DNA of 64,000 nucleotides. Source: Blastococcus litoris. GTDB taxonomy: Bacteria > Actinomycetota > Actinomycetes > Mycobacteriales > Geodermatophilaceae. The notes under the pieces were generated by a model. The model did no database searches, was not told the origin of the DNA, and saw nothing but the letters and a program-made list of their open reading frames with translations. The stretch spans positions 434,001 to 498,000 of the forward strand of contig NZ_QCZF01000001.1 in the NCBI RefSeq assembly GCF_003075095.1, in the 5' to 3' direction. A program made the translations under genes and the position numbers. Of the stretch, positions 1 to 64,000 are shown in pieces; positions within the stretch are counted from its first letter, which is position 1, and the number at the start of each line of letters is the position of its first letter.

Positions 1-527
1 TGCGCTACACGCTCGCGACCCCGGTGCCGCGCATGCGCCTGCTCAGGCAGAAGTTCTACGCGGCCCTGGTGCTCTCGGTCGGGGCGCTCGTCGTCCTCGC
101 CGTCGTCGCCGTCGTCGCGGGCGGGATCGCGTTCGGCTTCGGCGACATCCAGACCCCGGTCGGCATCCGGCTCGGGCAGGGAGAAGGCATGCTGCGGCTG
201 GCCGGGATGCTGGCCTACCTCGCCGTGCACCTGCTCGTCGTCGGCACGCTGGCGTTCTGGTTCTCCACCATCACCGACGCGCCGCTGGCCGCCGTCGGTG
301 GCGCGGTGTTCACCATGTTCGTCTTCGCGATCCTCGACCAGGTCGAGCAGCTCGGGGCCATCCGCGACTGGTTCCCCACGGCAGGGGAGTTCGCCTGGAC
401 CGACCTGCTCCAGACGCCGGTCGACTCCGGCGACCTCTTCCGGGGCGTGATCCAGTCGCTGGTCTACGCGGCGATCTTCACGGCACTGGCGTTTCGGCAC
501 TTCGCCCGCCGCGACGTCACGTCCTGA
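1..527 (+). CDS. ABC-2 type transporter permease, C-terminal part (5' end off the window)
   Basis: This is the C-terminal part of an integral membrane subunit of an ABC exporter. The reading frame is open from base 3 and has no obvious start, so the gene begins upstream of the window. The visible ~175 residues have about four hydrophobic helices: near residues 20-40, 68-90, 98-115, and one just before the end. They are separated by a short amphipathic stretch around WFPTAGEFAWTDLL. The C-terminus ends in a basic RHFARRDV tail on the predicted cytoplasmic side, as in the ABC-2 membrane family. The ATPase partner is probably upstream and not visible. The substrate cannot be told from this fragment. 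Confidence 0.75.
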   Translation, partial: RYTLATPVPRMRLLRQKFYAALVLSVGALVVLAVVAVVAGGIAFGFGDIQTPVGIRLGQGEGMLRLAGMLAYLAVHLLVVGTLAFWFSTITDAPLAAVGGAVFTMFVFAILDQVEQLGAIRDWFPTAGEFAWTDLLQTPVDSGDLFRGVIQSLVYAAIFTALAFRHFARRDVTS

Positions 528-675
528 CGGCGCGACCGCTCCTGGCCATCCCTCCTCCGGTGACGACCTCCTCCGCGGCGTGATCCGGTCGCCGGGTGGC
601 GCTCGAGTCGGCGTCGCTCGCACGACGGGGTGACATCCGTGGGGCACGAGCGGTGACCTGGCTACGGTCCGCGTC

Positions 676-1122
676 GTGGGCCTGCTCTGCGACTACTTCA
701 TCGCCGCCGACGACGAGCAGGCTGCGCTCACCGCGACCTGGCTGGGCGGACCGTCGGCGTCCCCCGGTGCCCTGCCGACCGCCGACCTCAAGGGCCTGGA
801 CCCGATCGTCCCCATGGCGACGCTGGAATCGATGCTCACCGGAGGGGACGTCGAGGCTCTCGTCGCCGCGAACGCGGGCGCCTCGGTCGCCGAGGCGCAG
901 GACGCGGTGTGGGTGCACCGGCTGAGCGACGCGCTGACCGATGCGTTGGCCGGTGCCTCGCCCGACCGGCTCCGTCAGGTGGTGGAACCCTGGTCCCGGA
1001 CGGAGGAGCTGGCCGGCTGGTGGGATCCCGGTGACCTCGCGGAGGCCCTCGCGGAGCTCGCCGATCTCGCGCGGCGCGCTCGAGGCGGTGGGGGCGCGCT
1101 CTACTGCTGGATGTCCCTGTGA
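676..1122 (+). CDS. Conserved hypothetical protein, 148 aa
   Basis: I do not recognise a characterised family. The protein starts MGLLCDYFIAADD, is acidic and Ala/Leu-rich, and looks like a soluble all-alpha protein with no signal peptide or membrane segment. It has two Trp-rich turns (AVWVHRL and LAGWWDPGDL). The GTG start at 676 fits a leaderless transcript: TACGGT at 663-668 lies 7 bases upstream and there is no Shine-Dalgarno. It ends 46 bases before the next gene, so co-transcription with the reductase downstream is possible. Codon use matches its neighbours, so it is probably a real actinobacterial gene. Confidence 0.7.
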   Translation: MGLLCDYFIAADDEQAALTATWLGGPSASPGALPTADLKGLDPIVPMATLESMLTGGDVEALVAANAGASVAEAQDAVWVHRLSDALTDALAGASPDRLRQVVEPWSRTEELAGWWDPGDLAEALAELADLARRARGGGGALYCWMSL

Positions 1123-1168
1123 CGGCGGGCGGGCGATGACTTCGGGCGGGCCGACGGGTCTGCCCTGC

Positions 1169-1783
1169 ATGACTTGGATCGTCGCGGACATCTCCGTCTC
1201 GGTGGACGGCTTCGTGACCGGCCCCGACGCCGGTCCGGGCAACGGCCTGGGCACCGGCGGCGAGGCGCTGCACACATGGGCCTTCTCCGACGACGCCGAG
1301 GACCGCCGAATCGTGCAGGAGGCGACTGCCCGATCCGGTGCCGTGATCCTCGGCAGGAGGCTGTTCGACGTGGTCGACGGACCGGCCGGGTGGAACGACG
1401 AGGTCGGCTACGGCGCGGGCGAGGTCGGGAGGCCCGCGTTCGTGGTGGTGACGAGCGTGGTGCCGGACTCGGTGCGGCTGACCGACCTCGACTGGACGTT
1501 CGTCACCACCGGCCTGCCCGACGCCGTCGCGGCGGCACGGACCCGTGCCGAGGCCGCGTCGGCGGAGAAGGGTCAGGACCTCGACGTCGTCGTCATGGGC
1601 GGCGGCGCCACCGTCGGCTCGGCCGTGGCCGCCGGGCTGGTCGACGTGCTGTCCCTGCACCTGGCACCCGTCGTGCTGGGCGCGGGGACGCCGCTGTTCA
1701 CCGGCGGAGCCGCGCGGACGCTGGTGCAGCGCAGCGTCATCCCGACGTCGACGGCCACCCACCTGACCTACGACGTCGTCTGA
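1169..1783 (+). CDS. Dihydrofolate reductase / RibD C-terminal family protein
   Basis: This is a 204-aa member of the RibD C-terminal / DHFR-like fold, which binds NADPH and reduces a pterin- or pyrimidine-like ring. The substrate of these stand-alone paralogues is generally unknown. The family opening is clear: IVADISVSVDGFVTGPD at residues 4-20, followed by GAVILGRRLFD, the VVVMGGGATVG nucleotide-binding loop near residues 137-147, and LHLAPVVLGAGTPLF near the end. ATG 1169 matches the family start. An in-frame ATG at 1136 would add 11 residues that the family does not have. It converges on the HAD gene with 10 bases between stops. Confidence 0.85.
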   Translation: MTWIVADISVSVDGFVTGPDAGPGNGLGTGGEALHTWAFSDDAEDRRIVQEATARSGAVILGRRLFDVVDGPAGWNDEVGYGAGEVGRPAFVVVTSVVPDSVRLTDLDWTFVTTGLPDAVAAARTRAEAASAEKGQDLDVVVMGGGATVGSAVAAGLVDVLSLHLAPVVLGAGTPLFTGGAARTLVQRSVIPTSTATHLTYDVV

Positions 1784-1793
1784 CGCCGGCCGC

Positions 1794-2615
1794 TCAGAGG
1801 CTCGCGCGGACCGCCTGGGCCCAGCCCTCGCCCATCGCCGCGTCGGTCACGGTGACGTTCGGGACGGCGTCGAGCAGGCCGCTCATGCCGTCGACCGCTG
1901 CCCCGTTCGCGGTGATGAACAGCCGTCCGACGGCGGGGGCCATGTCCAGGTCGCTGACGCTGTCACCGATGGCGACGGCGTCGTCGGGGGAGAGGCCGCG
2001 CCGCTCGAGGTCCCAGGCGATGGCCGCGCCCTTGGAGATGCCGCGCGGCATCAGGTGGTAGACCCGCGGCGGCAGCGGGTCGTCGTCCAGACCGAACCGG
2101 GACGTCGCCGGGATCGCCCCGTTGTCCTTGAGCGTGAGCCAGCCGGCGCCCCGCTCCGCGAGCCAGGCGTCGACGGCGACCGGGTCGACCCGGCCGCGCA
2201 GCAACGCGTCGGTGGAGTGCGTGGCGTGCCACGGCGCGTGCCACTCCAGCCGGCCCGGGTGCTCGGCGATCAGGTCCTCGACGACGCCGAGCTCGGCCAT
2301 GACGTCCATCGGCGTGCGGCCGTCGTACCGCGCCGGCAGCTCCCCGGTGAGCCGGTGGGTGCCGCGACCGGCGTCCCAGGCGATGGTCGAGCCGAGCTCG
2401 GCGATGGCCCCGTCGGCGGCGAAGATGCGCGCCGCCTCGACGACCTGCTCGAACGTCCGCCCGCTGACCAGGACCAGGGCGACGCCCGCGCGGTGGAGGT
2501 CCAGGAGCGCGGACGCCGGGTCGGCGGTGAGATCACGGCCGGCGGTGTGCCAGAACGACCCCCGCGGACCGACCATCGTGCCGTCGAGATCGGTGTAGAC
2601 GATGCGGGCGGCCAC
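1794..2615 (-). CDS. HAD-superfamily (subfamily IIB) phosphatase
   Basis: This is a 273-aa cytosolic hydrolase of the Cof/MPGP/sucrose-phosphatase branch of the HAD superfamily. These enzymes use a nucleophilic Asp and Mg2+ to dephosphorylate sugar phosphates or similar small molecules. Motif I is YTDLDGT at residues 7-13 (nucleophile D9, acid/base D11). Motif II is LVSGRT. Motif III/IV is the SKGAAIAWDL plus GDSVSDLDMA pair, where subfamily IIB proteins place the Lys and the acidic metal ligands. The start is GTG 2615, with a CACCAT hexamer 6 bases upstream on the minus strand that predicts a leaderless mRNA. The exact substrate cannot be read from the sequence. Confidence 0.85.
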   Translation of the reverse strand: MAARIVYTDLDGTMVGPRGSFWHTAGRDLTADPASALLDLHRAGVALVLVSGRTFEQVVEAARIFAADGAIAELGSTIAWDAGRGTHRLTGELPARYDGRTPMDVMAELGVVEDLIAEHPGRLEWHAPWHATHSTDALLRGRVDPVAVDAWLAERGAGWLTLKDNGAIPATSRFGLDDDPLPPRVYHLMPRGISKGAAIAWDLERRGLSPDDAVAIGDSVSDLDMAPAVGRLFITANGAAVDGMSGLLDAVPNVTVTDAAMGEGWAQAVRASL

Positions 2616-2634
2616 GGGGTCATGGTGCCCGGGC

Positions 2635-3495
2635 TCAGTCGGCGCCCTCGCGGCAGGTCTCGACGGCGAACGCCTCGATCCGCTGCCGCACGGCGGGGTC
2701 GGGCGTGAGCACGAAGGAGCGCGGCTCCTCGTCGCCGACCTCGACCACGAGCCCGATGAGGCCGGTCCGGTAGCTCTCGCCGAGCGCATGGACGTCGCAG
2801 CGGGCCGGGACCAGGCGCAGGTCACCGCTCACCGCGCCGTCCCCGTCGAGTTGGGGCAGCGGGCCGACCGGGCTGATGTCGTAGACGGTGTTCGGGTCGA
2901 CGCGGGTGAGGCGCACCGGATCGTCGCCGGCGAGCCTGCGGAGGCGCACGGTGGCCCGGAGTGCGGGGCCCTCGACCTCCCGCAGGTCCACCACCTCGAT
3001 CGCCACCTGGCGCAGCAGCGAGTCCGCGAAGCAGAGCCCGTCGTGCAGCCGCCGGACGAGGCCGTCGTCCTCGAGCGGCACCGTCGCCTGCCGCGCGGCC
3101 CCCGCCCCGTCGCGCAGGTGCACGACGGCCGCCGGGGGACCGGGGGCGACCGCGCAGTCGCCGGCCACCACCACGGGGAAGTCCAGGGCCGTCCCGGGCC
3201 GGAGTGCGGCACCGCGGGGGTCGCCCGGTCGGGCGGTCAGGCCCGGGGCCACCAGTTCCAGCCCGTCGACCGCCAGGTCCTCGGCCGACGCCGTGAGCCG
3301 TACCTCGACGCGTCCGCGGGCGACGTCGCGCCGGAACTGGAGGAGGACCCCGGTGACGTCGGCCGCGGCAGCCTCCGTCGTCGTCCCCGCGGCGGCCGGG
3401 CGCTCCGATGTCCGGTCCGGTGCCGTGCAGCCGGTGACGACGACGGCGAGGACCGCCGCCAGGACGGCGCGCGACGTGCGTCGGTGCCGGTCCAC
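2635..3495 (-). CDS. Putative secreted lipoprotein, 286 aa
   Basis: The N-terminus is a textbook lipoprotein signal: basic residues (DRHRRTSR), a hydrophobic run (AVLAAVLAVVV) and a lipobox ending in Cys23 (VVTGC), followed by a Pro/Thr-rich linker. The mature protein should be anchored outside the membrane. The rest is predicted beta-rich, with repeated FPVVVAGD, ATVRLRRLAG and IGLVVEVGD strands like an Ig or CARDB-like fold, and it has four further Cys that could form disulfides. I know no functional assignment. GTG 3495 is preceded by a GGGGAG ribosome site. The gene lies just downstream of the HAD gene's start, on the same strand. Confidence 0.75.
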   Translation of the reverse strand: MDRHRRTSRAVLAAVLAVVVTGCTAPDRTSERPAAAGTTTEAAAADVTGVLLQFRRDVARGRVEVRLTASAEDLAVDGLELVAPGLTARPGDPRGAALRPGTALDFPVVVAGDCAVAPGPPAAVVHLRDGAGAARQATVPLEDDGLVRRLHDGLCFADSLLRQVAIEVVDLREVEGPALRATVRLRRLAGDDPVRLTRVDPNTVYDISPVGPLPQLDGDGAVSGDLRLVPARCDVHALGESYRTGLIGLVVEVGDEEPRSFVLTPDPAVRQRIEAFAVETCREGAD

Positions 3496-3617
3496 GGCGT
3501 GCTCCCCGCCTCGTTCTCCCTGCGGCCGCCCGATCGTGCTGCGACCCGGCTGCGGCAGCAAGGGGGGAGTGACGCGCGACGCATCCGGCCGCGCGGGGGG
3601 TTCTCGGAGCCGATGGG

Positions 3618-3623
3618 TACGAT
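3618..3623 (+). promoter_or_regulatory. Probable -10 element of the riboswitch-thrC transcript
   Basis: TACGAT sits 14 bases before the first paired base of the SAM riboswitch (3637), which places transcription start near 3630. No convincing -35 is visible, as is common in actinobacteria. Confidence 0.5.
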
Positions 3624-3634
3624 CGGCGGCGTTC

Positions 3635-3765
3635 CACTCATCCAGAGGGGCAGAGGGACACGGCCCGACGAAGCCCCGGCAACCGCCGCCTGTGCGCATG
3701 CGCAGCGGAAGGTGCCAATTCCGTCCCGCACGGCTCGACGGCCCGCTGCGGGGAAGATGAGGAGG
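3635..3765 (+). promoter_or_regulatory. SAM riboswitch (S-box type) with the Shine-Dalgarno in its closing helix
   Basis: The leader carries the S-box core in order: CAGAGGGGCAGAGGGA at 3643-3658, then CGGCCCGACGAAGCCCCGGCAACC immediately after, given here as two parts (CGGCCCGACGAAG and CCCCGGCAACC), a variable stem, GGTGCCAATTCC at about 3711-3722, and a closing stem. The outer helix is CTCATC (3637-3642) with GATGAG (3756-3761). Its 3' strand runs directly into the GGAGG ribosome site (3761-3765) of the gene at 3776. S-adenosylmethionine binding should stabilise this helix and hide the ribosome site, which implies control of translation initiation. No run of U residues or separate terminator hairpin is seen. 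Confidence 0.85.
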
Positions 3766-3775
3766 TAGTCGTCGC

Positions 3776-5077
3776 ATGACGTTGACCGCACCCGGATCCG
3801 TCCAGGCCGATTCGTCCGCCGGTGGTCCGATCCCCCCGTGTCCCGCTCGCGGCCTCGTGTGCCGCAACTGCGGGGCGACCTTCGGCCTGATCGCCGAGCA
3901 CGCCTGCGCCGAGTGCTTCGGCCCGCTGGAGGTCGACTACGACCCCGAGCTGATGAAGGCCGTCACCCGCGAGCAGATCGAGGCCGGGCCGCAGAACATC
4001 TGGCGCTACGCCGGCCTGCTGCCCGTGGGCCAGGACCCGACCGAGCGGGTGTCGCTCGACCCGGGCCTCACGCCGCTGGTGCGCGCCGACCGGCTCGCCG
4101 CCGAGCTCGGCATCACCGGCGGGCTGTGGGTGAAGGACGACTCGGCCAACCCGACGCACTCCTTCAAGGACCGCGTCGTGTCCCTCGCGGCCACCGCCGC
4201 CAAGCGCCTGGGCTACACGAAGATCGCCGCCGCCTCCACCGGCAACCTGGCCAACTCCGTGGCCGCCCACGCCGCCCGCGTCGGCCTGCCGTCGTTCGTG
4301 TTCATCCCCAGCGACCTGGAGCCCGGCAAGGTCGTGCAGTCGGCTGTCTACGGCCAGACGCTGGTCGCCGTCGACGGCTCCTACGACGACGTCAACCGGC
4401 TGACCAGCGAGCTCGCCGAGACCGACGAGTTCGAGGACACCGCCTTCGTCAACCAGAACGTGCGGCCCTACTACGCCGAGGGCTCCAAGACGATGGGCTA
4501 CGAGATCGCCGAGCAGCTGGGCTGGCGCATCCCGGCCCAGGTCGTCATCCCGATGGCGTCGGGCTCGCTCCTGACCAAGGTGGACAAGGCCTTCCGCGAG
4601 CTCGCCGCCGCCGGGATCGTCGAGGCCACCGAGTGGACCGTCTTCGGCGCGCAGTCGGCCGGTTGCGACCCCATCGCGACGGCGTTCGAGAACGGCTGGG
4701 ACGTCGTCAAGCCGGTCAAGCCGACCGGCATCGCCAAGTCGCTCAACATCGGCAACCCGGCAGACGGCCCCTACGCGCTCGACGCGATCCGCCGCACCGG
4801 CGGCTCGGTCGGCCGGGTCGGCGACGACGAGATCGTGCAGGGCATCCGCGACCTCGCCCGCACGACCGGCGTCTTCGCCGAGACGGCGGGTGGCGTCACG
4901 GTGGCCGTGCTGCGCCGGCTGGTAGAGGACGGCCGCCTGGACCCGGCGAAGGAGACCGTCGTCCTCAACACCGGCGAGGGCCTGAAGACGCTCGACCCGC
5001 TCGAGCCCGTCGTCGGCCCCACCCACCGCGTCGACCCGTCGCTGACGTCGGTCCGGGCGGCCGGCCTCATCAGCTGA
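3776..5077 (+). CDS. thrC: Threonine synthase-like PLP enzyme with N-terminal zinc-ribbon-like region
   Basis: This 433-aa protein is a fold-type II PLP enzyme annotated across actinobacteria as threonine synthase (O-phosphohomoserine to threonine plus phosphate). Residues 29-47 have two CxxC pairs (C29/C32 and C44/C47), a rubredoxin or zinc-ribbon-like insert typical of the longer branch of the family. The PLP lysine is K131 in THSFKDR. The phosphate-binding glycine loop is MASGSLL, and ASTGNLANSVAAHA is the substrate loop. The ATG at 3776 follows GGAGG with good spacing. An upstream SAM riboswitch ties it to methionine supply, which is unexpected for a pure threonine gene. A role at the threonine/methionine branch point, or a relative such as cysteate synthase, should be kept open. 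Confidence 0.85.
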   Translation: MTLTAPGSVQADSSAGGPIPPCPARGLVCRNCGATFGLIAEHACAECFGPLEVDYDPELMKAVTREQIEAGPQNIWRYAGLLPVGQDPTERVSLDPGLTPLVRADRLAAELGITGGLWVKDDSANPTHSFKDRVVSLAATAAKRLGYTKIAAASTGNLANSVAAHAARVGLPSFVFIPSDLEPGKVVQSAVYGQTLVAVDGSYDDVNRLTSELAETDEFEDTAFVNQNVRPYYAEGSKTMGYEIAEQLGWRIPAQVVIPMASGSLLTKVDKAFRELAAAGIVEATEWTVFGAQSAGCDPIATAFENGWDVVKPVKPTGIAKSLNIGNPADGPYALDAIRRTGGSVGRVGDDEIVQGIRDLARTTGVFAETAGGVTVAVLRRLVEDGRLDPAKETVVLNTGEGLKTLDPLEPVVGPTHRVDPSLTSVRAAGLIS

Positions 5078-5287
5078 GGGCTAGGGTCGGTACCGCTCCC
5101 CGGATCGGGCGACGTCACGTCGTCACATCCGGGTATCGGTCCTGCGTGGATGTAGCGCCACCAGGCATTTCCTGATGTACGTTCTCGCGCGGTTCGAGTT
5201 CCACGTTCGTGTCCACGGGCGGAAGAGCTAGACCCGGCACCCCCGCTCAAGAGGGCGCCGTCCGCACGCACGAACGTGGGAGCACAC
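5078..5287 (+). other. Non-coding leader region upstream of the cold-shock gene
   Basis: This stretch has no credible coding frame. It holds the end of the thrC transcript and probably the promoter and a long 5' leader of the cold-shock gene. It is less GC-rich than its surroundings around 5160-5210. Long leaders are usual for cspA-type genes, where they act as RNA thermosensors, but I cannot define a fold by eye. Confidence 0.4.
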
Positions 5288-5488
5288 GTGGCACAGGGCA
5301 CCGTGAAGTGGTTCAACGCCGAGAAGGGCTTCGGCTTCATCGCCGTCGACGGCGGCCAGGACGTCTTCGTCCACTACTCGGCCATCCAGATGGACGGGTA
5401 CAAGAGCCTCGAAGAGGGCCAGCGGGTCAGCTTCGAGGTCGTCCAGGGCGCCAAGGGCCCCCAGGCGGACCAGGTCACCGCGGCCTGA
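5288..5488 (+). CDS. cspA: CspA-family cold-shock protein
   Basis: This is a 66-aa single cold-shock domain that binds single-stranded RNA/DNA and acts as an RNA chaperone in the cytoplasm. Both RNA-binding motifs are present: KGFGFI (RNP1) and DVFVHYSAI (RNP2). The opening [17 protein letters not shown] is the family consensus. I chose GTG 5288 because the protein then starts at the family position and has GGGAG 5 bases upstream. A GTG at 5276 would add four residues. It is followed by a strong hairpin terminator. The gene named cspA here is one of several likely paralogues; a second CSD protein with a tail lies at 33986. Confidence 0.93.
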
Positions 5489-5500
5489 TCTCTCGCACGT

Positions 5501-5540
5501 CACCGAGGCCCGGTCCCCGCTCGGGGGCCGGGCCTCGGTG
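5501..5540 (+). terminator. Hairpin terminator after the cold-shock gene
   Basis: CACCGAGGCCCGGTCCCC and GGGGGCCGGGCCTCGGTG form a nearly perfect 18-bp stem with a four-base loop, starting 12 bases after the csp stop. There is no U-tract, as is normal for high-GC actinobacterial terminators. Confidence 0.85.
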
Positions 5541-5603
5541 CGTTCCGCGGCCTCTCGCGGTGCATCCGGAGGTCCCGGGAACAGCCGGGCGGGGGACCCC
5601 GTT

Positions 5604-5630
5604 CTTGCACTCGCAGGGGTCGAGTGCCAG
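5604..5630 (+). promoter_or_regulatory. CIRCE operator 1 (HrcA binding site)
   Basis: CTTGCACTC, a 9-base spacer and GAGTGCCAG form the controlling inverted repeat bound by the heat-shock repressor HrcA. The consensus is TTAGCACTC-N9-GAGTGCTAA. The inner seven bases of each arm match exactly. Confidence 0.92.
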
Positions 5631-5633
5631 ACT
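5605..5633 (+). promoter_or_regulatory. groEL promoter (TTGCAC - 17 bp - CAGACT)
   Basis: TTGCAC at 5605-5610 and CAGACT at 5628-5633 have the ideal 17-base spacing of a housekeeping sigma promoter. The whole spacer lies inside the first CIRCE element, and the expected start point near 5640 lies in the left arm of the second. Bound HrcA would block both polymerase binding and escape. Confidence 0.65.
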
Positions 5634-5638
5634 CATTT

Positions 5639-5665
5639 CTGGCACTCGGGGCTCCTGAGTGCCAA
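5639..5665 (+). promoter_or_regulatory. CIRCE operator 2 (HrcA binding site)
   Basis: CTGGCACTC, a 9-base spacer (GGGGCTCCT) and GAGTGCCAA give a second full CIRCE element. Its start lies 35 bases after the start of the first. Two copies before one groEL suggest tight HrcA repression with release on heat shock. Confidence 0.92.
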
Positions 5666-5722
5666 TCAGGTCGGAACGGTGAGACATCGGCTCGTGGGCC
5701 GCAGGAGCGTCCACGTCGCTGA

Positions 5723-7414
<1,692 letters not shown>

Positions 7415-7447
7415 GTCCAGCCCTCTCGTAGTACCAGCACTGCCCGG

Positions 7448-7480
7448 CAGGGGCGGTCCGCTTCGGCGGGCCGCCCCTGT
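7448..7480 (+). terminator. Hairpin terminator after groEL
   Basis: CAGGGGCGGTCCGC and GCGGGCCGCCCCTG pair across a short TTCG loop, 34 bases after the groEL stop. The stem is very GC-rich with no U-tract. Confidence 0.8.
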
Positions 7481-7510
7481 CGGCGTTCGTACAGCTCGGG
7501 GCGGGTGCAC

Positions 7511-7566
7511 GAGATCGGGGAAGTGGGGGTCTGATCGTCGGCGCAGACCCCCACTTCCCCGATCTC
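7511..7566. repeat. Intergenic inverted repeat with perfect 23-bp arms
   Basis: Bases 7511-7533 are exactly the reverse complement of 7544-7566, around a 10-base loop (ATCGTCGGCG). It lies beyond the groEL terminator and 38 bases before the next gene, so it is not needed as that operon's terminator. Perfect arms of this length usually mark a recent or copied element (REP/MITE-like) or a strong bidirectional terminator. Confidence 0.8.
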
Positions 7567-7604
7567 GGTGTCCAAGCCACCCGACGACGCCGTACGGTGC
7601 CGCC

Positions 7605-7934
7605 GTGCGCCCACCTGCAGCTCCCGTGGTCGAAGGATGGATGACCGACGCGGTGGCGGGGGCGCTGCAGCGGGTCGGCTGTCCGCCGCCGAAGGCCCGG
7701 GAACTGGCCGGCCGGGCACGCATCGAGCCGCACGACGGCGAGTTGCTGCTCGTGCTGAGCGGCCACGGGACGGCCGTCGACGTGCCGGTGGAACCGGCGG
7801 CATGGGAGTACGCCGCCCAAGTCGTGGCCGGCAACGTCGCCGCCGAGAACGCGGAAGCCGTCGACCGCTCGGCCCGCGGCCAGGCCTCGGTGACCGTTCT
7901 CTGGCCCCTGCCCGATCGGCGTCAGCGGCGATGA
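7605..7934 (+). CDS. Hypothetical protein, first gene of a two-gene cassette
   Basis: This is a 109-aa soluble protein with no family I recognise. After a short Pro-rich start it predicts two helices (WMTDAVAGALQRVG and PKARELAGRAR), a beta hairpin (DGELLLVLSGHGTAVDVPV), another helix and a final strand (SVTVLWPLP). It ends in an Arg tail. GTG 7605 is preceded at 6 bases by TACGGT (7593-7598), which suggests leaderless transcription. Its stop overlaps the ATG of the next gene by 4 bases, so the two products are translationally coupled and probably act together. Confidence 0.65.
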   Translation: MRPPAAPVVEGWMTDAVAGALQRVGCPPPKARELAGRARIEPHDGELLLVLSGHGTAVDVPVEPAAWEYAAQVVAGNVAAENAEAVDRSARGQASVTVLWPLPDRRQRR

Positions 7935-8188
7935 CGGCTCGCGACCCGTGGGTCGACCAGGAGATCGAGAGCGTCCGGCGAATCCTTGCGGCCGTGTCCG
8001 GCCACCTGTCCCCGTGGCGCGTGGACGGGGTGGAAGAGCTCCTGCGGAACGACGAACCGCAGGAGGCCCTGCTCGGCATCGCCTGGGATCTGGGACCCCT
8101 TCGAGATCAACTGCCCGAGCACGTCGTCCGCCTCATCCGTGAGCTCGCAGGCCACACCGACGGCGTGCACCCGGCGTTCCAGCGGTAA
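7931..8188 (+). CDS. Small helical protein, second gene of the cassette
   Basis: This 85-aa acidic protein is all-helical by eye: WVDQEIESVRRILAAVSG, VDGVEELLRNDEPQEALLGIAWDL and LPEHVVRLIRELAGH. The phrase VEELLRNDEPQEALLGIAW recalls the short immunity-like proteins related to the MafI family found in actinobacteria. This is a resemblance from memory, not a search result. It starts inside the stop of the previous gene (ATGA overlap) and is followed by a long inverted repeat. A toxin/immunity reading is possible, but the partner shows no nuclease motif. Confidence 0.6.
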   Translation: MTARDPWVDQEIESVRRILAAVSGHLSPWRVDGVEELLRNDEPQEALLGIAWDLGPLRDQLPEHVVRLIRELAGHTDGVHPAFQR

Positions 8189-8204
8189 CCGCTGTCGTCC
8201 CGCC

Positions 8205-8270
8205 GTGATCAAGGCCCGCTGGAGGCCCTCTCGGGGGTCGAGGAGAGGGCGCTCAGCGGGCGTTGATCAC
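8205..8270. terminator. Bidirectional hairpin terminator between convergent genes
   Basis: GTGATCAAGGCCCGCTG and its partner CAGCGGGCGTTGATCAC, extended inward by GCCCTCTC/GGAGAGGGC, give arms of about 28 bp with a few mismatches and a loop of about 10 bases. It sits between the + gene ending at 8188 and the - gene ending at 8278, where one hairpin can serve both. Confidence 0.75.
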
Positions 8271-8277
8271 ACGGGGG

Positions 8278-8688
8278 TCACTCCGGGGAGAAGACGCAGA
8301 ACTCGTTGCCCTCGGGGTCGGCGAGGACGTCCCACTCGATGGCGTACGGCGGGCTGGTGTCGACGTCGCGCTGGCGGATGAGCGTGGCGCCCGCCGCCAG
8401 CAGCGCCGGGGTGTCGCCGATGACGTCGAAGTGCATGCGGTTCTTCGAGACCTTCGGCTCGGGCACCGGGACGATCCACATGAGCGGTCCGGCACCGGAG
8501 GGATCGACGATCGGGACCGGCCAGTCGGCCGGGCGGACCCAGCCCTCCTCCGGCGGCTGCACCGAGTCGCGCCGGACGTAGCCCATCGCCGAGCACCACC
8601 AGTCGGCGAGCGCCTGGTGGTCGCGGGCGTCGAGGCAGAGGTCCTTGAACCGAGCGGGTGACGTCGGGCCCGCGGGTGCGTCAGTCAT
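8278..8688 (-). CDS. VOC-family (glyoxalase/bleomycin-resistance fold) protein
   Basis: This 136-aa cytosolic protein has two paired beta-alpha-beta-beta-beta modules of the vicinal oxygen chelate fold. The first is RFKDLCLDARDHQALADWWCSAMGY and the second is NRMHFDVIGD...LLAAGATLIR...VLADPEGNEFCVFSPE, given here in pieces. The ending DPEGNEFCVF is diagnostic and places the C-terminal metal-ligand Glu in GNEFC. Members are lyases, dioxygenases or drug-binding proteins, and this subgroup has no known substrate. ATG 8688 starts 25 bases from the divergent DUF72 gene, so the two share a promoter region. Confidence 0.85.
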   Translation of the reverse strand: MTDAPAGPTSPARFKDLCLDARDHQALADWWCSAMGYVRRDSVQPPEEGWVRPADWPVPIVDPSGAGPLMWIVPVPEPKVSKNRMHFDVIGDTPALLAAGATLIRQRDVDTSPPYAIEWDVLADPEGNEFCVFSPE

Positions 8689-8713
8689 GACCGGGGAGGG
8701 TAGGCGGCTGCCC

Positions 8714-9520
8714 GTGACCGTGATCATCGGGACCTCGGGCTGGCAGTACCGCGACTGGCGCGGGCTGTTCTACCCGGCCAAGCTGCCGCAGCGGCTCTGG
8801 CTGGAGCACTACGCCGAGTTCTTCGCGACGGTCGAGAGCAACAACGCCTTCTACCGGCTCCCGGAGCGCGAGACCTTCGTGAAGTGGCGCGAGCGCACGC
8901 CGCCGGACTTCCGGTGGGCGGTCAAGGCCAGCCGCTTCCTCACCCACATCAAGCGGCTGCGCGAGCCCGAGGAGCCGGTCGCCCGCCTGATGGGCCGCGC
9001 GGAGGGGCTCGAGCAGCGGCTCGACACGATCCTGCTGCAGCTGCCGCCCACGCTGAAGGCCGACACCGACCTCCTGCGGGAGTGCCTGGCGCAGTTCCCG
9101 GGCGGCACCCGGGTGGCCGTCGAGCCGCGGCACGAGAGCTGGTGGACCGACGACGTCCGGGCGCTCCTCGAGCGCTACGGCGCCGCGCTCTGCTGGGCCG
9201 ACCGCGACGAGCAACCGGTCGCCCCGCTGTGGCGCACCGCCGACTGGGGCTACCTGCGCTTCCACCACGGCTACGAGGCGTGGCGCTACCGGCCCGAGAC
9301 CCTGCAGCTGTGGGCCGACCGGCTGGCGTCGACCTACGGCGACGACGACGTCCTCGTCTACTTCAACAACGATCCCGGCTGCGCGGCCATCATCGACGCC
9401 GTCCACTTCGCCGACGCCGTCGTCCGGGCCGGGGGGACGCCGACCCGGGTGCCGACGGCCGACCAGGCGCTCGGGCGCGCGTGGGCCGACGGGCAGAAGA
9501 CGCCGGGCGTGCCCGTCTAG
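8714..9520 (+). CDS. DUF72 domain protein
   Basis: This 268-aa protein belongs to the DUF72 family (YecE-like), a TIM-barrel-like fold of unknown biochemical role. Signature pieces are IGTSGWQYRDWRGLFYP at the start, YAEFFATVESNNAFYRLP, FRWAVKASRFLTHIKRL, ILLQLPP, VAVEPRHESWW and the end segment VLVYFNNDPGCAAI. I chose GTG 8714 because it places the IGTSGW motif at the usual distance from the N-terminus. ATG 8687 would add nine residues. The final TAG is shared with the convergent oxidoreductase gene (CTAG at 9517-9520). Confidence 0.9.
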   Translation: MTVIIGTSGWQYRDWRGLFYPAKLPQRLWLEHYAEFFATVESNNAFYRLPERETFVKWRERTPPDFRWAVKASRFLTHIKRLREPEEPVARLMGRAEGLEQRLDTILLQLPPTLKADTDLLRECLAQFPGGTRVAVEPRHESWWTDDVRALLERYGAALCWADRDEQPVAPLWRTADWGYLRFHHGYEAWRYRPETLQLWADRLASTYGDDDVLVYFNNDPGCAAIIDAVHFADAVVRAGGTPTRVPTADQALGRAWADGQKTPGVPV

Positions 9521-10509
9521 AGCGAGGGCGCCTCCGCGTGCCGGACGCCGAGCTGCTCGGCCGCGTCACCGAGGACGGTCTGGACGGCGAGGGTGTCGGC
9601 CAGCGGCATGACGGCGCTCTCGGTGCGTCCGGCCCGCACGCCCTCGCTGACCTCCACCAGCTCGTGCGAGTAGCCGGCGCCCACCGGGGGCCGGGTGATC
9701 GTCTCCGGATCCGCCCCGCCGCGGTGCAGCACGATCGCGTGCGGGTGGTGGAAGCGCGGCGGGACGTCGATCCAGCCCGTCGTCCCGAAGACCCGGGCCT
9801 GGCCCGGGAGGGCGTTGCGCAGTGAGGTCATCAGGGTGGCCGTGCGCCCGTCCCCGTGGTTGAGCAGCAGCGAGGCCTCCGCGTCGGTTCCCGACGGGAA
9901 GAGCGACCCCGCGGCGACCACGCGCTCGGGCGTCCCCAGGAGCATCTGCGCGAAGGACACGACGTAGACGCCGAGGTCGAGCAGGGCGCCGCCGCCGAGC
10001 GCCAGGTCGAAGAGGCGGTCGGCCGGGTCGTACTCGCGGGCGACGCCGAGGTCGGCCTGGACCGAGCGCACCTCGCCGATCGCGCCGTCGGCGATCAGCT
10101 CCCGCATCGCGACGATCGCCGGCTGGAAGCGGGTCCACATCGCCTCCATGACGAAGACGCCGGTCTCCCGCGCCAGGTCGACGACCTCCTGCGCGCCGGC
10201 GGTGGTCGCCGTGAACGACTTCTCCACGAGCAGCGCCTTGCCGGCGCGGAGGGCGGCGAGCGCGAGTGCGTGGTGCTGCGGGTGCGGCGTCGCGACGTAG
10301 AGGACGTCGACGTCGGGGTCGGCGACGATGTCGGCGTACGAGCCGTGCGCCCGCTCGATGCCGTGACGCGCGGCGAAGGCCTCCGCCCGCTCCAGCGACC
10401 GCGAGGCGACCGCGACCGGCCGGGCGCCGTCCACCACCGGGAAGTCCTTGACGACGCTCTCGGCGATGCGTCCCGGCCCGACGATGCCCCAGCGGATCTC
10501 TGCAGTCAC
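9517..10509 (-). CDS. Gfo/Idh/MocA-family NAD(P)-dependent oxidoreductase
   Basis: This 330-aa enzyme has an N-terminal Rossmann domain (WGIVGPGRIAESVV, a GxGxxA-like loop) and a C-terminal alpha/beta substrate domain. The family's EKP motif is present as EKSFTA near residue 97, with Ser in place of Pro. VLYVATPHPQHHALALAAL marks the cofactor-facing strand. GGGALLDLGVYVV carries the conserved D/H region, here with Tyr where many relatives have His. Members oxidise sugars, inositols or trans-dihydrodiols; I cannot name the substrate. GTG 10509 is the family-consistent start. Confidence 0.88.
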   Translation of the reverse strand: MTAEIRWGIVGPGRIAESVVKDFPVVDGARPVAVASRSLERAEAFAARHGIERAHGSYADIVADPDVDVLYVATPHPQHHALALAALRAGKALLVEKSFTATTAGAQEVVDLARETGVFVMEAMWTRFQPAIVAMRELIADGAIGEVRSVQADLGVAREYDPADRLFDLALGGGALLDLGVYVVSFAQMLLGTPERVVAAGSLFPSGTDAEASLLLNHGDGRTATLMTSLRNALPGQARVFGTTGWIDVPPRFHHPHAIVLHRGGADPETITRPPVGAGYSHELVEVSEGVRAGRTESAVMPLADTLAVQTVLGDAAEQLGVRHAEAPSL

Positions 10510-10552
10510 CCGTCAGACGCTATCCGTGGGCGGGGAGCTGATCGTTCGCGAG

Positions 10553-10729
10553 TCAGCAGCTCAGTGCGCAGGCCGTCGTCGCACACTGCAGTTCGTCCAC
10601 CATTCCGCCCGACAGGTGGTCCGCGCGGACCTGGCGGACGAGCTCGTCGTAGCACTCCCTGGCCCGGTCGGGATGCACGCAGGCGGCCAGCACCCGCTGC
10701 GCCTCGTTCTTGCGGTGGTTGCTTCCCAT
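10553..10729 (-). CDS. Small Cys-containing protein, 58 aa
   Basis: This short gene encodes a basic helical part (MGSNHRKNEAQRVLAACVHPDR, then ECYDELVRQVRADHLSGG) and a C-terminus ending QCATTACALSC. It has five Cys in all, three within the last ten residues. ATG 10729 is preceded by GAGAGGAA at a good distance on the minus strand. I know no family. The Cys/Thr/Ser-rich tail after a charged leader looks like either a metal- or redox-active small protein or a ribosomally made peptide precursor. No modifying enzyme gene is adjacent, which argues against the latter. Confidence 0.55.
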   Translation of the reverse strand: MGSNHRKNEAQRVLAACVHPDRARECYDELVRQVRADHLSGGMVDELQCATTACALSC

Positions 10730-10848
10730 CGTCTCGTTCCTCTCGCTCCGCCCTCCTCGACGTCTTCGGGGGGTGCTTGAACGGTGAGGGCGAAACGCTG
10801 TGTCGCATAAGGCGCCGTCGGAGCACAGCACTCAGGGACACTGCCAGC

Positions 10849-11121
10849 GTGGCCGTCCTGATCGACACCCCCGTGTGGCCCTGGCGCGGGCGGCTGTGGT
10901 CGCACCTGGTCAGCGACGTCTCCTACGACGAGCTGCACGCCTTCGTCGAGGCGGAGCTCGGCATCCCGCGGCGGGCGTTCCAGGGCGACCACTACGACGT
11001 GCCGGTCGACCTCTACGACATCGCCGTCGCGGCGGGTGCGGAGCCGGTCGAGTGCCGGGAACTCCTCGCCCGGCTGATGAAGGCCGGGCTGCGGGTCAGG
11101 AAGACCCGGCGCGGCGCCTGA
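10849..11121 (+). CDS. DUF4031 domain protein
   Basis: This is a 90-aa protein of the DUF4031 family, of unknown function. It opens VAVLIDTPVWPWRGRLWSHLVSD, then SYDELHAFVEAELGIPRRAFQGDHYDVP, and ends with a basic KAGLRVRKTRRG helix. These are the hallmarks of the family: IDxPxWxxHGRxWSHLVSD with FQGDHYD. GTG 10849 is preceded by GACACT at 6 bases, the leaderless pattern seen widely here. Its 3' end overlaps the convergent HD-domain gene by 26 bases. Confidence 0.88.
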   Translation: MAVLIDTPVWPWRGRLWSHLVSDVSYDELHAFVEAELGIPRRAFQGDHYDVPVDLYDIAVAAGAEPVECRELLARLMKAGLRVRKTRRGA

Positions 11122-11722
11122 GCAGCACGAGCTCGGCGGTCATGTTCGCCCGTGCGGTCGCCGTCCACGGCTGGGCCACCGGGGTGCGGTAGAGCGTCGG
11201 CAGCGACAGCAGGTGCTCGAGGACGGCGATCCGGCCGGCGGTGAACTCCTCGTCGGAGAGGTGCCCGTACTCGGCGCGGATCGCCGAGGCGTACGTGGCG
11301 TAGGCGTCCGGCGGTCCTCCCAGGACGGCGAGGTCGGCGTCGCAGAGCACCGCGCCGTTCGCGTCGTCCGGGGCGGCGTCGTGGCCGGCGGTCAGGAGCA
11401 CGAGGCGCTCCACCTCCGCCAGCTGCGCCTCGTCGACCAGGCCGCGGAGGCCGGCGCGGGCCCGCTGCGCGCTGACCTCTTCGTTGTCGGTGCGCGCCGG
11501 GTCGTAGACGGCGTCGTGGTACCAGGCGGCCAACCTCACGGCGGCGAGGTCACCCGTGCCGAGCTCGCCGACGAGCCCGAGGACCGCCGCCAGGTGCGCG
11601 AGGTCGTGGTACCGGCGGTGGGGTTCGCTCCAGGCGGCGACCAGCGCTGCCCACTCGGTGCGCGAGGTGGGGGAGTCGCCGGCGAGCTGCGCCCACGCCT
11701 CGAACTCCACCAGCCCGGTCAT
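11096..11722 (-). CDS. HD-domain metal-dependent phosphohydrolase
   Basis: This 208-aa protein belongs to a group of predicted HD-superfamily hydrolases. The metal-binding residues are visible as RRYHDLAHL (His-Asp plus His) and AAWYHDAVYDP (second His-Asp), with a later CDADLAVLG that gives the distal Asp. Such proteins often cleave phosphate esters of nucleotides. The end of the protein, TPVAQPWTATARANMTAEL, matches the family C-terminus. Its ATG overlaps the stop of the upstream M20 gene (ATGA at 11719-11722), so the two are co-translated. Confidence 0.85.
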   Translation of the reverse strand: MTGLVEFEAWAQLAGDSPTSRTEWAALVAAWSEPHRRYHDLAHLAAVLGLVGELGTGDLAAVRLAAWYHDAVYDPARTDNEEVSAQRARAGLRGLVDEAQLAEVERLVLLTAGHDAAPDDANGAVLCDADLAVLGGPPDAYATYASAIRAEYGHLSDEEFTAGRIAVLEHLLSLPTLYRTPVAQPWTATARANMTAELVLLRRRAGSS

Positions 11723-13002
11723 CGGACGCCGCAGGTGCGCAGGATCAGCAGCGCGAACGCCCGCGCCGCGGTGACCACGTCGGCCAGCGGCACCTTCTCG
11801 AGCGGGCCGTGCGCGAGATGCAGGTCACCGGGCCCGTAGTGCAGCGTGGGGACGCCGGCCGCCGCGTACAGGCGCATGTCCGTGCCCGCGGCCACCGCCC
11901 GCTCCTCCGGCGTCCCGCCGCCGGCGTCGGCGACGGCGGCCTGGACGGAGGGGAGCAGGTCGTGGCCGGCCGGCAGCTGGCCGCTGGCGAAGGCGCCGCC
12001 GGTCCAGGCCAGCCGCACGGGGTGCTCGGCCAGCCAGGGGTCCGCGGCGCAGATCGCGGCCAGCCGCTCCTCGAAGGCAACCTGGGCGACCGGCACCGGC
12101 TCGCCCACCCGGACGCCGTAGCGGCCCTCGGCCATCAGCCGGTCGGGTACGGAACTGGCCCAGTCGCCGGCCCGTACCCGGCCGATCGACAGGCCGTACG
12201 GGAACGCGGCGTCGCCGAAGCGGGGGTCGGCGTCCCGCTGCCGTTCCGCCTCGAACTCCTGCAGCGCGGCGTGGACCAGCGCGAACTTCTCGACCGCGCT
12301 CACCCCCCGGTCGCGCATCGCGGCGTGCGCGGCGTGGCCCTCCACCTCCAGCCGGAACGTCAGGGCCCCGGCGCTGGCCGTCACCACCGCGCCGTCGGTC
12401 GGCTCCGGGATGACGCACACGTCTCCGACGTGCCCCCGCCGGAGGGTCGCCCAGGCGCCGAGGCCGCCGTCCTCCTCACCGACGACGCCGTGCAGCGCGA
12501 CCGGGCGGACCAGCCGCACCCCGGCCGAGCGGACCGCCGCCAGCGCGGCGAGGGACGAGGCCACCCCGGCCTTCATGTCGCAGGCGCCGCGGCCGTGCAG
12601 GTCGCCGCCGGTGATGCGAGGGACGAACGGGTCGCCGTGCCAGAGCGTCGGGTCGCCGGGCGGGACGACGTCCGTGTGCCCGGCGAGCACCAGAGCGGGG
12701 CGGCCGCTCTCGGCGGCGGGCATCGTGCCGACGACGCCCCACGCCTCGGTCCGCTCGACCTCCTGGCCGGGGGCGTCGGCCGCCGTCGCCGCCTCGGCGA
12801 GGTCGATCTGCCAGCTGTCGACGTCGCAGCCGAGCTCGCCCAGCCAGCCGGCGAGCAGGTGCTGCACCTCGACCTCGGCGATCGTGCCGCCGACCGAGGG
12901 GACGGCGACCAGTGCGGCGAGCCGGTCGACCGCCCACTGCTCGTCCACCGCGTCGAGGACGCGCGCCTCCACGTCGGTCAGGTCGGCCGTCGCCCGGGTC
13001 AT
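11719..13002 (-). CDS. ArgE/DapE-type M20 family deacylase/peptidase
   Basis: This 427-aa cytosolic di-zinc amidohydrolase is related to acetylornithine deacetylase and succinyl-diaminopimelate desuccinylase. Metal ligands are recognisable: His and Asp in LAGHTDVVPPGD, Asp in GRGACDMKAG, the catalytic Glu pair in HGVVGEEDGG, and the late His in VPTLHYGPGDLHLAHGPLEKV. A lid domain (about residues 200-310) lies between them. ATG 13002 has CAGACT 6 bases upstream, indicating a leaderless transcript. It leads a two-gene operon with the HD hydrolase. The acyl substrate cannot be fixed from sequence. Confidence 0.88.
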   Translation of the reverse strand: MTRATADLTDVEARVLDAVDEQWAVDRLAALVAVPSVGGTIAEVEVQHLLAGWLGELGCDVDSWQIDLAEAATAADAPGQEVERTEAWGVVGTMPAAESGRPALVLAGHTDVVPPGDPTLWHGDPFVPRITGGDLHGRGACDMKAGVASSLAALAAVRSAGVRLVRPVALHGVVGEEDGGLGAWATLRRGHVGDVCVIPEPTDGAVVTASAGALTFRLEVEGHAAHAAMRDRGVSAVEKFALVHAALQEFEAERQRDADPRFGDAAFPYGLSIGRVRAGDWASSVPDRLMAEGRYGVRVGEPVPVAQVAFEERLAAICAADPWLAEHPVRLAWTGGAFASGQLPAGHDLLPSVQAAVADAGGGTPEERAVAAGTDMRLYAAAGVPTLHYGPGDLHLAHGPLEKVPLADVVTAARAFALLILRTCGVR

Positions 13003-13064
13003 GGCCGGAGTCTGGCACGCGCCCCTCCCGCGTCCGGGCGGGCACGGGCGCTAGCTTGACCGCC

Positions 13065-13814
13065 GTGACGCAGCCCCCTCCGCCGCCCGGCTGGTACCCC
13101 GATCCCGCCGGAGGAGGCGGGCAACGCTGGTGGGACGGGCAGGGCTGGACCGAGCACCTCCAGCAGGCGGCGGCTCCACCGCCGCCCCCTGCGCCGGTCG
13201 CCGCCCCGGCGAACGGGCCCTCGCTGTACGAGCAGCCGGTCCTGCTGGTGAACCAGAAGACCAAGCTGATCGAGCTGACCAACGAGTACGCCGTCCTCGA
13301 CGGCGAGGGCCGGCAGATCGGCGCCGTCGTCCAGGTCGGGCAGAGCGGACTGAAGAAGGCGGTGCGGTTCGTCTCCAACCTCGACCAGTTCCTGACCCAC
13401 ACGCTCGAGGTGCGCGACAGCCGCGGGCCGGTCCTGGTCCTGACCCGACCGGCCAAGCTCGTGAAGTCGCGGGTGGTCGTGCAGCGGCCGGACGGCGCCC
13501 CCGTCGGCGAGATCGTGCAGGCCAACGTGTTCGGCAAGATCCGCTTCGACCTCGTGGCGAACGGTCAGGTCGTGGGCGCGATCCAGGCGGAGAACTGGCG
13601 GGCGTGGGACTTCGCCATCACCGACGCCGCCGGTGTCGAGGTGGCTCGGATCACGAAGACGTGGGAGGGCCTGGCCCGCACGCTGTTCACCACGGCCGAC
13701 CGTTACGTCGTCCTGGTGCACTACCGGCTGCCGGAACCGCTGGCCAGCATGGTGATCGCCTCCGCGCTCACCGTCGACACGGCGCTCAAGCAGGACGATC
13801 GCGGCTTCAACTGA
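13065..13814 (+). CDS. DUF2510 plus scramblase/LURP-like protein
   Basis: This 249-aa protein joins two modules. Residues 5-35 are a DUF2510 motif (PPPGWYPDPAGGGGQRWWDGQGWTEH, split here as PPPGWYPDPAG and RWWDGQGWTEH), a short Trp-rich segment common in actinobacterial membrane-associated proteins. After a Pro/Ala linker, residues 55-245 form a beta-barrel of the phospholipid-scramblase / LURP-one-related superfamily. Relevant pieces are VNQKTKLIELTNEYAVLDGEGRQ, ALTVDTALKQD and the final DDRGFN. It has no transmembrane helix apart from a weakly hydrophobic end (LASMVIASALTV). Its role is unknown. TAGCTT lies 7 bases before GTG 13065. Confidence 0.85.
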   Translation: MTQPPPPPGWYPDPAGGGGQRWWDGQGWTEHLQQAAAPPPPPAPVAAPANGPSLYEQPVLLVNQKTKLIELTNEYAVLDGEGRQIGAVVQVGQSGLKKAVRFVSNLDQFLTHTLEVRDSRGPVLVLTRPAKLVKSRVVVQRPDGAPVGEIVQANVFGKIRFDLVANGQVVGAIQAENWRAWDFAITDAAGVEVARITKTWEGLARTLFTTADRYVVLVHYRLPEPLASMVIASALTVDTALKQDDRGFN

Positions 13815-14089
13815 GGGGTGCGGCGGATGGGGCTCGGCACGACAGCGGCTCCGATTCGGGGGTAGCGTCGGAGCCGTCCGGGCCGGGTGCATCGTGCCCC
13901 CGGGTGCCATTTGGTTACGCCTTCACGGACTACCGCCCCGACCTCGGTCGGGGGCCTGGAGCCGCGTTGTGCATCTCGCCGCGAGGCGGCCGTCATCCGG
14001 CCCGGACCCCAGCTCCTCGACATGCCACCCTCCGCCCTCCCGCTTAGCGTGGGCCCGGTCACAGCCGCCCGGGACGACGGGGGAGAACC

Positions 14090-15394
14090 ATGGCCGGCAC
14101 GGTGCAGCAGGGCACGGCGACGACCACCGGGGAACGGCACAGGCTGCCGATCAAGACGCTGGTCTCGGCCAGCATCGGCAACGCCGTCGAGTGGTTCGAC
14201 TGGACGGTCTACGCCACGTTCGTCGTCTTCTTCGCCGGTCAGTTCTTCCCGTCGGAGAACGAGGCGCTGGCGCTGATCGGGGCGACGTCGACCTACGCGC
14301 TCGCCTTCTTCTTCCGCCCGCTGGGCGGGCTGCTGCTGGGCCGGTTCGCCGACCTCAAGGGCCGCAAGGCCGGGATGCTGTTGACGATCCTGCTGATGGC
14401 CGGTGGGTCGATGGTGATCGCGATCCTGCCGACGTACGAGCAGGTCGGGTGGCTGGCACCGGTCCTGCTGCTGCTGGCCCGGGTGGCGCAGGGGATGTCG
14501 CTGGGCGGTGAGGTGTCGAACGCGTCGGCCTACCTCGGCGAGATCGCCCCGCCGGCCCACCGCGGCCGCTACTCGGCGTTCTTCTACATCTCGACCGGCT
14601 CGGCGCTGCTGGCCGCCTCGCTGCTCGGCGTGCTGCTGACCAGCACCCTCAGCGACGACCAGCTGGAGAGCTACGGCTGGCGGATCGCGTTCTTCATCGG
14701 CGGCCTGCTCGGGCTGATCGGCATGTGGCTGCGCCGCTCGCTGGTGGAGACCGAGCAGTTCGAGGAGAACGCGGAGAAGGCCCGCGCGACGAAGAACCCG
14801 CTGCTGCAGACGATCAAGCACCACCCGAAGGCGGTCGTTCAGCTCTGCGCGTTCACGCTGCTGTCGACGCTGTCGTACTACACGTTCTTCAGCGCCCTGA
14901 CCCCGTTCGCGATCAGCTTCCGGGACGCCGACAAGACCGACGTGTTCATCGCGCTCTCGATCGGCACGGCGCTGTTCGTGGCGCTCTGCTACCCGTTCGG
15001 GAAGCTGTCGGACCACATCGGGCGCAAGCCGCAGCTGCTGATCTGGTCGGGCGCGATGGCGGTGCTGATCATCCCGCTGTCCTTCCTCGTGCAGGACAAC
15101 CTGCTCTCGTTGATCGTCGTCTTCTGCACCGGCCTGGGGCTGTACGCCCTGATGGCCTCCATCGCGCCGGCGATCATGAGCGAGCTGTTCCCGACGGAGC
15201 TGCGCGCCACCGGCATCGGGGCTTGGTACAACCTCACCGTCGCCGTCTTCGGCGGGACGGCGCCGCTGGTCATCACCGCGCTCTCGGACGCCGGGCACCC
15301 GTTGTGGTTCTTCGTCTACGTCGCGGTCGCCGCCGCGGTCGCCTTCGCCGTGATCCTCACGCTGCGGGAGACCAAGGGCACCGAGCTGCGCTGA
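14090..15394 (+). CDS. MFS transporter, metabolite:H+ symporter (MHS) family
   Basis: This 434-aa inner-membrane protein has twelve predicted helices and the MHS family signatures: SIGNAVEWFDWTVYATF in helix 1, FFRPLGGLLLGRFADLKGRK (helix 3 and loop), and GQGMSLGGEVSNASAYLGE-like VAQGMSLGGEVSNAS in helix 4. Relatives import alpha-ketoglutarate, shikimate, proline/betaine or citrate with protons. ATG 14090 follows GGGGGAG. A plausible -10 is TAGCGT at 14045-14050, and a small GC hairpin (GCCCCGACC/GGTCGGGGGC, about 13930-13952) lies in the leader region. A strong terminator follows. Confidence 0.92.
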   Translation: MAGTVQQGTATTTGERHRLPIKTLVSASIGNAVEWFDWTVYATFVVFFAGQFFPSENEALALIGATSTYALAFFFRPLGGLLLGRFADLKGRKAGMLLTILLMAGGSMVIAILPTYEQVGWLAPVLLLLARVAQGMSLGGEVSNASAYLGEIAPPAHRGRYSAFFYISTGSALLAASLLGVLLTSTLSDDQLESYGWRIAFFIGGLLGLIGMWLRRSLVETEQFEENAEKARATKNPLLQTIKHHPKAVVQLCAFTLLSTLSYYTFFSALTPFAISFRDADKTDVFIALSIGTALFVALCYPFGKLSDHIGRKPQLLIWSGAMAVLIIPLSFLVQDNLLSLIVVFCTGLGLYALMASIAPAIMSELFPTELRATGIGAWYNLTVAVFGGTAPLVITALSDAGHPLWFFVYVAVAAAVAFAVILTLRETKGTELR

Positions 15395-15399
15395 GACGC

Positions 15400-15435
15400 G
15401 GAAGGGCCCCCGCCGGCGTCGACGGGGGCCCTTCC
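15400..15435. terminator. Bidirectional hairpin terminator
   Basis: GGAAGGGCCCCCG and CGGGGGCCCTTCC form a perfect 13-bp stem over a 10-base loop between the convergent MHS permease and DUF6458 genes. It can serve both. Confidence 0.88.
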
Positions 15436-15451
15436 TGCGGGGCGGGGTCGC

Positions 15452-15700
15452 TCAGTAGGTCTCTTCGGTGGTGCTCCGTCGTACCGGTGCGCCCGCGGCG
15501 GGGTCGCCGTAGGCGTCGGTCCGGGTGACCCGGCGCTGACGCGGACCCCAGACGGCCAGTTCCAGCACGATGCCGAGCGCACCGACGATCATCAGGATCC
15601 AGCCGACCACCTGCAGGTCCACGCCGTTGACGTCGACGTTCAGGGCGAAGGTCAGGATGGCACCCAGCGCGAGCAGGACGATGCCGGTTCCGAGCCTCAT
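15452..15700 (-). CDS. DUF6458-type small membrane protein
   Basis: This 82-aa protein has two transmembrane helices: GIVLLALGAILTFALNV near residues 5-22 and LQVVGWILMIVGALGIVLELAVW near residues 28-50. A polar tail follows with WGPRQRRVTRT and a Glu/Thr-rich end. The pattern (IGxGLILLAIGAIL, then WILMIVGxIG) is that of the actinobacterial DUF6458 family, whose function is unknown. ATG 15700 has a strong GGAAGGGAG site. Only the last 82 residues of a longer open frame look protein-like, which fixes this start. Confidence 0.85.
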   Translation of the reverse strand: MRLGTGIVLLALGAILTFALNVDVNGVDLQVVGWILMIVGALGIVLELAVWGPRQRRVTRTDAYGDPAAGAPVRRSTTEETY

Positions 15701-15832
15701 TCGCACTCCCTTCCTCACGGCTGCGGGCGGGCCGGAGCCGACGGCTGGCGCCGCGGGGCAGCAGTTCCCGGGAGATGCGGCACCCAACCGCCTCACCTGC
15801 GGTTTCGCCTGCCGTAGTCCCCCGAAAGGGTG

Positions 15833-15878
15833 CGTCTGAGGTACCTCAGACGTCCGCCTAGGGCCCTCGGGGCCCGAG
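15833..15878. promoter_or_regulatory. Pair of operator-like dyads in a divergent intergenic region
   Basis: CGTCTGAGGTACCTCAGACG at 15833-15852 is a perfect 20-base palindrome with no loop. Five bases later, CTAGGGCCC-TCG-GGGCCCGAG at 15858-15878 is a second dyad with one mismatch. They lie midway between the DUF6458 start (15700, minus) and the small ORF at 15963 (plus). A loop-less dyad is better suited to a dimeric repressor than to RNA folding. Confidence 0.5.
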
Positions 15879-15962
15879 AAGTGCGCGGTCTACCGATGCC
15901 GGGCCCCGCGCCTCAGGGCGAACGTTGCCGTCATCCACACAGGGACGACGGAAGGCACGACG

Positions 15963-16094
15963 ATGACTCTCCACTACAGCAACCCGGCTCTGGACTCCGA
16001 GCTCGCCTACCGGCGCGAGATGCTCATGGCGGCCGGCCGCGGCACCCGCACCAAGCGTGGCGCGTGGTTCCGCAACCGCCGGCGCGCGAGCTGA
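15963..16094 (+). CDS. Small basic protein, 43 aa
   Basis: The ORF encodes MTLHYSNPALDSELAYRREM, then an Ala/Gly turn, then a strongly basic end (RGTRTKRGAWFRNRRRAS). GGAAGG lies 8 bases before the ATG, a better ribosome site than most genes here have. The balance of charged and aromatic residues and the Arg-rich tail suggest a nucleic-acid- or ribosome-binding miniprotein. No family is recognised. It sits directly upstream of the LuxR regulator, ending 62 bases before the start chosen for it, and two operator-like dyads lie further upstream. Confidence 0.5.
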   Translation: MTLHYSNPALDSELAYRREMLMAAGRGTRTKRGAWFRNRRRAS

Positions 16095-16156
16095 CCGGCA
16101 CCGTCCGGGTGAATACCGGCTCGGTCCTGTCGGAGGCCCGTGCCACGATCGACGCC

Positions 16157-19156
16157 GTGCCACGCTGGGACGACGCGCCGATGGTGGGACGGGCCTCCGA
16201 GCTCGCCCGCCTGCTGGCGTCCGTCGACCGTGCGGCGGCGGGCCGGGCGAGCACCGTGCTCCTGGCCGGCGACGCGGGCGTGGGCAAGACGCGGCTGCTC
16301 GACGAGCTGACCGCGCGGGCGGCCGAGCGCGGGGTGCGCGTCCTCACCGGGCACTGCGTCGACCTGGGCGACGTCGGCCTGCCCTACCTGCCTTTCGTCG
16401 ACCTGCTGCGGCCGGTGGGCGACGAACCCGAGCTCGCGCCGAACTCCACGAAGAACCCGGTGCTGGCCGCACTGCTGGCCGGCCGGCCGGTCGCACCGCC
16501 CCCGGTCGACCTGCCGGTCACGACGGAGTCGCGCGACCTGAGCCGCCCGCTGCCGCACCGGGCCGCTCCCCAGCCGGCCGACGACGGGCGGCTGCAGCTG
16601 TTCGAGTCGGTGGCCGCACTCATCTGCGAGCTCGCCTCCTCCGGCCCGCTGCTGATCGTGCTCGAGGACGTGCACTGGGCCGACCGGTCCAGCCGCGACC
16701 TGCTGCGCTACCTCCTGGCGAGGCTCTCCGACGAGCCGGTCGCCGTGGTGGCCTCCTACCGCGCCGACGACCTGCACCGCCGGCACCCGCTGCGCCCGCT
16801 GCTCGCCGAGCTGGTGCGGCTGCCCGGCGTCGAGCGCCTGGAGCTGGCGCCGCTGCCCGACGACCAGGTCGGCACGCTCGTCCGCCGTCTCTCGGCTTCG
16901 GCCGGCTCGCTGCCGCAGTCGGTCGTGGACGACGTCGTGGCCCGCGCCGAGGGCAACGCGTTCTACGCGGAGGAGCTGGTGGCGGCCGGCCTGCACGGCG
17001 AGGCCCTGCCGATGGCGCTCACCGACGTGCTCCTCGCCCGGGTGGAGCAGCGGAGCCAGGGAGCCCAGCAGGTGCTCCGCATCGCGGCCGTCGCCGGCCG
17101 TCGGGTGCGGCACGAGCTGCTGGCCGCCGTCGGCGAACTCGGCGGTGGAGAGCTCGACCAGGCGCTGGCAGAGGTCGTCCACCACCACCTGCTCGTCGTC
17201 TCCGACGACGGCCGCTACCGCTTCCGGCACGCGCTGCTGCGCGAAGCGGTGATCGCCGACCTGCTGCCGGGGGAGCGGGTCCGCCTGCACGCGGCGATCG
17301 CGGCGTACCTGGCCGGCGCACCCGGCACCGGCACGGCGGCGGAGCGGGCGCACCACGCCCGCGAGAGCAACGACCTGCCCGGAGCCTTCAGTGCGTCCCT
17401 GGAGGCGGCGGACGCCGCGCGCCGGGTCGGGGCACCCGCCGAGCAGCTGCAGCACCTCGAGGCGGCGCTGGCGCTGTGGGCCGCGGTTCCCGACGCGGCC
17501 GACCGCGCCGGCCGCGACCAGGTCGCGCTGCTCGTGGAGACCGCCGCGGCGGCGCGCATGGTGGGTGAGCTGCAGCGGGCCGTCGCGCTCCTGCGGTCGG
17601 CGCTGCGCGTGCTCGGCCCCGACGGCGAGCCCGCGGCGCGGGCGCGGGTCCACTACACGCTCGCCCAGGCCATGGTGCGGGTCGAGGACGTCACCGGTGC
17701 CTACCGGGAGAGCGCCGCGGCGATGGCGCTGGTCCCCGCGCAGCCCCCGTCCAAGGAGCGCACCTGGGCCGCGGCCACCCACGCGCGGATGGGCTACTCG
17801 GTCGGGGCGATGGAGGAGGCCGACCGCGTCGCCGAGGAGGCGCTGGCCGCGGCCGACGCGCTGGGCTTCGACGGCGCCTGGTCCGACATCGCCGTCACCC
17901 AGGTGCGGGCGCGGCCAGGCGGCGACCCGGCCGCCGTGCAGGCCCGCCTCGACGAGGCGCTGGCGCGGGCGCGGCGCTCGGGCAACGTCGAGGTCGAGAT
18001 GCGGGTGCTCTACAACCTCGCGACCGTCGCGTTCGAGGACGGCCGGATCGCCGAGTCGCTGGAGTGGACCCGGCTGGGCACGCGGCGGGCGAGCGACCTG
18101 GGCGCCGAGTGGTCGTACTACCCGGCGGAGCTGCGGCACCTGCAGGTGACCGCGCTGTACATGACCGGCGACTGGGACGAGAGCCTGGCCGAGGCCGACG
18201 TGCTGGCTCGCGTGCCCGAGATGTCGGCGCACGTGCGCGCCGACGGGCTGCTGGTGCTGGTCGGCCGGGGCGACCCGTCGGCGCACGAGCGGATCGACTG
18301 GGCGCGCTCGCTGATCCCGCGGCTGAACGCGCACATCCTGCTCGACCTGGTCACCGCCGCGTCGGAGATCGACCTGGCGGCCTGCGAGGGCGACGCGCAG
18401 AAGGCGGTCGACGTCGCGCTCGCCACGAACGACCGGCTGCGGCAGGAATGGGACGACGACCACCTCGGCGTGCTCCGCCTGGCCGGCACGGCGCTGGCGG
18501 CCGTGGGCGACGCCGCGGCGGCCGCGCGCAGGGACGGCGACGAGGCAACCGTCGACCGCTGGGTGCGGGCGGGGCAGCAGCTGCTGGAGGTCGCGCTCTC
18601 GGCGATCGAGGTCTACGAGCGCAACTACGGCGCGACGATGGGCGTCGAGGCGCTCGCGTGGCAGGCACGGGTGGTGGCCGAGGCGTCGCGGGTGCGCGGC
18701 GAGGCTGCGGTGGAGCTGTGGCGCGAGGCGGTCGAGGCGTTCGGCTTCGGGCACGTCTACGAGCAGGCGAGGTCGCGCTGGCGGCTGGCCGAGGCGCTGT
18801 TGGCGTCAGGTGACCGCGCGGCCGCCGCTAGGGAGGCGGAGCTCGCGCACGAGGTGGCCGTTCGCCTCGGGGCGGCGCCGCTGCGGACGGCGGTCGAGGC
18901 GCTGGCGCGGCGCGGGCGGCTCGACGTCGCCGGAGTGCGGACCGTCGAGGTCTCCGCCGTCATGACGCCCCGCGAGGCCGAGGTGCTGCGGCTGCTCGCC
19001 GCCGGCCGGACGAACCGGCAGATCGGCGCGGAGCTGTACATCAGTGAGAAGACCGCGAGCGTGCACGTCAGCAACATCCTGGCCAAGCTCGGCGCGAACG
19101 GCCGCACCGAAGCGGTCGCCATCGCCGCCCAGCGCGGCCTGCTCCCGACCGGCTGA
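16157..19156 (+). CDS. Large AAA-ATPase LuxR-family transcriptional regulator
   Basis: This 999-aa protein resembles the LAL/MalT-like signal-transducing ATPases. Residues 1-300 are an AAA module with Walker A GDAGVGKT at 38-45 and Walker B LLIVLEDVHWADRSS. The middle 500 residues are helical, TPR-like and Ala/Arg/Glu-rich. The C-terminal 65 residues are a LuxR helix-turn-helix (MTPREAEVLRLLAAGRTNRQ, then YISEKTASVHVSNILAKLG). Ligand sensing in the TPR part should switch ATP-dependent DNA binding. GTG 16157 is preferred because CACGAT lies 7 bases before it. GTG 16109 would add 16 residues. The target genes are unknown. Confidence 0.9.
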   Translation: MPRWDDAPMVGRASELARLLASVDRAAAGRASTVLLAGDAGVGKTRLLDELTARAAERGVRVLTGHCVDLGDVGLPYLPFVDLLRPVGDEPELAPNSTKNPVLAALLAGRPVAPPPVDLPVTTESRDLSRPLPHRAAPQPADDGRLQLFESVAALICELASSGPLLIVLEDVHWADRSSRDLLRYLLARLSDEPVAVVASYRADDLHRRHPLRPLLAELVRLPGVERLELAPLPDDQVGTLVRRLSASAGSLPQSVVDDVVARAEGNAFYAEELVAAGLHGEALPMALTDVLLARVEQRSQGAQQVLRIAAVAGRRVRHELLAAVGELGGGELDQALAEVVHHHLLVVSDDGRYRFRHALLREAVIADLLPGERVRLHAAIAAYLAGAPGTGTAAERAHHARESNDLPGAFSASLEAADAARRVGAPAEQLQHLEAALALWAAVPDAADRAGRDQVALLVETAAAARMVGELQRAVALLRSALRVLGPDGEPAARARVHYTLAQAMVRVEDVTGAYRESAAAMALVPAQPPSKERTWAAATHARMGYSVGAMEEADRVAEEALAAADALGFDGAWSDIAVTQVRARPGGDPAAVQARLDEALARARRSGNVEVEMRVLYNLATVAFEDGRIAESLEWTRLGTRRASDLGAEWSYYPAELRHLQVTALYMTGDWDESLAEADVLARVPEMSAHVRADGLLVLVGRGDPSAHERIDWARSLIPRLNAHILLDLVTAASEIDLAACEGDAQKAVDVALATNDRLRQEWDDDHLGVLRLAGTALAAVGDAAAAARRDGDEATVDRWVRAGQQLLEVALSAIEVYERNYGATMGVEALAWQARVVAEASRVRGEAAVELWREAVEAFGFGHVYEQARSRWRLAEALLASGDRAAAAREAELAHEVAVRLGAAPLRTAVEALARRGRLDVAGVRTVEVSAVMTPREAEVLRLLAAGRTNRQIGAELYISEKTASVHVSNILAKLGANGRTEAVAIAAQRGLLPTG

Positions 19157-19332
19157 GGACCTCCGGCCGGAGGGGGGCGACCCTCCGGCGGCGAGCGTTC
19201 GGGGCGCCGGCCACGCAACGCGCCGCCCCTTCTCGGAACAGGCGTCGATGCGGGTCAGAGGCGTCCGGGTCAGGGGCGGACCGGGGGTGATCCCTGATGA
19301 CGCGGCGTCGCCTGCGCGGCCATCCTGCCGGT

Positions 19333-19890
19333 ATGACTTCCCTCGCTCCGGCAGCCCACGGCCTCGTGGGTCCTTCGCGACCGCGCCGTTGGCCCGCTGT
19401 GGCGGCGGCCGCGTGGGTGGGCGTCTTCTGCGCGATCACGGGCGTTGCCGTGCTCTGGGCGATCGTCCGGGGCGGCTCGATGAGCGAGAACGGGGTCGTC
19501 CTGCTCGCCATCGGCCTCCGGGTTGCCACCGTGGTCATGGCCCTGGCGGCCGTGCAGGCGTGGGGACGGCTGATCCCTGCCTGGCTGCTGCTGGCCGGGC
19601 TATGGGGCGCCGCGGCCACGCAGCTCGCCTACCCCGTGGCCGAGACGGTGGTGAAGGGGCTCATCCTCGGCGGTCTCATGGATCCGATCGACAAGGGAAT
19701 CAGCAACATGAGCGCCGAGGGGTGGTTCAACTTCGGCGGCACGTGGTTGATCTGGGGCGTACCGGGCGTGTTGTTCACCCTGGCGGCGCTCGACCACGGG
19801 CGGAAGGTGAGCACGCGAGGCCGGTCGGTGGCGTTGGGGATCGGCGGCGGGATCGTCCTGCTCGTCGGCCTCGGGATGGTCATCGGCTGA
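19333..19890 (+). CDS. Hypothetical membrane protein, 185 aa
   Basis: This protein has five hydrophobic segments: AAAAWVGVFCAITGVAVLWAI, VVLLAIGLRVATVVMALAAV, IPAWLLLAGLWGAAATQLAY, WLIWGVPGVLFTLAAL and SVALGIGGGIVLLVGLGMVIG. I recognise no domain. A conserved-looking loop, ISNMSAEGWFNFGGTWL, lies between helices 3 and 4. ATG 19333 has CATCCT 6 bases upstream, fitting the local leaderless pattern. The gene stands alone. Its third base positions and codon use are a little less GC-biased than its neighbours, but not strikingly so. Confidence 0.65.
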   Translation: MTSLAPAAHGLVGPSRPRRWPAVAAAAWVGVFCAITGVAVLWAIVRGGSMSENGVVLLAIGLRVATVVMALAAVQAWGRLIPAWLLLAGLWGAAATQLAYPVAETVVKGLILGGLMDPIDKGISNMSAEGWFNFGGTWLIWGVPGVLFTLAALDHGRKVSTRGRSVALGIGGGIVLLVGLGMVIG

Positions 19891-19954
19891 CGTCGTCCCG
19901 GTGGCGGAGGTTCGCGAGCGCTGCGGGTGTTCCGCCCTCGGTGAATGCAGAGCT

Positions 19955-20047
19955 GACCTGGTTCCGCAGGAACACCACGTTCGCGAGGTCGGGGCGCGTC
20001 GAGGGGTGCAGCAGTCGCGGGTCGGAGACATCGGGCGGAACGGGCAC
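19955..20047 (-). pseudogene. Possible remnant of a CatB-like (hexapeptide) acetyltransferase N-terminus
   Basis: On the minus strand about 31 residues read VPVPPDVSDPRLLHPSTRP, then DLANVVFLRNQV. This resembles the N-terminus of xenobiotic/CatB-type O-acetyltransferases (a HP...VVFLKxxV pattern just before the NIEVGDYTYYDD segment). Here the frame then runs into unrelated sequence and the acyl-transfer hexapeptides are absent. The resemblance is from memory only. If right, the rest of the gene has been lost between the membrane protein gene and the helicase gene. Confidence 0.3.
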
Positions 20048-20088
20048 AGGCGTCTCCGTGGGCGCCGCGCTTCGGATCCGGCGGTCGG

Positions 20089-21876
20089 TCAGAGCATGGT
20101 GCGGAGGCGTTCCCGGCGGGCGCGGAGGACGTCCACCGAGGCCGACGCCGACGGCGGGCCGGGCACCGACGCCCGCAGCTGCGTGTGCACCACCGCGTGC
20201 GGCTGCGACGTCCGCGCCGCGACCCGGCTGACGAGGCTGTTGATCTCCCGCCGCAGCTCGGCGGCGTCGCGCCACGAGCGGCCCGTGTCGTCCTCGTCCG
20301 GGTGGTCCTCGACGATCATGAAGTCGCCGGCGTCGGCCCGGTGGCTGGCCGCGATCCGCTGCCGCAGCTCGTCGTCCCGCTTGGCCAGCAGCTCCGCCGT
20401 CTGAGCCGGCGTGAGCAGCCCCGGGATGCCGAGGAACTCCTCGTCCTCCTCGCCGACCGCCACGGCCGGGCCGGAGCCCTCACCGGTGTGCGCCGTCCCG
20501 CTGTGCAGGACGTGGGCGAAGCGGGCGTCGGCCTCCAGCGCCTCCCACTGCTTCATCTCGCCCTCGCGCGGCTCCCGGGGCGGCAGGTCCAGCGCCTCCA
20601 GCTCCTCGTCGGGCTGGCTCCGCGGCGGGGGCATGACGTGGTTGCGCTGCTCCTCCATCGACGCGGCCAGCGACAGCAGCGGCCGCACGGCGGGGAGGAA
20701 GACGGTCGCGGACTCGTGCGGCGCCCGCGAGCGGACCACGCGGCCGACGGCCTGGGCGAAGAACAGCGGCGTCCGGTAGGAGGTCATCCACGCCAGGACG
20801 GCGGCCCTCGGCACGTCCACGCCCTCGGAGATCATCCGCACGCAGACGGCGATCCGCGCCGACCCGGTGGCGAAGCGCTCGATCTTCTTCGACGCCTTCG
20901 GGTCGTCGGACAGAATCAGCTCGGCCGCCTTGCCGGTCACCCGGCGCACGATCTTGGCGTAGGCGCGGGCGTCGTCCTGGTCGCTGGCCAGGATCAGCCC
21001 GGCGGCGTCGGGCATGCCGCTCTCGCGCAGGTGCGTGATCCGGTCGTCCATGGCGGCGATGACGTGCGGCACCCACTGGCCCTTGGGGTCCAGCGCGGTG
21101 CGCCAGGCCTGCATCTCGACCGACCGGGTCCCGGCCTCCGACAGCGAGGCGGCGACGACCTCGCCGGCGGAGTTCCGCCAGCGCGACGTCCCGGTGTAGG
21201 CGGCGAACACGACGGGCCGGACGACGTTGTCGGCCAGCGCCTCCTTGTAGCCGTACGTGTAGTCGGCGCGGCTGACCAGCCCGACGCCGCCCTCGCCGTC
21301 GTCGCCCTCGAACGTGTCCTCCTCGTAGCGGACGAAGGGGATGCGCTCGTCGGGCTTGGTGCGGAAGGGCGTCCCGGTCAGGCAGAGCCGGCGCGCGGCG
21401 AAGCCGTAGGCCTCCTCGACCGCCTCGCCCCACGAGAGGCCATCGCCGGCGTGGTGCACCTCGTCGAGGATGACCAGCGTCTTGACGGCGGTGGCGCGGG
21501 CGGCGTGCAGCATCGGCTTGCCGGCGACCTGCGCGTACGTGGTCACGTAGCCCTGGGTGCCGGCGCGCACCGGTCCGACCGCGTTCGTGAGGTTCGGGTC
21601 CAGGACGATGCCCATGGCGTCGGCGGCCTCGGCCCACTGCAGGCGCAGGTGGTCTGTCGGGGCGACGACGATGACGCGGGCGACCTCGCGGCGCGAGAGC
21701 AGCCGGGCGGCCAGCGTCAGGGCGAAGGTGGTCTTGCCCGCACCGGGCGTAGCGGTGACCAGGAAGTCCTTGGGGGACTGCTCCTCGTACTGCGCGAGAG
21801 CGGCCTGCTGCCACGCTCGGAGCGGTCGGCTGTTCGTCTGCGGGCTCGAGGCCTCCGCTCGCAATGCACTCCCCAT
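20089..21876 (-). CDS. DEAD/DEAH-box (SF2) helicase
   Basis: This 595-aa superfamily 2 ATPase carries motif I TPGAGKT at about 43-49, motif II DEVHH at about 138-142, motif III-like LTGTPFR, motif V SEGVDVP at about 350-356 and motif VI QAVGRVVRSR at about 375. It has two RecA-like domains and a 150-residue charged tail with no recognised domain. Relatives are widespread single genes in actinobacteria, presumably remodelling nucleic acid. ATG 21876 opens just before the conserved RAWQQAALAQYEE segment (Q-motif-like). It is on the same strand as the XPB helicase genes but not tightly linked. Confidence 0.88.
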   Translation of the reverse strand: MGSALRAEASSPQTNSRPLRAWQQAALAQYEEQSPKDFLVTATPGAGKTTFALTLAARLLSRREVARVIVVAPTDHLRLQWAEAADAMGIVLDPNLTNAVGPVRAGTQGYVTTYAQVAGKPMLHAARATAVKTLVILDEVHHAGDGLSWGEAVEEAYGFAARRLCLTGTPFRTKPDERIPFVRYEEDTFEGDDGEGGVGLVSRADYTYGYKEALADNVVRPVVFAAYTGTSRWRNSAGEVVAASLSEAGTRSVEMQAWRTALDPKGQWVPHVIAAMDDRITHLRESGMPDAAGLILASDQDDARAYAKIVRRVTGKAAELILSDDPKASKKIERFATGSARIAVCVRMISEGVDVPRAAVLAWMTSYRTPLFFAQAVGRVVRSRAPHESATVFLPAVRPLLSLAASMEEQRNHVMPPPRSQPDEELEALDLPPREPREGEMKQWEALEADARFAHVLHSGTAHTGEGSGPAVAVGEEDEEFLGIPGLLTPAQTAELLAKRDDELRQRIAASHRADAGDFMIVEDHPDEDDTGRSWRDAAELRREINSLVSRVAARTSQPHAVVHTQLRASVPGPPSASASVDVLRARRERLRTML

Positions 21877-22108
21877 GACTGGTCCATCTTCACTGCCGAC
21901 GGCCCAACACGCCCAACCGGTCACCTGCCGCGTGCCACGGTGCACACGACGTATAGGGGCGCTACGCGAGCGTCTGACCTGCGGAAATGCGACGTCAAGA
22001 GCTGGGCGCTGTGGGGATCCTCATGCGTGAGGGACCGGAACGTCACGCACCGGCGGTCACGGCTCTCCCAGCAGCCCCGGATGGTCGCGACGGCCGGTGA
22101 CGGAGGGG

Positions 22109-23290
22109 TCAGCTCCGCGGCCGGTGAGCGCGCCCGGCGCGTCCTCGGCGGCGGCGCGTGAGGACGAGTCGGCCCCCCGGGTGCGCGGCGAATAGGGCGG
22201 TGGCGCCGTCGGACACCCACCACGCGGGCCCGTTCTCCCCCTGCCAGGTGTCCTCAGGTGACGCCCAGTCCGGGACCCAGAGGAGGTACCGGCCCGACCG
22301 CCAGACAGCGCCGTCGACGGTGACGACCTCCCAGCAGTTCTCCAGGTTCAACGCGCGTGCCTGGACCCGCGCCCACGAGCGGTGGGCGAGCAGGCGTCGC
22401 ATCTCCCTGACGCGGACCGCTCGTGCGATCCCGAACGGCGCCACGAGGGCCAGCACGATCGCCGGGGCAAGGACCCAGCCCGTCCACGCGAAGCCGTACA
22501 GCGCGTCGTCGATGATGAAGCGATCAGGATCTGCGGGGTCGTACACGACGTCGACGGCGTCACCCGACACGTAGTCGTCCGCGTACCCGCCCAGGAGCAC
22601 GTCGCGGGACTGCGTCGTGCCGTTCGCGGTGAAGCGCACCGATGCTGCGCCGGTGCTCCACGTGGAGTCGGGTTCGACCTGCACGACCGTCCCGACGGTC
22701 GTCACCCCGACCGCTCGTAGCGCTTCGTCGGCCTCGATCTCCACGGCGGCAGGGACGACGACCCCGCAGACGCCAACCGTCCCGATGGCGACCAAGGTCC
22801 ACGCCCGGCGCCGCACCCTGTTCAGCGCGGAGACGGTGCGCGGGTCGGCGAGTGCGCCGCCGGAGCCCGGCGGTGCCGTCGGCGTCTCGAGCTCGGGCGC
22901 TGGGGGCAGACGCCGCCGGGCGAGCTGGAGGAGCCGACCACCGCCAAGGGCGACCGGGGGAAGGCCGAGGAGCAGGCCCATGCCGACGTAGGTCTCGACC
23001 AGCGTCGGTTCGTCCGCGTCCGGCCAGCCCGACACCCGCACCTCGAACCGGCTCCCTGGCGGCTCGTCGTAGCAGTCGGACTCGCCGCTGAGGCGGTGGC
23101 CGCCCGGGTCATCCCAGACGACGTCGCAGAAGCCGTCGCCCGCTCCTCCGGTGACCGTGACGGTCGCCCAGTAGCCGGTCAGGAACAGCGAGCCGACGAA
23201 GAGCAGCCACAGCGCGCCGGCGGCCAGGAAGCCGATCGCCCACCACGGGCGAGGGGCGGATCCGGCGGGCACGCCGAGATGATCGGTCAT
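22109..23290 (-). CDS. DUF3592-like membrane protein, 393 aa
   Basis: This is an integral membrane protein with helices near the N-terminus (WWAIGFLAAGALWLLFVGSL), around residue 105 (GMGLLLGLPPVALGGG), around 170 (AWTLVAIGTVGVCGVVVPAAV) and around 275 (WTGWVLAPAIVLALVAPFGIA). Between the last two is a beta-rich domain, TVVQVEPDSTWSTGAASVRF to VDVVYDPADPDRFIIDD, that matches DUF3592 (VxVxYDPxDPxxA). A second extracytoplasmic Cys-containing domain (FCDVVWDD, SDCYDEPPG) lies after helix 1. Function is unknown. ATG 23290 lies beyond the helicase terminator. Confidence 0.78.
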   Translation of the reverse strand: MTDHLGVPAGSAPRPWWAIGFLAAGALWLLFVGSLFLTGYWATVTVTGGAGDGFCDVVWDDPGGHRLSGESDCYDEPPGSRFEVRVSGWPDADEPTLVETYVGMGLLLGLPPVALGGGRLLQLARRRLPPAPELETPTAPPGSGGALADPRTVSALNRVRRRAWTLVAIGTVGVCGVVVPAAVEIEADEALRAVGVTTVGTVVQVEPDSTWSTGAASVRFTANGTTQSRDVLLGGYADDYVSGDAVDVVYDPADPDRFIIDDALYGFAWTGWVLAPAIVLALVAPFGIARAVRVREMRRLLAHRSWARVQARALNLENCWEVVTVDGAVWRSGRYLLWVPDWASPEDTWQGENGPAWWVSDGATALFAAHPGGRLVLTRRRRGRAGRAHRPRS

Positions 23291-23321
23291 CGGTGGTCCG
23301 AGCTGGTGCCGGCCACGCGGC

Positions 23322-23370
23322 TGTGCGCCCATCCACCTCTCAGCGCCGTCAGGAGGTGGATGAGCGCACA
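23322..23370 (-). terminator. Hairpin terminator after the XPB helicase gene
   Basis: TGTGCGCCCATCCACCTC and GAGGTGGATGAGCGCACA form an 18-bp stem with one mismatch over a 13-base loop, 18 bases beyond the helicase stop on the minus strand. It may belong to a dispersed family. Confidence 0.75.
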
Positions 23371-23387
23371 ACGGCGCCGTCGAGCCG

Positions 23388-25073
23388 TCAGTCGGCGGGC
23401 TCGTCCACCCAGTCGGGGCCGTTGACCTCGCCCGGGCCGGCCAGGTCGGCGGCGTCGACGATCGTGTACGCGTAGCCCTGCTCGGCAAGGAAGCGCTGCC
23501 GGTGGGCGGCGTACTCGGCGTCCAGGGTGTCGCGGCTGACCACCGTGTAGAAGTGCGCCTGCCGGCCGTCGGCCTTGGGCCGGAGCACCCGGCCGAGCCG
23601 CTGGGCCTCCTCCTGGCGCGATCCGAACGTGCCCGACACCTGGACGGCGACCGCGGCCTCCGGCAGGTCGATGGAGAAGTTCGCGACCTTGGAGACGACG
23701 AGTGTGCGGATCTCGCCCTTGCGGAAGGCGTCGAAGAGCTTCTCCCGCTCGCGGTTCGTCGTCGACCCCTGGATGACCGGGCAGTCCAGCGCCGCGCCGA
23801 GCTCCTCGAGCTGGTCGAGGTAGGCCCCGATCACCAGCGACGGCTCGTCGGGGTGCCGCTCCAGCACCCGCCGGATGACCGGCAGCTTCGACTGCGCTGT
23901 GGCCGCGATCCGGTACCGCTCCTCGGGCTCGGCGACGGCGTAGGTCATCCGCTCCTCGTCGTCCAGCGAGACGCGAACCTCGATGCACTCGGCCGGCGCG
24001 ATGTAGCCCTGCGCCTCGATGTCGCGCCACGGGGCGTCGTAGCGCTTCGGTCCGATGAGGGAGAAGACGTCGTCCTCACGGCCGTCCTCGCGCACCAGCG
24101 TGGCGGTGAGACCGAGCCGACGACGGGACTGCAGGTCGGCGGTGAGCCGGAAGATGGGCGCGGGCAGCAGGTGCACCTCGTCGTAGACGATCAGGCCCCA
24201 GTCCTGGGCGTCGAACAGGTCGAGGTGCCGGTACTCGCCCTTCCGGCGCGTGGTGATCACCTGGTAGGTCGCGATGGTGACCGGGCGGATCTCCTTGCGC
24301 TCGCCCGAGTACTCGCCGATCTCCTCCTCGGTCAGCGAGGTGCGGGCGATCAGCTCCCGCTTCCACTGCCGGCCGGCGACCGTGTTGGTCACCAGGATCA
24401 GCGTGGTCGCCTTCGCCTCGGCCATGGCCGCCGCGCCGACCAGCGTCTTCCCGGCACCACAGGGGAGGACGACGACCCCGGAGCCACCGGCCCAGAAGCC
24501 CTCGACCGCCTCCTGCTGGTAGTCGCGCAGGTGCCAGTCGGCCTGGTCGAGCTCGATGGGGTGGGCCTGGCCGTCGACGTAGCCGGCGAGGTCCTCGGCC
24601 GGCCAGCCGACCTTGAGCAGCGCCTGCTTGAGCCGGCCGCGCTCTGACGGGTGGACGACGATCGTGTCGTCGTCGATCCGGGCGCCGAGCATGGGGGCCA
24701 CCCGCTTGGAGCGGACGACCTCCTCCAGCACCGCGCGGTCCGACGACGTCAGCACCAGCCCGTGCACCGGGTTGTTGGCCAGGGTCAGCCGGCCGAAGCG
24801 GTCCATCGTGTCGGCGACGTCGACCAGCAGCGCGTGGGGCACCGGGTAGCGGGAGTAGCGCACCAGGGCGTCGACGACCTGCTCGGCGTCGTGCCCGGCG
24901 GCGCGGGCGTTCCACAGCGCGAGCGGCGTCACCCGGTAGGTGTGCACGTGCTCGGGGGAGCGCTCCAGCTCCGCGAACGGCGCGATCGCCGCGCGGCACT
25001 CCTTGGCCAGCGGGTGGTCGACCTCGAGCAGGAGGGTCTTGTCCGACTGGACGATCAGCGGGCCGTCACTCAC
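23388..25073 (-). CDS. XPB/Ercc3-type DNA repair helicase
   Basis: This 561-aa SF2 helicase has the XPB layout. An N-terminal damage-recognition-like domain (residues 1-185) is followed by HD1 with PCGAGKT at 204-210, DEVH at 298-301 and the diagnostic R-E-D loop in TATLVREDGRE at about 328-330. HD2 then has GSTTNRERE and motif VI QEEAQRLGRVLRPK. XPB homologues unwind DNA 3'-5' and are linked to nucleotide-excision repair. GTG 25073 follows AGAGGAA. In mycobacteria the neighbour is the Helicase_C_3 protein; here a cyclopropane synthase gene lies between them. A strong hairpin follows. Confidence 0.95.
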   Translation of the reverse strand: MSDGPLIVQSDKTLLLEVDHPLAKECRAAIAPFAELERSPEHVHTYRVTPLALWNARAAGHDAEQVVDALVRYSRYPVPHALLVDVADTMDRFGRLTLANNPVHGLVLTSSDRAVLEEVVRSKRVAPMLGARIDDDTIVVHPSERGRLKQALLKVGWPAEDLAGYVDGQAHPIELDQADWHLRDYQQEAVEGFWAGGSGVVVLPCGAGKTLVGAAAMAEAKATTLILVTNTVAGRQWKRELIARTSLTEEEIGEYSGERKEIRPVTIATYQVITTRRKGEYRHLDLFDAQDWGLIVYDEVHLLPAPIFRLTADLQSRRRLGLTATLVREDGREDDVFSLIGPKRYDAPWRDIEAQGYIAPAECIEVRVSLDDEERMTYAVAEPEERYRIAATAQSKLPVIRRVLERHPDEPSLVIGAYLDQLEELGAALDCPVIQGSTTNREREKLFDAFRKGEIRTLVVSKVANFSIDLPEAAVAVQVSGTFGSRQEEAQRLGRVLRPKADGRQAHFYTVVSRDTLDAEYAAHRQRFLAEQGYAYTIVDAADLAGPGEVNGPDWVDEPAD

Positions 25074-25167
25074 CAGGGATTCGTTCCTCTTCCGGAGGGG
25101 GATGCGTGTCCCCGGCAGCGCGCGCGGGCGCCAGGGGACTGCCCACCGTAACCGCCTGACGGCGTCG

Positions 25168-26457
25168 TTACTTCCCTGCCGGGACCCAGTCCGGGCGCAG
25201 CGGTGGGGGCGCGCCACCCGGCTTCTGCAGCAGCACCTGGTTGACGCCCAGCTTCCCGCTCTCGAAGGCCAGGGCGCTGGCGCTCATGTACAGCCGCCAC
25301 ACCCGCGCCCTGCCCTCGCCGGCCAGCGCCACCGCGTCGTCCCACCCCTGCTCGAGGTTGCGCACCCACGCCCGCAGGGTCAGCGCGTAGTGCCGCCGCA
25401 GGGCCTCGACGTCGATCACCTCCAGGTCTCCGGAAGCCAGGGCGCCCACCATGTCGCCGAGGGACACCAGCTCCCCGTCGGGGAAGACGTACCGGGCGAT
25501 GAAGGTGTCGTTCCGCCAGGTGGTCGCCGGCGCGGCCCAGGCGATGGCGTGGTTGAGCAGCCGGCCGCCGGGCCGCAGCAGCGCGCCGAGGGTGGCGGCG
25601 TAGGCGGGCAGCTCCGAACGCCCGACGTGCTCGGCCATCCCCACCGAGCTGATCGCGTCGAACGGACCGTCGTCGACCGCCCGGTAGTCCTGCACCCGGA
25701 TCTCGACCGAGCCGGTGAGCCCGGCCTCATCGACCCGCTTGCGCGCCAGCATCGCCTGCTCCTGGGACAGCGTGATGCCGACGACCCTCGTGCCGTACGC
25801 CCGCGCCGCGTGCATCGCCAGGCTGCCCCAGCCGCAGCCCACGTCGAGCAGCCGCAGGCCGGGGCGCAGGCCGAGCTTCCGGCAGGCCAGGTCGAGCTTG
25901 GCGTCCTGGGCGGCCTCCAGCCCGACGTCCTCGTCCGCCCAGACGGCGCAGGAGTAGACCATCGACGGCCCGAGGACCAGGCGGTAGAAGTCGTTGCCGA
26001 TGTCGTAGTGGTGCGAGACGGCGGCGGCGTCCCGCCTCCGGCTGTGCAGCCGGCCGTACCGGCCGAGACGGACCTCCTCGGGAGGTGGTGCCGGCTCCCG
26101 GCCGACCACCCCGAGTGCCAGCCCGCTCCGCACGAGCGACAACCGGTCCGCGAGCGAGAGCCGGACGTGCCCGCCCGGTGCCAGGCGACCGGTCGAGCTC
26201 AGCGCCGCGAACGGCGCGTACAGGTCCCCCTCGACGTCGAGCTCCCCGGCGACGTAGGCGCGGGCCAGACCCACCTCGTCCGGGGCCCACACCAGGCGGC
26301 GGACCGCCCGGGGCGACCGGACGACGACCAGCGGCGCGTCGTCCGGGCCGGCCTCGCTGCCGTCCCAGGCGCGCAGCCGCACGGGCAGCGGGTCGATCCC
26401 CAGGACCAGGGCCAGGGCCGTGGCCAGTTGCTCCGCGACGGGCGTCGTCTCCGTCAT
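25168..26457 (-). CDS. cfa: Cyclopropane-fatty-acyl-phospholipid synthase (SAM-dependent)
   Basis: This 429-aa enzyme transfers a methylene group from S-adenosylmethionine to the cis double bond of membrane phospholipid acyl chains. The N-terminal 130 residues are the lipid-binding domain (WAPDEVGLARAYVAGELDVEGDL, split as WAPDEVGLARAYV and AGELDVEGDL). The methyltransferase core has DIGNDFYRLVLGPSMVYSCA, the SAM loop LLDVGCGWGSLAMHAA, GITLSQEQ and VQDYR. The conserved SVGMAEHVG holds the active-site Glu. ATG 26457 follows AGGAGG. It is placed between two helicase-family genes with gaps of 80-94 bases, possibly in one transcript. Confidence 0.93.
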   Translation of the reverse strand: MTETTPVAEQLATALALVLGIDPLPVRLRAWDGSEAGPDDAPLVVVRSPRAVRRLVWAPDEVGLARAYVAGELDVEGDLYAPFAALSSTGRLAPGGHVRLSLADRLSLVRSGLALGVVGREPAPPPEEVRLGRYGRLHSRRRDAAAVSHHYDIGNDFYRLVLGPSMVYSCAVWADEDVGLEAAQDAKLDLACRKLGLRPGLRLLDVGCGWGSLAMHAARAYGTRVVGITLSQEQAMLARKRVDEAGLTGSVEIRVQDYRAVDDGPFDAISSVGMAEHVGRSELPAYAATLGALLRPGGRLLNHAIAWAAPATTWRNDTFIARYVFPDGELVSLGDMVGALASGDLEVIDVEALRRHYALTLRAWVRNLEQGWDDAVALAGEGRARVWRLYMSASALAFESGKLGVNQVLLQKPGGAPPPLRPDWVPAGK

Positions 26458-26537
26458 GAGCGCCTCCTGCTGGACGCCGGACGCGGTGGATCTTGCACCA
26501 GCGGCCGGAGCCGCACCACCGCCTTCGGCCTCGCGCG

Positions 26538-28787
26538 CTACTCGGCGGGCCGGTCCTCCTCGACCAGCGCGACCGAGGTGATGCGGTGCACGGCGAAGGT
26601 GCTGTTCTCGCCCCGCCGCTCGTCGTAGCCCTGGAGGAAGCCGCCGACCAGCGACACCGGGCGCACCACGCGCTGGCTGCCGCTGCCCTGCGCGTCGACG
26701 TACCCGAGCCACACGGGCGCGCCCTCCCGGACCGCGCGCGAGAGCAGCTCCAGCGTCGTCGCCGTCGTCACCCCCGGCACCTGCCGGACGGCCTCGCCGC
26801 GGCGGGCCGACAGCGCGGCGTCCCCGGCGCGCATCTGGCGCACGGTCGCGCCCACCTCGTCGGGGGTGAGCGCCCTCGGAGCCGGCGCGGAGTCGGCTGT
26901 CTTGCGGCCGAGCGCGCGCGGGCGGGCCGGGGGCCGGGTGAGGACGGCGCCGCCGGCGCGCTCGCCCGCCGGCGCGTAGCCCGCCTCGCGGAGCGCGGTG
27001 AGCACCTCGTCGGCACCCAGGCCGCTGACCAGCACCCCGGGCGCGAGCCGGCGGAGCTCGGCCGACGCCGTCCGCCGGTCGTTGAGCACCTGCGACAGCA
27101 GGCCGTGGTCGTCGGACCGCACGTAGGACTCGATGGACCCCACGCGCAGCCGCCCGTGCTGCCGGGCGACGTCGTCGATCAGGTAGTCGAGCGCCTGGGG
27201 GACCGGCGTGCGGGAGGACCGGCCGAAGAAGTCGTGCAGGTCGGAGGCGGACCAGCCGGCGTCCAGGGCCCGGCGGACGCTGGGCTCCGACACCCGGAAG
27301 ACCGTCGCGCCACCGGAGGACTCGACGTCCGCGACGACCGCGAGGGTGTCGGCCAGCTCGGCGACCAGCGGCCCGGGCGCGATCAGCGAGAGGTCGGGCT
27401 GGGCGAGCACGTGGTCGACCGGCTCCGGCAGCAGGCCGCGCATGCCGTCGGCCGCGCCGTCCTCCCCGGAGGCGAGGAGCCCGCGGCCGGCCGTCGACAG
27501 CACCCCGCCGACGAGGACGCCGAGCCGCGCGGCCTCCTCGAGCATGCCGGGGACGGGCGCCAGGCGGTCGGCCCGCCGCGGCGTCCGCCAGCGCAGCAGC
27601 GCCACCAGGTCGTCGGGCGCGAGCCCAGAACCGGCGGGGTACTCGCCGAGCACCGTCAGCGCCGCCCGCCGGATCGCCGGGGCGGTGTGCCGGGTCAGGT
27701 CGGGCGACAGCGGGTTCACCGCCTTGCCGGCGACGTCGCGCTGCCCCACCAGCGAGGGCAGCCGGACCCCGGTGAGCCAGCCCCCGGCCAGCACCGCCCA
27801 GCGGTCGGGCAGGTCCTGCTCGCGCCAGATGTCGTAGGCGCGGGTGGGCAGCCACTCGTCGCGGTGCGGGCCGCCGACGTCCAGCAGCCCCGCGGCGTAG
27901 GCCAGCTCCAGCAGCCAGGCGGCCTCGGGCTCGCCGACGTGCAGCGCCTTCGCCAGCCGCTTCTGGTCCCGGACCCCCACGCCGCCGCTGCGCAGCAGCC
28001 CGGCCGGCTCCTCCTCGAGCAGCGTCAGCAGCTCGCCGATCCGGCCGACGCTCTCCAGCGCCGCGCCGGCCGCCCGCCGGTCGACCGACTCGACGTCGCG
28101 GGTGACGACCGCCGGCTCGGGGCGCAGCTTCGGCGGGCCGTAGGGGGAGTCGCCCCGCAGGTGCAGGCCGATCTCGCGGGGCAGCTCGACGTTCAGGGCG
28201 TCGATGCGGGCCAGCAGCCCTCGTTGCAGCAGCCGGCGGGCCGGCGTCGAGCCGCCGTTGGGGGAGTCGGGCAGGTGCCCGACCGGGCGCTCGCCGGCCA
28301 GGCGCTCGAGCACCTCGCGCTCCTCCGGCGCCAGCTCGGCGATCGTCGCCGCGAGGTCCGACGGCAGCTGCACGCGCAGCTCCGTCGCCCGGCGGCCCAG
28401 ACCGCCCGGGTGCCGGACGGCGCGGCGGACCGGGTCGGGGGCGTGCAGGGCGTCATCGCCCCACAGCAGGGCGCGCGTGGTGAGCCGCTCGAGACCGGTC
28501 TCGAGGACGTCGTCCGGCACGTCGGGCAGCGCCGCGATCAGCTCGTCGGGTGCGACGCCGTCGGTCGGGGCGAGCAGGACGACGTCGAGCACCTGCAGGG
28601 TGGCGGCGTCCAGCTCGTCGAGGGCGCGGTCGACCGACACGGGCACCGCGAGCCGGCTGGCGAGGGCGACGAGGTCGGACGGCGCCGGGCGCGCCACGTC
28701 GGGGCGGGCCGCCAGGAGCGCGCTCAGCTGCTCGTCGCTGCGGGTGCGCAGCCAGCCGGCCAGCGTCGCAGGGGGGTCCGTGGGCAT
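26538..28787 (-). CDS. Helicase-associated (Helicase_C_3) XPB-partner protein
   Basis: This 749-aa protein belongs to the actinobacterial family that carries a Helicase_C_3 / XPB-Ssl2-like domain without an ATPase core. Its N-terminus (TLAGWLRTRSDEQLSALLAARPD, given as TLAGWLRTRSDEQLSALL) is a winged-helix-like repeat found in this family. The middle is Arg/Leu-rich. The C-terminal region (residues 670-749) contains a WYL-like fold: VWLGYVDAQGSGSQRVVRPVS, then GFLQGYDERRGENSTFAVHRI. It likely acts with the XPB helicase downstream. ATG 28787 has TAGCGT 7 bases upstream. It is the first gene of this minus-strand group. Confidence 0.85.
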   Translation of the reverse strand: MPTDPPATLAGWLRTRSDEQLSALLAARPDVARPAPSDLVALASRLAVPVSVDRALDELDAATLQVLDVVLLAPTDGVAPDELIAALPDVPDDVLETGLERLTTRALLWGDDALHAPDPVRRAVRHPGGLGRRATELRVQLPSDLAATIAELAPEEREVLERLAGERPVGHLPDSPNGGSTPARRLLQRGLLARIDALNVELPREIGLHLRGDSPYGPPKLRPEPAVVTRDVESVDRRAAGAALESVGRIGELLTLLEEEPAGLLRSGGVGVRDQKRLAKALHVGEPEAAWLLELAYAAGLLDVGGPHRDEWLPTRAYDIWREQDLPDRWAVLAGGWLTGVRLPSLVGQRDVAGKAVNPLSPDLTRHTAPAIRRAALTVLGEYPAGSGLAPDDLVALLRWRTPRRADRLAPVPGMLEEAARLGVLVGGVLSTAGRGLLASGEDGAADGMRGLLPEPVDHVLAQPDLSLIAPGPLVAELADTLAVVADVESSGGATVFRVSEPSVRRALDAGWSASDLHDFFGRSSRTPVPQALDYLIDDVARQHGRLRVGSIESYVRSDDHGLLSQVLNDRRTASAELRRLAPGVLVSGLGADEVLTALREAGYAPAGERAGGAVLTRPPARPRALGRKTADSAPAPRALTPDEVGATVRQMRAGDAALSARRGEAVRQVPGVTTATTLELLSRAVREGAPVWLGYVDAQGSGSQRVVRPVSLVGGFLQGYDERRGENSTFAVHRITSVALVEEDRPAE

Positions 28788-28834
28788 CCGGTCCACGCTA
28801 CGTCGTCGGTGCAAGCGGCTGGCAGCATGACCGG

Positions 28835-29356
28835 GTGCACCCGGCCGCCGACGACCCGCAGACCCGCACCGCGCTGGCCGCGCACCAGGCGGGGGCGCTG
28901 CGCTGGTTGGGCGGCGGCGTCATCGCCGTCGTCCTCGGCGTGCTGCTCGGGACGGCAGCGGTCACCCTGGCCGGCGGCGGGCGGCGCGTGCCCGGGCTCG
29001 GGCTGGCCGTCATCGCCCTGGTCCTGCTCGGGCTGGCCGGCGTCATCGCGGGCACCGGCGCCCTGCTGCGCACGCGGCGGTGGCAGCGGGGGCTGGCGGC
29101 GACGCCGTGGCAGACCGGGCGGCTGCGCATCGCCGGGCCCGCCATCATCGCGTTCGAGCCGGACGGCTACGACGAGCTCGACCCCCTTCAGGAGCCGGTC
29201 CGCCTGCAGCTGCTGAGCACCGCCGTCTGGCGCACCCGCGCCGTCCAGGCGCTCGACGGCGGGGAGGTCCGCGCGGTCCCGGTCGGTGCGGACCAGTGGG
29301 TGCTCAGCGCCGAGGGCCTGCCCACCCTCTACGGCGCCAAGGTGGTGCGCCGGTGA
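28835..29356 (+). CDS. Hypothetical membrane protein, 173 aa
   Basis: This protein has two adjacent transmembrane helices (GGGVIAVVLGVLLGTAAVTLA and LGLAVIALVLLGLAGVIAGTGALL) and then a cytoplasmic C-terminal domain of about 100 residues. That domain begins WQRGLAATPWQTGRLRIAGP and ends WVLSAEGLPTLYGAKVVRR. The domain looks beta-rich but matches nothing I know. GTG 28835 has CAGCAT 6 bases upstream and diverges from the Helicase_C_3 gene by 47 bases. It is probably leaderless. Confidence 0.68.
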   Translation: MHPAADDPQTRTALAAHQAGALRWLGGGVIAVVLGVLLGTAAVTLAGGGRRVPGLGLAVIALVLLGLAGVIAGTGALLRTRRWQRGLAATPWQTGRLRIAGPAIIAFEPDGYDELDPLQEPVRLQLLSTAVWRTRAVQALDGGEVRAVPVGADQWVLSAEGLPTLYGAKVVRR

Positions 29357-29457
29357 CCCGACGGGCCCAGGAGGGGGCGCGTGCGTGCGCCCGGGTACGG
29401 CTCGCGAGAAGATGACCCCGACGTGCGCCGCGCGGCGCACCTGGACACGGAGGCGAC

Positions 29458-29685
29458 ATGGCCAAGCGCAACGAGAAGCACGCGCACCTGGTGGAGCCCA
29501 CCTGGGGGCAGTCCGAGGGCGGCGGCCCGCCGCTCACCGAGCTGACGAGCGAGTCCGCCGGTCCGCTGTCGCCCTTCGGTGAGGACCACAGCTTCCCGCT
29601 GCCGGTCGAGGCGCTGCGGTACGCGCACCCGACGGACAAGCCCAACCGGGCCGGCGTCCAGACGGCCGAGGGCCGCCGGCGGTGA
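29458..29685 (+). CDS. Small hypothetical protein, 75 aa
   Basis: This is a polar, probably disordered protein: [20 protein letters not shown], then a Gly/Pro/Ser-rich centre, ending in [19 protein letters not shown]. It has GGAGG five bases before the ATG. The stop overlaps the GTG of the acyl-CoA synthetase gene (GTGA at 29682-29685), so the two are translationally coupled. Function is unknown. Confidence 0.65.
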
Positions 29686-31337
29686 GCGCGCCCGCGCTGC
29701 CGTCCTACAGCAGCGGGACCTCGACGGTCCCCCTGCTGGGCGACACGATCGGGGCGAACCTCGATCGGACGGCGGCGCGGGTGGGTGACCACGAGGCGCT
29801 GGTCGAGTGCGCCACGGGTCGCCGGTTCAGCTACCCCGAGCTGGTCGCCGAGGTCGACGCCTGCGCGCTCGGCCTGGACGCCCTGGGGGTGCGGAAGGGG
29901 GACCGGGTCGGCATCTGGGCGCCCAACTGCGCCGAGTGGGTCTTCGTCCAGTACGGGACGGCGAAGCTCGGCGCGATCCTGGTCAACATCAACCCGGCCT
30001 ACCGCACCCACGAGCTGTCCTACGTGCTGCGCCAGGCCGGCATCTCCGTGCTGATCAGCGCCCCGGACTTCAAGACCAGCGACTACCGGGCGATGGTCGT
30101 CGAGGTCCGGGACCAGTGCCCGGAGCTGCGCGAGGTCGTCTTCCTCGGCGACGACGCCTGGAACCGGCTGCTGGAGACCGGCCGGGCCGCCGACCGCGAC
30201 CTCCTGGTGCGCCGGGAGGCCGAGCTCTCGGCCGACGACCCCATCAACATCCAGTACACGTCGGGGACCACGGGGTTCCCGAAGGGCGCCACGCTCACCC
30301 ACCACAACCTGCTCAACAACGGGTTCTTCGTGGGTGAGGGCTGCGGCTACACCGAGGCCGACCGCGTCTGCATCCCGGTGCCCTACTACCACTGCTTCGG
30401 CATGGGCATGGGCAACCTCGGAGCCACCTCGCACGGCGCGACGATGGTCATCCCGGCGCCCGGGTTCGACCCCGCGCTGACGCTGAAGGCCGTGCAGGAC
30501 GAGCGCTGCACCTCGCTGTACGGCGTCCCGACGATGTTCATCGCCGAGCTGGCCCTGCCCGGCTTCGCCGACTACGACCTCTCCTCGCTGCGCACCGGGA
30601 TCATGGCCGGCTCACCGTGCCCGGTCGAGGTGATGAAGCGGGTGGTCAGCGAGATGGGCATGACCGAGGTGACCATCTGCTACGGCATGACGGAGACGTC
30701 GCCGGTCTCGACCCAGACCGGCGCCGACGACGACCTCGACCGGCGGACGTCGACGGTCGGGCAGGTCCACCCGCACCTCGAGGTGAAGGTCGTCGACCCG
30801 GAGACCGGCCTGACCGTGCCGCGCGGGACGCCGGGGGAGTTCTGCACCCGCGGCTACTCGGTGATGCTCGGCTACTGGGAGGAGCCGGAGAAGACCGCCG
30901 AGGTCATCGACCGGGCCCGCTGGATGCACACCGGCGACCTCGCGGTCATGGACGACGAGGGGTACCTCAACATCGTCGGCCGGATCAAGGACATGGTCAT
31001 CCGCGGCGGGGAGAACGTGTACCCGCGGGAGATCGAGGAGTTCCTCTACAGCCACCCCGACGTCGTCGACGCCCAGGTCATCGGCGTCCCCGACGAGCGG
31101 TACGGCGAGGAGCTCATGGCCTGGGTGCGGCTGCGCGAGGGAGCCGAGCCGCTCACCGCGGAGGCCCTCCGGGAGTTCTGCGCGGGCAGGCTGGCCCACT
31201 ACAAGGTCCCGCGCTACGTGAAGGTCGTCGAGGAGTTCCCGATGACGGTCACCGGCAAGATCCGCAAGGTCGAGATGCGCGAGGTCTCGGTCGAGGAGCT
31301 CGGGCTCCAGTCGGCTGCCGCCGTCCGCAACGCCTAG
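29682..31337 (+). CDS. AMP-binding acyl-CoA synthetase (FadD-like)
   Basis: This 551-aa ligase activates a carboxylic acid with ATP to an acyl-adenylate and then to acyl-CoA. Motifs: the P-loop-like [21 protein letters not shown] at about residue 190, [10 protein letters not shown] (A5), the hinge [36 protein letters not shown] (given by its parts [20 protein letters not shown] and [14 protein letters not shown]) and the catalytic Lys in MTVTGKIRK near the end. The sequence resembles medium/long-chain fatty-acyl-CoA synthetases of actinobacteria. It starts inside the preceding small gene's stop. Substrate chain length is not decided by sequence. Confidence 0.93.
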
Positions 31338-31359
31338 AGACTCTCTGTACGGAAGGGGT

Positions 31360-31680
31360 CTAGGCGTTGGCCTTCGAGGACGGGGTCAGCCGCACGATCA
31401 GCTTGGACAGCAGGCTGCCCACCACGACCCAGATCAGCGCGGCCAGCCCGTCGTTGATCGCCTCGGCGATCTTCGGGTCCGACGGCGTGAACAGGTCCTT
31501 GGTGAACCAGCCGAAGGTGTCCCGCCAGCCGGCGGTGAAGCTGACCAGCCCGTTGGCCGGGTTCGCCTCGAACAGCACGAAGACCGCGTGGATCACGATC
31601 ACCGCGGCGATCACCGAGCACACGACCCGCACGATCGTGGCGACGAGCGAGAAGACGCGGGCTGCACCGTTGCTGGCCAT
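31360..31680 (-). CDS. Small hypothetical membrane protein, 106 aa
   Basis: This protein has two transmembrane helices: VFSLVATIVRVVCSVIAAVIVIHAVFVLF near the N-terminus (given as VVCSVIAAVIVIHAVFVLF) and LAALIWVVVGSLLSKLIVRL near the C-terminus. Between them is an extracytoplasmic or cytoplasmic loop with GWRDTFGWFTKDLFTPSDPK. ATG 31680 has CACGAT 7 bases upstream. It converges on the acyl-CoA synthetase gene with only 22 bases between stops. The family (small actinobacterial two-TM protein with a GWFxxLF loop) is familiar, but its role is not known. Confidence 0.72.
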   Translation of the reverse strand: MASNGAARVFSLVATIVRVVCSVIAAVIVIHAVFVLFEANPANGLVSFTAGWRDTFGWFTKDLFTPSDPKIAEAINDGLAALIWVVVGSLLSKLIVRLTPSSKANA

Positions 31681-31731
31681 GCACCGCATCGTGGCGCAGC
31701 GGCGCCCGGTGCGCGAGTCGTCGGGTAACAG

Positions 31732-32499
31732 TCAGGTCGCGCCGACGGGGACGACGAGCGCGCGGTGGTCCGACAGCGGCAGCTGGACCGCCTCGGCCGG
31801 CCCGGTGGCCGCCAGCCCGCCCCGCACCAGGACGTGGTCGAGCTGGCGGCGCGGGCGGCCCGCCGGGAACGTCGTCGCCGTCGCGACCGGCCGCAGGCCG
31901 CTGACCTTGGCCGCCTGCGCCTGCTGCATGTTGAGGTCCCCCATCAGGACCAGCGGTTCCCGCGTGCCGGTCAACGACCGCACGAGCCGGCGGAGCTGGG
32001 AACCGCTCCAGCCGGGGATGAACGACAGGTGGGTGTTGCACACCGTGAACTGGCCGAACGGGCCGTCCAGGACGGCGGCGACCGCCACCCGCGGCTCGTC
32101 CCGGGCCAGGAACGGACGTCGGGTCATGGGCGACCACAGCGGGACGCTGACCCGCAGCGGCGGCAGCCGCACCACCCGCCAGGAGACGACCGGGTACCGG
32201 GACAGCAGCGAGACGCCGTAGCTGGCCGAGCCCGGCTGCTCGTCCCCGGTGGCGGCCATCCACGTGCCGCCCGGCGTCCCGGACAGCGCGGCCACGAACT
32301 GCGAGTCGACGGCGCCCATCGCCTCGGCGGCCACGGCGGTGAGGTCGGCGCCCAGCGACCGGGGCTGGTCGCGGTCGACCTCCTGGAGCCCGAGCACGTC
32401 GGCGTCCAGGCTCTTGATCGCCCCGGCCAGGCGGTCGACGTCGACGCGGCCGTCCTCGAGCGAGCGCCCGTGCAGGATGTTGAAAGTCGCGATGCGCAC
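31732..32499 (-). CDS. Endonuclease/exonuclease/phosphatase (EEP) family protein
   Basis: This 255-aa protein has the DNase I-like fold used by nucleases and phosphoesterases. Family motifs in order are RIATFNILHG (Asn ligand), LQEVDRDQPRS (Glu metal ligand), FTVCNTHLSF, LVLMGDLNMQ (Asp/Asn) and the C-terminal SDHRALVVPV (Asp-His catalytic pair). All active-site residues are present. It has no signal peptide, so a cytoplasmic phosphoesterase is expected. GTG 32499 follows AGGGAG and puts RIATFN at the N-terminus, as in relatives. Confidence 0.9.
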   Translation of the reverse strand: MRIATFNILHGRSLEDGRVDVDRLAGAIKSLDADVLGLQEVDRDQPRSLGADLTAVAAEAMGAVDSQFVAALSGTPGGTWMAATGDEQPGSASYGVSLLSRYPVVSWRVVRLPPLRVSVPLWSPMTRRPFLARDEPRVAVAAVLDGPFGQFTVCNTHLSFIPGWSGSQLRRLVRSLTGTREPLVLMGDLNMQQAQAAKVSGLRPVATATTFPAGRPRRQLDHVLVRGGLAATGPAEAVQLPLSDHRALVVPVGAT

Positions 32500-32575
32500 A
32501 GGCTCCCTGTGCCCCGAGCGTGCGGGTTCTACCGCCGATGTTCGCCCGGCCGCCGCACGGGGGTAGCTGTGCGGT

Positions 32576-33142
32576 GTGCAGCCATCGGAGCGGGACGAGA
32601 TCCGCGACCTCCTCAAGCGGACCGCCGTCGCGTTGAAGCAGGGCGACGTGCCGTTCGCCCTGTGCGGCGGCTACGCGGCGTGGGTCCGTGGCGCGCCGGA
32701 GCCCGACCACGACGCCGACTTCCTGGTGCCCGCGGCCGAGTCGGAGCGGGCGGCGAAGGTGCTCGCCGAGGCCGGCCTCGAGATCTCGGACCCGCCGGAG
32801 GACTGGCTGACCAAGGTCGTCAGCGGCGACTCCTTCGTCGACGTCCTGTGGCGGACCTGCGGGCACCCGGTGGAGACCGACCTCATCGACCGGGCGGAGA
32901 TCCTCCCGGTCCTGTCGGTGCACATGCCGGTGCTGCGGGCGACCGACATCGTCACCACGAAGCTGATGGCGCTCGACGAGCACTACTGCGACTTCTCGCG
33001 GATGCTCCCGGTCGCCCGGGCCCTGCGCGAGCAGGTCGACTGGGCGGAGGTGTCGCGGGCCGTCGCCGGCAACGACTTCGCCGTCGTCTTCCTCGAGCTG
33101 CTCGACCGGCTGGACGTCGTCCCCAAGGCCGCTGCCGCCTGA
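32576..33142 (+). CDS. Nucleotidyltransferase family protein
   Basis: This 188-aa protein has the fold of minimal or MNT-like nucleotidyltransferases. It shows an initial helix, FALCGGYAAWVRGAPEPDHDADFLVP with the G-G motif and the paired acidic DHDADF, and later LRATDIVTTKLMALDEHYCDF with a conserved Lys. Such enzymes transfer a nucleotide to a small molecule or protein, and some act in toxin-antitoxin pairs. No partner (HEPN) gene is adjacent. GTG 32576 has TAGCTG 6 bases upstream, another leaderless candidate. Confidence 0.82.
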   Translation: MQPSERDEIRDLLKRTAVALKQGDVPFALCGGYAAWVRGAPEPDHDADFLVPAAESERAAKVLAEAGLEISDPPEDWLTKVVSGDSFVDVLWRTCGHPVETDLIDRAEILPVLSVHMPVLRATDIVTTKLMALDEHYCDFSRMLPVARALREQVDWAEVSRAVAGNDFAVVFLELLDRLDVVPKAAAA

Positions 33143-33154
33143 CCGCGCCGCCGA

Positions 33155-33475
33155 TCAGGCGGGCAGGACCACCGCGACGGCGGTGAGCACGCCCACCACC
33201 AGGACCGTCGCCGTGACGCAGGCGGCCGACCACGGTGCCGCCGCACCGCGTCCGGCGGCGACCTTGCGTCGCACGTCCCGGTCGCGTGCGGGGGCCAGCG
33301 CGCCGAGGACGGCCAGGCCCAGCAGGGCAGCGGCGCCGGCCAGGAGCAGCACGACCGGCTGGGACTCCCGGACGGCGCGGTGACCGAGCAGCCCCGCCAC
33401 CGCGAGGACGCCGAGCCCGGTGCGCTGCCAGGCGAGCGCGGTCCGATCCGGCTGGGTCTCGACCGGCGCCGTCAC
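33155..33475 (-). CDS. DUF202 membrane protein (second of pair)
   Basis: This 106-aa protein has three transmembrane helices: GLGVLAVAGLLGHR, PVVLLLAGAAALLGLAVLGAL and ACVTATVLVVGVLTAVAVVLPA. The opening DRTALAWQRTGL is the DUF202 motif (RTxLAWxRTxL), also seen in YidG/YidH-type proteins. Its GTG overlaps the stop of the upstream DUF202 gene by 4 bases (GTGA), so the two are made together and probably form a hetero-complex. Function is unknown. Confidence 0.85.
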   Translation of the reverse strand: MTAPVETQPDRTALAWQRTGLGVLAVAGLLGHRAVRESQPVVLLLAGAAALLGLAVLGALAPARDRDVRRKVAAGRGAAAPWSAACVTATVLVVGVLTAVAVVLPA

Positions 33476-33831
33476 CGGCCGATCACCTCGACGCCGACCA
33501 GGACGGCGACGACCACGATGACGGCGGCCACCGCGGCGGCGACCGCGGGGAGCAGCCAGCTCGTCGGCAGCGGGCGGCCCGCGCCGATGGCCTCCTCGTT
33601 GGCGTGCCAGCGGCGGTACCCGGCCGCCGCGGTGGCCAGCCCGATGAGCACGAGCGCCAGGGCCACCGCCGAGCTGCCCCAGCGCACACCGAGATCGGGG
33701 GCGTACGTGGCCACCGCGACCCCGCCGGCGACCAGCGCCAGCCCGGTCCGCAGCCAGGCGAGCAGGGTGCGTTCGTTGGCCAGGGTGAACCGGTAGTCCG
33801 GGTGCGCGCCGGGGCCTGGGGAGGGGTCCAC
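33472..33831 (-). CDS. DUF202 membrane protein, YidH-like (first of pair)
   Basis: This 119-aa protein has the YidH-type opening YRFTLANERTLLAWLRTGLAL, which fits the DUF202 motif, and three transmembrane helices ending with AVAAAVAAVIVVVAVLVGVEVI (given as VAAVIVVVAVLVGVEVI). A basic loop YRRWHANEEAIGAG separates helices 2 and 3. GTG 33831 has TAGCCT 6 bases upstream, so the transcript is probably leaderless. The two-gene yidH-yidG arrangement is common in actinobacteria. No function is established. Confidence 0.88.
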   Translation of the reverse strand: MDPSPGPGAHPDYRFTLANERTLLAWLRTGLALVAGGVAVATYAPDLGVRWGSSAVALALVLIGLATAAAGYRRWHANEEAIGAGRPLPTSWLLPAVAAAVAAVIVVVAVLVGVEVIGR

Positions 33832-33985
33832 GCGGTCAGGCTAGGGCGGGGACCGGACGCGTGCGGAAAGGCAGGTCCGGGGTGCGGCGGCGGGCGGCTA
33901 ACCTGTCGGGAGAGCGGCGGCGTGCCGCCGTCGTCCTCCCGGCCTGCGTGCCGGACCCGGCAGCGAGCAAGACGAGGGATCGAAC

Positions 33986-34381
33986 GTGCCCACCGGCAAG
34001 GTCAAGTGGTTCAACCCGGAGAAGGGTTTCGGCTTCCTCGCGCGCGAGGACGGCCCCGACGTGTTCGTGCACAAGGACGCGCTCCCCGCCGGGACGTCGG
34101 AGCTCAAGCCGGGCCAGCGGGTGGAGTTCGGCATCGTCGCCGGCCGCCGTGGCGACCAGGCGCTGCAGGTCCGCATCCTCGACCCGCTGCCGTCGGTGGC
34201 GGCCACGGTCGCGGCCAAGAGCCGGAAGAAGCCCGACGAGCTGGTCCCCATCATCGAGGACCTGATCAAGCTGCTCGACGACGTCGGCGAGGGGCTGCGG
34301 CACGGCCGGCACCCCGACCGCTCGGAGTCCCGCAAGGTCGCCTCCGTGCTGCGCGCGGTCGCCTCGGACCTCGAGGCCTAA
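33986..34381 (+). CDS. Cold-shock domain protein with C-terminal helical extension
   Basis: This 131-aa protein has a cold-shock domain at residues 1-65 ([21 protein letters not shown], given as [19 protein letters not shown], then [10 protein letters not shown]) and a 65-residue helical tail, [20 protein letters not shown] to [16 protein letters not shown]. This longer form is distinct from the 66-aa CspA in this window and is typical of actinobacteria, where it is kept next to the DUF2771/MFS/DUF3027 genes. GTG 33986 has a weak GAGGGA site. It likely binds RNA, with the tail used for dimerisation or partner binding. Confidence 0.9.
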
Positions 34382-34872
34382 CCCGCCGGCGGGGCGCTGG
34401 AGGTCGGCGTCCCGCCCAGGTCGCCGCCGGCGCGCAGGAAGCCGATCGGCCAGGCGCCGGTGAACTCGCCGCACGCCCCGCCCTTGTCCTCGACGACCAC
34501 GAGGTAGAAGGCCGGGGGGACGACGTCGTCGGTGGTGATCCCGTCGAAGGTGCGGTCGCCCTCGGGGACGTCGACCTCGCCGATCATCTCCTCGAGCTTC
34601 TCGTCGAAGACCTGCACGCCCCAGCCGCGCTCGGCGACCGACTGCGGCACCGTCAGGGTGATCGTGGCGCCGGGGGAGACCTCGAGGATCGGCGGCGTGC
34701 TGTCGTAGCGCTGGCCCTCGCCGTCCAGGCAGAACTGGGTCGGCCGCACGCCGAGCTGCTGGGGGCCGACCTCGACGTCGACGTCGGGAGGAGCGGCCGG
34801 CTCCCCGGAGCCGCAGCCGGCGAGGAGCGCGACGAGCAAGAGGGGCAGCAGGGTCGGGGCTCTCCTGCTCAC
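34378..34872 (-). CDS. DUF2771-like lipoprotein
   Basis: This is a 164-aa exported protein with a signal peptide and lipobox [10 protein letters not shown] ending at Cys20, so it should be lipid-anchored outside. The mature part is beta-rich with an early Cys ([11 protein letters not shown]), [20 protein letters not shown] and [15 protein letters not shown] near the end. It matches the actinobacterial DUF2771 group in pattern and in gene neighbourhood. GTG 34872 overlaps the stop of the upstream MFS gene (GTGA), which selects this start over GTG 34878. Its TAG overlaps the convergent CSD gene's stop. Confidence 0.82.
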
Positions 34873-36395
34873 GACCACGAGGGTCCCACGGGCGCTGTCG
34901 GGGCATCCGGGGAGATCCCCTCCGGCGGGGTCGACCGCCGGCCGCGGTAGAGGCTCCACAGCACGAGACCGACCGCGAGCACGAGCAGCGCCGCGGCGAC
35001 GGTGAAGCCCAGCCAGCCGGTCGGGGGCAGTGCGATGCCGAGCGCGCCGCCGACCACCCACGAGATCTGCAGCCAGGTCTCCGACCGGGCGAAGGCCGAG
35101 GCGCGCAGGCTGTCGGGTACCTCCCGCTGGATGATCGCGTCGAGGGCCACCTTGCCCAGCGCGTTGGTCACCGCGGAGACGCCGGCGACCACGGCCGCCA
35201 TGGCGAAGCTGTAGAAGATCGCCGCCAGCAGGGTGATCGCCGCGGCGGAGGCCGCCGAGACCAGGACAAGGCGGTCGGGTGCGGCGCTGTGCATCCGCGA
35301 GCCGATCGCCGTCCCGGCGAAGCTGCCCACCCCGGCCGCCGCGGCGATGGCGCCCAGGGCGAGCGTGCCCTCCCAGCCCTCGTAGTTCGCCTCGACCAGG
35401 AACGCGCTGAAGATGGTGAGGAAGCCACCGAGGCCGCGCAGCGCCGCGTTGGCCCGCAGGGCGAGGACGACGTGCGGGCTCACCCGCCGCCGGCTGCTGC
35501 CGACCGGTATCTCCGCGGTGGTCAGCACGTCGGCCGACAGCTCGCCGGCCGGGACGTCGACGTGCGGGGGCAGGCGGACGGCGAGCACCCCGCCGACGGC
35601 GAAGACGATCGCGGTGGCGCCGAGCTCCCAGTCGAAGCCCAGCAGGGCCGCCATCCCGGCCGCGATCGCGCCGGCCACGCCCGCCGTCGCCAGCCCGAAG
35701 ACCGACAGCCGCGCGTTGGCCGAGGTCAGCGACATGGCCGAGGGCAGCACCCGCGGGACCACGGCCGCGCGCAGGACGTTGTGCGCCTTCGACAGCACCA
35801 GGACGCCGAGCGCCGCCGGGTAGAGCCAGAAGTCGTCGAAGTGCCGCATCATGACGAGCGCCAGCAGGGCGCGGCCGAGGTGGCTGGCGGCCATCGCCCA
35901 ACGGCGGCCGCGCTGCAGCCGGTCCAGCGCCGGCCCTATGACCGGCGCGAGGACGGCGAACGGCGCCATCGTCACGAGCAGGTAGAGCGCGACGTTGCCG
36001 CGCTGCGCGTCGGAGGCGGCCGCGAAGAACAGCGTCCCGGCCAGGGAGACCGCGATCATCGCGTCCCCGGCCATGTGCAGGGCGTTGACCCACAGCAGCT
36101 GGGTCAGCCCGCTCTCCCCGGCTCCGTCGGCCCGGCTCGCGGCCCGGACCCGCCGGGCCGCCGCGGCGGTCAGCTCCCGGGACCGCGCGGCCGCGACCCG
36201 CGTGACGGTCAGCTTCCCCGGTGGGGGACCTGGCAGTTCGGCCGTCGGGGGCTCGCCCGGCGAGGACATCGGCCGCGTCGACGGCGGCGGGATGTCGAGC
36301 GGGGTGGTGTCGGCCCGCTCGAGCGGGGGAGGGTTCGTGCGGCCCACCGTGCGCAGGCGCCGGCCGGCCCCGGGCGGACGGCGGGAGGCGGACAC
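34869..36395 (-). CDS. MFS transporter
   Basis: This 508-aa membrane protein has about twelve helices after a long polar N-terminus rich in Pro and Arg. The first helix is ALHMAGDAMIAVSLAGTLFF. LLVTMAPFAVLAPVIGPALDRLQRGRR carries the MFS loop 2-3 motif in modified form. The C-terminal half includes ALGKVALDAIIQREVPD. GTG 36395 has CACGAT 6 bases upstream on the minus strand and leads a two-gene transcript with the DUF2771-like lipoprotein. The partner lipoprotein and the fixed neighbourhood suggest a cell-envelope role, but no substrate is known. Confidence 0.88.
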   Translation of the reverse strand: MSASRRPPGAGRRLRTVGRTNPPPLERADTTPLDIPPPSTRPMSSPGEPPTAELPGPPPGKLTVTRVAAARSRELTAAAARRVRAASRADGAGESGLTQLLWVNALHMAGDAMIAVSLAGTLFFAAASDAQRGNVALYLLVTMAPFAVLAPVIGPALDRLQRGRRWAMAASHLGRALLALVMMRHFDDFWLYPAALGVLVLSKAHNVLRAAVVPRVLPSAMSLTSANARLSVFGLATAGVAGAIAAGMAALLGFDWELGATAIVFAVGGVLAVRLPPHVDVPAGELSADVLTTAEIPVGSSRRRVSPHVVLALRANAALRGLGGFLTIFSAFLVEANYEGWEGTLALGAIAAAAGVGSFAGTAIGSRMHSAAPDRLVLVSAASAAAITLLAAIFYSFAMAAVVAGVSAVTNALGKVALDAIIQREVPDSLRASAFARSETWLQISWVVGGALGIALPPTGWLGFTVAAALLVLAVGLVLWSLYRGRRSTPPEGISPDAPTAPVGPSWS

Positions 36396-36467
36396 GCCAC
36401 CATCGTGCCGCACCCGGCGCGGCGGGTGGTCGCCCGACGAGGTGGACGCGTCAGGGACAATGGCCGG

Positions 36468-37262
36468 ATGACCGAGTCCCCTGCCGATGTCCTGGCCGCC
36501 GCGGTGGAGCAGGCGCGCGCCGCCGCCGTCGAGACGGCCGGTGACGAGGCCCTGGTCGGCGACCACCTGGGCACCGCGTCGGAGGCGGTCGTCCCCGAGA
36601 CCGGCGAGGTGGCGCCCGAGGTGGTCGGCGAGGTCCTGACCCACTTCTTCGCCAGCCGGCTGCCCGGCTACGTCGGCTGGCACTGGGCGGTCACCGTCGC
36701 CCGCATCCCGGGCGACGACGAGGTGACCGTCGACGAGGTCGTCCTGCTGCCCGGCGACTCGGCGCTGCTGGCCCCCGCGTGGGTGCCCTGGCACGAGCGG
36801 CTTCGGCCCGGCGACCTCTCCGTGGGCGACGTACTGCCCTCCACCGAGGACGACCCGCGTCTCGCGCCGGCCTACCTGGCCGACGACGACTCGGCCGAGG
36901 ACCCGGAGGGTCGCGTCGTCGCCGAGGAGCTCGCGGTCGGCCGCGAGCGGGTCATGTCGGCCGAGGGGCGCGCCGAGGCACTGGGCCGCTGGAACGCCGG
37001 CGACTTCGGACCCGGCTCCCCGATGGCCCGCCAGGCCCCCGGGCCGTGCGCGACCTGCGGCTTCTACCTGCCCCTGGCCGGGTCGCTGCGCCAGAGCGTC
37101 GGCGCCTGCGGGAACGCCTACTCACCGGCCGACGGGCACGTGGTCACCGCCGACTACGGCTGCGGCGCGCACAGCCAGGCCACGCTCGTCGTGGACGAGG
37201 CCACGGAGGTCGTGCGCACCGCGCGCTACGACACGGGCAACTTCGACGTCCTGACCGACTAG
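36468..37262 (+). CDS. DUF3027 family protein
   Basis: This 264-aa soluble protein belongs to DUF3027, found almost only in actinobacteria. Characteristic parts are LPGYVGWHWAVTVARIPGDD, WVPWHERLRPGDLSVGDVLP, and a metal-binding-like PCATCGFYLPLAGSLRQ...VGACGNAYSP...DYGCGAHS, in which four Cys and a His are arranged like a zinc site. Function is unknown. It diverges from the MFS gene with 72 bases between starts. ATG 36468 has GACAAT 6 bases upstream. Its TAG stop is shared with the convergent DUF2530 gene. Confidence 0.92.
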   Translation: MTESPADVLAAAVEQARAAAVETAGDEALVGDHLGTASEAVVPETGEVAPEVVGEVLTHFFASRLPGYVGWHWAVTVARIPGDDEVTVDEVVLLPGDSALLAPAWVPWHERLRPGDLSVGDVLPSTEDDPRLAPAYLADDDSAEDPEGRVVAEELAVGRERVMSAEGRAEALGRWNAGDFGPGSPMARQAPGPCATCGFYLPLAGSLRQSVGACGNAYSPADGHVVTADYGCGAHSQATLVVDEATEVVRTARYDTGNFDVLTD

Positions 37263-37471
37263 TCGCGGCGGGGCGTCTGGCCCTGCAGCCGCATGATCCA
37301 CAGGCCCAGCAGGCCCAGGCCGATGGCGGCCACGCAGGTCCAGGTCCACATCCGGTCGACGCGGTCGCCCAGCAGGAGCAGCACGACGAGCGCCACGGCC
37401 CAGACCGCGATGCCGATGCGCACGACGCGGGCGGTGTCCACGCGCAGGGGCGGCGGGGCGGGCTTGGTCAC
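37259..37471 (-). CDS. DUF2530 small membrane protein
   Basis: This 70-aa protein with two transmembrane helices (IGIAVWAVALVVLLLLGDRV and WTWTCVAAIGLGLLGLWIMR) matches the actinobacterial DUF2530 family, including the ending RLQGQTPRRD. The first residues are a Pro-rich cytoplasmic segment. GTG 37471 has TAGAGT 6 bases upstream. It lies between DUF3027 and the NCS2 permease, the usual place for this family. Confidence 0.9.
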   Translation of the reverse strand: MTKPAPPPLRVDTARVVRIGIAVWAVALVVLLLLGDRVDRMWTWTCVAAIGLGLLGLWIMRLQGQTPRRD

Positions 37472-37611
37472 GCTGCGACTCTAGGGCGCGCCCGGAAGGT
37501 CACGATCGCGGAACCCCTTCGTGCGGCAACGATGGCGCGTGCCTCGGATGCGACGGACGTGTGGCACTCTGTCGCCGCTCGTCGCCAGCCACCGCCACAC
37601 GGGGAGTCCGC

Positions 37612-39147
37612 ATGCCCGACAAGTCCCGTCCCACCACGGGATCCACCACCGCGAACGCCGACGGCGGCACGCCCGCGGACGTGGTGGCCTCCGGCGCGAC
37701 GGGCACGCCGCGCCGCAGCTCCGGGCCGCAGGTGCGCCCGAAGAACGGGCTCGACCGCTACTTCGGCATCAGCGCCCGGCACTCGACGACGACCCGCGAG
37801 CTCCGCGGCGGGCTGACCACGTTCTTCACGATGGCCTACATCGTCGTGCTGAACCCGATCATCCTGTCCGGCGCGGACGTCGACGGGAACACGCTGCCCT
37901 TCGCCTCCGTCGCCGCCGTGACGGCGCTGATCGCGGGCGTCATGACGATCCTCATGGGCGTCGTCGGCCGCTACCCGTTCGCGCTGGCGACCGGCCTGGG
38001 CATCAACGCGATCGTCGCCGTCTTCGCGGCCACCCAGCTCTCCTGGCCCGAGATCATGGGCCTGGTCGTGCTCGAGGGCCTGCTGATCACCGTGCTGGTC
38101 CTCACCGGGTTCCGGCGGGCGGTCTTCGAGGCCATCCCGGCCCAGCTGAAGACGGCCATCGCGGTGGGCATCGGGTTCTTCCTGACGATCATCGGCCTCG
38201 CGGACGCCGGCATCATCCGGCCGGGCAACCCGCTCATCAGCTTCGGCATCGAGGGCCAGCTCGCCGGGTGGCCGATCCTGACCTTCGTCGTCGGCCTGCT
38301 GCTGACCAGCGTGCTCGTCGTCCGCCGGGTCCGGGGTGCGCTGCTCATCGGCATCATCGCCACGACGGTGTTCGCGATCGTCGTCGAGGCGATCGCCGAG
38401 ATCGGGCCGCGCTTCGGCGCCGACGGTGCCGTGAACGACCGCGGCTGGGCCCTGCAGGTGCCGAGCCTGCCCGACGACGTCGTCGCCAGCCCGGACCTCT
38501 CGCTGATCGGCAACTTCTCGCTGTTCGGCGGCTTCGAGCGGATCGGCGTCCTCGCGGCCCTCCTGATCGTGTTCTCGATCATGATCGCCGACTTCTTCGA
38601 CACCGTCGGCACGGTCACCGCCGTCGGGGCCGAGGCCGGCCTGCTGGACGAGAAGCGCAACCTGCCGAACTCCCAGCCCGTGCTGCTGGTCGACTCGCTG
38701 GCCGCGGCCGCCGGTGGTGCCGGCAGCGTCTCGTCGAACACGACCTACATCGAGAGCGCCTCCGGCGTGGCCGACGGTGCTCGTACCGGTCTGGCCAGCG
38801 TCGTCACCGGTCTGCTGTTCCTCGTCGCCACGTTCCTCAGCCCGCTGGTCCAGGTCGTCCCGTCCGAGGCCGCCGCCCCGGTGCTGGTCATCGTCGGCGC
38901 CATGCTGATCAGCCAGATCAAGGACCTGGTCTGGGACGACATGTCGCTGGTCATCCCGGCCTTCCTCACCATCGCGCTCATGCCGTTCACCTACTCGATC
39001 ACCAACGGCATCGGCGCCGGCGTGGTCAGCTTCGTGCTGCTGCGCACCGCCGTCGGGCGCCGCCGGGACGTGCACCCGCTGATGTGGCTGATCGCGGTGC
39101 TGTTCCTCGTGTACTTCCTGCTCGAGCCGCTGCAGCAGCTGCTCTGA
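37612..39147 (+). CDS. NCS2 family purine/xanthine permease
   Basis: This 511-aa membrane protein of the AzgA-like branch of nucleobase:cation symporters imports guanine, hypoxanthine or adenine with protons. A polar N-terminal tail of 45 residues precedes YFGISARHSTTTRELRGGLT and the first helix TTFFTMAYIVVLNPIIL. The family motifs GLGINAIVAVF and MIADFFDTVGTVTAVG (substrate site) are intact, as is VSSNTTYIESASGVADGART with conserved Asn-Thr-Thr. ATG 37612 follows GGGGAG. No purine riboswitch was seen in the leader. Confidence 0.93.
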   Translation: MPDKSRPTTGSTTANADGGTPADVVASGATGTPRRSSGPQVRPKNGLDRYFGISARHSTTTRELRGGLTTFFTMAYIVVLNPIILSGADVDGNTLPFASVAAVTALIAGVMTILMGVVGRYPFALATGLGINAIVAVFAATQLSWPEIMGLVVLEGLLITVLVLTGFRRAVFEAIPAQLKTAIAVGIGFFLTIIGLADAGIIRPGNPLISFGIEGQLAGWPILTFVVGLLLTSVLVVRRVRGALLIGIIATTVFAIVVEAIAEIGPRFGADGAVNDRGWALQVPSLPDDVVASPDLSLIGNFSLFGGFERIGVLAALLIVFSIMIADFFDTVGTVTAVGAEAGLLDEKRNLPNSQPVLLVDSLAAAAGGAGSVSSNTTYIESASGVADGARTGLASVVTGLLFLVATFLSPLVQVVPSEAAAPVLVIVGAMLISQIKDLVWDDMSLVIPAFLTIALMPFTYSITNGIGAGVVSFVLLRTAVGRRRDVHPLMWLIAVLFLVYFLLEPLQQLL

Positions 39148-39191
39148 GCAGCTCCTGAGTCCGGCTAAGGAAACGGGATACCCTGGTGGTC

Positions 39192-39626
39192 GTGAGCCGT
39201 ACGACGCTGGACACCGCGGCGTTGGCCCACGACCTGCGGCTGGCGGTCATGCGCTTCTCCCGCCGGCTGCGGAACCAGCGGGTCGACACCTCGGTCACGC
39301 TCACCCACCTGGCCGCGCTGTCGACGCTGAAGCGCAACGGCCCGATGAGCCCGGGGGAGCTGGCCGCGCAGGAGCGCGTCCAGCCGCCCTCGATGACCCG
39401 CGTGGTCGTGGCCCTGGAGGGTATGGGCCTGGTCACCCGGACGCCGCACCCGACCGACGGGCGTCAGGTCATCATCGGCCTGACGCCGGCGGCCGAGGAC
39501 CTGCTCACCGAGGAGGCCCGCGCGCGGGAGGCGTGGCTGAGCGGCCGGCTGCAGGAGCTGACCGCGGAGGAACGGGGCGTGCTGCGTGAGGCGGCCGAGA
39601 TCATGGAGAAGCTCGCCGGTGGGTGA
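39192..39626 (+). CDS. MarR-family transcriptional regulator
   Basis: This 144-aa winged-helix repressor has the core VTLTHLAALSTLKRNGPMSPGELA (given as TLTHLAALSTLKRNGPMSPG), the recognition helix RVQPPSMTRVVVALEGMGLV and the wing RTPHPTDGRQVIIGLT. It is a typical small dimeric MarR sensor. GATACC lies 9 bases before GTG 39192. GTG 39186 is an alternative start only two codons earlier. It overlaps the start of the downstream MFS gene by 4 bases (GTGA), so it probably regulates that exporter and is co-expressed with it. Confidence 0.9.
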   Translation: MSRTTLDTAALAHDLRLAVMRFSRRLRNQRVDTSVTLTHLAALSTLKRNGPMSPGELAAQERVQPPSMTRVVVALEGMGLVTRTPHPTDGRQVIIGLTPAAEDLLTEEARAREAWLSGRLQELTAEERGVLREAAEIMEKLAGG

Positions 39627-41014
39627 CCTGCACGAACGCTGACCAGCCGACGTCCCCGGACCCGGGCAGGGGCTCGTTCCGAGCGCTGCGGGTCCGGAAC
39701 TTCCGGATCTTCGCCTCCGCCAACCTGGTCAGCCTGACCGGCACGTGGATGCAGCGCATCGGCCAGGACTGGCTGGTGCTGCAGCTCTCCGACGACAGCG
39801 GGATCGCTCTCGGCCTGATCACCGCGCTGCAGTTCGGGCCCAGCCTGCTGCTCAGCATGTACGGCGGGGTGCTCGCCGACCGCTACGACAAGCGGCGCGT
39901 GCTGCTCCTGACCCAGGCGCTCATGGGCGTGCTGGCGCTCGTGCTGGCGTTGCTCGTCGCGACCGACGTCGTGGCGCTCTGGCACGTCTTCGCGCTGGCC
40001 GGCGGCCTCGGGGCGGTCGCGGCGATCGACGCGCCGGTCCGGCAGGCGTTCGTGTCGGAGATGGTGGGGCCGCAGCTGCTGACCAACGCGGTGAGCCTCA
40101 ACTCCACGATCTTCAACGGGGCTCGGCTGATCGGCCCGTCACTGGCCGGGCTGCTCATCGGCGCCTCGTCGGGCGATACGGCCCCCGCCTTCTTCGTCAA
40201 CGCCGCCAGCTTCGCCTTCACCATCGCGGCGCTGACCTGGATGCGGGCCTCCGAGCTGCGGCGCAGCGAACCCGTCGGCCGGAAGAAGGGGCAGCTCCGG
40301 GAGGGTCTCCGGTACACGTGGGCCCATCCCGACCTGGTGCTCGCGATGGCGCTCGCATTCGTGATCGGCACCTTCGGCTTCAACTACCAGGTCACCATCG
40401 CGCTCATGGCCCGCGAGCAGTTCGACCTGGGCGCGCAGGCCTTCGGGCTGCTGTCGACCACCTTCGCGATCGGGTCGCTGACCGGGGCACTGCTCTCCAC
40501 GCGTCGCAGCGTCCGGCCGCGGCAGCGGTTCCTCGTCGTCTCCGCCGTCGTGTTCGGCCTGCTCACCGTCGTGTCGGGACTCATGCCCGGTTACGTCTCG
40601 TTCGCCGTCCTCCTGGTGCCCACCGGGGCGGCGGCGCTGATCTTCAGCGTGGCCAACAACAGCTTCGTCCAGCTCGGCGCCGACCCGCAGATGCGCGGTC
40701 GGGTGATGGCGCTGTACTTCATGTGCTTCATGGGCGGCACCCCGCTCGGGGCGCCGCTGATCGGCTGGATCTCCGAGCACCTCGGCGCCCCCTGGGGGCT
40801 GATCCTCGGCGGGGCCGTCTGCGTCGTGGCGGGCGTCGGGGCCGGAATCTGGCTCGCACGGGGACGGCGGGTGCGTCTCGAGGCCGGCCTGACCCCGCCA
40901 CGGCTGCGCCTGCGCGTGGGCGCGCCCGGGACGCGGGTGCCCTCGGCGCCGCTGCGGGCCGCGCAGGAGGCGGCCGCCGAGCAGGGCTCGGGGCACCAGA
41001 CCGTGGGCCGCTGA
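39623..41014 (+). CDS. MFS exporter (MFS_3 / EntS-like)
   Basis: This 463-aa membrane protein has about twelve helices and an RNFRIFASANLVSLTGTWMQRIGQDWLVLQL opening (given by RNFRIFASANLVSLTGTWM and GQDWLVLQL), typical of enterobactin-exporter-like MFS proteins. The loop 2-3 signature is GGVLADRYDKRR, and FNGARLIGPSLAGLLIG marks helix 5. A polar Arg/Ala-rich tail of 45 residues ends the protein. It starts at GTG 39623, inside the stop of the marR gene, and should export a toxic or signalling compound sensed by that regulator. Confidence 0.9.
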   Translation: MTCTNADQPTSPDPGRGSFRALRVRNFRIFASANLVSLTGTWMQRIGQDWLVLQLSDDSGIALGLITALQFGPSLLLSMYGGVLADRYDKRRVLLLTQALMGVLALVLALLVATDVVALWHVFALAGGLGAVAAIDAPVRQAFVSEMVGPQLLTNAVSLNSTIFNGARLIGPSLAGLLIGASSGDTAPAFFVNAASFAFTIAALTWMRASELRRSEPVGRKKGQLREGLRYTWAHPDLVLAMALAFVIGTFGFNYQVTIALMAREQFDLGAQAFGLLSTTFAIGSLTGALLSTRRSVRPRQRFLVVSAVVFGLLTVVSGLMPGYVSFAVLLVPTGAAALIFSVANNSFVQLGADPQMRGRVMALYFMCFMGGTPLGAPLIGWISEHLGAPWGLILGGAVCVVAGVGAGIWLARGRRVRLEAGLTPPRLRLRVGAPGTRVPSAPLRAAQEAAAEQGSGHQTVGR

Positions 41015-41055
41015 GCGGAGTACCGTCGCCGGCATCCCAACGGCGGGAGGCGGAG

Positions 41056-41442
41056 ATGCACGTCCCACTGCTGCAGATCGGTGGCACGGTCGCCGTCGTC
41101 GCCGCCCTCATCGCCTGGACCGGCCCGGTGTTCCGCTGGTCCCGCCGCGTCGTGCAGCGCCGGAGGGCCGCGCGGAGGCCGGACCCGAGCCGCCGTCCGC
41201 TGCAGGTGGTCGCCGCCGACGTCCGGCGGCTGGGCCGGTCCGTGGCGCTCGTCCCCGCCGGGGCGCCGATGGCGCGCCGCCGCGCGCTGACCGCCGCCTA
41301 CGACGACGTCCTCGTCGAGGCGGCGCAGCAGCTGGAGGTCGCGCACGAGCTGCGGACGACGCCGGAGGGCCCGGCGCGCGACCTCGAGCGGCTGCGGCTG
41401 GTCGCGGCCCTGGAGGCCGCCGGCCTGGCGGTGCAGGCCTGA
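41056..41442 (+). CDS. Hypothetical single-pass membrane protein, 128 aa
   Basis: This protein has one N-terminal hydrophobic helix (LLQIGGTVAVVAALIAWTG), then a strongly basic juxtamembrane part (RWSRRVVQRRRAARRPDPSRR) and a helical cytoplasmic domain that includes AYDDVLVEAAQQLEVAHELR. I recognise the pattern as a conserved actinobacterial hypothetical protein but no function. ATG 41056 follows GGAGGCGGAG. Its stop is overlapped by the CTG start of the ThpR gene. Confidence 0.7.
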   Translation: MHVPLLQIGGTVAVVAALIAWTGPVFRWSRRVVQRRRAARRPDPSRRPLQVVAADVRRLGRSVALVPAGAPMARRRALTAAYDDVLVEAAQQLEVAHELRTTPEGPARDLERLRLVAALEAAGLAVQA

Positions 41443-42008
41443 GCCCCCGGCGGCTGTTCTTCGCCGTCGACCCGCCGGACGACGTCCGCGCCGACCTGGC
41501 CGCGGCGCTGGACCCCGTCCGCGCGCTGCCCGGTGCGCCGCGCTGGGGGACGCCCGACCGCTGGCACCTCACGCTGCTCTTCCTGGGCGCCGTCCCGGAG
41601 GACCGTGTCGACGGGCTGCTGGCCGCGGCCGCCCCCGTCGTGGCGGCGGCGCCCGCCATGACCCTGCGGCTGGCCGGCGGCGGGCGGTTCGGCTCGGTGC
41701 GCCGCCCGCAGGTGGCGTGGGCCGGGCTGGACGGCGACGTCGTCCCGCTGGTGGAACTGGCCGGCCGGCTGGCGCACGCCGCCCGCGGACTCCGGCTCCC
41801 GGTGGAGGACCGCCCGTTCCGGCCGCACCTCACGCTCGGCCGCTGGCGCCCGGGCCGGCCGGCCGACGGCACGCTGACCGACCGGCTCGCGGGGTACCGG
41901 GGTCCCGCGTGGCCGGTGACCGAGGTGCGGCTGTGGGAGAGCCACCTCGGGCCGGAGCCGACCTACGACGTGGTCGACACCTGGCCGGTCACCAGGCGTA
42001 CTCCATAG
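41439..42008 (+). CDS. thpR: RNA 2',3'-cyclic phosphodiesterase (ThpR), apparent CTG start
   Basis: This 189-aa protein belongs to the 2H phosphoesterase superfamily. It opens RLFFAVDPPDDVRADLAAAL and has both His-x-Thr motifs: H43-L-T45 in WHLTLLFLG and H130-L-T132 in FRPHLTLGRW. It hydrolyses 2',3'-cyclic phosphates at RNA ends. No ATG, GTG or TTG lies in frame for at least 32 codons upstream, while the family N-terminus begins exactly here. The only candidate is CTG at 41439-41441, overlapping the upstream TGA (CTGA), which suggests re-initiation at a non-canonical codon. The 3' end overlaps the convergent aldo/keto reductase gene by 20 bases. Confidence 0.85.
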   Translation: MSPRRLFFAVDPPDDVRADLAAALDPVRALPGAPRWGTPDRWHLTLLFLGAVPEDRVDGLLAAAAPVVAAAPAMTLRLAGGGRFGSVRRPQVAWAGLDGDVVPLVELAGRLAHAARGLRLPVEDRPFRPHLTLGRWRPGRPADGTLTDRLAGYRGPAWPVTEVRLWESHLGPEPTYDVVDTWPVTRRTP

Positions 42009-42957
42009 GAGCGGCCCGGTAGCCCGGGAAGATCTCGTCGAGCCGGGCGAGGGCCGCCTCGTCGAGCTCGACGTCGAGGGCCGCGAGCGAGCCCTCGAAC
42101 TGCTCCATCGTGCGCGGCCCGACGATCGGGGCGGTCACCGCCGGCTGGTGCAGCAGCCAGGCCAGCCCGACGTCGGCGGGCGGCCGGCCGAGGTCGCGGC
42201 AGAACGCCTCGTACTGCTCGAGCGCCGGTCGGTGCTCCTCGATCCGCCTCTGCTGCCGTTCCTCGTTGCGCCGTCCACCCTCGCTCTTGGCCAGCACCCC
42301 GCCCAGCAGGCCACCGGCCAGCGGGCTCCACGGGATAATGCCCACGCCGTAGTGCTGCGCCGCGGGCAGCACCTCCAGCTCGACGTGCCGCGTCAGCAGG
42401 TTGTAGTGCGACTGCTCGCTGACCAGACCCTGGAAGGAGCGACGCGCGGCGGCCTCGTTGGCGGCGGCGATCTGCCAGGCGGCGTGGTTGGACGAGCCGA
42501 CGTAGAGCACCTTGCCCTGGGCGACGAGGGTCTCGCAGGCCTGCCAGATCTCTTCCCACGGCGTGCGCAGGTCGACGTGGTGGAACTGGTAGAGGTCGAT
42601 CCAGTCGGTGCCCATCCGGCGCAGCGACCCCTCGCACGCCCGCACGATGTTGCGCGCCGACAGGAACGTGTCGTTCGGCCAGTCCGACATCCCGCCGTAG
42701 ACCTTGGTGGCCAGCACGACCTTCTCGCGCCGCTCGCCGCCCTGCGCGAACCAGCTGCCGAGGACCTCCTCGGTGCGGCCCTTGCCGGCGTCGAAGCCGT
42801 AGACGTTGGCGGTGTCGAAGAAGTTGACGCCCTCGGCCAGCGCCCGGTCCATGATCTCGTGGCTGTCGGCCTCCTCGGTCTTCCAGCCGAAGTTCATCGT
42901 GCCCAGGCACAGGCGGGAGACGGACAGGCCGCTGCGGCCCAGGTGCGTGTAGTCCAC
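41989..42957 (-). CDS. Aldo/keto reductase
   Basis: This 322-aa NADPH-dependent TIM-barrel enzyme reduces aldehydes or ketones. The catalytic tetrad is in NFFDTANVYG (Asp, Tyr), VVLATKVYG (Lys) and YQFHHVD (His). The cofactor region SSNHAAWQIA, IIPWSPLAGGLLGG and PIVGPRTMEQFEGSLAAL matches the AKR11/12-like bacterial group. A Lys/Arg-rich insert (KSEGGRRNEERQQRR) precedes helix 7. GTG 42957 follows AGGGTGG. It is divergent from the thioesterase gene with only 27 bases between starts. Confidence 0.93.
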   Translation of the reverse strand: MDYTHLGRSGLSVSRLCLGTMNFGWKTEEADSHEIMDRALAEGVNFFDTANVYGFDAGKGRTEEVLGSWFAQGGERREKVVLATKVYGGMSDWPNDTFLSARNIVRACEGSLRRMGTDWIDLYQFHHVDLRTPWEEIWQACETLVAQGKVLYVGSSNHAAWQIAAANEAAARRSFQGLVSEQSHYNLLTRHVELEVLPAAQHYGVGIIPWSPLAGGLLGGVLAKSEGGRRNEERQQRRIEEHRPALEQYEAFCRDLGRPPADVGLAWLLHQPAVTAPIVGPRTMEQFEGSLAALDVELDEAALARLDEIFPGYRAAPMEYAW

Positions 42958-42984
42958 GGGGACCACCCTGGCACCCTGGTCGCC

Positions 42985-43806
42985 GTGCCGCAGGACGACC
43001 CGACCACCGCGTTCGACGCCGCCACCGCCGTCCGGCGTACCGACGGAGGGGGCCTCGCCGCCGCTCTCGATCCGGGCTGGGACGTCGGCAACGGCATCCT
43101 CAACGGCGGCTACCTGCTCTCCGTCGTGGGCCGGGCCGCGGTGCTCGAGAGCCCGCACGCCCACCCGGTCGCCGTGTCGGCCAGCTACCTGCGGGCGCCG
43201 GCGCCCGGCCCGGCGACGCTCACGGTGGTGCCCGGCCCGTCCGGCCGCACCCTGGCGCACTCGTTCGTCACGCTGTCCGACGCCGGCGGCCCGGCGCTGA
43301 CGGTCCAGGCCACGACGGCGACCCTGGGCGCCGCGCCGTCGGACTACGGCCACCCGATGCCCGACGTCCCGCCGGTGGAGGAGTGCTTCTCCGTGGCCGA
43401 GCACCGCGACCTCGCACCGCCCGGGGTGCAGGTGCCGGGGCTCTCGCTGCGCGTGGACACCCGGCTCGACGTCGCCACCGCGGGGTGGGCGTTCGGGCAG
43501 CCGTCGGGGGAGCCGGTGCTGCGAGCCTGGATGCGCTTCGCTGACGGCCGCGAGCCGGACCCGCTGGCGCTGCTCACCTTCGCCGACGCGCTCCCGCCCA
43601 CGAGCTTCGCGATGGGCAACATGGGCTGGGCGCCGACGGTGCAGCTGCAGGTGCTCGTCCGGGCGCTGCCGGCGCCCGGGTGGTGCCTGGTCGAGGCGCG
43701 GTCCAGCGAGATCGCCGGCGGATGGGTCGACGAGGACTACCGGATCTGGGACTCCACGGGCCGGCTGGTGGCGCAGAGCCGGCAGCTCGCCCGCGCTCCC
43801 CGGTGA
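42985..43806 (+). CDS. Thioesterase-family (double hot-dog) protein
   Basis: This 273-aa protein has two hot-dog modules in the TesB/acyl-CoA thioesterase-like layout. The N-terminal half contains DPGWDVGNGILNGGYLLSVV (the catalytic-region NGGYL) and VSASYLRAPAPGPATL. The second half contains GEPVLRAWMRFADG, LTFADALPPTSF (the Asp in the family's conserved LaDa segment) and IWDSTGRLVAQSRQLAR. Such proteins cleave acyl-CoA esters, but specificity is unknown. GTG 42985 has CACCCT 7 bases upstream, a leaderless candidate. Confidence 0.85.
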   Translation: MPQDDPTTAFDAATAVRRTDGGGLAAALDPGWDVGNGILNGGYLLSVVGRAAVLESPHAHPVAVSASYLRAPAPGPATLTVVPGPSGRTLAHSFVTLSDAGGPALTVQATTATLGAAPSDYGHPMPDVPPVEECFSVAEHRDLAPPGVQVPGLSLRVDTRLDVATAGWAFGQPSGEPVLRAWMRFADGREPDPLALLTFADALPPTSFAMGNMGWAPTVQLQVLVRALPAPGWCLVEARSSEIAGGWVDEDYRIWDSTGRLVAQSRQLARAPR

Positions 43807-43861
43807 GCGACGGCGCCGTCGCGGAACGACCGCCGACCGGCGACCCCCGGCTCGCCTCCGG

Positions 43862-44482
43862 TCAGCCGCCCGGCAGCTCGACGTCGCCGGTGAGGTAGCG
43901 CTGCACGGTCGGGCCGATCGCGGCGACGATCGTCTCCGGTGCGGCGGTGGCCAGAGGCTCCACCTTCAGCACGTACCGCGCCATGACCAGGCCGATCAGC
44001 TGGGAGGCGGCGAGGGAGCCGCGGGCCTCGCGCTCGGCAGGCGGCAGTCCGAGGGTGCCGACGACGCGCCGGAGGATCTGCGAGACGAGGAACTCGCGCA
44101 GCAGCTTGGCGGTCCACTCGTGGGCGACGGCGGACCTGACCAGCGCGAGGGCCGCGGGGCGCATGGGCCCGTCCCACACGCGCAGCAGCAGCCGCACGAC
44201 GTTCTCGCCGAGGTGGTCGCGGCCCCCGGCGAGCACCTCGGGCAGCAGGTCGGCGGGATTGGCCGGCGCCTCGATCGCGGCGAGGAACAGCTTGTCCTTG
44301 TTGCCGAAGTAGTGGTGGACCAGGGCCGGGTCGACGCCTGCCGCCCCGGCGATGCCGCGGATGGTCGCGCCGTCGAAGCCGCGCTCCGCGAACGCCTCCC
44401 GGGCAGCGCTCAGGACGGCGTCCCGGGTGTCGGGGTTCCCGGGCCGCCGTCCTGACCGACGTGCGGGTCCTGCCGTGCTCAG
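43862..44482 (-). CDS. TetR-family regulator, apparent CTG start
   Basis: This 206-aa repressor has the TetR helix-turn-helix: RDAVLSAAREAFAERGFDGA then TIRGIAGAAGVDPALVHHYF with GNKDKLFLAA. The C-terminal ligand domain resembles the TetR_C group with PxxLALVRS. The protein begins at CTG 44482, which overlaps the stop of the ABC permease (CTGA, minus strand). No ATG, GTG or TTG occurs in frame nearby and the HTH starts at residue 18, so a later start is unlikely. It closes the ATPase-permease-regulator operon and is the natural candidate to bind the operator at 46020-46049. Confidence 0.88.
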   Translation of the reverse strand: MSTAGPARRSGRRPGNPDTRDAVLSAAREAFAERGFDGATIRGIAGAAGVDPALVHHYFGNKDKLFLAAIEAPANPADLLPEVLAGGRDHLGENVVRLLLRVWDGPMRPAALALVRSAVAHEWTAKLLREFLVSQILRRVVGTLGLPPAEREARGSLAASQLIGLVMARYVLKVEPLATAAPETIVAAIGPTVQRYLTGDVELPGG

Positions 44483-45279
44483 GCCGTCCTCCTCCGCAGG
44501 GTCGCCGCCGCGAGGGCGAGGGCGACGAGGGCCGCGCCGGCGACGACGGCGACGTCCAGCCACATCGTGCCGGTCGCCTCGGCGGACCGCCCGACCTCCT
44601 GCAGCGCCTCGACCGCGTAGGTGAGGGGGAGGAGGTTGCTGATGGTCTGCAGCCAGCCGGCCATCTGGTCGACCGGGATCAGGAGACCGCACAGGAAGAA
44701 CTGCGGCAGCACGATGACCGGCATGAACTGCACGGCCTGGAACTCGGTGCGGGCGAAGGCGCTGGCCAGCAGTCCCAGGGCCACGCCGAGCACGGCGTCG
44801 ACGACGGCGATCAGCACCACCAACCAGACCGACCCGGCGACCTCCAGGTCGTAGACCGTCGTCGCCACCGTGACGGTGACCCCCGCCTGCAGCGCCGCCG
44901 CGAGACCGAACGCCAGCCCGTACCCCAGGAGCAGGTCGAGACGGGCCAGGGGGGTGGTGAGCAGGCGCTCGAGGGTCCCGGAGGTGCGCTCCCGCAGCAT
45001 GGCGATGCTGGTCACCAGGAACATGACCACGAACGGCAGGATCCCCAGCATGGTCAGGCCGACCCGGTCGAAGATGCCCGGCTGGCCCGGCAGGGTCGGC
45101 ACGTCCTTCCACAGCAGGTAGAGCAGGCCGAGCAGCAGGCTGGGCAGGACCAGCAGCATCGCGATGGTGCGGTGGTCGTGCGCGAGCTGGCGGAGCACGC
45201 GCCGGGCGGTGGCCGCGGTCAGCCGCGGGCTCAGGTGCGTGGGCGTCGCTCGCGGTCGGTCGATCGTCGCGGCGGTCAT
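44479..45279 (-). CDS. ABC-2 type exporter permease
   Basis: This 266-aa membrane protein has six predicted helices in the DrrB/ABC-2 pattern, including TIAMLLVLPSLLLGLLYLLW, LTMLGILPFVVMFLVTSIAM, VWLVVLIAVVDAVLGVALGL and VIVLPQFFLCGLLIPVDQMA. The segment LRERTSGTLERLLTTPLARLDLLLGYG is the family hallmark (split here as LRERTSGTLERLL and PLARLDLLLGYG). The preceding ATPase stop overlaps its ATG by 4 bases, and its own stop overlaps the TetR start. It probably exports a drug-like or lipid compound. Confidence 0.92.
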   Translation of the reverse strand: MTAATIDRPRATPTHLSPRLTAATARRVLRQLAHDHRTIAMLLVLPSLLLGLLYLLWKDVPTLPGQPGIFDRVGLTMLGILPFVVMFLVTSIAMLRERTSGTLERLLTTPLARLDLLLGYGLAFGLAAALQAGVTVTVATTVYDLEVAGSVWLVVLIAVVDAVLGVALGLLASAFARTEFQAVQFMPVIVLPQFFLCGLLIPVDQMAGWLQTISNLLPLTYAVEALQEVGRSAEATGTMWLDVAVVAGAALVALALAAATLRRRTA

Positions 45280-45995
45280 GCCGCCACCTCCTCACGGGCC
45301 CGGACCAGGTTGAGGAAGGCCTCCTCCAGGTCCTCGGAACGACCGTCGGCGCGTAGCTGCGCCGGCGTGGAGTCGGCGATGAGCTCGCCGCCGCGGAGCA
45401 GGAGCAGCCGGTCGCAGCGGCCGGCCTCGTCCATCACGTGGCTGGAGACGATCAGCGTCGTCCCGGCGGCGGCCAGCGCGTGGAACCTCTCCCACAGCTC
45501 GACCCGCAGCACCGGGTCCAGCCCGACGGTCGGCTCGTCGAGCACCAGCACCTCGGGGCTGCCGACCAGCGCGCAGGCCAGCGACGCACGCCCCTGCTGG
45601 CCGCCCGAGAGGTCGCGCACCAGCTGGCCGGCGGCGTCGGCCAGCCCGACGTCCGCGACGGCCGCGTCGGCCTCGCGGGTGCCCATCCCGTAGAGGGCGG
45701 CGAAGTAGCGGGCGTTCTCCCGGACGGTGAGGTCCTCGTAGACGCTCGGCGCCTGGGTCACGTAGCCCACCCGCGTGCGCAGGGGGGCGGACCCGGCGGG
45801 CTCGCCGAGGACGGTGACCTCGCCCGAGCGGACCTGCTGCACGCCGACGATCGCGCGCATCAGCGTGGTCTTCCCGCTGCCGCTCGGCCCGAGCAGACCG
45901 GTCACCTGACCGGCGGGCACGGTGAACGACAGCCCGGGGAGCACGCGTCTGCGGCCCCGGTCGACGACCAGATCGGTGACGGTGACGGCGTCCAT
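45276..45995 (-). CDS. ABC exporter ATP-binding protein
   Basis: This 239-aa ATPase has Walker A LLGPSGSGKTTLM, signature DLSGGQQGRAS, Walker B VLVLDEPTVGLDP and the switch His in IVSSHVMDEAG. It pairs with the ABC-2 permease downstream. ATG 45995 follows GGAGG at 7 bases. The promoter directly upstream holds a 30-base operator dyad (46020-46049), so transcription of the three-gene operon appears to be controlled by the TetR protein it encodes. It is probably a self-inducible efflux system. Confidence 0.95.
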   Translation of the reverse strand: MDAVTVTDLVVDRGRRRVLPGLSFTVPAGQVTGLLGPSGSGKTTLMRAIVGVQQVRSGEVTVLGEPAGSAPLRTRVGYVTQAPSVYEDLTVRENARYFAALYGMGTREADAAVADVGLADAAGQLVRDLSGGQQGRASLACALVGSPEVLVLDEPTVGLDPVLRVELWERFHALAAAGTTLIVSSHVMDEAGRCDRLLLLRGGELIADSTPAQLRADGRSEDLEEAFLNLVRAREEVAA

Positions 45996-46019
45996 GGCCG
46001 ACCTCCAGAACTCAACGGC

Positions 46020-46049
46020 TGATGAACTCAACGCTAGATGAGTTCATCA
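46020..46049. promoter_or_regulatory. TetR-type operator (perfect 10-bp dyad)
   Basis: TGATGAACTC, a 10-base spacer AACGCTAGAT and GAGTTCATCA form a perfect inverted repeat. It lies across the promoter of the ABC-TetR operon. A partial direct copy (GAACTCAACG) also occurs at about 46003-46012 and again at 46024-46033. Position and symmetry fit binding by a dimeric TetR repressor. Confidence 0.75.
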
Positions 46050-46059
46050 GAACCGTCAA
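46031..46059 (-). promoter_or_regulatory. Promoter of the ABC-TetR operon
   Basis: On the minus strand, TTGACG (46059-46054) and TAGCGT (46036-46031) are separated by exactly 17 bases, giving a good housekeeping promoter. The -10 and most of the spacer lie inside the operator dyad. Confidence 0.6.
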
Positions 46060-46143
46060 CGGTGCCGAAGGTCCCTACCGCACGGGCGGCGCGGCGGTGA
46101 CGGGGCGGTCGGGCGAGGGATCACGGGCTGGGAGGATGGCGCG

Positions 46144-46950
46144 GTGGCCGGCCCTGTCGTCATCACCGATCCGCTGGACCCGCGGGTGGCCGACTTCCGC
46201 GACCTCAAGGCGGGCGACCGGCCGGCGGGTACGGCCCGCGGCACGGGGACGGTGATCGTGGAGGGCGTGCCCGCGGTGGAGCGGCTCCTGGCCTCGCCCT
46301 ACCGGGTGCGCGCGGTGTTCGGCGTCCCCAGGCGGGTGGCGGCGCTGGACCTCCCCGACGGCGTGCCGGCCTACGAAGCGGACAAGTGGGTGCTCTCGGA
46401 GGTCATCGGTTTCCGGCTCACCCGCGGCGTCGTGGCCTCGGCCGACCGCCGCCCGCCCGCGGACCTCGACGACCTGCTCGCCGGGCCGGACCCAGCGGCC
46501 CCCCGGCGGCTGGCCGTCCTCGAGGCGCTCAACGACGCTGAGAACCTGGGCTCGATCGCGCGCTCGGCCGTCGCGCTCGGCGTGGACGGCCTGCTGCTCG
46601 ACCCGCGCTGCGCCGATCCGCTCTACCGGCGGTCGGTGCGGGTCTCGATGGGGCACGTGCTGGGCCTGCCGTTCGCCGTCCTGCCGGAGTGGCCGGAGGG
46701 CCTGGAGCGGCTGCACCACGCCGGTTACACGACCGTGGCCCTGACCCCGGCCGCGGACGCCGTCGACCTGGGTGACCTCGACCCCGTCGCGCACCCGCGG
46801 ACGGCGGTGCTCCTCGGGGCGGAAGGGCCGGGGCTCACGCCCGAGGCGCAGCGGGCCGCGACCGTGCGCGCCCGCATCCCGATGCGCGCGGGGGTGGACT
46901 CGCTCGGTGTGGCGGCCGCCGCCGCCATCGCCTTCGCGACCCTGCGCTAA
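46144..46950 (+). CDS. TrmH/SpoU-family RNA 2'-O-methyltransferase
   Basis: This 268-aa SPOUT-fold enzyme transfers methyl from SAM to an RNA ribose. The N-terminal part (VIVEGVPAVERLLASPYRVR) is the substrate-binding L30-like domain. Motif 1 is LNDAENLGSIARSA, motif 2 is LLGAEGPGLTPEA and motif 3 is IPMRAGVDSLGVAAAAAI, all making the trefoil knot. In motif 3 the usual SLNV is SLGV, so the conserved Asn is replaced. GTG 46144 has GAGGAT 6 bases upstream. Target rRNA or tRNA site is unknown. The stop is shared with the convergent stress gene (CTAA). Confidence 0.9.
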   Translation: MAGPVVITDPLDPRVADFRDLKAGDRPAGTARGTGTVIVEGVPAVERLLASPYRVRAVFGVPRRVAALDLPDGVPAYEADKWVLSEVIGFRLTRGVVASADRRPPADLDDLLAGPDPAAPRRLAVLEALNDAENLGSIARSAVALGVDGLLLDPRCADPLYRRSVRVSMGHVLGLPFAVLPEWPEGLERLHHAGYTTVALTPAADAVDLGDLDPVAHPRTAVLLGAEGPGLTPEAQRAATVRARIPMRAGVDSLGVAAAAAIAFATLR

Positions 46951-47420
46951 CCCCGCAGCGAGAAGCGCGCCAGGTGCGCCCGGGCCTCCTCGGCGTGCGC
47001 GGGGTTGCACATGACGTCGTAGCGGCCGGCCACGATCCGGCTGGTGCTCACGAAGTCGCGCTTGCCGCCCATGGTCGAGTAGCCGATGGCGCCGAAGATC
47101 GCGCCGAACACCAGGCCGACCAGCAGGCCGCTGAGCACCGAGCCGATCCAGCCCCCGCCGTCGGTGGAGAAGATCCCGAGCAGGAGACCGACGAACAGGC
47201 CCCACCACGCGCCGCCGGCCGCTCCCGCCGCGACCGCACGCCCCATCGTGAGCCGGCCGGTGACCTTCTCGACCTGCCGCAGGTCCGAGCCGATGATCGT
47301 CACGTTCTCCACCGCGAACTTCTGGTCGGAGAGGTAGTCGACCGCGGCCTGTGCCTGCTCGTAGCTGTCGTAGGAACCCACCTGGACGCCGCCCAGCGGC
47401 ATCGACACCGAAGCTGACAT
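46947..47420 (-). CDS. General-stress-protein-like membrane protein
   Basis: This 157-aa protein begins with a soluble alpha/beta part, VQVGSYDSYEQAQAAVDYLS then VENVTIIGSDLRQVEKVTGR, and continues into a Gly-rich membrane segment, AAGAAGGAWWGLFVGLLLGIF and GWIGSVLSGLLVGLVFGAIFGAIG. This is the domain order of the actinobacterial GSP17M-type general stress proteins. The C-terminus is soluble (STSRIVAGRYDVMCNPAHAE). The copy A hairpin repeat (47454-47515) lies just upstream of the start. Function is unknown. Confidence 0.85.
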   Translation of the reverse strand: MSASVSMPLGGVQVGSYDSYEQAQAAVDYLSDQKFAVENVTIIGSDLRQVEKVTGRLTMGRAVAAGAAGGAWWGLFVGLLLGIFSTDGGGWIGSVLSGLLVGLVFGAIFGAIGYSTMGGKRDFVSTSRIVAGRYDVMCNPAHAEEARAHLARFSLRG

Positions 47421-47453
47421 GTCCCCTCCAACGACCCGGTCAGGGGCACTGTT

Positions 47454-47515
47454 CCACGGCCCCTGTGCAGGGTCCCACCGCGAGCGCGCGAGTGGTGGGG
47501 GGCCGAGGAGTCCTT
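47454..47515 (-). repeat. 62-base intergenic hairpin repeat, copy A
   Basis: Read on the minus strand from 47515, this element begins AAGGACTCCTCGG and ends GCACAGGGGCCGTGG. It aligns without gaps to 58041-58102 on the plus strand with 44 of 62 bases identical. CGGCCCC pairs with GGGGCCG to form an outer stem, and CCCACC pairs with GGTGGG inside. It follows sepH and is likely also its terminator. Confidence 0.65.
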
Positions 47516-47517
47516 CC

Positions 47518-48453
47518 TCAGCGGTGGCGGCGGACCCCGAAGACGATGTCCTCCCACGCCGGGATGCGGGCGCGCGGGTCCTCGCCGTCGTCCCCGTCCT
47601 CGCCGCTGCGGCCGAGCACGACGGTGTCGTGGTCGGCGACCTCGTCGAGCAGGGCGTCGAACGTCCGCTCGTCGGCCGGTGAGCCGCTGGCCGGGTGCAC
47701 GTCGCGCACCGGGGCATCCTCGTGGCCGAGCAGCTCGGCCGGAAGGATCTCGGGGGTCACGGTGTCGTGCACGACCGGCTCGTCGTCGGGCCGGACCACG
47801 CTGACCGAGCGCGGACGGGCGGCCGGCGCCAGTACCCCGGCGGGGACCTCGGGCACGACCCGCACGAGCCGGGTGCCCTCCGCGAAGTCCATGGTGGCCG
47901 CGTCGAACGGCGCGACCGTGCGCGAGGGCAGGTCGAACGTCCAGCGGGTGAGACCGGACTTGTCGCCGGCCCGCCACGCGCCGGTGACCTGCCAGGTGCC
48001 GTCGTGGGTGCGGTGGGCGTCCCAGCTGACGTCGTCGACGTCGGAGTCGATCAGCCGGAGCCGCTCGTCCATGAACCGGTGCAGCGCGCCGCCGGGCGAG
48101 CCCTCGCTGAGCCGGACGCGGGCCTCGCGGGCCTGCTCGGCGATCCGCTGGCGCTCCTGGATCACCGGGTGGGCGAAGCGCATGATCCGCTCGACCCGGG
48201 TGCCCGACGCCGCGGCGACCTGCTCGGGCGTCTCGCCGGCGCGGATCCGGGCCTGGATCACCCGCGGGGGGAGCTCCACGCCGGCGTCCACGTCGATCTG
48301 GGTGAGCCGGCGGGCGTCGCCCCGGGCCGCCGCGCGCACGCGCTCGTCGATGGGCAGCTCGAACCGCTCGCCCTCCGCGCCGTCGGCGCCCTCGGTGGCG
48401 AGCACGAGGCTCATGCCGTCGTCGGAGAGCGCCACGAGGCGCAGCGTGCGCAT
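47518..48453 (-). CDS. sepH: SepH, septation protein
   Basis: This 311-aa protein matches SepH, which helps FtsZ assembly at division sites in streptomycetes and mycobacteria. The N-terminal 170 residues contain the DUF3071 part, with RTLRLVALSDDGMSLVLAT, a helix-turn-helix-like RIRAGETPEQVAAASGTRVERIMRFAHPVIQERQRIAEQAR (given by RIRAGETPEQVAAASGTRV and RIMRFAHPVIQER), and the conserved HRTHDGTWQVTGAW. The C-terminus is acidic and Pro-rich, ending IPAWEDIVFGVRRHR. ATG 48453 follows AGGAGG. It is a stand-alone gene on the minus strand. Confidence 0.92.
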   Translation of the reverse strand: MRTLRLVALSDDGMSLVLATEGADGAEGERFELPIDERVRAAARGDARRLTQIDVDAGVELPPRVIQARIRAGETPEQVAAASGTRVERIMRFAHPVIQERQRIAEQAREARVRLSEGSPGGALHRFMDERLRLIDSDVDDVSWDAHRTHDGTWQVTGAWRAGDKSGLTRWTFDLPSRTVAPFDAATMDFAEGTRLVRVVPEVPAGVLAPAARPRSVSVVRPDDEPVVHDTVTPEILPAELLGHEDAPVRDVHPASGSPADERTFDALLDEVADHDTVVLGRSGEDGDDGEDPRARIPAWEDIVFGVRRHR

Positions 48454-48691
48454 GGGCGGACCTCCTGACTGCGCCACCGGTCGCCGGTGAGACGGACCGG
48501 AGCACGAGGCTATCCGCGCGCCGCGACCCCGGCGCGGAGGCGACGCGGCGTGGCGCGTCCCGGCGCCGCTCGCGCAGACACCCCACGAGGGGGGTGCGGA
48601 CCGCTACCTTCCCCGCCGATACGTGCCATGTCACGTGTACGCAACATGCGGTCCGCACCATGGGCCGCGAGCAGGACGAGGAGGTGTCCAC

Positions 48692-50590
48692 ATGGTCAGC
48701 CCGCTGACCGACCGCCGGCAGGGTCCGCCCGCCGGGGTCCTGGCCGCCCCTACCGAGGCCTCGCCGGAGCTGCTGCCCGCCGCGGTGCGCCGCGCCGTCA
48801 CCGGGATCGCGGCCGCCCCGGGCGCCTGGTGCCCCGCGCTGTCGCCGGACGGCACGCACGTCGCCTACGTCACCGACCGGTCCGGTCTGCCGCGCCTCGA
48901 GGTCGCCGACCTCGACGGGGCGGCGCCGCCGGCGGTGCTCTCCGCGCCGGCCCAGGAGGTCGTCTCCGTCGCCTGGTCGCCCGACGGTGCGTGGCTGGCC
49001 TACCTGGTGAGCCCCGGCGGCTCCATCTGCGCCGAGCTGCACGTCGTGCGGCCCGACGGCAGCGACGCCCGGCTGCTCGCCGGGGAGGACCCGCGCGCCA
49101 CCGTCTTCGCCGGAGGCTGGACCGGGCCGAACCACTACGCGTGCTCCGTCGCGCCGGGTGACGGGCCCGACGCCGACGTCGTCCTCGTCGACGTCGCCAC
49201 CGGCGAGCAGCGCACCCTGGCCACCGGCGGGTTCCTCTCCGTCACCTCGGTCTCCGCCGACCAGCGCCTCGTGCTCGCCCGCCGCGGGCCCCGCGCCCAC
49301 CGCCACGTCGTCGTCGTCGACGTCGCGACGGGCGTGCAGCGCAGGCTCATCGGCCGGGAGGCGCCCGGCGGGGCCGCCTCGGAGGACGGCCGCTTCGGTG
49401 CCGACGGCCGGTCGGTGTTCGTGCGCGCGTCCCTGCCCGGAGAGCCCTTCACCGACCGGGCCGGTCTGGTGCAGGTGGCCCTGACCGACGACGGCGTCCC
49501 GGGAGCGGGCCGCGTCGTCCTCCGCCGTCCGGACGCCGACCTGGACGGCTACGCCCTGCGCTCGGATGGGACGGTCCTCGCCGTCTGGAACGCCGGCGGG
49601 ATCACCGAGCTGCGCGTGCACGCGCTGTCCGACGGCTCCTGCATCCGCGAGATCGCGCTCCCCGAGCCGGTCATGCCGGGCTGGTCGCTGTCGACCGACG
49701 GCCGGACCCTGGTCGCCGAGCTCACCGGCCCGCTGTCGCCGCGTGCCCTGCACCGCATCTCCCTGGACGACGGGACGCCGCAGCCCCTGCACTCCGCGCC
49801 GGCCCCTCCCCGCCGCGCCGGTCTCGTGGCGCCGGTCCGGTACGACTACGTCGCCCCGGACGGGATGCCGCTGTCGGGCTGGCTCTACACGCCCCGGGGG
49901 GTGCGCGGCCCCAACCGGACCGTCGTCACCTTCCACGGCGGGCCGGAGGGGCAGGAGCGCCCGGACTGGTCGCCGCTGGCCCAGTCCCTCGTGGCCACCG
50001 GGCTCACCGTCTTCGCGCCGAACGTCCGGGGATCCGGGGGCTTCGGGCGCGCGTTCCTGATCGCCGACGACGGTCCGGCGCGGGAGGCGTCCTTCGAGGA
50101 CGTCCGGACGACGGTCGACGCGCTGGTCACCGGGGGCATCGCCGAGCCCGGCCGGATCGGCGCCCACGGCTGGTCCTACGGCGGCTACCTGACCCTGGTG
50201 GCCCTGACCCGCTGGCCCGAGCTGTTCGCCGCCGGCGTGACCGGCGCCGGGATGAGCGACCTGCGCACGTTCTTCGCCGGCACGGAGCCGTGGATGGCGG
50301 CGGCGTCGGTCACCGAGTACGGCGACGCCGTCGCCGACCGGGACCTGCTGGCGGCGCTCTCGCCGATCACGGTGCTGGAGCGGCTGACCTCCCCGGTGCT
50401 GTTCGTGCACGGCGACCGGGACACGAACGTGCCGGTGGCGGAGTCGGTGCAGGCGCACCAGGAGCTGCAGGCGCGGGGCGCGCCCAGCGATCTGCTGCTG
50501 CTGGCGGGTGAGGGGCACACCATCGTGGGCCGCGAGCACCTGGTCGAACTCGGCGAGCGGGTCGCCGCCTGGTTCGATCGCTGGTTGTGA
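48692..50590 (+). CDS. S9-family (prolyl oligopeptidase) serine peptidase
   Basis: This 632-aa enzyme has an N-terminal beta-propeller (repeats such as CPALSPDGTHVAYVTDRSG and VAWSPDGAWLAYLVSPGG) and a C-terminal alpha/beta hydrolase domain. The catalytic triad is S495 in HGWSYGGY, D577 in GDRDTNVPV and H609 in GEGHTIV. It hydrolyses short peptides or acylated amino acids and has no signal peptide, so it is cytosolic. ATG 48692 follows GAGGAGGTG. Its stop overlaps the GTG of the ATP-grasp gene (GTGA), an unusual and suggestive coupling. Confidence 0.93.
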   Translation: MVSPLTDRRQGPPAGVLAAPTEASPELLPAAVRRAVTGIAAAPGAWCPALSPDGTHVAYVTDRSGLPRLEVADLDGAAPPAVLSAPAQEVVSVAWSPDGAWLAYLVSPGGSICAELHVVRPDGSDARLLAGEDPRATVFAGGWTGPNHYACSVAPGDGPDADVVLVDVATGEQRTLATGGFLSVTSVSADQRLVLARRGPRAHRHVVVVDVATGVQRRLIGREAPGGAASEDGRFGADGRSVFVRASLPGEPFTDRAGLVQVALTDDGVPGAGRVVLRRPDADLDGYALRSDGTVLAVWNAGGITELRVHALSDGSCIREIALPEPVMPGWSLSTDGRTLVAELTGPLSPRALHRISLDDGTPQPLHSAPAPPRRAGLVAPVRYDYVAPDGMPLSGWLYTPRGVRGPNRTVVTFHGGPEGQERPDWSPLAQSLVATGLTVFAPNVRGSGGFGRAFLIADDGPAREASFEDVRTTVDALVTGGIAEPGRIGAHGWSYGGYLTLVALTRWPELFAAGVTGAGMSDLRTFFAGTEPWMAAASVTEYGDAVADRDLLAALSPITVLERLTSPVLFVHGDRDTNVPVAESVQAHQELQARGAPSDLLLLAGEGHTIVGREHLVELGERVAAWFDRWL

Positions 50591-52062
50591 TCAGCCAGGA
50601 CCCCCTCGCCGACTACCCGGCACCCCCCGCGGACGAGGCCGTCACCCAGGACGGCCGGCTCCGGGGCGGGTACGCGCGGCTGGAGCCGGTGCTGCGCGGG
50701 TGGGGGACGGCGGGGCTGGCCACCGCGGCGACGGCGGTGGCCACCGGTCACGCCGCGCGCGAGGTGTCGGTGGCGGCCTGGGCCGACGGCCGGCAGACGG
50801 TGCGCCCGTTCCCCCTCGACCCGGTACCGCGGATCCTCCCGGCCGCCGAGTGGGCGCGGATCGCGGCCGGGGTCGAGCAGCGGCACCGGGCGCTCAACGC
50901 CTTCCTCGCCGACGCGTACCGGGCGGCCGGACGGCGCCGCGGTGACGTCGACCGCGACCCGCAGGTGGTGCGCGCCGGCGTGCTCCCGGAGTGGGCGGTC
51001 GCGCACAGCCCCGGCCGGGACCCCGACGCGGTGGGCCAGGCGTGGCCGGGCCAGCCACGCGCCACCGTGGCAGGCGCCGACGTCGTGCGGACCGCGGCGG
51101 GGGAGTGGGTGGTCACCGCCGACCACCTGCGGGTGCCGGCCGGCCTCGGCTACGCGCTCGCCGCGCACGCCACGCTCGCCGACGCCGTGCCCGAGCTGCT
51201 GGCCGCGGGCGGGCAGCTCGCCGATCCGCTCGACGCCGTCCCCCTGCTGCGCGCCGGGCTGGCGACCGCGGCCCCGCCGGCATGCACCGGGGAGCCGCGG
51301 ATCGCCGTCCTCACCGCCGGCGAGAGCGACAACGCCTGGTTCGAGCACCGGCTGCTCGCCGACGTCCTGGGTGTGCCGCTGGTCCGGGCCGGTGACCTGT
51401 GGCCCCGGATCGACGGCGGTGTGGAGGCCGCCGTCGACGGCGAGCGGGTGCCTGTCGACGTCCTCTACCGGCGCTTCGACGACGGGCTGCTCGCCGCCTT
51501 CCGCACCCCCACCGGGCAGTCGCTGGACTCCCTCCTCACCGAGGCCGTGCGGGCCGGTCGGCTGGGTCTGGCCAACGTGCCGGGCAACGAGCTCGCCGAC
51601 GACGTGGCGGGCTACGCGTGGGTGCCGGAGATGATCCGCTTCTACCTCGGTGAGGAGCCCCTGCTGGGCAGCGTGCCCACGTGGGTGCTCGCCCACGAGG
51701 AGCAGTGGGCGCAGGTCCGCGATCGGCTGCACGAGCTCGTCGTGACGCCCGTCGTCGGGTACGGCGGCCGCGGGACCGTCGTGGGGCCGGCGTGCACCGC
51801 GGCGGAGCTGGCCTTCCTGCAGGCGGAGGTGTCCGCCGCCCCCTACCGCTTCGTGGCGCGCGAGCCGGTGACGCCGACGACGCTGCCGTCGCTGGTCGAC
51901 GGCTCGCTGCAGCCCCGGTTCGTGGACCTCCGGGTGCTCTCGGTCGCGGGCCGGGACGGCGGGGCGACCGCGCTCCCGGCCCCGCTGACGCGGGTGGCCG
52001 ACGTCGCCCAGCCGGCCGGCTGGTGGTCCGGCGGCGCGAAGGACACCTGGATCGCGGGCTGA
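50587..52062 (+). CDS. Circularly permuted type-2 ATP-grasp protein
   Basis: This 491-aa protein belongs to the circularly permuted ATP-grasp group (PF14403 type), which forms an amide or peptide bond using ATP. Conserved blocks are HRALNAFLADAYRA, AVLTAGESDNAWFEHRLLAD, LYRRFDDGLL, NVPGNELADDVAGYAWVPEM and the late VVGYGGRGTVVGP, where the ATP lysine is replaced in this type of fold. Most homologues lie beside an alpha-E gene and a transglutaminase-like gene. Neither is present here, and it is instead coupled to an S9 peptidase. Confidence 0.82.
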   Translation: MISQDPLADYPAPPADEAVTQDGRLRGGYARLEPVLRGWGTAGLATAATAVATGHAAREVSVAAWADGRQTVRPFPLDPVPRILPAAEWARIAAGVEQRHRALNAFLADAYRAAGRRRGDVDRDPQVVRAGVLPEWAVAHSPGRDPDAVGQAWPGQPRATVAGADVVRTAAGEWVVTADHLRVPAGLGYALAAHATLADAVPELLAAGGQLADPLDAVPLLRAGLATAAPPACTGEPRIAVLTAGESDNAWFEHRLLADVLGVPLVRAGDLWPRIDGGVEAAVDGERVPVDVLYRRFDDGLLAAFRTPTGQSLDSLLTEAVRAGRLGLANVPGNELADDVAGYAWVPEMIRFYLGEEPLLGSVPTWVLAHEEQWAQVRDRLHELVVTPVVGYGGRGTVVGPACTAAELAFLQAEVSAAPYRFVAREPVTPTTLPSLVDGSLQPRFVDLRVLSVAGRDGGATALPAPLTRVADVAQPAGWWSGGAKDTWIAG

Positions 52063-52066
52063 CCGG

Positions 52067-54763
52067 TCAGCCGGATGCGGCGGCCGACGTCCGGCCGACG
52101 AGCGCGCTGGTGATCACGACGGTGGTGCCCTCCGGGCTGGGGGTGGCGGTGATCTCCCCGAAGGCGCTCATCAGCGTCGAGCCGCGCCCCCGGTCCATGC
52201 TGGGCACCCGCTCGCGCCACTGGCCGTAGTCGCGCACCGCGATGCGGACGTACCCGTCGCCGAGGGCGGCGGAGACGTCGACGAAGGGCTCGGTGGGACC
52301 CTGCGCGTGCTCGACCGCGTTGGTCGCCGCCTCGCACGCGGCCAGGAGCAGGTCGTAGGCCTGGTCCTCGTCTACGCCGGCTGCCTCCAGCCAGCCGCGC
52401 AGCCGCCGGCGGAGGACGGGGATGGACGACGCCGAGGACGGCAGCCGCCAGTGGGCGTCCTCACCGGGAGCCGCCTGCTGCGGCCGGCGCGGTGACGGCG
52501 GCACCGGCCGGGCCGCGCCCTGGTCCGGTGGTGCCCAGATGGGTGCGTGCGCGGCGGTCGGCCGGTCGGCGACCCCGTCGGCCGGCGGGGTCGGGGTGGA
52601 GGGGACGGCGGTGCGCCCGGCGGCACGGTCGAGGGCGACCCGCACGCGGGCGATCAGCTCGTCGGCCCGGAACGGCTTGGCCAGGTAGTCGTCGGCGCCG
52701 GCCTCGAGGCCCTCGACGGAGGCCTCCTGCCCCGCGCGCGCGGTCAGCATGATCACCGGGACCTGGCGGGTGGCTGGGTCGGCCCGCAGCGCGCGGAGCA
52801 GCTCGAAGCCGTCGACCCGCGGCATCATCACGTCGGTCAGGACGACGTCGGGGAGCGCCTCGGCCACCGCCTGGAGCGCCTCCTCGCCGTTGGCGGTCGT
52901 CCGCACCGTCCAGTGCGGACCGAGCAGCCGGGTGAGGTAGGCGCGCATGTCGGCGTTGTCGTCGACGACGAGGATGCTCGCCCCCGACGACGGGCCGGCG
53001 GCGGGCCGGCCGGGCCGGCTGGTGTCCTCCTCCCAGCTCGCGGCCTCGCCACGCGCCGCGTCCGACGGGCTGACGGCCCGCGAGCCACCCTCGGCCACGT
53101 CCGGGACGCCGTAGGGCAGCGCGACGGTGAAGGTGCTGCCGACGCCGGGTTCGCTGGCCACCGAGACGGTGCCCCCGTGCAGGGCCGCGAGCTCGTGCAC
53201 GAGCGCCAGCCCGATGCCGGTGCCCTCCCGGGTGCGGGCCGTGGCGCCGGCGACCCGGTGGAAGCGCTCGAACAGCTGGGGCAGCTCCTCGGCGACGATC
53301 CCCACGCCGGTGTCGGCCACGGTCAACCGGAAGCCGTCGTCGTCGGCGCGCAGGGCCACGTCGATGCCGCCGACGAAGGTGTACTTGACGGCGTTGGCCA
53401 GCAGGTTGACCACGACCTTCTCCCACATGCGCGGGTCGACGAAGGCCGGGCGGTCCAGGGGCGGGCAGTCGACCGTGAGGCGCAGGCCGGCGCGCTCGGT
53501 CGCGGCCCGGAAGATCCCGGCCAGCTCCGCGGTGAACGTGGCGACGTCGGTCTCGACCCGCACCGGGGTGGCCCGCCCGGCCTCGATGCTGGCGAAGTCG
53601 AGCAGGTCGTTGACCAGCCGCTGCAGCCGCTGGCCGTTGCGCACGGCCAGCTGCAGCTGCTCCCGGGCGCCGGGGGGCAGGGGCTCGTCGGTGTCGTCGA
53701 GGACGTCGCCGATCGGGCCCAGCAGCAGCGTGAGCGGGGTGCGCAGCTCGTGGCTCACGTCGGAGAAGAAGGTCGTCTTCGCGCGGTCGAGCTCGGCGAG
53801 CGACTCGGCCCGCACGCGCTCGGCCTCGAACGCGCGGATGTTGGCCACGACGGCGGCGAACTGGCCGGCGACGAGCTGGTGGAAGGACCGGTACTCGGCG
53901 TCCAGCGCCCGGTTGGGGCTCTTCCCGACGAGGAGGTACCCGACCGGCTCCGCCTCGTGGGACGCCGAGACGGGCAGGACCACGGCCTCGGTCACCGCGT
54001 CGCCGAAGGGGCCACCGGTGACGCCGAGGTGCCCGACGTCCGTCGGGAGCGCGTCGGGGCCCGCCACCTCGGGCAGCAGTGCGGCATCGCAGCCGGTGGC
54101 CGCCACCAACCGGTAGGGCCGCTCGCCGGGCAGGGAGAGGTAGACCGCCGCGAACGGCAGGTCGAGGACGTCGCCGCCCAGCGCCCGGCACATCGCGGTG
54201 ACGGTCTCCCGCTCGTCGCCCAGCTGGCCCCCCACCAGGGAGAGCTCGTGCAGCAGCCGCTGCCGCCGCTCACCGAGGATCTGGCCGGTCACCTCGGTGC
54301 AGACGCCGTGCATGCCGGCGACCGTGCCGTCGTCGTCGAACGCCGGCGCGTGGGAGACGGTGAAGTAGGTCTCCTCGCGGTACCCCGACCGCTCCAGCAG
54401 GAGCAGCAGACCGGGCAGCCAGGAGGCCTCCAGCGTCTCCATCGCGTGGGCGATCGGTGGGCCGAGGGCGTCCCAGCCCTCGGCGAGGGTCACCCGGATG
54501 TCCTCGCCGATGGCCGGGTGCTTCGCCCCGATGAAGGGGGCGTAGGCGTCGTTGTAGAACTGCGTGAACTCCGGGCCCCACGTGAGGACCATCGGGAACC
54601 GCGACACGAGCACCGTGCGGACGGCGTGCCGCAGGCCCGCCGGCCACGAGTCGACCGGCCCGACCGGGCTGCTCGCCCAGTCGTGGGCCGCCATCAGCCG
54701 TCCGGCATCACCACCTGCGGCGAACAGCTCGCCGCCGCCGGATCCCGAGGACACGGGAACCAC
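52067..54763 (-). CDS. Hybrid sensor kinase-receiver with C-terminal RsbW-like domain
   Basis: This 898-aa protein has, in order: a PAS-like sensor (about 20-165), a GAF-like domain (170-325), a histidine kinase with H-box DVSHELRTPL (His338) and HATPase (N box NLLANAVKY, G1 DTGVG, G2 GTGIGLAL), a receiver (DDNADM, phospho-Asp644 in LTDVMMPR, Lys in LAKPF), and a second HATPase of the RsbW/SpoIIAB serine-kinase group (N box AACEAATNAVEHA, VRDYGQW, GRGSTLM). It is cytosolic, with no membrane helix. GTG 54763 is best placed after GGAGG; GTG 54769 is too close. It probably links light/redox or stress sensing to sigma-factor release. Confidence 0.9.
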   Translation of the reverse strand: MVPVSSGSGGGELFAAGGDAGRLMAAHDWASSPVGPVDSWPAGLRHAVRTVLVSRFPMVLTWGPEFTQFYNDAYAPFIGAKHPAIGEDIRVTLAEGWDALGPPIAHAMETLEASWLPGLLLLLERSGYREETYFTVSHAPAFDDDGTVAGMHGVCTEVTGQILGERRQRLLHELSLVGGQLGDERETVTAMCRALGGDVLDLPFAAVYLSLPGERPYRLVAATGCDAALLPEVAGPDALPTDVGHLGVTGGPFGDAVTEAVVLPVSASHEAEPVGYLLVGKSPNRALDAEYRSFHQLVAGQFAAVVANIRAFEAERVRAESLAELDRAKTTFFSDVSHELRTPLTLLLGPIGDVLDDTDEPLPPGAREQLQLAVRNGQRLQRLVNDLLDFASIEAGRATPVRVETDVATFTAELAGIFRAATERAGLRLTVDCPPLDRPAFVDPRMWEKVVVNLLANAVKYTFVGGIDVALRADDDGFRLTVADTGVGIVAEELPQLFERFHRVAGATARTREGTGIGLALVHELAALHGGTVSVASEPGVGSTFTVALPYGVPDVAEGGSRAVSPSDAARGEAASWEEDTSRPGRPAAGPSSGASILVVDDNADMRAYLTRLLGPHWTVRTTANGEEALQAVAEALPDVVLTDVMMPRVDGFELLRALRADPATRQVPVIMLTARAGQEASVEGLEAGADDYLAKPFRADELIARVRVALDRAAGRTAVPSTPTPPADGVADRPTAAHAPIWAPPDQGAARPVPPSPRRPQQAAPGEDAHWRLPSSASSIPVLRRRLRGWLEAAGVDEDQAYDLLLAACEAATNAVEHAQGPTEPFVDVSAALGDGYVRIAVRDYGQWRERVPSMDRGRGSTLMSAFGEITATPSPEGTTVVITSALVGRTSAAASG

Positions 54764-54857
54764 ACTCACCTCCAGCCGACGACAGGCACGCCTGACTCGG
54801 CTCGAACGTCGGTTTCCGGACGCTACCCGGCGCCCCTGGGGGCCCCGCCGCGTCCTC

Positions 54858-56054
<1,197 letters not shown>

Positions 56055-56069
56055 TCAGGGAGTGCGCCG

Positions 56070-57200
56070 TCAGGCAGGCGCGACCTGGGTCGTGGTCTTC
56101 GTCTGGATGGTGTCCCAGCCCTCGACCTCGTCGGGCTTGCGCGGGTCGGGCCCGATGTAGCGGGCCGAGGGGCGCACGAGGCGGCCGGTGTTCTTCTGCT
56201 CGAGGATGTGCGCGCACCAGCCGGCGGTGCGGGCACAGGTGAACATCGAGGTGAACATGTGCGCGGGGACCTCGGCGAAGTCGAGGACGATCGCCGCCCA
56301 GAACTCGACGTTGGTCTCGACCGGCCGGTCGGGACGGCGCTCGCGCAGCTCCTTGAGGGCGGCGTTCTCCAGGGCGAGGGCGGCCTCGAAGCGCGGGGCG
56401 CCGAGCTCCTCGGCGGAGCGGCGGAGCACGCGGGCGCGCGGGTCCTCGGCGCGGTAGACCCGGTGACCGAAGCCCATCAACCGCTCCTTGCGGTCGAGCA
56501 GGTCCTTCACGTACTTCTCCGCGTCGCCGGTCTTCTCCACCTCGTCGAGCATGTGCAGGACGCGGGAGGGGGCACCGCCGTGCAGCGGGCCCGACATGGC
56601 GCCGATGGCGCCCGACAGGGAGGCGGCGACGTCGGCGCCGGTGGAGGCGATGACGCGGGCGGTGAAGGTGGAGGCGTTCATGCCGTGCTCGGCGGCCGAC
56701 GTCCAGTAGGCGTCGACTGCCGCGACGTGGCGGGGGTCGGGCTCGCCGCGCCAGCGGATCATGAACCGCTCGACGATGGTCGAGGCCTCGTCGACCCGCT
56801 TCTGCGGGACGGCGGGGACGCCGATGCCGCGGGCGGACTGCGCCACGTAGGACAGCGCCATGACAGCGGCCCGGGCGAGCTCCTCGCGGGCCTCCTCGGC
56901 GTCGATGTCCAGCAGCGGGCGGTAGCCCCAGATCGGGGTCAGCATCGCCAGGGCGGCCTGGACGTCGACGCGCACGTCGCCGGTGTGCACGGGGATCGGG
57001 AACGGCTCGGCCGGCGGCAGACCCGGGCCGAACTTCCCGTCGACCAGGAGGGCCCAGACGTTGCCGAAGGTCACCTTGCCGACGAGGTCCTCGATGTCGA
57101 CGCCGCGATAGCGGAGGGCGCCGCCGTCCTTGTCCGGTTCGGCGATCTCGGTCTCGAAGGCGATGACGCCTTCCAGGCCGGGTACGAAGTCGTCGGCCAT
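56070..57200 (-). CDS. citA: Citrate synthase 2 (CitA type)
   Basis: This 376-aa enzyme condenses oxaloacetate and acetyl-CoA to citrate, the entry to the TCA cycle. It is the short CitA-like actinobacterial form with GALRYRGVDIEDLVGKVTFG, AAEHGMNASTFTARVIASTG (first catalytic His), SGPLHGGAPSRVL, LMGFGHRVYRAEDPRA (second His) and FAEVPAHMFTSMFTCARTAG (catalytic Asp is replaced by the neighbouring acidic residue pattern of this subgroup, which I cannot confirm by eye). ATG 57200 follows AGAGGAG. It is followed by a hairpin terminator before serC. Confidence 0.93.
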   Translation of the reverse strand: MADDFVPGLEGVIAFETEIAEPDKDGGALRYRGVDIEDLVGKVTFGNVWALLVDGKFGPGLPPAEPFPIPVHTGDVRVDVQAALAMLTPIWGYRPLLDIDAEEAREELARAAVMALSYVAQSARGIGVPAVPQKRVDEASTIVERFMIRWRGEPDPRHVAAVDAYWTSAAEHGMNASTFTARVIASTGADVAASLSGAIGAMSGPLHGGAPSRVLHMLDEVEKTGDAEKYVKDLLDRKERLMGFGHRVYRAEDPRARVLRRSAEELGAPRFEAALALENAALKELRERRPDRPVETNVEFWAAIVLDFAEVPAHMFTSMFTCARTAGWCAHILEQKNTGRLVRPSARYIGPDPRKPDEVEGWDTIQTKTTTQVAPA

Positions 57201-57390
57201 CTCGCATGCTCCTCTGCGCGCGGACCCTGCGCGCCGGGGGCATGGCACGCAGATTGCCTTTCCGACCCTAGGCGGTGCGGGGGCGCCGGGTGCACGCGGG
57301 GCCGCTCCGGGCCTGGTCGGGAGCCCTCCTCGACCCCGCGCGACCTGCCCTCGCGAAGCCGGTGCGGGCGGACGGTGCCAGCATGGCGGC

Positions 57391-58038
57391 GTGCCCGACC
57401 TCACCCGCATGCGCAACGACTACACCGCCGGCCGGCTGACCGAGGAAGACCTCGCGGCCACGTGGGTGGAGCAGTTCGACAAGTGGTTCGCCGACGTCGT
57501 CGCCGCGGAGCTGCCCGAACCCAACGCGGTGGTGGTCGCCACGGCCGACGCCGACCGGGCGCCGGACGCCCGCGTCGTGCTCATGAAGGGCTACGACGAG
57601 TACGGGGTCGTCTTCGGCACCAGCTACGCCTCGGCGAAGGGCGCGCAGCTGGCCGCCAACCCGCGTGCCGCGCTCGTCTTCCCCTGGCACGCCCTGCAGC
57701 GTCAGGTCCGCATGACCGGCCGGGTGGAGAAGATCGGGCCCTCCGCGTCCGACGGGCTGTGGGACCCGCGGCCACGGGGCTCGCAGCTGGCGGCGGTGGC
57801 CTCGGTGCAGTCGACGGTCGTCGACTCGCGGGAGGAGCTCGCCGAGCGGGTGCGGCTGCTCGACGAGCAGACCCCGGGGGAGAAGGTGCCGCGGCCGGAA
57901 GCCTGGGGCGGCTACCGGGTGATCCCCGACCGCGTGGAGTTCTGGCAGGGCGGCAAGGACCGGCTGCACGACCGGCTGCGGTTCGTGCGCGACGACGAGG
58001 AGGGCGGCGGCTGGATCGTGCAGCGGCTGGCCCCGTGA
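57391..58038 (+). CDS. pdxH: Pyridoxamine 5'-phosphate oxidase
   Basis: This 215-aa FMN enzyme oxidises pyridoxamine and pyridoxine 5'-phosphate to PLP. FMN and substrate residues lie in ARVVLMKGYDEYGVVFGTSY, ASAKGAQLAANPRAALVFPW and RQVRMTGRVEKI, with the later RPRGSQLAAVASVQS and the end FWQGGKDRLHDRLRF with the RLHDR motif. GTG 57391 has CAGCAT 6 bases upstream, a leaderless candidate. Its product is the cofactor of serC nearby. It is divergent from citA. Confidence 0.93.
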   Translation: MPDLTRMRNDYTAGRLTEEDLAATWVEQFDKWFADVVAAELPEPNAVVVATADADRAPDARVVLMKGYDEYGVVFGTSYASAKGAQLAANPRAALVFPWHALQRQVRMTGRVEKIGPSASDGLWDPRPRGSQLAAVASVQSTVVDSREELAERVRLLDEQTPGEKVPRPEAWGGYRVIPDRVEFWQGGKDRLHDRLRFVRDDEEGGGWIVQRLAP

Positions 58039-58040
58039 CG

Positions 58041-58102
58041 AAGGACCCCGCTGCCCCCCGTTCCTCGCAGGCTCGGCGCGGCCCCCTGCACCGGGGCCGG
58101 AC
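58041..58102 (+). repeat. 62-base intergenic hairpin repeat, copy B
   Basis: This copy begins AAGGACCCCGCTGCCCCCC and ends GCACCGGGGCCGGAC. It aligns without gaps to 47454-47515 (reverse strand), with 44 of 62 identical. It begins two bases after the pdxH stop and ends 18 bases before the MFS start, so it is intergenic. It too can fold: GGACCCCG with CGGGGCC, or TGCCCC with GGGGC. Confidence 0.65.
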
Positions 58103-58120
58103 GAGCGAACCGGAGCTCTC

Positions 58121-59488
58121 GTGACGTCTCCCGTCGACCCGGTCGAGGGGGGCAAGGCGGTCGAGGAGCCGGTGCCGGTGGACCGGCGGCGCGGCTGGGC
58201 GATCGACACCACGCCGCTGCGCAACCCGCACTACCGCCGGCTGTTCTGGGGCGTGGCCGCGACCATGCTCGGCCAGCAGATGACGCTGGTCGCCGTCCCG
58301 TTCCAGGTCTACGCGCTCACCGGGTCGTCGCTGCTGGTCGGCGTCACGTCCATCGTGGCGCTGGTCCCGCTGATCGTCTTCGGGCTGCTGGGCGGCGCGA
58401 TCGCCGACGCGATGGACCGGCGCCGGCTGATCCTCATCACCTCCGTCGGCGCGGCGGTGACCAGCGCCCTGCTGGCGGCGCAGTCGCTGCTGCCCGGCGG
58501 GGGCAACCTGGTGGTCCTGTGGATCCTCACCGCCTGCGTCTCCGGTTTCGCCGCCGTCAACCAGCCGACCCGCAGCGCGGTGATCCCGGCGATCGTCGGC
58601 CCGGCCGGGGTCCCGGCGGCCAACGCGCTGGCCATGACGGTGCGGCAGGCCGGCGTGATCGTCGGACCGCTGCTGGCCGGCGTCCTCATCGGGATGGGCG
58701 AGCTGTTCCTCACCTACCTGGTCGACGCCCTCGGGTTCCTGGTGGCCGCGCTGCTGCTGCGCGGTCTGCCGTCGCTGCCGCCGCACGGGGTCGAGGGGCC
58801 GCTCCGGCTGCGGGCCGCCGTCCGTGGCGTGGGGGAGGGCTTCGCCTTCCTGCGCACGCAGCCGGTCCTGCTGATGACCTTCGTCGTCGACATCGTCGCG
58901 ATGATGTTCGCGTGGCCGCAGGCGGTCTTCCCCGAGCTCTCGGAGACCCGGTACGCGGAGTCGCCCAACAGCCTCGGCTGGCTGTTCGCCGGGGTCTCGA
59001 TCGGCGCACTGGTCATGGGGCTGACGTCGGGCTGGGTGTCGCGCGTCGACCGGCAGGGTGCCGTCGTCCTGGCCGCGATCGCGGTGTGGGGCGTGGCGAT
59101 CATCGGCTTCGGCCTGGCCCCGACGCTGTGGTTGGCCGTGCTCTGCCTGGCGGTGGCCGGGGCCGGCGACATGGTGAGCGCCGTCCTGCGGTCCTCGATG
59201 CTCCAGCTCGCCGCGCCCGACGACATGCGCGGCCGGATGCAGGGCGTGTTCATCGTCGTCGTCGCGGGTGGACCGCGACTGGGTGACCTGCGGGCCGGGG
59301 CGATCGCCAGCGCCGCGTCGGTCAGCGTGGCGATGGTGTCCGGCGGCGTGGTCGTCGTCGTGGCGATGGCCGTGGTGGCGCTGGTGGTCCCGTCGTTCTG
59401 GCTCTTCCGCGCCTCGCGCTCCGCCGCGGAGGCCCGGCCGGGCTCGCCCGCCCCCGAGAGTGGCGAGGACCGGCCGGGCACCGCGTAG
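58121..59488 (+). CDS. MFS exporter (EntS/MFS_3-like)
   Basis: This 455-aa membrane protein has eleven to twelve helices after a 30-residue polar N-terminus. The opening PLRNPHYRRLFWGVAATMLG and the second helix VAVPFQVYALTGSSLLVGVTS mark the family, and the loop signature is GGAIADAMDRRR. Relatives export siderophores or drugs. The gene starts at GTG 58121 directly after the hairpin repeat, and the C-terminal tail is polar and Pro-rich. It does not overlap pdxH, so it is probably a separate unit. Confidence 0.9.
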   Translation: MTSPVDPVEGGKAVEEPVPVDRRRGWAIDTTPLRNPHYRRLFWGVAATMLGQQMTLVAVPFQVYALTGSSLLVGVTSIVALVPLIVFGLLGGAIADAMDRRRLILITSVGAAVTSALLAAQSLLPGGGNLVVLWILTACVSGFAAVNQPTRSAVIPAIVGPAGVPAANALAMTVRQAGVIVGPLLAGVLIGMGELFLTYLVDALGFLVAALLLRGLPSLPPHGVEGPLRLRAAVRGVGEGFAFLRTQPVLLMTFVVDIVAMMFAWPQAVFPELSETRYAESPNSLGWLFAGVSIGALVMGLTSGWVSRVDRQGAVVLAAIAVWGVAIIGFGLAPTLWLAVLCLAVAGAGDMVSAVLRSSMLQLAAPDDMRGRMQGVFIVVVAGGPRLGDLRAGAIASAASVSVAMVSGGVVVVVAMAVVALVVPSFWLFRASRSAAEARPGSPAPESGEDRPGTA

Positions 59489-59519
59489 TCCTGCGCAGGC
59501 GTGGCGGCGCCTCGAACCC

Positions 59520-60215
59520 TCAGGCCAGGGCGCCGGCGACCACTCTCAGGTCGGTGACGAGCGCGTCGTAGGCCGCGCCGCGCGCCTCGTCGGGCGTGCG
59601 CAGGATCGCCGACGGGTGGGTCGTCGCGAGCATCCACGTCTGCGCCGGCGCGCCCTCGTCCGGCTCGTCGTCGTCGGCCTCCTGCGAGCCGTCGTCGACC
59701 ACCGGGGCGATCCCCGGCGGGCTCCACGGGAGGAGCCGCCCGCGGTCCTGCGTGATCCGGAAGGACGGCGCGATGAGCGCCTTGGCCGCCGTGGCGCCCA
59801 GGCAGACGACCACCTCCGGCTGCAGGACGGCGAACTCGGCCTCCAGCCACGGGCGGCACGCACGCAGGTGCTCCGGGCCGGGCGTCTGGTGGATCCGCCG
59901 CTTGCCCTTCACGGTGAAGCGGAAGTGCTTGACCGCGTTGGAGATGTAGGCGTCGCGGCGGTCGATGCCCGCGTCGGCCAGCGCCTGGTCGAGCAGCCGC
60001 CCCGCCGGCCCGACGAACGGCTCGCCCTTCCGGTCCTCCTGGTCGCCGGGCTGCTCGCCGACGAACACGATCCGGGCCGTCTCGGGGCCCTCGCCGAAGA
60101 CCGTCTGCGTCGCCGGCTCCCACAGCTCGCACGCGCGGCAGCCGGCGGCCGCGGCGCGCAGCCCGTCGAGCCCGACGCCGGTGGGCGGCTGGGCGACTCC
60201 CTGCTCGGCGCTCAT
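59520..60215 (-). CDS. udgX: UdgX-type uracil-DNA glycosylase
   Basis: This 231-aa protein is a family-4-like uracil-DNA glycosylase of the UdgX group. Motif A is VGEQPGDQEDRKGEPFVGPAG, given by VGEQPGDQED and GEPFVGPAG. The KRRIH loop at 105-109 includes His109, the residue that covalently captures the deoxyribose in mycobacterial UdgX. Motif B is TTHPSAILR. Four Cys (C26, C29, C120 and C138) can ligate a 4Fe-4S cluster. It excises uracil from DNA and stays bound. The start is ATG 60215. It is convergent with the MFS gene. Confidence 0.94.
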   Translation of the reverse strand: MSAEQGVAQPPTGVGLDGLRAAAAGCRACELWEPATQTVFGEGPETARIVFVGEQPGDQEDRKGEPFVGPAGRLLDQALADAGIDRRDAYISNAVKHFRFTVKGKRRIHQTPGPEHLRACRPWLEAEFAVLQPEVVVCLGATAAKALIAPSFRITQDRGRLLPWSPPGIAPVVDDGSQEADDDEPDEGAPAQTWMLATTHPSAILRTPDEARGAAYDALVTDLRVVAGALA

Positions 60216-60307
60216 GTCCCCGATGACACCGCAGTGGCGAGCCGGGCGCGAGACGAGGGGCCGATACGGTTCGTGACAGGACCGATCCACCTATAGCTGG
60301 GGGAGAT

Positions 60308-61222
60308 GTGCTCGAGTTCGACGGGCTCCACAAGAGCTTCGGCGACATCCGCGTGCTGGACGGGGTCGGCTTCACCGTCGCCCCGGGGTCGATGTTCGGC
60401 TTCTGCGGGTCCAACGGCGCCGGGAAGACGACGACGATGCGCATCGCCATGGGCCTGGTGCGTCCCGACGCGGGCGAGGTCCGCTGGCGCGGTCAGCCCA
60501 TGGACCAGGCGCTCCGCCGGCGCGTCGGCTACATGCCGGAGGAACGCGGGCTCTACCCGAAGATGAAGGTCGGCGAGCAGGTCGCCTACTTCGCCCGGCT
60601 GCACGGGCTGGACGGCGCCGCCGCGACGCGGGCGTCCGACGAGTGGGTCGAGCGGCTCGGCCTCGCCGCCCGCCGCGGGGACGCCGTCGAGAAGCTGTCG
60701 CTCGGCAACCAGCAGCGCGTCCAGCTGGCCGCCGCACTGGTCAGCCGCCCGGAGGTGCTGATCCTCGACGAGCCCTTCTCCGGCCTCGACCCGATCGGTG
60801 TCGACTCCCTCGCCGAGGCGCTGCTGAGCCAGGCCCGCGAGGGCGTGCCGGTCGTCTTCTCCAGCCACCAGCTCGACCTCGTGGAGCGGCTGTGCGACTC
60901 CGTGGGGATCCTGGCGCGCGGCCGCATGGTCGCCACCGGGACCGTCGAGGAGCTGCGGCGCCGCGAGTCCGGCCGCCTGCTGCGGGTGACCGCCCCCGAC
61001 GCCGGTCCCGACTGGGCGGCCGGGTTACCGGGTGTGCGGGTGGTCTCCGAGCGCGCCGGCGACACGGTGCTCGAGCTCGCCGACGGCGGCGACGACCAGG
61101 CCGTGCTCGCCGCGGCCCTGCGCACCGGCCGCGTCACCCACTTCGCCTGGCAGCAACCGACGCTGGTCGAGCTGTTCCGCGAGGCCGTCGCCGTCCCGAC
61201 CCCCGAGGAGGTGGCGGCATGA
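60308..61222 (+). CDS. ABC transporter ATP-binding protein (NatA-like)
   Basis: This 304-aa ATPase has Walker A GSNGAGKTTTM, signature LSLGNQQRVQ, Walker B VLILDEPFSGLDP and the switch His in SSHQLDLVERL. An 80-residue C-terminal regulatory domain follows, as in the NatA/DrrA group. GTG 60308 follows GGGGGAG. Its TGA overlaps the ATG of the permease gene. It diverges from udgX with about 90 bases between starts, and probably exports sodium or a drug. Confidence 0.93.
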   Translation: MLEFDGLHKSFGDIRVLDGVGFTVAPGSMFGFCGSNGAGKTTTMRIAMGLVRPDAGEVRWRGQPMDQALRRRVGYMPEERGLYPKMKVGEQVAYFARLHGLDGAAATRASDEWVERLGLAARRGDAVEKLSLGNQQRVQLAAALVSRPEVLILDEPFSGLDPIGVDSLAEALLSQAREGVPVVFSSHQLDLVERLCDSVGILARGRMVATGTVEELRRRESGRLLRVTAPDAGPDWAAGLPGVRVVSERAGDTVLELADGGDDQAVLAAALRTGRVTHFAWQQPTLVELFREAVAVPTPEEVAA

Positions 61223-62403
61223 GCGAGCCGCGCGGTCTCAGCAGCGCATCGCTGGTCCGGCTCGTCGCCGCCCGGGAGATCTCCGCCCGCGTGCGCGACA
61301 AGAACTTCGTCATCAGCTCGATCGTGATCCTGGTCGTGCTGCTCGGGCTCCTCGGGTTCCAGGTCGCCATGAGCTCCGGCGCCGACGAGACCCGGGTCGG
61401 CGTCGTCGGCGGTCCCGCCGGGCTGGAGCAGGCGCTCACCGCGCAGGGGGAGGCGCTCCAGACCGACGTCACCGTCGTGGAGCTGGCCGACGAGCAGGCA
61501 GCCCGGGCCGCGCTGGAGGACGGCGACGTCGACGGCGTCCTGCTCGCCGAGGACGGGCCGGAGCTGCTGGTCGAGCAGTCGGCGGGGGGAACGCTGCAGG
61601 GCGTGGTGCAGGGCGCGGTCACCCAGCTCGCCGTGTCCGAGCAGCTGACCGAGGCCGGCCTCAGCGGGCTGAGCGCGCCCGAGGTCACGGTCACGCCGCT
61701 GGACCCCGACGCCGACGCCGACGGGCAGCGCGTCGTCGTCGCGATCATCGGGGTCGGGATCCTCTACGGGCTGCTGATCATGTTCGGCCAGTTCGTCGCC
61801 CAGGGCGTGGTGGAGGAGAAGTCGAGCCGGGTGGTCGAGCTGCTGCTCGCGACGATGAAGCCGTGGCAGCTGCTGGCGGGCAAGATCCTCGGCCTCGGCC
61901 TGCTGGGGCTGGCGCAGGTCGTGGTCATCGCCGTCGTCGGCGTCGCAGGGGCGTTGATCGCGGACATCGTGGACATCCCGGGCGAGCTGATCGGCACCGC
62001 CGTGTCCGTCGTCCTGTGGTTCGTCCTCGGCTACGCGTTCTACGCGGCCATCTTCGCCGTGGCGGCCTCCCTGGTGAGCCGGCAGGAGGACCTCGGCACG
62101 GTGCTCACGCCGACCACGCTCGTGCTCGTCGCCGCGTTCGTGGTGGGGATCCAGGCCGCGTCCGCCCCCGACGGCACGTTGGCGACGGTCACCTCGTACG
62201 TGCCGGGTCTCTCGCCCATGGTGATGCCCGTCCGGCAGGCCGCCGGGGACGTGGCCGCGTGGGAGATCGGTCTCACGGTCGTGCTGATGCTGGCGGCCAT
62301 CGCGCTCATCGTGCGTCTCGGGGGCCGCATCTACGCCGGAGCCCTGTTGCGCACCAGCGGCCGGATCAAGATGCGGGAGGCGCTGAAGGCCGAGCGCGCG
62401 TGA
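61219..62403 (+). CDS. ABC-2 permease (NatB-like)
   Basis: This 394-aa protein has an N-terminal helix (FVISSIVILVVLLGLLGFQV), an extracellular domain of about 140 residues (GADETRVGVVGG to PLDPDADADGQ) and then five helices, including VAIIGVGILYGLLIMFGQFV. The cytoplasmic loop QGVVEEKSSRVVELLLATMKPWQLLAGKI (split here as VVEEKSSRVVELLLATMKPW and QLLAGKI) is the ABC-2 NatB hallmark. It is coupled to the upstream ATPase by an ATGA overlap. The gene is complete, and the F420 oxidoreductase gene follows after 38 bases. Confidence 0.92.
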   Translation: MSEPRGLSSASLVRLVAAREISARVRDKNFVISSIVILVVLLGLLGFQVAMSSGADETRVGVVGGPAGLEQALTAQGEALQTDVTVVELADEQAARAALEDGDVDGVLLAEDGPELLVEQSAGGTLQGVVQGAVTQLAVSEQLTEAGLSGLSAPEVTVTPLDPDADADGQRVVVAIIGVGILYGLLIMFGQFVAQGVVEEKSSRVVELLLATMKPWQLLAGKILGLGLLGLAQVVVIAVVGVAGALIADIVDIPGELIGTAVSVVLWFVLGYAFYAAIFAVAASLVSRQEDLGTVLTPTTLVLVAAFVVGIQAASAPDGTLATVTSYVPGLSPMVMPVRQAAGDVAAWEIGLTVVLMLAAIALIVRLGGRIYAGALLRTSGRIKMREALKAERA

Positions 62404-62441
62404 ACCGGTTGGACGCAATACGCCCCGGGTAGCCGCGCCGC

Positions 62442-63422
62442 ATGGGCATGCAGCTGGGCTACACGATGATGACCGAGCAGGCCGGGCCGAAGGACCTCGT
62501 CAGCCACGTGGTGGGTGCCGAGGCGGCCGGCTTCGACTTCGCGGTGAGCAGTGACCACTACTTCCCGTGGCTGGACGAGATGGGGCACTCGCCGCACGCG
62601 TGGACGGTGCTCGGTGCGGCGGCGCAGGCCACCAGCCGCATCCCGCTGACGACGTACGTCACCTGCCCGAGCTTCCGGTACCACCCGGCGGTCGTGGCGC
62701 AGAAGGCGGCGACGCTGCAGATCCTGTCCGACGGCCGGTTCACGCTGGGCCTCGGTGCGGGGGAGAACCTCAACGAGCACGTGGTGGGGGCGGGCTGGCC
62801 GCCGGCCGACGTCCGCCAGGAGATGCTGGAGGAGGCCCTCCACATCATCAGGTCCCTCTTCGACGGCGACGGGTACACCAACTTCCGCGGCGAGCACTTC
62901 GACGTCGAGTCCGCGAAGCTCTGGGACCTGCCGGAGAAGCGGGTGCCCATCGGCGTCGCCGCCGGTGGCAAGCAGGCGGCCGCGATCGCCGGCGAGCTGG
63001 CCGACGCGCTGATCGCCACCGACCCCGAGCGCGAGCTGGTCGAGCAGTTCGAGGGCGCCGGCGGCGCGGGCAAGCCGAAGATCGCGCAGATGCCGATCAG
63101 CTACGGCACGGACAAGGGCGCCGCCGTGACGCGGGCGCACACGCTGTTTCGCTGGTTCGGCCTCGGCTGGAAGGTCAACGCCGAGCTGCCCGGGCCCTCG
63201 GCGTTCGACTCGGCGAGCTCCTTCGTCCGCGAGGAGGACGTCGAGAGCAGCATCCCGTGCGGGGACGACGTCGACGCCGTGATCGAGGGCGCGAAGGAGT
63301 ACGCCGACGCCGGCTTCACCCACCTGGCGCTCGTGCAGATCGGCGGCGACCAGCAGGCGCCGTACCTCGAGTGGACCCAGAAGACGCTGCTGCCCGCCTG
63401 GCGCGAGGCTTTCGGCAGCTGA
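62442..63422 (+). CDS. F420-dependent LLM-class oxidoreductase (TIGR03557-type)
   Basis: This 326-aa TIM-barrel protein belongs to the luciferase-like monooxygenase fold that uses coenzyme F420. It begins LGYTMMTEQAGPKDLVSHV and has VSSDHYFPWLDEMGHSP, TYVTCPSFRYHPAVVAQKAATL (given as TCPSFRYHPAVVAQKAATL), and LGLGAGENLNEHVVGAGWP, the F420-binding stretch. The C-terminus VQIGGDQQAPYLEWTQKTLL matches the TIGR03557 group. Substrate is unknown; such enzymes reduce or oxidise small carbonyl compounds. ATG 62442 has TAGCCG 6 bases upstream. Confidence 0.92.
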   Translation: MGMQLGYTMMTEQAGPKDLVSHVVGAEAAGFDFAVSSDHYFPWLDEMGHSPHAWTVLGAAAQATSRIPLTTYVTCPSFRYHPAVVAQKAATLQILSDGRFTLGLGAGENLNEHVVGAGWPPADVRQEMLEEALHIIRSLFDGDGYTNFRGEHFDVESAKLWDLPEKRVPIGVAAGGKQAAAIAGELADALIATDPERELVEQFEGAGGAGKPKIAQMPISYGTDKGAAVTRAHTLFRWFGLGWKVNAELPGPSAFDSASSFVREEDVESSIPCGDDVDAVIEGAKEYADAGFTHLALVQIGGDQQAPYLEWTQKTLLPAWREAFGS

Positions 63423-63499
63423 CAGGCACGCACACCTTGGGGTGAGGTCATCCCGCCGGGGGGCGCGGGCAGCGTTCCCCGGCGGCGATCATCGGCGCC

Positions 63500-64000
63500 A
63501 TGACCGAGGACCTCGACGCCCGCCTCCAGGCGCTGCAGGCCTCCGACGACGTCTACGCGCTGATCGACCTCGGCTGCGACCTGGCCGACGTCGGGAGGCA
63601 GACCGATGCCGAGTCGTGCTTCCGCCGCGCCGCCGACCTGGGCGACACCGTCGCCTCGTTCAACCTCGGCAACGCGCTCGCCGCCCAGAAGCGCTTCCCC
63701 GAGGCCGTCGAGGCCTACGAGGTCGCCATCGCCGGCGGCGAGGCCGACGCGTGGCGCAACCTCGGCAAGGTCCTCGAGGACCTCGGCGACCTCGCCGGCG
63801 CCATGCGCGCCTACCGCGGCGCCGTCGAGGCCGGTGACCTGGAGGGCGGGCTGCAGCTGGCCTTCCTGCTGCGCGAGCAGGGCGAGCGGCACGCCGCCAT
63901 GGACGTCGCGCTGGAGATCGCCGCGATGGGCGACCAGGAGGCCGCCGCCGTCGTCGCCTGCTGGCGCTGGTGCGCCACGATGGACCCCTCGCTCGAGCCC
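63500..64000 (+). CDS. TPR/Sel1-like repeat protein, 5' part (3' end off the window)
   Basis: The visible 167 residues contain several helix-turn-helix repeats of the TPR/Sel1 type: VYALIDLGCDLADVGRQTDA with ESCFRRAADLGDTVASFNLG, then NALAAQKRFPEAVEAYEVAI, WRNLGKVLEDLGDLAGAMRA and AFLLREQGERHAAMDVALEI. The frame is open to the window edge, so the gene continues. Such repeats mediate protein binding. ATG 63500 has GATCAT 7 bases upstream. No signal peptide is present. Confidence 0.8.
   Translation, partial: MTEDLDARLQALQASDDVYALIDLGCDLADVGRQTDAESCFRRAADLGDTVASFNLGNALAAQKRFPEAVEAYEVAIAGGEADAWRNLGKVLEDLGDLAGAMRAYRGAVEAGDLEGGLQLAFLLREQGERHAAMDVALEIAAMGDQEAAAVVACWRWCATMDPSLEP

What the first reader, a model, noticed from the sequence alone, without database searches (positions are those of the whole stretch)
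3618..3776. SAM riboswitch whose closing helix abuts the Shine-Dalgarno of a threonine-synthase-like gene
The S-box core is easy to read, and the 3' strand of its outer helix (GATGAG, 3756-3761) shares its last G with the GGAGG ribosome site. That geometry predicts control of translation rather than transcription. The regulated gene is also surprising: S-box switches normally govern methionine and cysteine genes. Turning off a threonine synthase when SAM is plentiful would not be expected for simple threonine supply.
Basis: partly seen in the sequence, partly recalled or inferred. Interest (0 to 1): 0.72.

Follow-up and report, generated by a model that had tools for sequence, protein, structure and literature searches.

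The report
SAM switch on a homocysteine-synthase gene
A well-known kind of RNA switch that senses S-adenosylmethionine sits right against the ribosome-binding site of a gene labelled threonine synthase, but the gene most likely belongs to a recently described methionine-making family, so the control makes ordinary sense.

Summary
The RNA element is real: a full-length SAM-I (S-box, RF00162) aptamer at 3635-3763, 75.7 bits against a cut-off of 44.4, the only RF00162 match in this genome. P1 (3637-3642/3756-3761) shares two bases with the AGGAGG ribosome site; 12 nt separate the hit from the ATG; no terminator was found. In the window's family the switch precedes the gene in 55 of 55 genomes that have the gene (57 searched); spacing is identical in the 38 measurable ones. 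Translational control is well supported but untested.

The surprise dissolves. The genome has a separate thrC between hom and thrB. The 3776-5077 gene groups with Streptomyces genes, apart from ThrC (100/100). MetM, reported as a homocysteine synthase in Streptomyces, has an upstream SAM riboswitch in S. albulus (passages); S. lividans tabulates the same pair as 'threonine biosynthesis'. SAM repression is then ordinary feedback.

Less ordinary: the sulfur-carrier gene, next to metM in 79 of 80 Streptomycetaceae loci, is absent beside metM in all 55 family genomes (three with short flanks), and this genome's other homocysteine route (metYX) carries a SAM-IV switch.

The parts
3618..3623 (+). 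-10-like hexamer TACGAT; transcription start inferred near 3630, so the leader would begin only a few bases before P1
   Evidence: inference from sequence; a TA-N3-T hexamer stands at a similar place in the aligned family loci shown; not found by the sigma-70 consensus scan
3635..3763 (+). SAM-I (S-box, RF00162) riboswitch aptamer
   Evidence: 75.7 bits, full-length model match
3637..3642 (+). P1 helix, 5' strand CUCAUC
   Evidence: cmscan alignment, fold, covariation at model pairs 3 and 4 among 19 linked riboswitches
3647..3677 (+). P2 hairpin
   Evidence: cmscan alignment and minimum-energy fold
3678..3716 (+). P3 hairpin, with an insert relative to the consensus
   Evidence: cmscan alignment and minimum-energy fold
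3724..3753 (+). P4 hairpin
   Evidence: cmscan alignment and minimum-energy fold
3756..3761 (+). P1 helix, 3' strand GAUGAG; its last two bases belong to the ribosome site
3760..3765 (+). Shine-Dalgarno sequence AGGAGG, 10 nt before the ATG
   Evidence: sequence; GATGAGGAGGTAG present in 48 of 55 family loci, counted by eye
3776..5077 (+). metM-like gene (433 aa, PLP-dependent, N-terminal CxxC...CxxC zinc-ribbon-like segment), annotated by profiles as threonine synthase; predicted O-phosphohomoserine-dependent homocysteine synthase
   Evidence: ORF; Pfam PALP 231.5 bits; NCBIfam TIGR00260 thrC 241.8 bits, cut-off 167.1; clade with Streptomyces genes apart from ThrC
5288..5488 (+). cold-shock protein gene directly downstream, where metO stands before it in Streptomyces
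   Evidence: Pfam CSD on 5303-5485, 98.1 bits; gene order
5786..7414 (+). GroEL gene, conserved synteny marker (not part of the switch)
   Evidence: ORF, order metM-csp-groEL; name from reading the sequence

Best explanation
A SAM-I riboswitch in a leader of about 145 nt controls translation of a metM-type gene. When SAM is plentiful the aptamer folds and P1 closes; its 3' strand takes up the first two bases of AGGAGG and puts a rigid RNA against the ribosome site, so initiation falls. When SAM is scarce P1 opens more easily and the ribosome can bind. The enzyme, predicted to be a homocysteine synthase, turns O-phosphohomoserine (from ThrB) plus protein-bound or free sulfide into homocysteine, the methionine precursor, so the loop is ordinary end-product feedback. 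Shown here by computation: the aptamer, its position, its conservation and linkage, the separate thrC, the clade of the gene. Inferred: SAM binding, translational repression, the enzyme's activity and its sulfur donor.
For: Aptamer 75.7 bits. In the family, 55 of 55 genomes with the gene have the riboswitch just upstream, and all 38 whose alignment starts at residue 1 have exactly 12 nt between hit and start (from; 57 genomes searched). No terminator-like site in 3400-5400. In a phylum sample 33 of 56 genomes with the gene have RF00162 just upstream (from; 149 genomes searched). Separate thrC in the own genome between hom and thrB; a separate ThrC in 35 of 37 gene-bearing genomes among G000-G099, counted by eye. 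Gene tree splits 45 MetM-type from 30 ThrC rows at 100/100 and joins the window clade to Streptomyces at 100/97; 25 positions fixed differently in the two groups. Same order metM-(metO)-csp-groEL as Streptomyces. MetM in Streptomyces is reported as homocysteine synthase, with an upstream SAM riboswitch in S. albulus (passages of PMC12172450). metM-type and metX avoid each other: metX in 12 of 56 genomes with the gene against 42 of 93 without, Fisher p 0.0047, as expected for alternative routes. The own genome's other homocysteine route, metY-metX, is itself under a SAM-IV riboswitch.
Against: The curated NCBIfam model TIGR00260 calls the protein threonine synthase above its cut-off (241.8 against 167.1 bits) and the nearest solved structures are threonine synthases. 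A Microcystis homologue, about 52% identical to S. albulus MetM, showed threonine synthase and deaminase activity in vitro and did not behave fully as MetM in cells (passages). The S. albulus MetM sequence itself was not at hand; the link runs through named Streptomyces loci. The usual carrier gene metO is missing here. Folding shows P1 forming without ligand terms and hides only two ribosome-site bases, so no clear ON/OFF pair is predicted. 23 of 56 phylum genomes have the gene without a detected linked riboswitch, some on short contigs. The metX/metM avoidance is not corrected for phylogeny. SAM-IV or SAM-I next to metX is not general: of 11 other genomes with both genes, one (G111) had RF00162 hits near metX and none SAM-IV.
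Confidence: 0.82

Rival explanations
1. The gene is a true second threonine synthase and SAM represses threonine synthesis, a cross-pathway control that spares homoserine-derived carbon or balances isoleucine and methionine.
For: Profile name and score, nearest solved structures; a Microcystis homologue makes threonine in vitro (passages).
Against: A canonical thrC sits in hom-thrC-thrB in the same genome; 35 of 37 gene-bearing genomes examined have a separate ThrC; deep 100/100 split from ThrC with 25 fixed differences; carrier-protein gene next to it in 33 of 44 phylum loci examined outside the family; avoidance of metX.
Confidence: 0.1
2. The switch acts on transcription (attenuation), not on translation.
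For: Relatives elsewhere in the phylum have terminator-like hairpins between the same aptamer and the same gene: L036, L051 and L034; SAM-I switches of Firmicutes are classically transcriptional (established knowledge).
Against: No terminator-like site in 3400-5400 (0 found, shuffles 0.3); only 12 nt between aptamer and ATG, conserved in 38 of 38 measurable family members.
Confidence: 0.07
3. Family members keep metM but use no carrier protein: MetM takes free sulfide and the switch merely tunes a minor bypass beside MetXY.
For: No carrier gene beside metM in the family; MetX and MetY intact in the own genome.
Against: A CysO orthologue is present in 56 of 57 family genomes, so a carrier is available; the reported MetM partner in Streptomyces is a carrier protein (MetO; gene named passages, its role as donor recalled).
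Confidence: 0.35

Closest known systems
metM-metO locus of Streptomyces (S. albulus, Hasebe et al. 2024, cited in PMC12172450; paper itself not held)
   Same: SAM riboswitch upstream of the metM gene (passages); in the 80 named Streptomycetaceae loci the same order with csp and groEL downstream; RF00162 in 4 of 4 named loci scanned; protein 58.0-60.4% identical to 13 Streptomyces-clade members compared
   Different: metO is absent beside metM in the window's family; in Streptomyces the start lies 15-21 nt after GATGAG against 14 nt here, and GATGAG is followed by GAGAAAGGGC in 73 of 80, so the ribosome site overlaps P1 less clearly there
S. lividans TK24 RF00162 leader of SLIV_16930-SLIV_16925, 'Threonine biosynthesis' (PMC8079986, passages)
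   Same: Same riboswitch class before a gene pair filed under threonine biosynthesis, with a mapped transcription start
   Different: Two-gene unit there; here the second gene is missing. That SLIV_16930 is the orthologue was not checked by sequence
Translational SAM-I riboswitch of the Xanthomonas met operon (PMC7270179, abstract and passages)
   Same: SAM-I aptamer controlling mainly translation by hiding the Shine-Dalgarno
   Different: There a separate expression-platform hairpin hides the site and senses tRNA; here P1 itself abuts the site and there is no room for a further hairpin
SAM-IV riboswitch on metY-metX of the same genome (L019 9348-9464)
   Same: SAM feedback on a homocysteine-forming route, short leader (about 44 nt from aptamer to ATG)
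   Different: Different riboswitch family and the O-acetylhomoserine route

Membership tests
SAM-I riboswitch (RF00162) | Full-length covariance-model match above the curated score | tested here: met
   75.7 bits against 44.4, model 1-108
SAM-I riboswitch (RF00162) | P1 helix kept by compensatory change in relatives | tested here: met
   Model pair 4: 19 of 19 standard, five types; pair 3: 16 of 19, three types
SAM-I riboswitch (RF00162) | Selective SAM binding | not testable with these tools
   needs in-line probing or calorimetry
Translational riboswitch | Aptamer overlaps or abuts the ribosome site and no terminator lies between | tested here: met
   Overlap 3760-3761; 12 nt gap in 38 of 38 measurable relatives; no terminator-like site
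Translational riboswitch | Ligand-dependent change in ribosome-site accessibility | tested here: inconclusive
   Thermodynamic folding forms P1 without ligand terms and hides only part of the site
Threonine synthase ThrC | Curated equivalog profile above cut-off | tested here: met
   TIGR00260 241.8 against 167.1; but PRK08197 283.5 below its 303
Threonine synthase ThrC | Groups with the ThrC of hom-thrC-thrB clusters | tested here: not met
   100/100 split of 45 MetM-type and 30 ThrC rows; the own ThrC lies at L020 8380-9456
MetM (O-phosphohomoserine-dependent homocysteine synthase) | Groups with the Streptomyces metM gene | tested here: met
   Sister to Streptomyces clade, 100/97, with 10 of the 80 named loci in the tree; the S. 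albulus sequence itself was not compared
MetM (O-phosphohomoserine-dependent homocysteine synthase) | Carrier gene metO adjacent (usual, not known to be required) | tested here: not met
   0 of 55 family loci, three with under 800 bp of downstream flank
MetM (O-phosphohomoserine-dependent homocysteine synthase) | Makes homocysteine from O-phosphohomoserine | not testable with these tools
   needs enzyme assay

The most novel reading that the evidence does not exclude
In this whole family the dedicated carrier MetO was lost from between metM and csp, and MetM now draws its sulfur from CysO, so that one carrier serves both CysM (cysteine) and MetM (homocysteine), while each homocysteine route is throttled by its own class of SAM riboswitch (SAM-I on metM, SAM-IV on metYX). 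Support: no carrier beside metM in 55 of 55 family loci, three with short flanks; CysO in 56 of 57 genomes, and in 16 of 57 it is the only CysO-type carrier found at E 1e-6 or better, 15 of these with metM (counted by eye); family CysO groups with CysO of other genomes, not with metM-linked carriers (73/88, weak). A second carrier elsewhere in the genome (L022 7311-7589) falls on the metM-linked side of that tree (93/94) and may be a relocated MetO, but it was found in only 41 of 57 genomes.
Probability: 0.3. Interest if true: 0.5.

Novelty: new member of a known kind. Interest (0 to 1): 0.35.

Why it matters
It removes a false puzzle: database names make a SAM riboswitch appear to control threonine synthesis in many actinobacteria, whereas the controlled gene belongs to a methionine-branch family. 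The linkage (33 of 56 gene-bearing genomes of a phylum sample) is a ready argument for renaming a large set of 'threonine synthase' entries. It also gives a compact case, with P1 itself abutting the ribosome site, for testing translational SAM-I control, and it raises a testable question about which sulfur carrier feeds MetM where metO is gone.

Tried and rejected
Considered and rejected: a true threonine synthase under SAM control (separate thrC, deep tree split); transcription attenuation (no terminator, 12 nt to the ATG); a chance motif (E 5.7e-16 and 55 of 55 in the family); other SAM riboswitch families at this place. Tried with no or little result: thermodynamic folding gave no distinct ligand-free structure; the sigma-70 scan found no promoter; a first labelling of carrier neighbours was wrong because CysM cross-hits MetM, and was replaced by position-based labels; the family's name could not be obtained, so it is called 'the family' or f1 throughout (GC 0.74; Geodermatophilaceae is my guess and comes from no call); the search for SAM switches near metX in 11 other genomes with both genes found RF00162 in one (G111, two hits) and SAM-IV in none, so the double-switch arrangement is shown for this genome only.

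Literature seen: passages of PMC12172450, PMC12452182, PMC1262725 (in 2005 no conserved RNA element was reported for methionine or threonine operons of Actinobacteria), PMC8079986, PMC3766115, PMC12096830, PMC7270179, PMC6746716, PMC8269248, PMC11356490, PMC13257386; the other papers only as search listings. The key paper (Hasebe et al. 2024, doi 10.1128/aem.01247-24) is not held; what I say of MetO as sulfur donor is recalled beyond the cited passages. I found no held paper on a metM without metO or on a riboswitch in this family, within those ten searches only.

Full report
What is there. The stretch 3635-3763 is a complete SAM-I riboswitch aptamer (RF00162, 75.7 bits, gathering score 44.4, E 5.7e-16 for the window). 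It is the only Rfam match in the window at gathering scores and the only RF00162 match in the 4.63 Mb assembly. P1 consists of six pairs, 3637-3642 with 3756-3761; the two outer model pairs are non-standard. The ribosome site AGGAGG occupies 3760-3765, so P1 takes its first two bases; the ATG is at 3776. TACGAT at 3618-3623 looks like a -10 element, which would start the mRNA only a few bases before P1 (inference; the consensus scan found no promoter).

Conservation. In the window's own family (57 genomes searched) the downstream gene is found in 55 and RF00162 in 56. The riboswitch lies just upstream of the gene in 55 of the 55, and in the 38 whose alignment begins at residue 1 the gap from aptamer end to start is 12 nt every time; the other 17 begin later in the alignment and could not be measured in that way. 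GATGAGGAGGTAG is present in 48 of 55 loci; seven deeper members keep GATGAG but differ after it (by eye; a stricter script pattern matched 48 of 55 loci, 46 of them with GATGAGGAGGTA). Across the phylum (149 genomes) 56 have the gene and 33 of these have RF00162 directly upstream. In 19 linked examples with sequence at hand, own included, P1 covaries.

How it probably acts. No terminator-like structure lies in 3400-5400, and 12 nt leave no room for one. This fits translational control by P1 closing against the ribosome site. The step from SAM binding to reduced initiation is inferred. Folding gives only partial help: P1 forms with probability 0.93-0.98 without any ligand term, hides 3760-3761, and leaves 3763 unpaired, while 3764-3765 pair with coding sequence with or without P1 enforced. 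Elsewhere in the phylum the same aptamer-gene pair has terminator-like hairpins in between (L036, L051, L034), so the expression platform has changed between lineages.

What the gene is. The profile name is threonine synthase (TIGR00260, 241.8 bits, cut-off 167.1; PRK08197 283.5, below its 303), and solved relatives are threonine synthases. Yet the genome has an ordinary thrC between hom and thrB (L020 8380-9456), 35.3% identical to the window protein. Among the phylum genomes G000-G099, 35 of 37 with the window-type gene also have a separate ThrC (by eye; G058 and G097 had none at E 1e-60). A tree of 45 window-type proteins (own, 29 phylum, 5 of 29 other held family loci, 10 of 80 named Streptomycetaceae) and 30 ThrC proteins splits at 100/100, and the window clade is sister to Streptomyces at 100/97. 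Twenty-five positions are fixed differently in the two groups.

Link to MetM. PMC12172450 (passages) reports that Hasebe et al. 2024 identified a homocysteine synthase, MetM, in Streptomyces, that metM of S. albulus has an upstream SAM riboswitch, and names metO, a sulfur-carrier-family gene. The original paper is not held. PMC8079986 lists an RF00162 leader before SLIV_16930-SLIV_16925, 'threonine biosynthesis', in S. lividans. RF00162 was found in 4 of 4 of these that I scanned (9 of the 12 loci given to that call had it, the three without being L043, L250 and L253). The window has metM-csp-groEL, the same locus without metO. I therefore read the gene as metM; the S. albulus sequence itself was not compared.

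Pathway context. metX (NF001209, E 1e-40 or better) occurs in 12 of 56 phylum genomes with metM against 42 of 93 without (Fisher p 0.0047, no correction for relatedness), and all 12 are genomes with a linked riboswitch (12 of 33 against 0 of 23 without one). The window's genome is one of the 12: it has metY-metX, and that pair is preceded by a SAM-IV riboswitch (L019 9348-9464, 86 bits). Both routes to homocysteine thus appear to be under SAM feedback by different riboswitch families. This is not general: of the 11 other genomes with both genes, one had RF00162 near metX and none had SAM-IV.

The missing carrier. A CysO-type carrier gene follows metM in 33 of 44 examined phylum loci outside the family (24 of 29, 9 of 15; some misses have short flanks) but in 0 of 55 family loci (three with less than 800 bp downstream). 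The family has a CysO orthologue in 56 of 57 genomes, in the own genome beside cysM and a gene I read as mec (L021; the name mec is recalled). In 16 of 57 it is the only CysO-type carrier found at E 1e-6 or better; more distant ThiS/MoaD proteins exist, as in the own genome. A second carrier (L022 7311-7589) was found in 41 of 57 and falls near metM-linked carriers in a weakly supported tree. Sharing of CysO between CysM and MetM, a relocated MetO, or use of free sulfide all remain open.

Verdict. The surprising part, threonine synthase under SAM control, is most likely a naming artefact. Riboswitch and gene pair are already on record for Streptomyces, so this is a new member of a known kind, with a carrier-less variant as the point worth following.

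Noticed in passing
L019 9348-9464 (-), own genome contig C3: SAM-IV riboswitch (86 bits) upstream of metY-metX, the genome's other homocysteine route.
   Followed up: partly
window 5077-5288: metO, which stands here in Streptomyces, is missing in all 55 family loci examined, three of them with short flanks.
   Followed up: yes
L022 7311-7589 (+): A second CysO-like carrier, next to a repeat-protein gene I call BNR-like from memory, falls near metM-linked carriers in a small tree; found in 41 of 57 family genomes.
   Followed up: partly
L036 1427-1452, L051 2781-2753, L034 1419-1439: Terminator-like hairpins between the same aptamer and metM in other lineages: the expression platform differs within the phylum.
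   Followed up: partly
phylum sample: metX co-occurs with metM only where metM has a linked riboswitch: 12 of 33 against 0 of 23; could be a phylogenetic effect.
   Followed up: no
L250-L253, L043, L049, L053: One family-level group (f13 for those shown there) has metM without a linked RF00162 hit and without an adjacent carrier gene.
   Followed up: no
L269 3446-3569 and 6156-6278 (-): Two RF00162 riboswitches near metX in genome G111, which has four RF00162 hits in all, one of them on metM.
   Followed up: no
window 2635 to about 3500 (-): Divergent ORF upstream of the riboswitch looks like a lipoprotein by its TGC lipobox (my reading); no Pfam match.
   Followed up: no
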